DNA of 6,758 nt from Spirochaetae bacterium HGW-Spirochaetae-9. GTDB taxonomy: Bacteria; Spirochaetota; Spirochaetia; Treponematales; Rectinemataceae. The stretch spans positions 1 to 6,758 of the forward strand of contig PGXP01000097.1 in the NCBI GenBank assembly GCA_002839205.1, written 5' to 3'. A program made the translations under genes and the position numbers. Below, piece after piece: positions 1-6,758 of the stretch. Under the pieces are notes generated by a model. The model did not search any database, was not told where the DNA came from, and worked only from the letters and a program-made list of their open reading frames with translations. The stretch's first letter is position 1; every line of letters begins with the position of its first letter.

Positions 1-1
1 G

Positions 2-106
2 GTACGCGAGGGCGTTGAGGGCAAGGACGACGAGGACGACGAAGCAGAGGTCGCGCCGAAGCCCAAAGCCAAGGCGGAGACCAAGGACGACGAAGAAGAA
101 GAGTAG
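2..106 (+). CDS. C-terminal end of an unidentified protein with an acidic, Lys/Pro-containing tail (5' partial)
   Basis: An open frame enters from the left edge (first full codon at base 2) and ends at TAG 104-106. Only 34 residues are visible. They begin VREGVEGKDDEDDEAE, pass through a short Pro/Lys/Ala stretch (APKPKAKAE) and end in TKDDEEEE. This is a low-complexity, mostly disordered, strongly negative tail of the kind found at the ends of several unrelated bacterial proteins (chaperones, RNA-polymerase-associated and ribosome-associated proteins), so the family cannot be named. It is treated as real because the frame is open from the edge, the composition is non-random, and the stop is followed by a promoter-like intergenic region leading to greA. 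A chance frame through GA-rich DNA cannot be fully excluded. Confidence 0.55.
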   Translation, partial: VREGVEGKDDEDDEAEVAPKPKAKAETKDDEEEE

Positions 107-133
107 CCGATCGGGCGGTCTTCAGACTCCTCC

Positions 134-161
134 TTGTCCCCTGGTCTATTTCGGGTATACT
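134..161 (+). promoter_or_regulatory. Probable sigma-70-type promoter of greA
   Basis: TTGTCC at 134-139 (-35-like) is followed by a 16-bp spacer and TATACT at 156-161 (-10-like, one mismatch to TATAAT). Transcription would start near base 168, giving a leader of roughly 97 nt before the greA ATG. The site lies 28 bp after the stop of the upstream gene, so greA probably has its own promoter. This is a consensus match only. Confidence 0.55.
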
Positions 162-175
162 TTCGTGGACATTTT

Positions 176-199
176 CGGGCTGCCCTCCAGGGCAGCCCG
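176..199 (+). promoter_or_regulatory. Perfect 10-bp hairpin in the greA leader
   Basis: The arms CGGGCTGCCC (176-185) and GGGCAGCCCG (190-199) are exact reverse complements around a TCCA loop. The stem is very GC-rich and would form about 8 nt after the predicted transcription start. No U-tract follows it on either strand: the plus strand continues TCCGTTAG, and the minus strand runs into AAAA. It is therefore not a classic intrinsic terminator. It could still be a U-less terminator for the upstream gene, an mRNA-stabilising 5' hairpin, or part of a leader that terminates early. Confidence 0.65.
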
Positions 200-208
200 T
201 CCGTTAGT

Positions 209-240
209 CCACGGGGTGCCGAGCAGTGCTCGGCGCGTGG
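209..240 (+). promoter_or_regulatory. Second extended hairpin in the greA leader
   Basis: GCCGAGC (218-224) and GCTCGGC (228-234) form a perfect 7-bp stem with an AGT loop. Outside an asymmetric internal loop (214-217 against 235), CCACG (209-213) pairs with CGTGG (236-240). The structure ends 10 nt upstream of the GGAG ribosome-binding site. It follows the 176-199 hairpin closely, so the whole leader appears strongly folded. The function is inferred only from position. Confidence 0.5.
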
Positions 241-264
241 CGACGTACCGGGAGTACACACCTG

Positions 265-666
265 ATGCATAAGGAAATCGCTCTCACAGCCGAAGGCCAG
301 ACACGTCTTGAAGAGGAGCTACGCCACCTCGAGACCGTCAAGCGACGCGAAGTAGGCGAGCGGATCAAGGAAGCCAAGGAGTTCGGCGACATCTCCGAGA
401 ACTCTGAATACGATGACGCCAAGAACGAGCAGGCCTGGGTTGAGAGCCGCATAGCAGAGATCAATCTCATCCTGGCGCATGCGACGTTGATCGAGTCTCC
501 CGCCAAGAGCGACAAAGTCGCCCTTGGCAGCAAGGTGCAGCTCCAGGATGCCGAGACCGGCGAGGCGCACACGTACCAGATCGTCGGTTCCGCTGAGGCG
601 GACCCGACCCACGATAGGATCTCCAACGAGTCTCCTGTGGGGCAGGCGATCATGGGCGCGAAGAAG
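265..666 (+). CDS. greA: GreA transcription elongation factor, truncated at its 3' end by a sequence junction
   Basis: GreA enters the secondary channel of RNA polymerase and stimulates cleavage of backtracked RNA. The N-terminal coiled coil is clear (about residues 10-76), with the tip sequence FGDISENSEYDDAKNEQ. The acidic pair D42 and E45 corresponds to D41/E44 of E. coli GreA. The C-terminal FKBP-like domain begins (VALGSKVQL, about 85-93) and reaches the family motif DRISNESPVG (117-126). After about residue 134 (base 666) the frame stays open to TAA at 850-852, but those residues are only the antisense of tctA. The last roughly 25 residues of a normal protein of about 158 residues are missing. 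The start chosen is ATG 265, with GGAG at 251-254 ten bases upstream. An in-frame ATG at 226 lies within the leader hairpin and would add 13 residues unlike the family. The product as written would lack its final beta strands. Confidence 0.93.
645..666. other. Junction between two unrelated sequences (greA/tctA), about 22 bp shared
   Basis: Going right, GreA homology persists through Gly-Ala-Lys-Lys ending at base 666. Going left on the minus strand, TctA homology persists through FFAPMIA ending at base 645. Within 645-666 both readings fit their families; outside it only one does. Two convergent genes both lose their 3' ends at the same short shared string. This points to a chimeric join, most likely from assembly, less likely from a real recombination. 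Confidence 0.8.
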
Positions 667-1043
667 ATGAGGCAGATCAGGCTGCCTATGCCACCTATGA
701 AGGAAGCGATGACAGCCCCGCCGAGCGCCTGTCCCGCGAGGCCTTTCTTCGTCATGAGAAGGCCATCCTCAACCGTGGCGATCGCGTTTGGATTGCCGGG
801 AATTCCAAGCAGAATCGCCGGGATGGACGCACCTGAAACCGCGCCGCAGTAAACGGCGAGCAGGAGCCCCATCCCGGCTGCGTTGGACAGCTGAAAACTG
901 ATAGGGAGCATGAGGGCGATGCCCATCGTCGCCGTGAGTCCGGGAAGGGCGCCGAGGATTATCCCCAGTACAGAACCGATGCAAATCCACGCGATAGTGC
1001 CGAAAGTGAAAACCTGCGAAACCGCAGAAGCCAGGATGTCCAT
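645..1043 (-). CDS. tctA: TctA, large membrane subunit of a tripartite tricarboxylate transporter (N-terminal 133 residues only)
   Basis: TctA is the roughly 500-residue channel-forming subunit (about 12 membrane helices) of TTT transporters, working with TctB and the binding protein TctC. Visible are the first hydrophobic segments, the family motif GALPGLTATMGIALMLP (31-47), the hydrophobic stretch around LLLAVYCGAVSGASIPAILLG (60-80), the motif GIPGNPNAIATVEDG (80-94; compare the usual N-x-PG-x-P-x-x-x-x-T-x-x-DG) and another helix ending FFAPMIA (127-133). From residue 134 the frame remains open to base 204 but translates the antisense of greA, so about 370 residues are missing. The ATG at 1043 has a GGGGGG ribosome site just upstream and starts 9 bp after the tctB stop, so it is the third gene of a tctCBA operon. 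The truncation coincides with the greA truncation and is probably not biological. Confidence 0.92.
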
Positions 1044-1052
1044 GCAGCCCCC

Positions 1053-1766
1053 CTACCAGGTGATGATGCCGCGCGCCAGGTTCACGAGGAACAGTTGCCT
1101 GAACACGAGGAAAAGGAATTCTACGCTGCCAGCCGTCACCAAGCTTATGACCGCAACCTTGCGAGACATCAATCCAGGTTTCATGCGGCGAACCATCTTG
1201 GCGGCAATGTAGAGAAGCAGTCCGAGCACCAGCATATTGGCCGAAAAAACGAAGAAGGGCGCCGAAGCAATGGTAAATGACGTTGTGCGTCCCACCTGTA
1301 AGAGGTATCGGGTCATGAATCTGCCCGCCGAATAGTAGCCGACAGTGAAAGCCAAGGTTCCTGCGAGGCCCGCGAAAAGCGGAGCCAGATTTTTCCGTAT
1401 CGCTGTATCCAGGGAAGCGATGAACGACAAGGAAAAAACGAGCAGTGTGGAAGTGATGATGAAGCCGAGTTTCGAGAAAAGAAGGACATAGAGAATTCCG
1501 GAACAGATGGCGAAGTAGAATTTGGCACCAGCCCGAGGAGCGGGTTCCGCTCTGCCGGGAGTCTTGTCCATGAAGAGCAGATAGAGCGCGCCAAGCATCA
1601 TGAATCCCGCAAGAAATGCGGGCAGGAGAAATCCGCCCGGATCACCGCCGATTTCATCGCCTATCATTTTCGAATTTCCCTGTGCAAGGATGTATGGAAA
1701 ATATGCCAGCGAAAATACGAGCATCGCGACGGGAACGGTTTTTCGGGATCCGGGTGATTTCATCAT
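1053..1766 (-). CDS. tctB: TctB-family small membrane subunit of the TTT transporter, enlarged
   Basis: TctB (DUF1468) is the small integral membrane partner of TctA. Typical members have about 145-180 residues and four helices; this one has 237. The N-terminal half follows the family: helix about 11-29, GDPGGFLLPAFLAGFMMLGALYLL (42-65; compare the usual G-P-G-x-x-P), a short charged loop rich in Pro and Ala (68-80), and helices about 82-99 and 101-118 with KLGFIITSTLLVF. Further hydrophobic segments lie at about 129-148, 166-190 and 204-226. The end FLVFRQLFLVNLARGI resembles the usual TctB terminus, so there appear to be about seven helices instead of four. The start is one of two adjacent ATGs (1766 or 1763) with GAGGA just upstream. 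It begins 13 bp after tctC and ends 9 bp before tctA, as expected for tctCBA. The identification rests on position and the N-terminal pattern. Confidence 0.85.
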   Translation of the reverse strand: MMKSPGSRKTVPVAMLVFSLAYFPYILAQGNSKMIGDEIGGDPGGFLLPAFLAGFMMLGALYLLFMDKTPGRAEPAPRAGAKFYFAICSGILYVLLFSKLGFIITSTLLVFSLSFIASLDTAIRKNLAPLFAGLAGTLAFTVGYYSAGRFMTRYLLQVGRTTSFTIASAPFFVFSANMLVLGLLLYIAAKMVRRMKPGLMSRKVAVISLVTAGSVEFLFLVFRQLFLVNLARGIITW

Positions 1767-1779
1767 TGCTTCCTCGCGC

Positions 1780-2760
1780 TTATTTCTTCTTGAGCAGGCC
1801 GGCTTCCTTCATGATGGGAAGGTAGTCTGCGACGATCTTGGCGTTGTAGGCATCGAGATCAGCCAACTTCGAAAACGCGGGGATGAGGCCGTTCTTCGCC
1901 ATGAATTTCTGGTAGCTTTCGGACATGAAAGCCTTTTCCGCCAGGTCGGCGAGGTATGCCTTGATGGCGGGGGGAGTGCCTTTCTTCACGGAAAGCGACT
2001 TGAATGATCCGCCTGGCACGTTAAGATCGGGATAGCCTGCGGCGGCGAGTGTGGGGATATAGGCCAGTTCGGCGAGCGAGCTCTTGTCGTCGCTGAGGAT
2101 GACGAGCGCCTTCATGCTCGCTTTGTTCGCCAGGAATTCGGATTGAGAAAAGATGCCCACGTCGCAGTGTCCGCCGAGCACAGAGGCTATAAGGTCGGCC
2201 CCGCCATTGAAGGGAGTCACATTGAAGCTTTTCCCGAAAGACAGGTTGATGCCCACGGAAGCGACGCCAGTGGCTCCGCCCATGCCCGCGTTGCCGAGGG
2301 AAATCTTGCCCGGGGTCGCCTTGGCGGCGGCAATGAGTTCCTTCATGTTGTTCCAGGGCTTCTTGCCATTGACCGCGACGATGAAGGGATCCCAGTTCAT
2401 GCCGATGATGCCTTCGAGCTCCGAATTGCCGGCCGTGAGGCCCTGGAGTTCAGCTGCGATCGTGTGCGTACCGCTTGCGAGCAGGGTGTAGCCGTCGGCC
2501 GCGCTGTTGATGACTTCATTCGCGCCTGTCGCGCTTCCTGCGCCGGCAACGTTGCTCACGATGAAGGAAGAACGGGCTATCCGCTTCATCTCCTCAACGA
2601 GGGGGCGGAAGGCCAGGTCGGTGCCGCCGCCGGCCGCGTGGGGCACGACGATAGTGACGGTCTTTTCGGGGTCAGGGAAGGGAAGGTCCTTCGCGGCAAT
2701 AGTGCCGACGAAACCGAAGGCCATAACTGACACAACGATGAGCGCAAGTGCCTTTTTCAC
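1780..2760 (-). CDS. tctC: TctC-type periplasmic substrate-binding protein of a tripartite tricarboxylate transporter
   Basis: This is a 326-residue extracytoplasmic binding protein of the TctC/Bug family, which delivers carboxylated ligands to TctAB. There is a Sec signal peptide (MKK, hydrophobic core 4-20, likely cleavage near A22-A23). The absence of a lipobox Cys suggests a soluble periplasmic protein. Family motifs are IVVPHAAGGGTDLAFR (37-52; the usual residue after VP is Phe, here His), NVAGAGSATGANEV (70-83), ADGYTLL (88-94) and YIPTLAAAGYPDL (234-246). Lobe 2 elements include GGHCDVGIFS (196-205). The start is GTG at 2758-2760 with AGGAGG five bases upstream. The ATG two bases further upstream is out of frame and immediately hits TGA. 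It is the first gene of tctCBA, with its own promoter. The ligand cannot be read from sequence; citrate is only the family's name-giver. The neighbours (isomerase, DeoR repressor) favour a sugar-derived acid, which is an inference. Confidence 0.95.
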   Translation of the reverse strand: MKKALALIVVSVMAFGFVGTIAAKDLPFPDPEKTVTIVVPHAAGGGTDLAFRPLVEEMKRIARSSFIVSNVAGAGSATGANEVINSAADGYTLLASGTHTIAAELQGLTAGNSELEGIIGMNWDPFIVAVNGKKPWNNMKELIAAAKATPGKISLGNAGMGGATGVASVGINLSFGKSFNVTPFNGGADLIASVLGGHCDVGIFSQSEFLANKASMKALVILSDDKSSLAELAYIPTLAAAGYPDLNVPGGSFKSLSVKKGTPPAIKAYLADLAEKAFMSESYQKFMAKNGLIPAFSKLADLDAYNAKIVADYLPIMKEAGLLKKK

Positions 2761-2788
2761 ATTTTCCTCCTGTGAATAGTATTGAACT

Positions 2789-2804
2789 CCCCGAGGTTTC
2801 GGGG
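2789..2804 (-). promoter_or_regulatory. Hairpin in the tctC leader
   Basis: CCCCGA (2789-2794) and TCGGGG (2799-2804) pair around a 4-nt loop. On the minus strand the hairpin lies between the predicted promoter (2826-2853) and the AGGAGG ribosome site of tctC, about 28 nt before the GTG. No U-tract follows it on the minus strand, so a leader or stability role is more likely than termination. On the plus strand it is followed by TTTCTCTT, but no plus-strand gene precedes it. Confidence 0.45.
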
Positions 2805-2823
2805 TTTCTCTTGGTTATCGGAG

Positions 2824-2853
2824 GCAGTATAGCATAAAAGAAAATAAAGGCAA
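2824..2853 (-). promoter_or_regulatory. Probable promoter of tctCBA with extended -10
   Basis: On the minus strand, TTGCCT (2853-2848) is followed by a 16-bp spacer and TATACT (2831-2826). TG precedes the -10 by one base (TGCTATACT, extended -10). A T-rich/A-rich tract with an A9 run on the plus strand (2855-2863) lies just upstream and could act as a curved or UP-like element. The start would fall near 2819, giving a leader of about 59 nt. The element ATGCTATACTGC (2835-2824) recurs at the deoR promoter with one mismatch. Confidence 0.65.
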
Positions 2854-2919
2854 GAAAAAAAAAGAAAAGAAACATCCTCTCTCTACTGTCTACGCTCAAC
2901 CCTGCCCGAGCAACTGCGG

Positions 2920-3867
2920 TCACGATCCAGAGAGGAGACTGCGAAGGAGAAGGTGATTACGCAGGGGTTCTTCGAGGAGTTCGAGCACGAGGTTGGCGCC
3001 GGAAGGAGCGAGCGCCTCAAGCACCTTGCCGATCGGAAAACTGTTGCGGTCGATGCTGTGATGGTCGTCGCGGAATCGGGCCGGACTTGAGCTGTTGCTG
3101 TGCAGGTGACAGGTGAGCACCTTCCCTGTGGCGACTATAGCACGGAGCCCTTCGATGTAATCGAATCCGTAGGCGAAGGAGGATATGTACAGATGGCCGA
3201 CATCAAGGCAGATGCCGAGATTCGGATGGAGCGATGCAATTTCGACCATCTCGTCGGGTGTATGGAAGAGATAGCCGACCCTGGGGTTGAGGTTCTCCGC
3301 CGCGACTTCGACTCCTTCGCGCGCGTACAGCGCGGCGAGCGTGATGAGATTTTCCTTGGCCCGAGCCGCATGACGCATGTATTTCCCGGTCCTGTTGTAG
3401 TCAGGACCACAGATCGCTCCATCGGCATGCCGGATGTCTTCGGCGAATTCCTGCCGAGCCAGCAAAGCGCTTCTTTCCTTGAACAATGCCGACATCGGGC
3501 TGTCGGTAACGTAGCCTGCGTGGAGCACGACTATGCTCGCCCCGAAGCGGCGGGCCGTCGCTAGCGTGGCTTTCATGTCGGAAAAGGATTCGGCGATCAC
3601 GGCCGGATCGGCGCTCGCGAAATTGGGAAAATTCCTCGTGGCGGGGCAGCATGCGTGAAGGGATGGAACGCGTCCCGTGATGAGGGGTTCGAGCTCGTCG
3701 AGGAATTCGGGCGACATCGTGTATGAAAGCTCGAAACGGGCGGCATCGCGCGCACCTACAGGCTCGAGACCTGAAAGATAGTTGGATACCTCGGCTTTCG
3801 AGTTCATGACGACGAGGGACATCACAGGCTCGTGCTCCAGCATGCCGGAGCCTTTGTGCGCTTTCAT
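2920..3867 (-). CDS. TIM-barrel sugar-phosphate isomerase/epimerase-like protein (AP endonuclease 2 / xylose isomerase-like family)
   Basis: The protein has 315 residues from ATG 3867 (7 bp after the deoR stop). An alternative start, ATG 3843, has AAAGG upstream and gives 307 residues. The frame extends further upstream inside deoR, but that part is an antiparallel-frame shadow without homology. The pattern is a beta/alpha barrel with metal ligands on strand ends: H71 (SLHACCP), H116 (VVLHAGY), E191 (VAAENLNP), D222 and H225 (LDVGH), H254 or H256 (TCHLHSN), D268 and H270 (RDDHHS), and E296 (LVLELLEE). These line up in order with the nine ligands of endonuclease IV. Family members in sugar loci usually isomerise or epimerise ketoses, keto-acids or inositol derivatives. 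DNA repair is less likely given that the gene sits between a DeoR regulator and a TTT operon. The substrate is unknown. Co-transcription with deoR is likely. Confidence 0.85.
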   Translation of the reverse strand: MKAHKGSGMLEHEPVMSLVVMNSKAEVSNYLSGLEPVGARDAARFELSYTMSPEFLDELEPLITGRVPSLHACCPATRNFPNFASADPAVIAESFSDMKATLATARRFGASIVVLHAGYVTDSPMSALFKERSALLARQEFAEDIRHADGAICGPDYNRTGKYMRHAARAKENLITLAALYAREGVEVAAENLNPRVGYLFHTPDEMVEIASLHPNLGICLDVGHLYISSFAYGFDYIEGLRAIVATGKVLTCHLHSNSSSPARFRDDHHSIDRNSFPIGKVLEALAPSGANLVLELLEEPLRNHLLLRSLLSGS

Positions 3868-3874
3868 GCCGGGC

Positions 3875-4630
3875 TCACGCGATGATGATCTGGACGCCAT
3901 GGGCTTCAAGACTGCCGCGAGTCTCAGGGTCGATGGCATCGGTGATGAGGATGTCGATCGAGTCCCAATCGCAGATTTTCGCAAGGGAAACCTTGCCGAA
4001 CTTCGAGGAGTCGACGAGGAGGCAGACCTTGGTCACGCTCCGGATCATGGCCTTTTTAGTGTCGGCTTCTATGATGTTATTGCAGGTGATACCCTGGTCC
4101 GCTGTGACGCTGGAAGCGCCGAGAAAGAGCAGATCTCCGCGCACTTCCTCGATACTGTGCCGCGCATGGACGCCCATGAGGGACATCGAAGGCCGCCTCA
4201 ATAGTCCTCCCGCCACAATGAGCTGGACCTGCTCTGCGCCCATGAGTTTCTGGACAACGAGCACCGAATTGGTGATGACCGTGATAGGCAATTCGGAGAC
4301 CAGAGGGGCCAGGTGGACGGTCGTGCTGCCCGAATCTATGATGATGATCTGCCCAGGCTCCACCATCTTGGCGGCCGCTTCGCAGATCCGCCGCTTTCGA
4401 TCGCTGTTTTCGTTGAGCGTATTACTCACAAGCCTCACAAAGTTCCGCTTTTCCGCGAGCACCGCGCCTCCGTGGGTGCGCACCAGCAGCCCCTTGGCTT
4501 CCAAGTCGTCCAGGTCGTTGCGTGCCGTCACTTTCGATATGCCGAAGAGCTTCGTCAGCTCCACCACTTCGATCGACTCTTTCTTGTCGAGCATCTCCAT
4601 GATGCGCCGCTTGCGCTCGAATGCGTTCAT
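3875..4630 (-). CDS. DeoR/GlpR-family transcriptional repressor
   Basis: The 251-residue length is standard for the family. The N-terminal winged helix-turn-helix shows the DeoR signature: ERKRRIMEMLDKKESI (5-20), then VELTKLFGISKVTARNDLDD (23-42), LEAKGLLVRTHGGAV (43-57). The C-terminal DeoRC sensor domain (about 75-230) carries the phosphosugar-binding motifs IIDSGSTT (97-104), ITNSV (119-123), VAGGLLR (139-145), FLGASSV (169-175) with GIT (180-182), and LVDSSKFGK (205-213). Family members normally repress adjacent sugar catabolic genes and are released by a phosphorylated intermediate. ATG 4630 is preceded by a weak purine-rich site (AAGGCGGCGGGA), and a promoter lies at about 4685-4693. 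It likely represses its own transcript with the downstream isomerase, and perhaps tctCBA, whose promoter shares a 12-bp element. The effector is unknown. Confidence 0.95.
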   Translation of the reverse strand: MNAFERKRRIMEMLDKKESIEVVELTKLFGISKVTARNDLDDLEAKGLLVRTHGGAVLAEKRNFVRLVSNTLNENSDRKRRICEAAAKMVEPGQIIIIDSGSTTVHLAPLVSELPITVITNSVLVVQKLMGAEQVQLIVAGGLLRRPSMSLMGVHARHSIEEVRGDLLFLGASSVTADQGITCNNIIEADTKKAMIRSVTKVCLLVDSSKFGKVSLAKICDWDSIDILITDAIDPETRGSLEAHGVQIIIA

Positions 4631-4663
4631 TCCCGCCGCCTTGTCCGAAAAATTTGCCTATTC

Positions 4664-4684
4664 TTTCGTTTTCCTTCCTTTTGC
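4664..4684 (+). promoter_or_regulatory. Candidate DeoR-type operator over the deoR start site
   Basis: On the plus strand a pyrimidine tract of short TTTC/TTCC-like repeats (TTTCGTTTTCC then TTCCTTTTGC) covers the predicted deoR transcription start. Several DeoR-family regulators bind TTTC-containing direct repeats, so this would suit autorepression. A comparable TTTC-rich tract lies on the minus strand around the tctC promoter (2836-2872). The assignment is by position and composition only. Confidence 0.3.
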
Positions 4685-4694
4685 ACTATAGCAT
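4683..4694 (-). promoter_or_regulatory. Extended -10 promoter of deoR and isomerase
   Basis: On the minus strand TGCTATAGT (4693-4685) is an extended -10 with TATAGT at 4690-4685. No convincing -35 is seen 16-18 bp upstream (TGTATC is the best), which is common for extended -10 promoters. Transcription would start near 4678, giving a leader of about 48 nt. The 12-mer ATGCTATAGTGC matches the tctC promoter element at 11 of 12 positions. Confidence 0.55.
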
Positions 4695-4759
4695 GGCTTC
4701 GAGGAAAGATACAGGAAGAACGATCCTGGGCTTCCGGCAGGAGTGTAGAGGCATATGGT

Positions 4760-6067
4760 TCAGTTGCCTGCAATCTCGTCAGCGTGCCCGAAAACCTTCC
4801 GGAAAGCCTCCACATAGCGGTCGATCGCCGCGCGGTCGGGATGCTTGAACCATGGCACGCTGAAGGAGTGATCCGTTATCCCTTCGGCGCGAGGCAGGCT
4901 GCCTCTTGCCTGCCTGAGGTCGCGCGAGGCAAAGGTCACCTGGGTCGGGGTCCCGAGTCCGAATATGTCGAGCTCGTTGAAATAGGGGTGAAGATGCAAC
5001 GGGCCATTCTTGCAGGGAGCGCAGGCTCCCGCTCCTTCGGCCCGCAGGGCGGCGCAGATCTTCGCGAGGGATCCTGGCGGCAACCCTCTTTCATCGAAAA
5101 GCCCCTGGGCGTAGTACCAGCCGCCCATGCATGAACCATCGGCCTTGGAAATCCTGTGCGCCGAGAGCCTCGGCGTTCCCTCCAGGGAATCCCAGAAATA
5201 GCTCATCGCTTCATCGATTTCAGCGATACGCTCGTCATAGTGCTTGAGCTGTTCCAGCCCGACGGCGGAACTCATCTGGTGCATCCGGTGCTTGCATGCG
5301 CCTGCGGGGATGCCGGCGAACTTCATCAGCTCGGGTTCGGTGAGCTGGTTGTCGGGCGAGAAAAATTCAGAGCCTGTCCCTGTGCGCTCGTAGAAGGAGT
5401 AGGAGATGCAGCGCTCATAGAGATGGCGATCATTGGTGAATACCATGCCGCCCTCGCCGATGGCGAATGCCTTGGCAGTCATCAGGCTCATGATGGATAT
5501 GTCGCCGAAAGTGCCGCAGGCCTTACCTTTGTACAGGCTGCCCTGGGCGTGGGAAGCGTCCTCGATCACCAGAAGACCGTGCTTGCGGGCTAGGGGGAGA
5601 ATGCGATCCATGTCGCAGGGATGGGCGGCGTAGTGGACAACCATGATGGCTTTGGTGCGCGGTCCGATGCGGTGTTCAATGTCTTCCGGATCTATGCAAA
5701 GTGTCGTGGCGTCGATGTCGGCGAAATTGACGGCGCCGCCCAGGCTGAGCACGGGCGCGGCGCTCGCCCAGTAGGTCACCGAGGGGCAGATCACCTCATC
5801 ACCCGCGCCGATGCCGCAGGCCCAAAGCGCGGAGAGTATGCCGGCGGTGCCGTTGCAGTAGCCGAGTGCGTACTTCACGCCGAGCCATTCGGCCATTTCC
5901 CTTTCGAAGCGCTTCGTGATTTCCGTACCGCTCATGCTGCGGTTGCGCAGAACAGAGAGCACCGCCTGCTCATCAGCCTCGGTTATGATCGGCCAGAGGA
6001 AAAGGTCGCGGGGCTCTTCGCCCACCGCGGCCGGACCGCCATGTATCGCCAAAACATCCTTGTTCAT
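4760..6067 (-). CDS. DegT/DnrJ/EryC1/StrS-family PLP-dependent aminotransferase
   Basis: This is a fold-type I aminotransferase that transfers an amino group, usually from Glu or Gln, to a keto-sugar or keto-cyclitol. At 435 residues it is longer than the usual 370-400. Visible elements are LAIHGGPAA (6-14), SGTEITKRFEREMAEWLGVKYALGYCNGTAG (46-76; cofactor phosphate region), GDEVICPSVTYWAS (89-102), VIEDASHAQGS (167-177) with D170 binding the PLP ring nitrogen and H173 nearby, and SLMTAKAFAIGEGG (194-207) with K199 as the Schiff-base lysine. The C-terminal domain has GPLHLHPYFNELDIFG (355-370). The opening and overall layout resemble the scyllo-inosose/2-deoxy-scyllo-inosose aminotransferase branch, but substrate assignment is not safe. 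ATG 6067 has AAGGAGG upstream and overlaps the stop of the preceding gene (ATGA), so the two are translationally coupled. With no antibiotic or polysaccharide genes nearby, a catabolic role on an amino- or keto-sugar/cyclitol is plausible. Confidence 0.93.
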   Translation of the reverse strand: MNKDVLAIHGGPAAVGEEPRDLFLWPIITEADEQAVLSVLRNRSMSGTEITKRFEREMAEWLGVKYALGYCNGTAGILSALWACGIGAGDEVICPSVTYWASAAPVLSLGGAVNFADIDATTLCIDPEDIEHRIGPRTKAIMVVHYAAHPCDMDRILPLARKHGLLVIEDASHAQGSLYKGKACGTFGDISIMSLMTAKAFAIGEGGMVFTNDRHLYERCISYSFYERTGTGSEFFSPDNQLTEPELMKFAGIPAGACKHRMHQMSSAVGLEQLKHYDERIAEIDEAMSYFWDSLEGTPRLSAHRISKADGSCMGGWYYAQGLFDERGLPPGSLAKICAALRAEGAGACAPCKNGPLHLHPYFNELDIFGLGTPTQVTFASRDLRQARGSLPRAEGITDHSFSVPWFKHPDRAAIDRYVEAFRKVFGHADEIAGN

Positions 6068-6758
6068 ATCGCCTCCTTGCGCAGCTCGTCATAGAGGGTT
6101 GGTATCATTGTTTCAAGGCTCCCGGAAAGAGGAGCAGGCCTGCCATAGAACATGAAAGCGCGCTCCACTTCGTAGCCTCCCTGAGAAAAAGCGGCTTCGG
6201 TCGGCATGTATCCCACAGAACCGCCGCAGTAGCCGCATACGAAAAGCCGAGAAGGTCTGGCGGATGCCTTGAGCCCAAGCCCTATCCGGGAAAAAGCTTC
6301 CCCTGGCAGCGAAAAGAACTGCATTGAAGGGCCAAGACTCGAGCCCAATTCGCAGAAGCTGAAGCGCGCGGGTTCCGAAGGCGGTCCGCTATAGCATCCT
6401 TCTTCATCGAAGCTGGTTTCCAGCATTTTATCGGCCCAGGCTGACAAAGCCTCCGTACCGAGAGCGGGATTGTCGTGCGTCCCGGCGAAGCTGCTTTGTG
6501 CCGGATCACCTTCCCGCACAGCAGCCAACTGATTCCGAAACCTGCTCACCTTTTCTTTCGATAAAGCTTCGGCGTACGGCAGCGCCACTACCCTCGATAC
6601 GCTGCGCACACCGATCCCGTCCAGCCAGGCAAAGGAGCCCGAGGTCGGCGCGGCCTGAGCGGCCGATGCGGACCGCGCGCCCCGAATCACCGCTTCGGCC
6701 ACAGCCTGTCCCATCCTCTCGATATCGGCCGCATCGCCTTCGACGAAAGCTTCGCCGG
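6064..6758 (-). CDS. Neutral/alkaline non-lysosomal ceramidase-like protein (C-terminal 230 residues; 5' end beyond window)
   Basis: The frame is open to the right edge. An ATG exists at 6714, but the residues before it (GEAFVEGDAADIERMGQAVA) continue the family pattern, so 6714 is internal and the gene is partial. Family hallmarks near the end are FFSLPGEAFSRIGLGLKA (visible residues about 147-164) and GYCGGSVGYMPTEAAFSQGGYEVE (about 175-198), followed by a helix LETMIPTLYDEL. In neutral ceramidases these belong to the N-terminal Zn-hydrolase domain (PF04734). The zinc-binding His residues would lie in the missing part. Small bacterial members of about 400-450 residues are mostly uncharacterised and often sit in sugar catabolic loci, where a ceramide substrate is unlikely; an amide or other hydrolase activity is a guess. 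The stop overlaps the aminotransferase start by 4 bp, showing a tight operon. Confidence 0.8.
   Translation of the reverse strand, partial: GEAFVEGDAADIERMGQAVAEAVIRGARSASAAQAAPTSGSFAWLDGIGVRSVSRVVALPYAEALSKEKVSRFRNQLAAVREGDPAQSSFAGTHDNPALGTEALSAWADKMLETSFDEEGCYSGPPSEPARFSFCELGSSLGPSMQFFSLPGEAFSRIGLGLKASARPSRLFVCGYCGGSVGYMPTEAAFSQGGYEVERAFMFYGRPAPLSGSLETMIPTLYDELRKEAI

Follow-up and report, generated by a model that had tools for sequence, protein, structure and literature searches.

Why do greA and tctA, two genes on opposite strands, both break off at the same place, and does their meeting reflect the biology of one organism or a join between two? The window, that is, the whole stretch of 6,758 nucleotides analysed here, carries near its left end a plus-strand frame (226-852, 208 aa from a GTG, or 195 aa counted from the GreA ATG at 265) and a minus-strand frame (1043-204, 279 aa, the TctA frame), which run through each other on opposite strands (Table 1). 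An earlier note had described the two genes as fused tail to tail at an ambiguous junction of 22 bp, with each frame continuing beyond it only as the antisense of the other gene, and had proposed a false join of two genomes. The description held, and the reading proposed for it is well supported. The GreA and TctA homologies overlap by 22 bases, at 645-666 (GGCGATCATGGGCGCGAAGAAG), and the frames of 208 and 279 residues are artificial, each running past the junction as antisense of its partner. We consider it highly probable that the contig is an inter-phylum chimera, joined in assembly at a k-mer that two genomes would have in common by chance.

Table 1. Features of the window, with the evidence for each.
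Feature	Position	Strand	Evidence or remark
Possible tatA C-terminal end, gene upstream of greA	2..106	+	34-aa acidic stub; TAG at 104-106
greA residues 1-134, 3' end lost at seam; Coriobacteriia-like	265..666	+	PF03449, PF01272; P0001 133/134
Ambiguous 22-bp junction, reads as GreA (+) and TctA (-)	645..666	.	Placed from protein-level comparison
tctA, first 133 of about 505 residues, truncated 3' at seam; spirochaetal	645..1043	-	P0158, 96.2%
Artificial tail of GreA frame (tctA antisense)	667..852	+	Inside tctA on opposite strand
Artificial tail of TctA frame (antisense to greA plus leader)	204..644	-	P0158 local alignment stops at residue 133
tctB	1053..1766	-	PF07331, E 5.1e-7
tctC, substrate-binding subunit	1780..2760	-	PF03401; 66% identity to Sphaerochaeta locus L001
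TIM-barrel isomerase/endonuclease-like protein	2920..3984	-	PF01261
DeoR-family regulator	3875..4630	-	PF00455, PF08220
DegT/DnrJ/EryC1/StrS aminotransferase	4760..6067	-	PF01041
Partial ORF, runs off right end	6067-6756	-	No Pfam family above cut-off

Origin of the greA side

The plus-strand frame from the ATG at 265 encodes GreA, a transcription elongation factor, as recognized by Pfam (PF03449 and PF01272) and by an NCBIfam match. The closest relative found, P0001 (157 aa), agrees with the window at 133 of the first 134 residues; past the seam it proceeds to a normal 23-residue end, reading GETVKVPTP where the window reads MRQIRLPMP. Using only window residues 1-134 as the query, we obtained alignments over this full length with all 120 relatives listed, in agreement with the earlier note, which had judged GreA to be family-like through base 666. 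The residue that follows is glycine in 119 of these relatives and serine in one, against methionine in the window, and the number of further residues after position 134 is 22-24 in 118 of them (7 and 16 in the remaining two). Scattered matches aside, the window frame leaves all nine aligned relatives after residue 134. Compared with known GreA, the window has the N-terminal domain and the larger part of the C-terminal one, but lacks the final 23 residues of P0001, in whose place the antisense of tctA stands. The GreA domains are incomplete, with the PF01272 match reaching position 63 of 77 and the agreement with P0001 ending at residue 134 of 157.

The profile matches themselves overshoot the seam by 8-12 residues, to residue 142 (Pfam) and to residues 143-146 (NCBIfam). 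This longer homology was set aside, since the near-identical P0001 departs after residue 134; we placed the end of GreA at this residue because the residue-by-residue comparison with P0001 shows it, and not the profiles.

An organism name is attached to 12 of the 120 listed GreA relatives, namely seven Coriobacteriia, two Actinomycetota, one Anaerosomatales (within Actinomycetota) and two given as "bacterium"; all ten informative names are actinobacterial. A search was also made in 392 genomes from Spirochaetota, the phylum to which Sphaerochaeta G001 (the genome of locus L001) belongs; a Rectinemataceae genome is not known to be included in this set. The best-scoring GreA in these genomes was only 38% identical (377 of the 392 with a match), and no GreA-like match was found in G001 itself. 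Judged by the encoded protein, the source of the left part up to the seam would most likely be an actinobacterium of the Coriobacteriia/Anaerosomatales kind.

Upstream of greA, the 34-aa stub aligns with Collinsella TatA (VREGVEGKDD against IREGMEGDD). This similarity is weak alone, as equally high scores came from 10 of 500 shuffled versions of the stub; the gene order in Collinsella, a coriobacterium, is tatA-greA-lysS. Comparison of positions 1-667 with plasmid records gave three weak partial matches, one of them Collinsella greA, and was used for gene order only. The stub is possibly the C terminus of TatA, which would place it with the actinobacterial side. The plus-strand tail at 2-106 is highly acidic and internally repetitive, with four copies of a 26-nt unit that are 69-100% alike.

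Origin of the tctA side

On the minus strand, the Pfam match to TctA covers residues 17-133, that is, to base 645, and the local alignment with the closest relative found, P0158 (505 aa, from a Rectinemataceae bacterium), also stops at residue 133, the point at which the earlier note had ended its likeness to the family. P0158 is 96.2% identical over 133 residues and then continues normally, and P0155 and P0165, of 505 aa each, are 95.5% and 94.0% identical over 133 residues. No full-length TctA permease (about 500 residues) is present, profile positions 1-117 of 423 being matched. With respect to known TctA, the large membrane subunit of tripartite tricarboxylate transporters, the window retains the first 133 residues, beside tctB and tctC in the order of spirochaete loci, but about 370 residues are absent and the antisense of greA takes their place. 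The motif FFAPMIA is followed by R in the three relatives at 94-96% identity and by C in the window. The match reaches residue 133 in 75 of 80 fetched TctA loci, and with the five loci that do not reach it omitted, the next codon begins with A, C or G in 75 of 75, against T in the window. Some alignments go beyond the seam: those with P0125, P0146 and P0136 by three residues, to 136, and those with P0219 and P0236, in gapped form, to residue 207-211 of the 279-aa frame. We rejected these extensions as chance, given that the alignment with P0158, the closest relative, goes no further than 133.

Eight spirochaetes, one member of candidate division KSB3 and one Amygdalobacter make up the ten organism-named entries among the 120 TctA relatives listed. 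A genome scan for TctA confirmed 191 places, of which the best 80 were retained; within these best 80 of 191, ranking by E-value put Sphaerochaeta and Sphaerochaetaceae in the first two places and Atribacterota third, and the top identity belonged to an Oscillibacter locus (84% over TctA residues 16-133), above any Sphaerochaeta locus. TctA has relatives in other phyla and therefore is not, alone, a clean phylum marker. Across the same 392 spirochaete-phylum genomes the top TctA identity was 80% (82 of 392 with a match) and, among the 33 that had a DNA match to the right side, the longest such match was 69% identical; a near-identical genome for the right side was not found among them.

Scoring all genes of the window together brought spirochaetal loci to the top; among the best 30 of the 80 loci, these keep tctC-tctB-tctA, and a DeoR regulator or a TIM-barrel protein frequently lies close by. 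The Sphaerochaeta locus L001 has tctC-tctB-tctA in the same order as the window. Relatives of the TIM-barrel protein lie near tctCBA in loci L001, L007, L008 and L021, and relatives of the DeoR regulator in L007, L008, L021 and others. The position of these two genes beside tctCBA, and of their relatives near tctA in other loci, suggests a conserved uptake operon. Farther right, the closest relatives of the aminotransferase are 91% and 87% identical, and the first one with an organism name (72%) belongs to Spirochaetota; at lower identity the named relatives are spirochaetes, KSB3, Armatimonadota, Lentisphaerae and Planctomycetota. We infer a single source for 667-6758, an assignment that covers the genes up to the last partial one (6067-6756). 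From the seam to the end, this source would most likely be a spirochaete close to Rectinemataceae, a family of Spirochaetota.

The 22-base seam and its likely cause

Read on the plus strand, as greA, the seam word encodes AIMGAKK; its complement, read as tctA, encodes FFAPMIA. In both proteins the window matches the closest relatives within 645-666 and differs from them immediately outside, on each side, confirming the claim that the overlap reads sensibly in both frames. This protein comparison suggests that the 22 bases would be identical in both parents. Two random genomes of 3 Mb are expected to have 1.0 (50% GC) to 2.4 (60% GC) exact 22-mers in common, and in a simulation of 12 such pairs 0-4 common 22-mers were found in each. 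The length of the seam equals k+1 for k=21. At this k, a de Bruijn graph needs a stretch of 22 common bases to merge a pair of genomes along a single edge. One 22-base word would thus have been common, by chance, to an actinobacterial and a spirochaetal genome; the graph would have merged both at that word, and low coverage of the true branches could have let the path exit one genome and enter the other. We infer that the assembler rather than the library made the join, and that the value of k was 21.

For de Bruijn graph assemblers, chimeric contigs or nodes arising from k-mers common to different genomes are described in a review (PMC7299287) and in a method paper (PMC8171044). The window resembles such interspecies chimeras in combining two sources, with a single break point for both genes and a short, doubly read seam. 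It differs in that those descriptions in PMC7299287 and PMC8171044 stress stretches common to related species, together with sequencing errors, whereas the window joins different phyla at a coincidental-looking word.

Searching the two sides separately, as the earlier note had advised, pointed to a different phylum for each, Actinomycetota/Coriobacteriia for the left and Spirochaetota for the right, and both cut genes are intact in close relatives (P0001, 157 aa; P0158, 505 aa), with near-identical copies in other assemblies, so that the proposed false join of two genomes is supported. The broken greA and tctA at the seam are most likely a sequencing or assembly artefact and not biology. We hold an assembly chimera to be highly probable despite the contrary results, namely the profile overshoot and the presence of TctA in other phyla, because the near-identical GreA and the 96% identical TctA carry the argument.

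A chimera made at the bench would leave identical anatomy: template switching at the common 22 bases, in library PCR or whole-genome amplification, is also expected to show a short common stretch at the seam, and the chimeric read passed on by the assembler would then be real. Such reads, however, usually occur at low frequency and normally lose to the correct path, and a seam of k+1 bases suits the assembler better than a library chimera; we regard a bench origin as unlikely. Neither would an inversion or deletion inside one genome, although a single rearrangement could join genes tail to tail, account for two sides that belong to different phyla, with GreA at 38% at best in the spirochaete-phylum genomes (Rectinemataceae not known among them) against 133 of 134 residues in P0001, and we hold it to be extremely improbable.

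Natural illegitimate recombination across phyla at a chance identity of 22 bp, bringing a spirochaetal tct operon into a coriobacterial greA (or the reverse) and truncating both genes, appears very unlikely to us. Short identities can guide such recombination, tct genes of this kind are found across several phyla and so do move, and the sequence alone forbids nothing. Against it, the 3' ends of both genes are missing from a single point onwards, and the near-identical copies of greA and tctA continue normally elsewhere. Positions 1-1700 hold no repeats of note, and none that marks a mobile element, and no transposase or integrase family was found among the nine window proteins scanned with Pfam. 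Moreover, the join has no second copy among the 120 listed GreA relatives, whose coverage of the 195-aa frame never exceeds 75%, and the exact 36-base junction pattern is absent from viral_contigs, which is a weak place to look.

An assembly chimera of this kind matters as a warning and not as biology. On the strength of the contig, an actinobacterium would wrongly be credited with a tricarboxylate transporter operon, or a spirochaete with a Coriobacteriia-like greA, and databases would gain two false proteins, one of 208 and one of 279 residues. The contig also illustrates that any two random genomes of 3 Mb can be expected to offer about one or two possible seams of 22 bases.

Several minor observations concern the window. 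The step in composition at the seam that the earlier note had suggested looking for did not appear: GC is 0.60-0.62 in 500-base windows spanning the seam and 0.52-0.63 farther right, and composition was dropped as uninformative. Promoter-like and terminator-like sites in 1-1100 exceed those in shuffles (2 versus 0.3 and 4 versus 0.9); they include, within tctA, a minus-strand hairpin (687-670) that resembles a terminator, and we accorded them no weight. For the partial ORF at the right end, the sole Pfam matches, Cecropin and MtrA, fall below the cut-off, and the product may resemble neutral ceramidase-like proteins in their C-terminal part. Relatives of the TIM-barrel protein and the DeoR regulator both occur near tctA, in differing gene order, in loci L007, L008, L012 and L021. 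The true start of the TIM-barrel gene is probably downstream of the start of its ORF.
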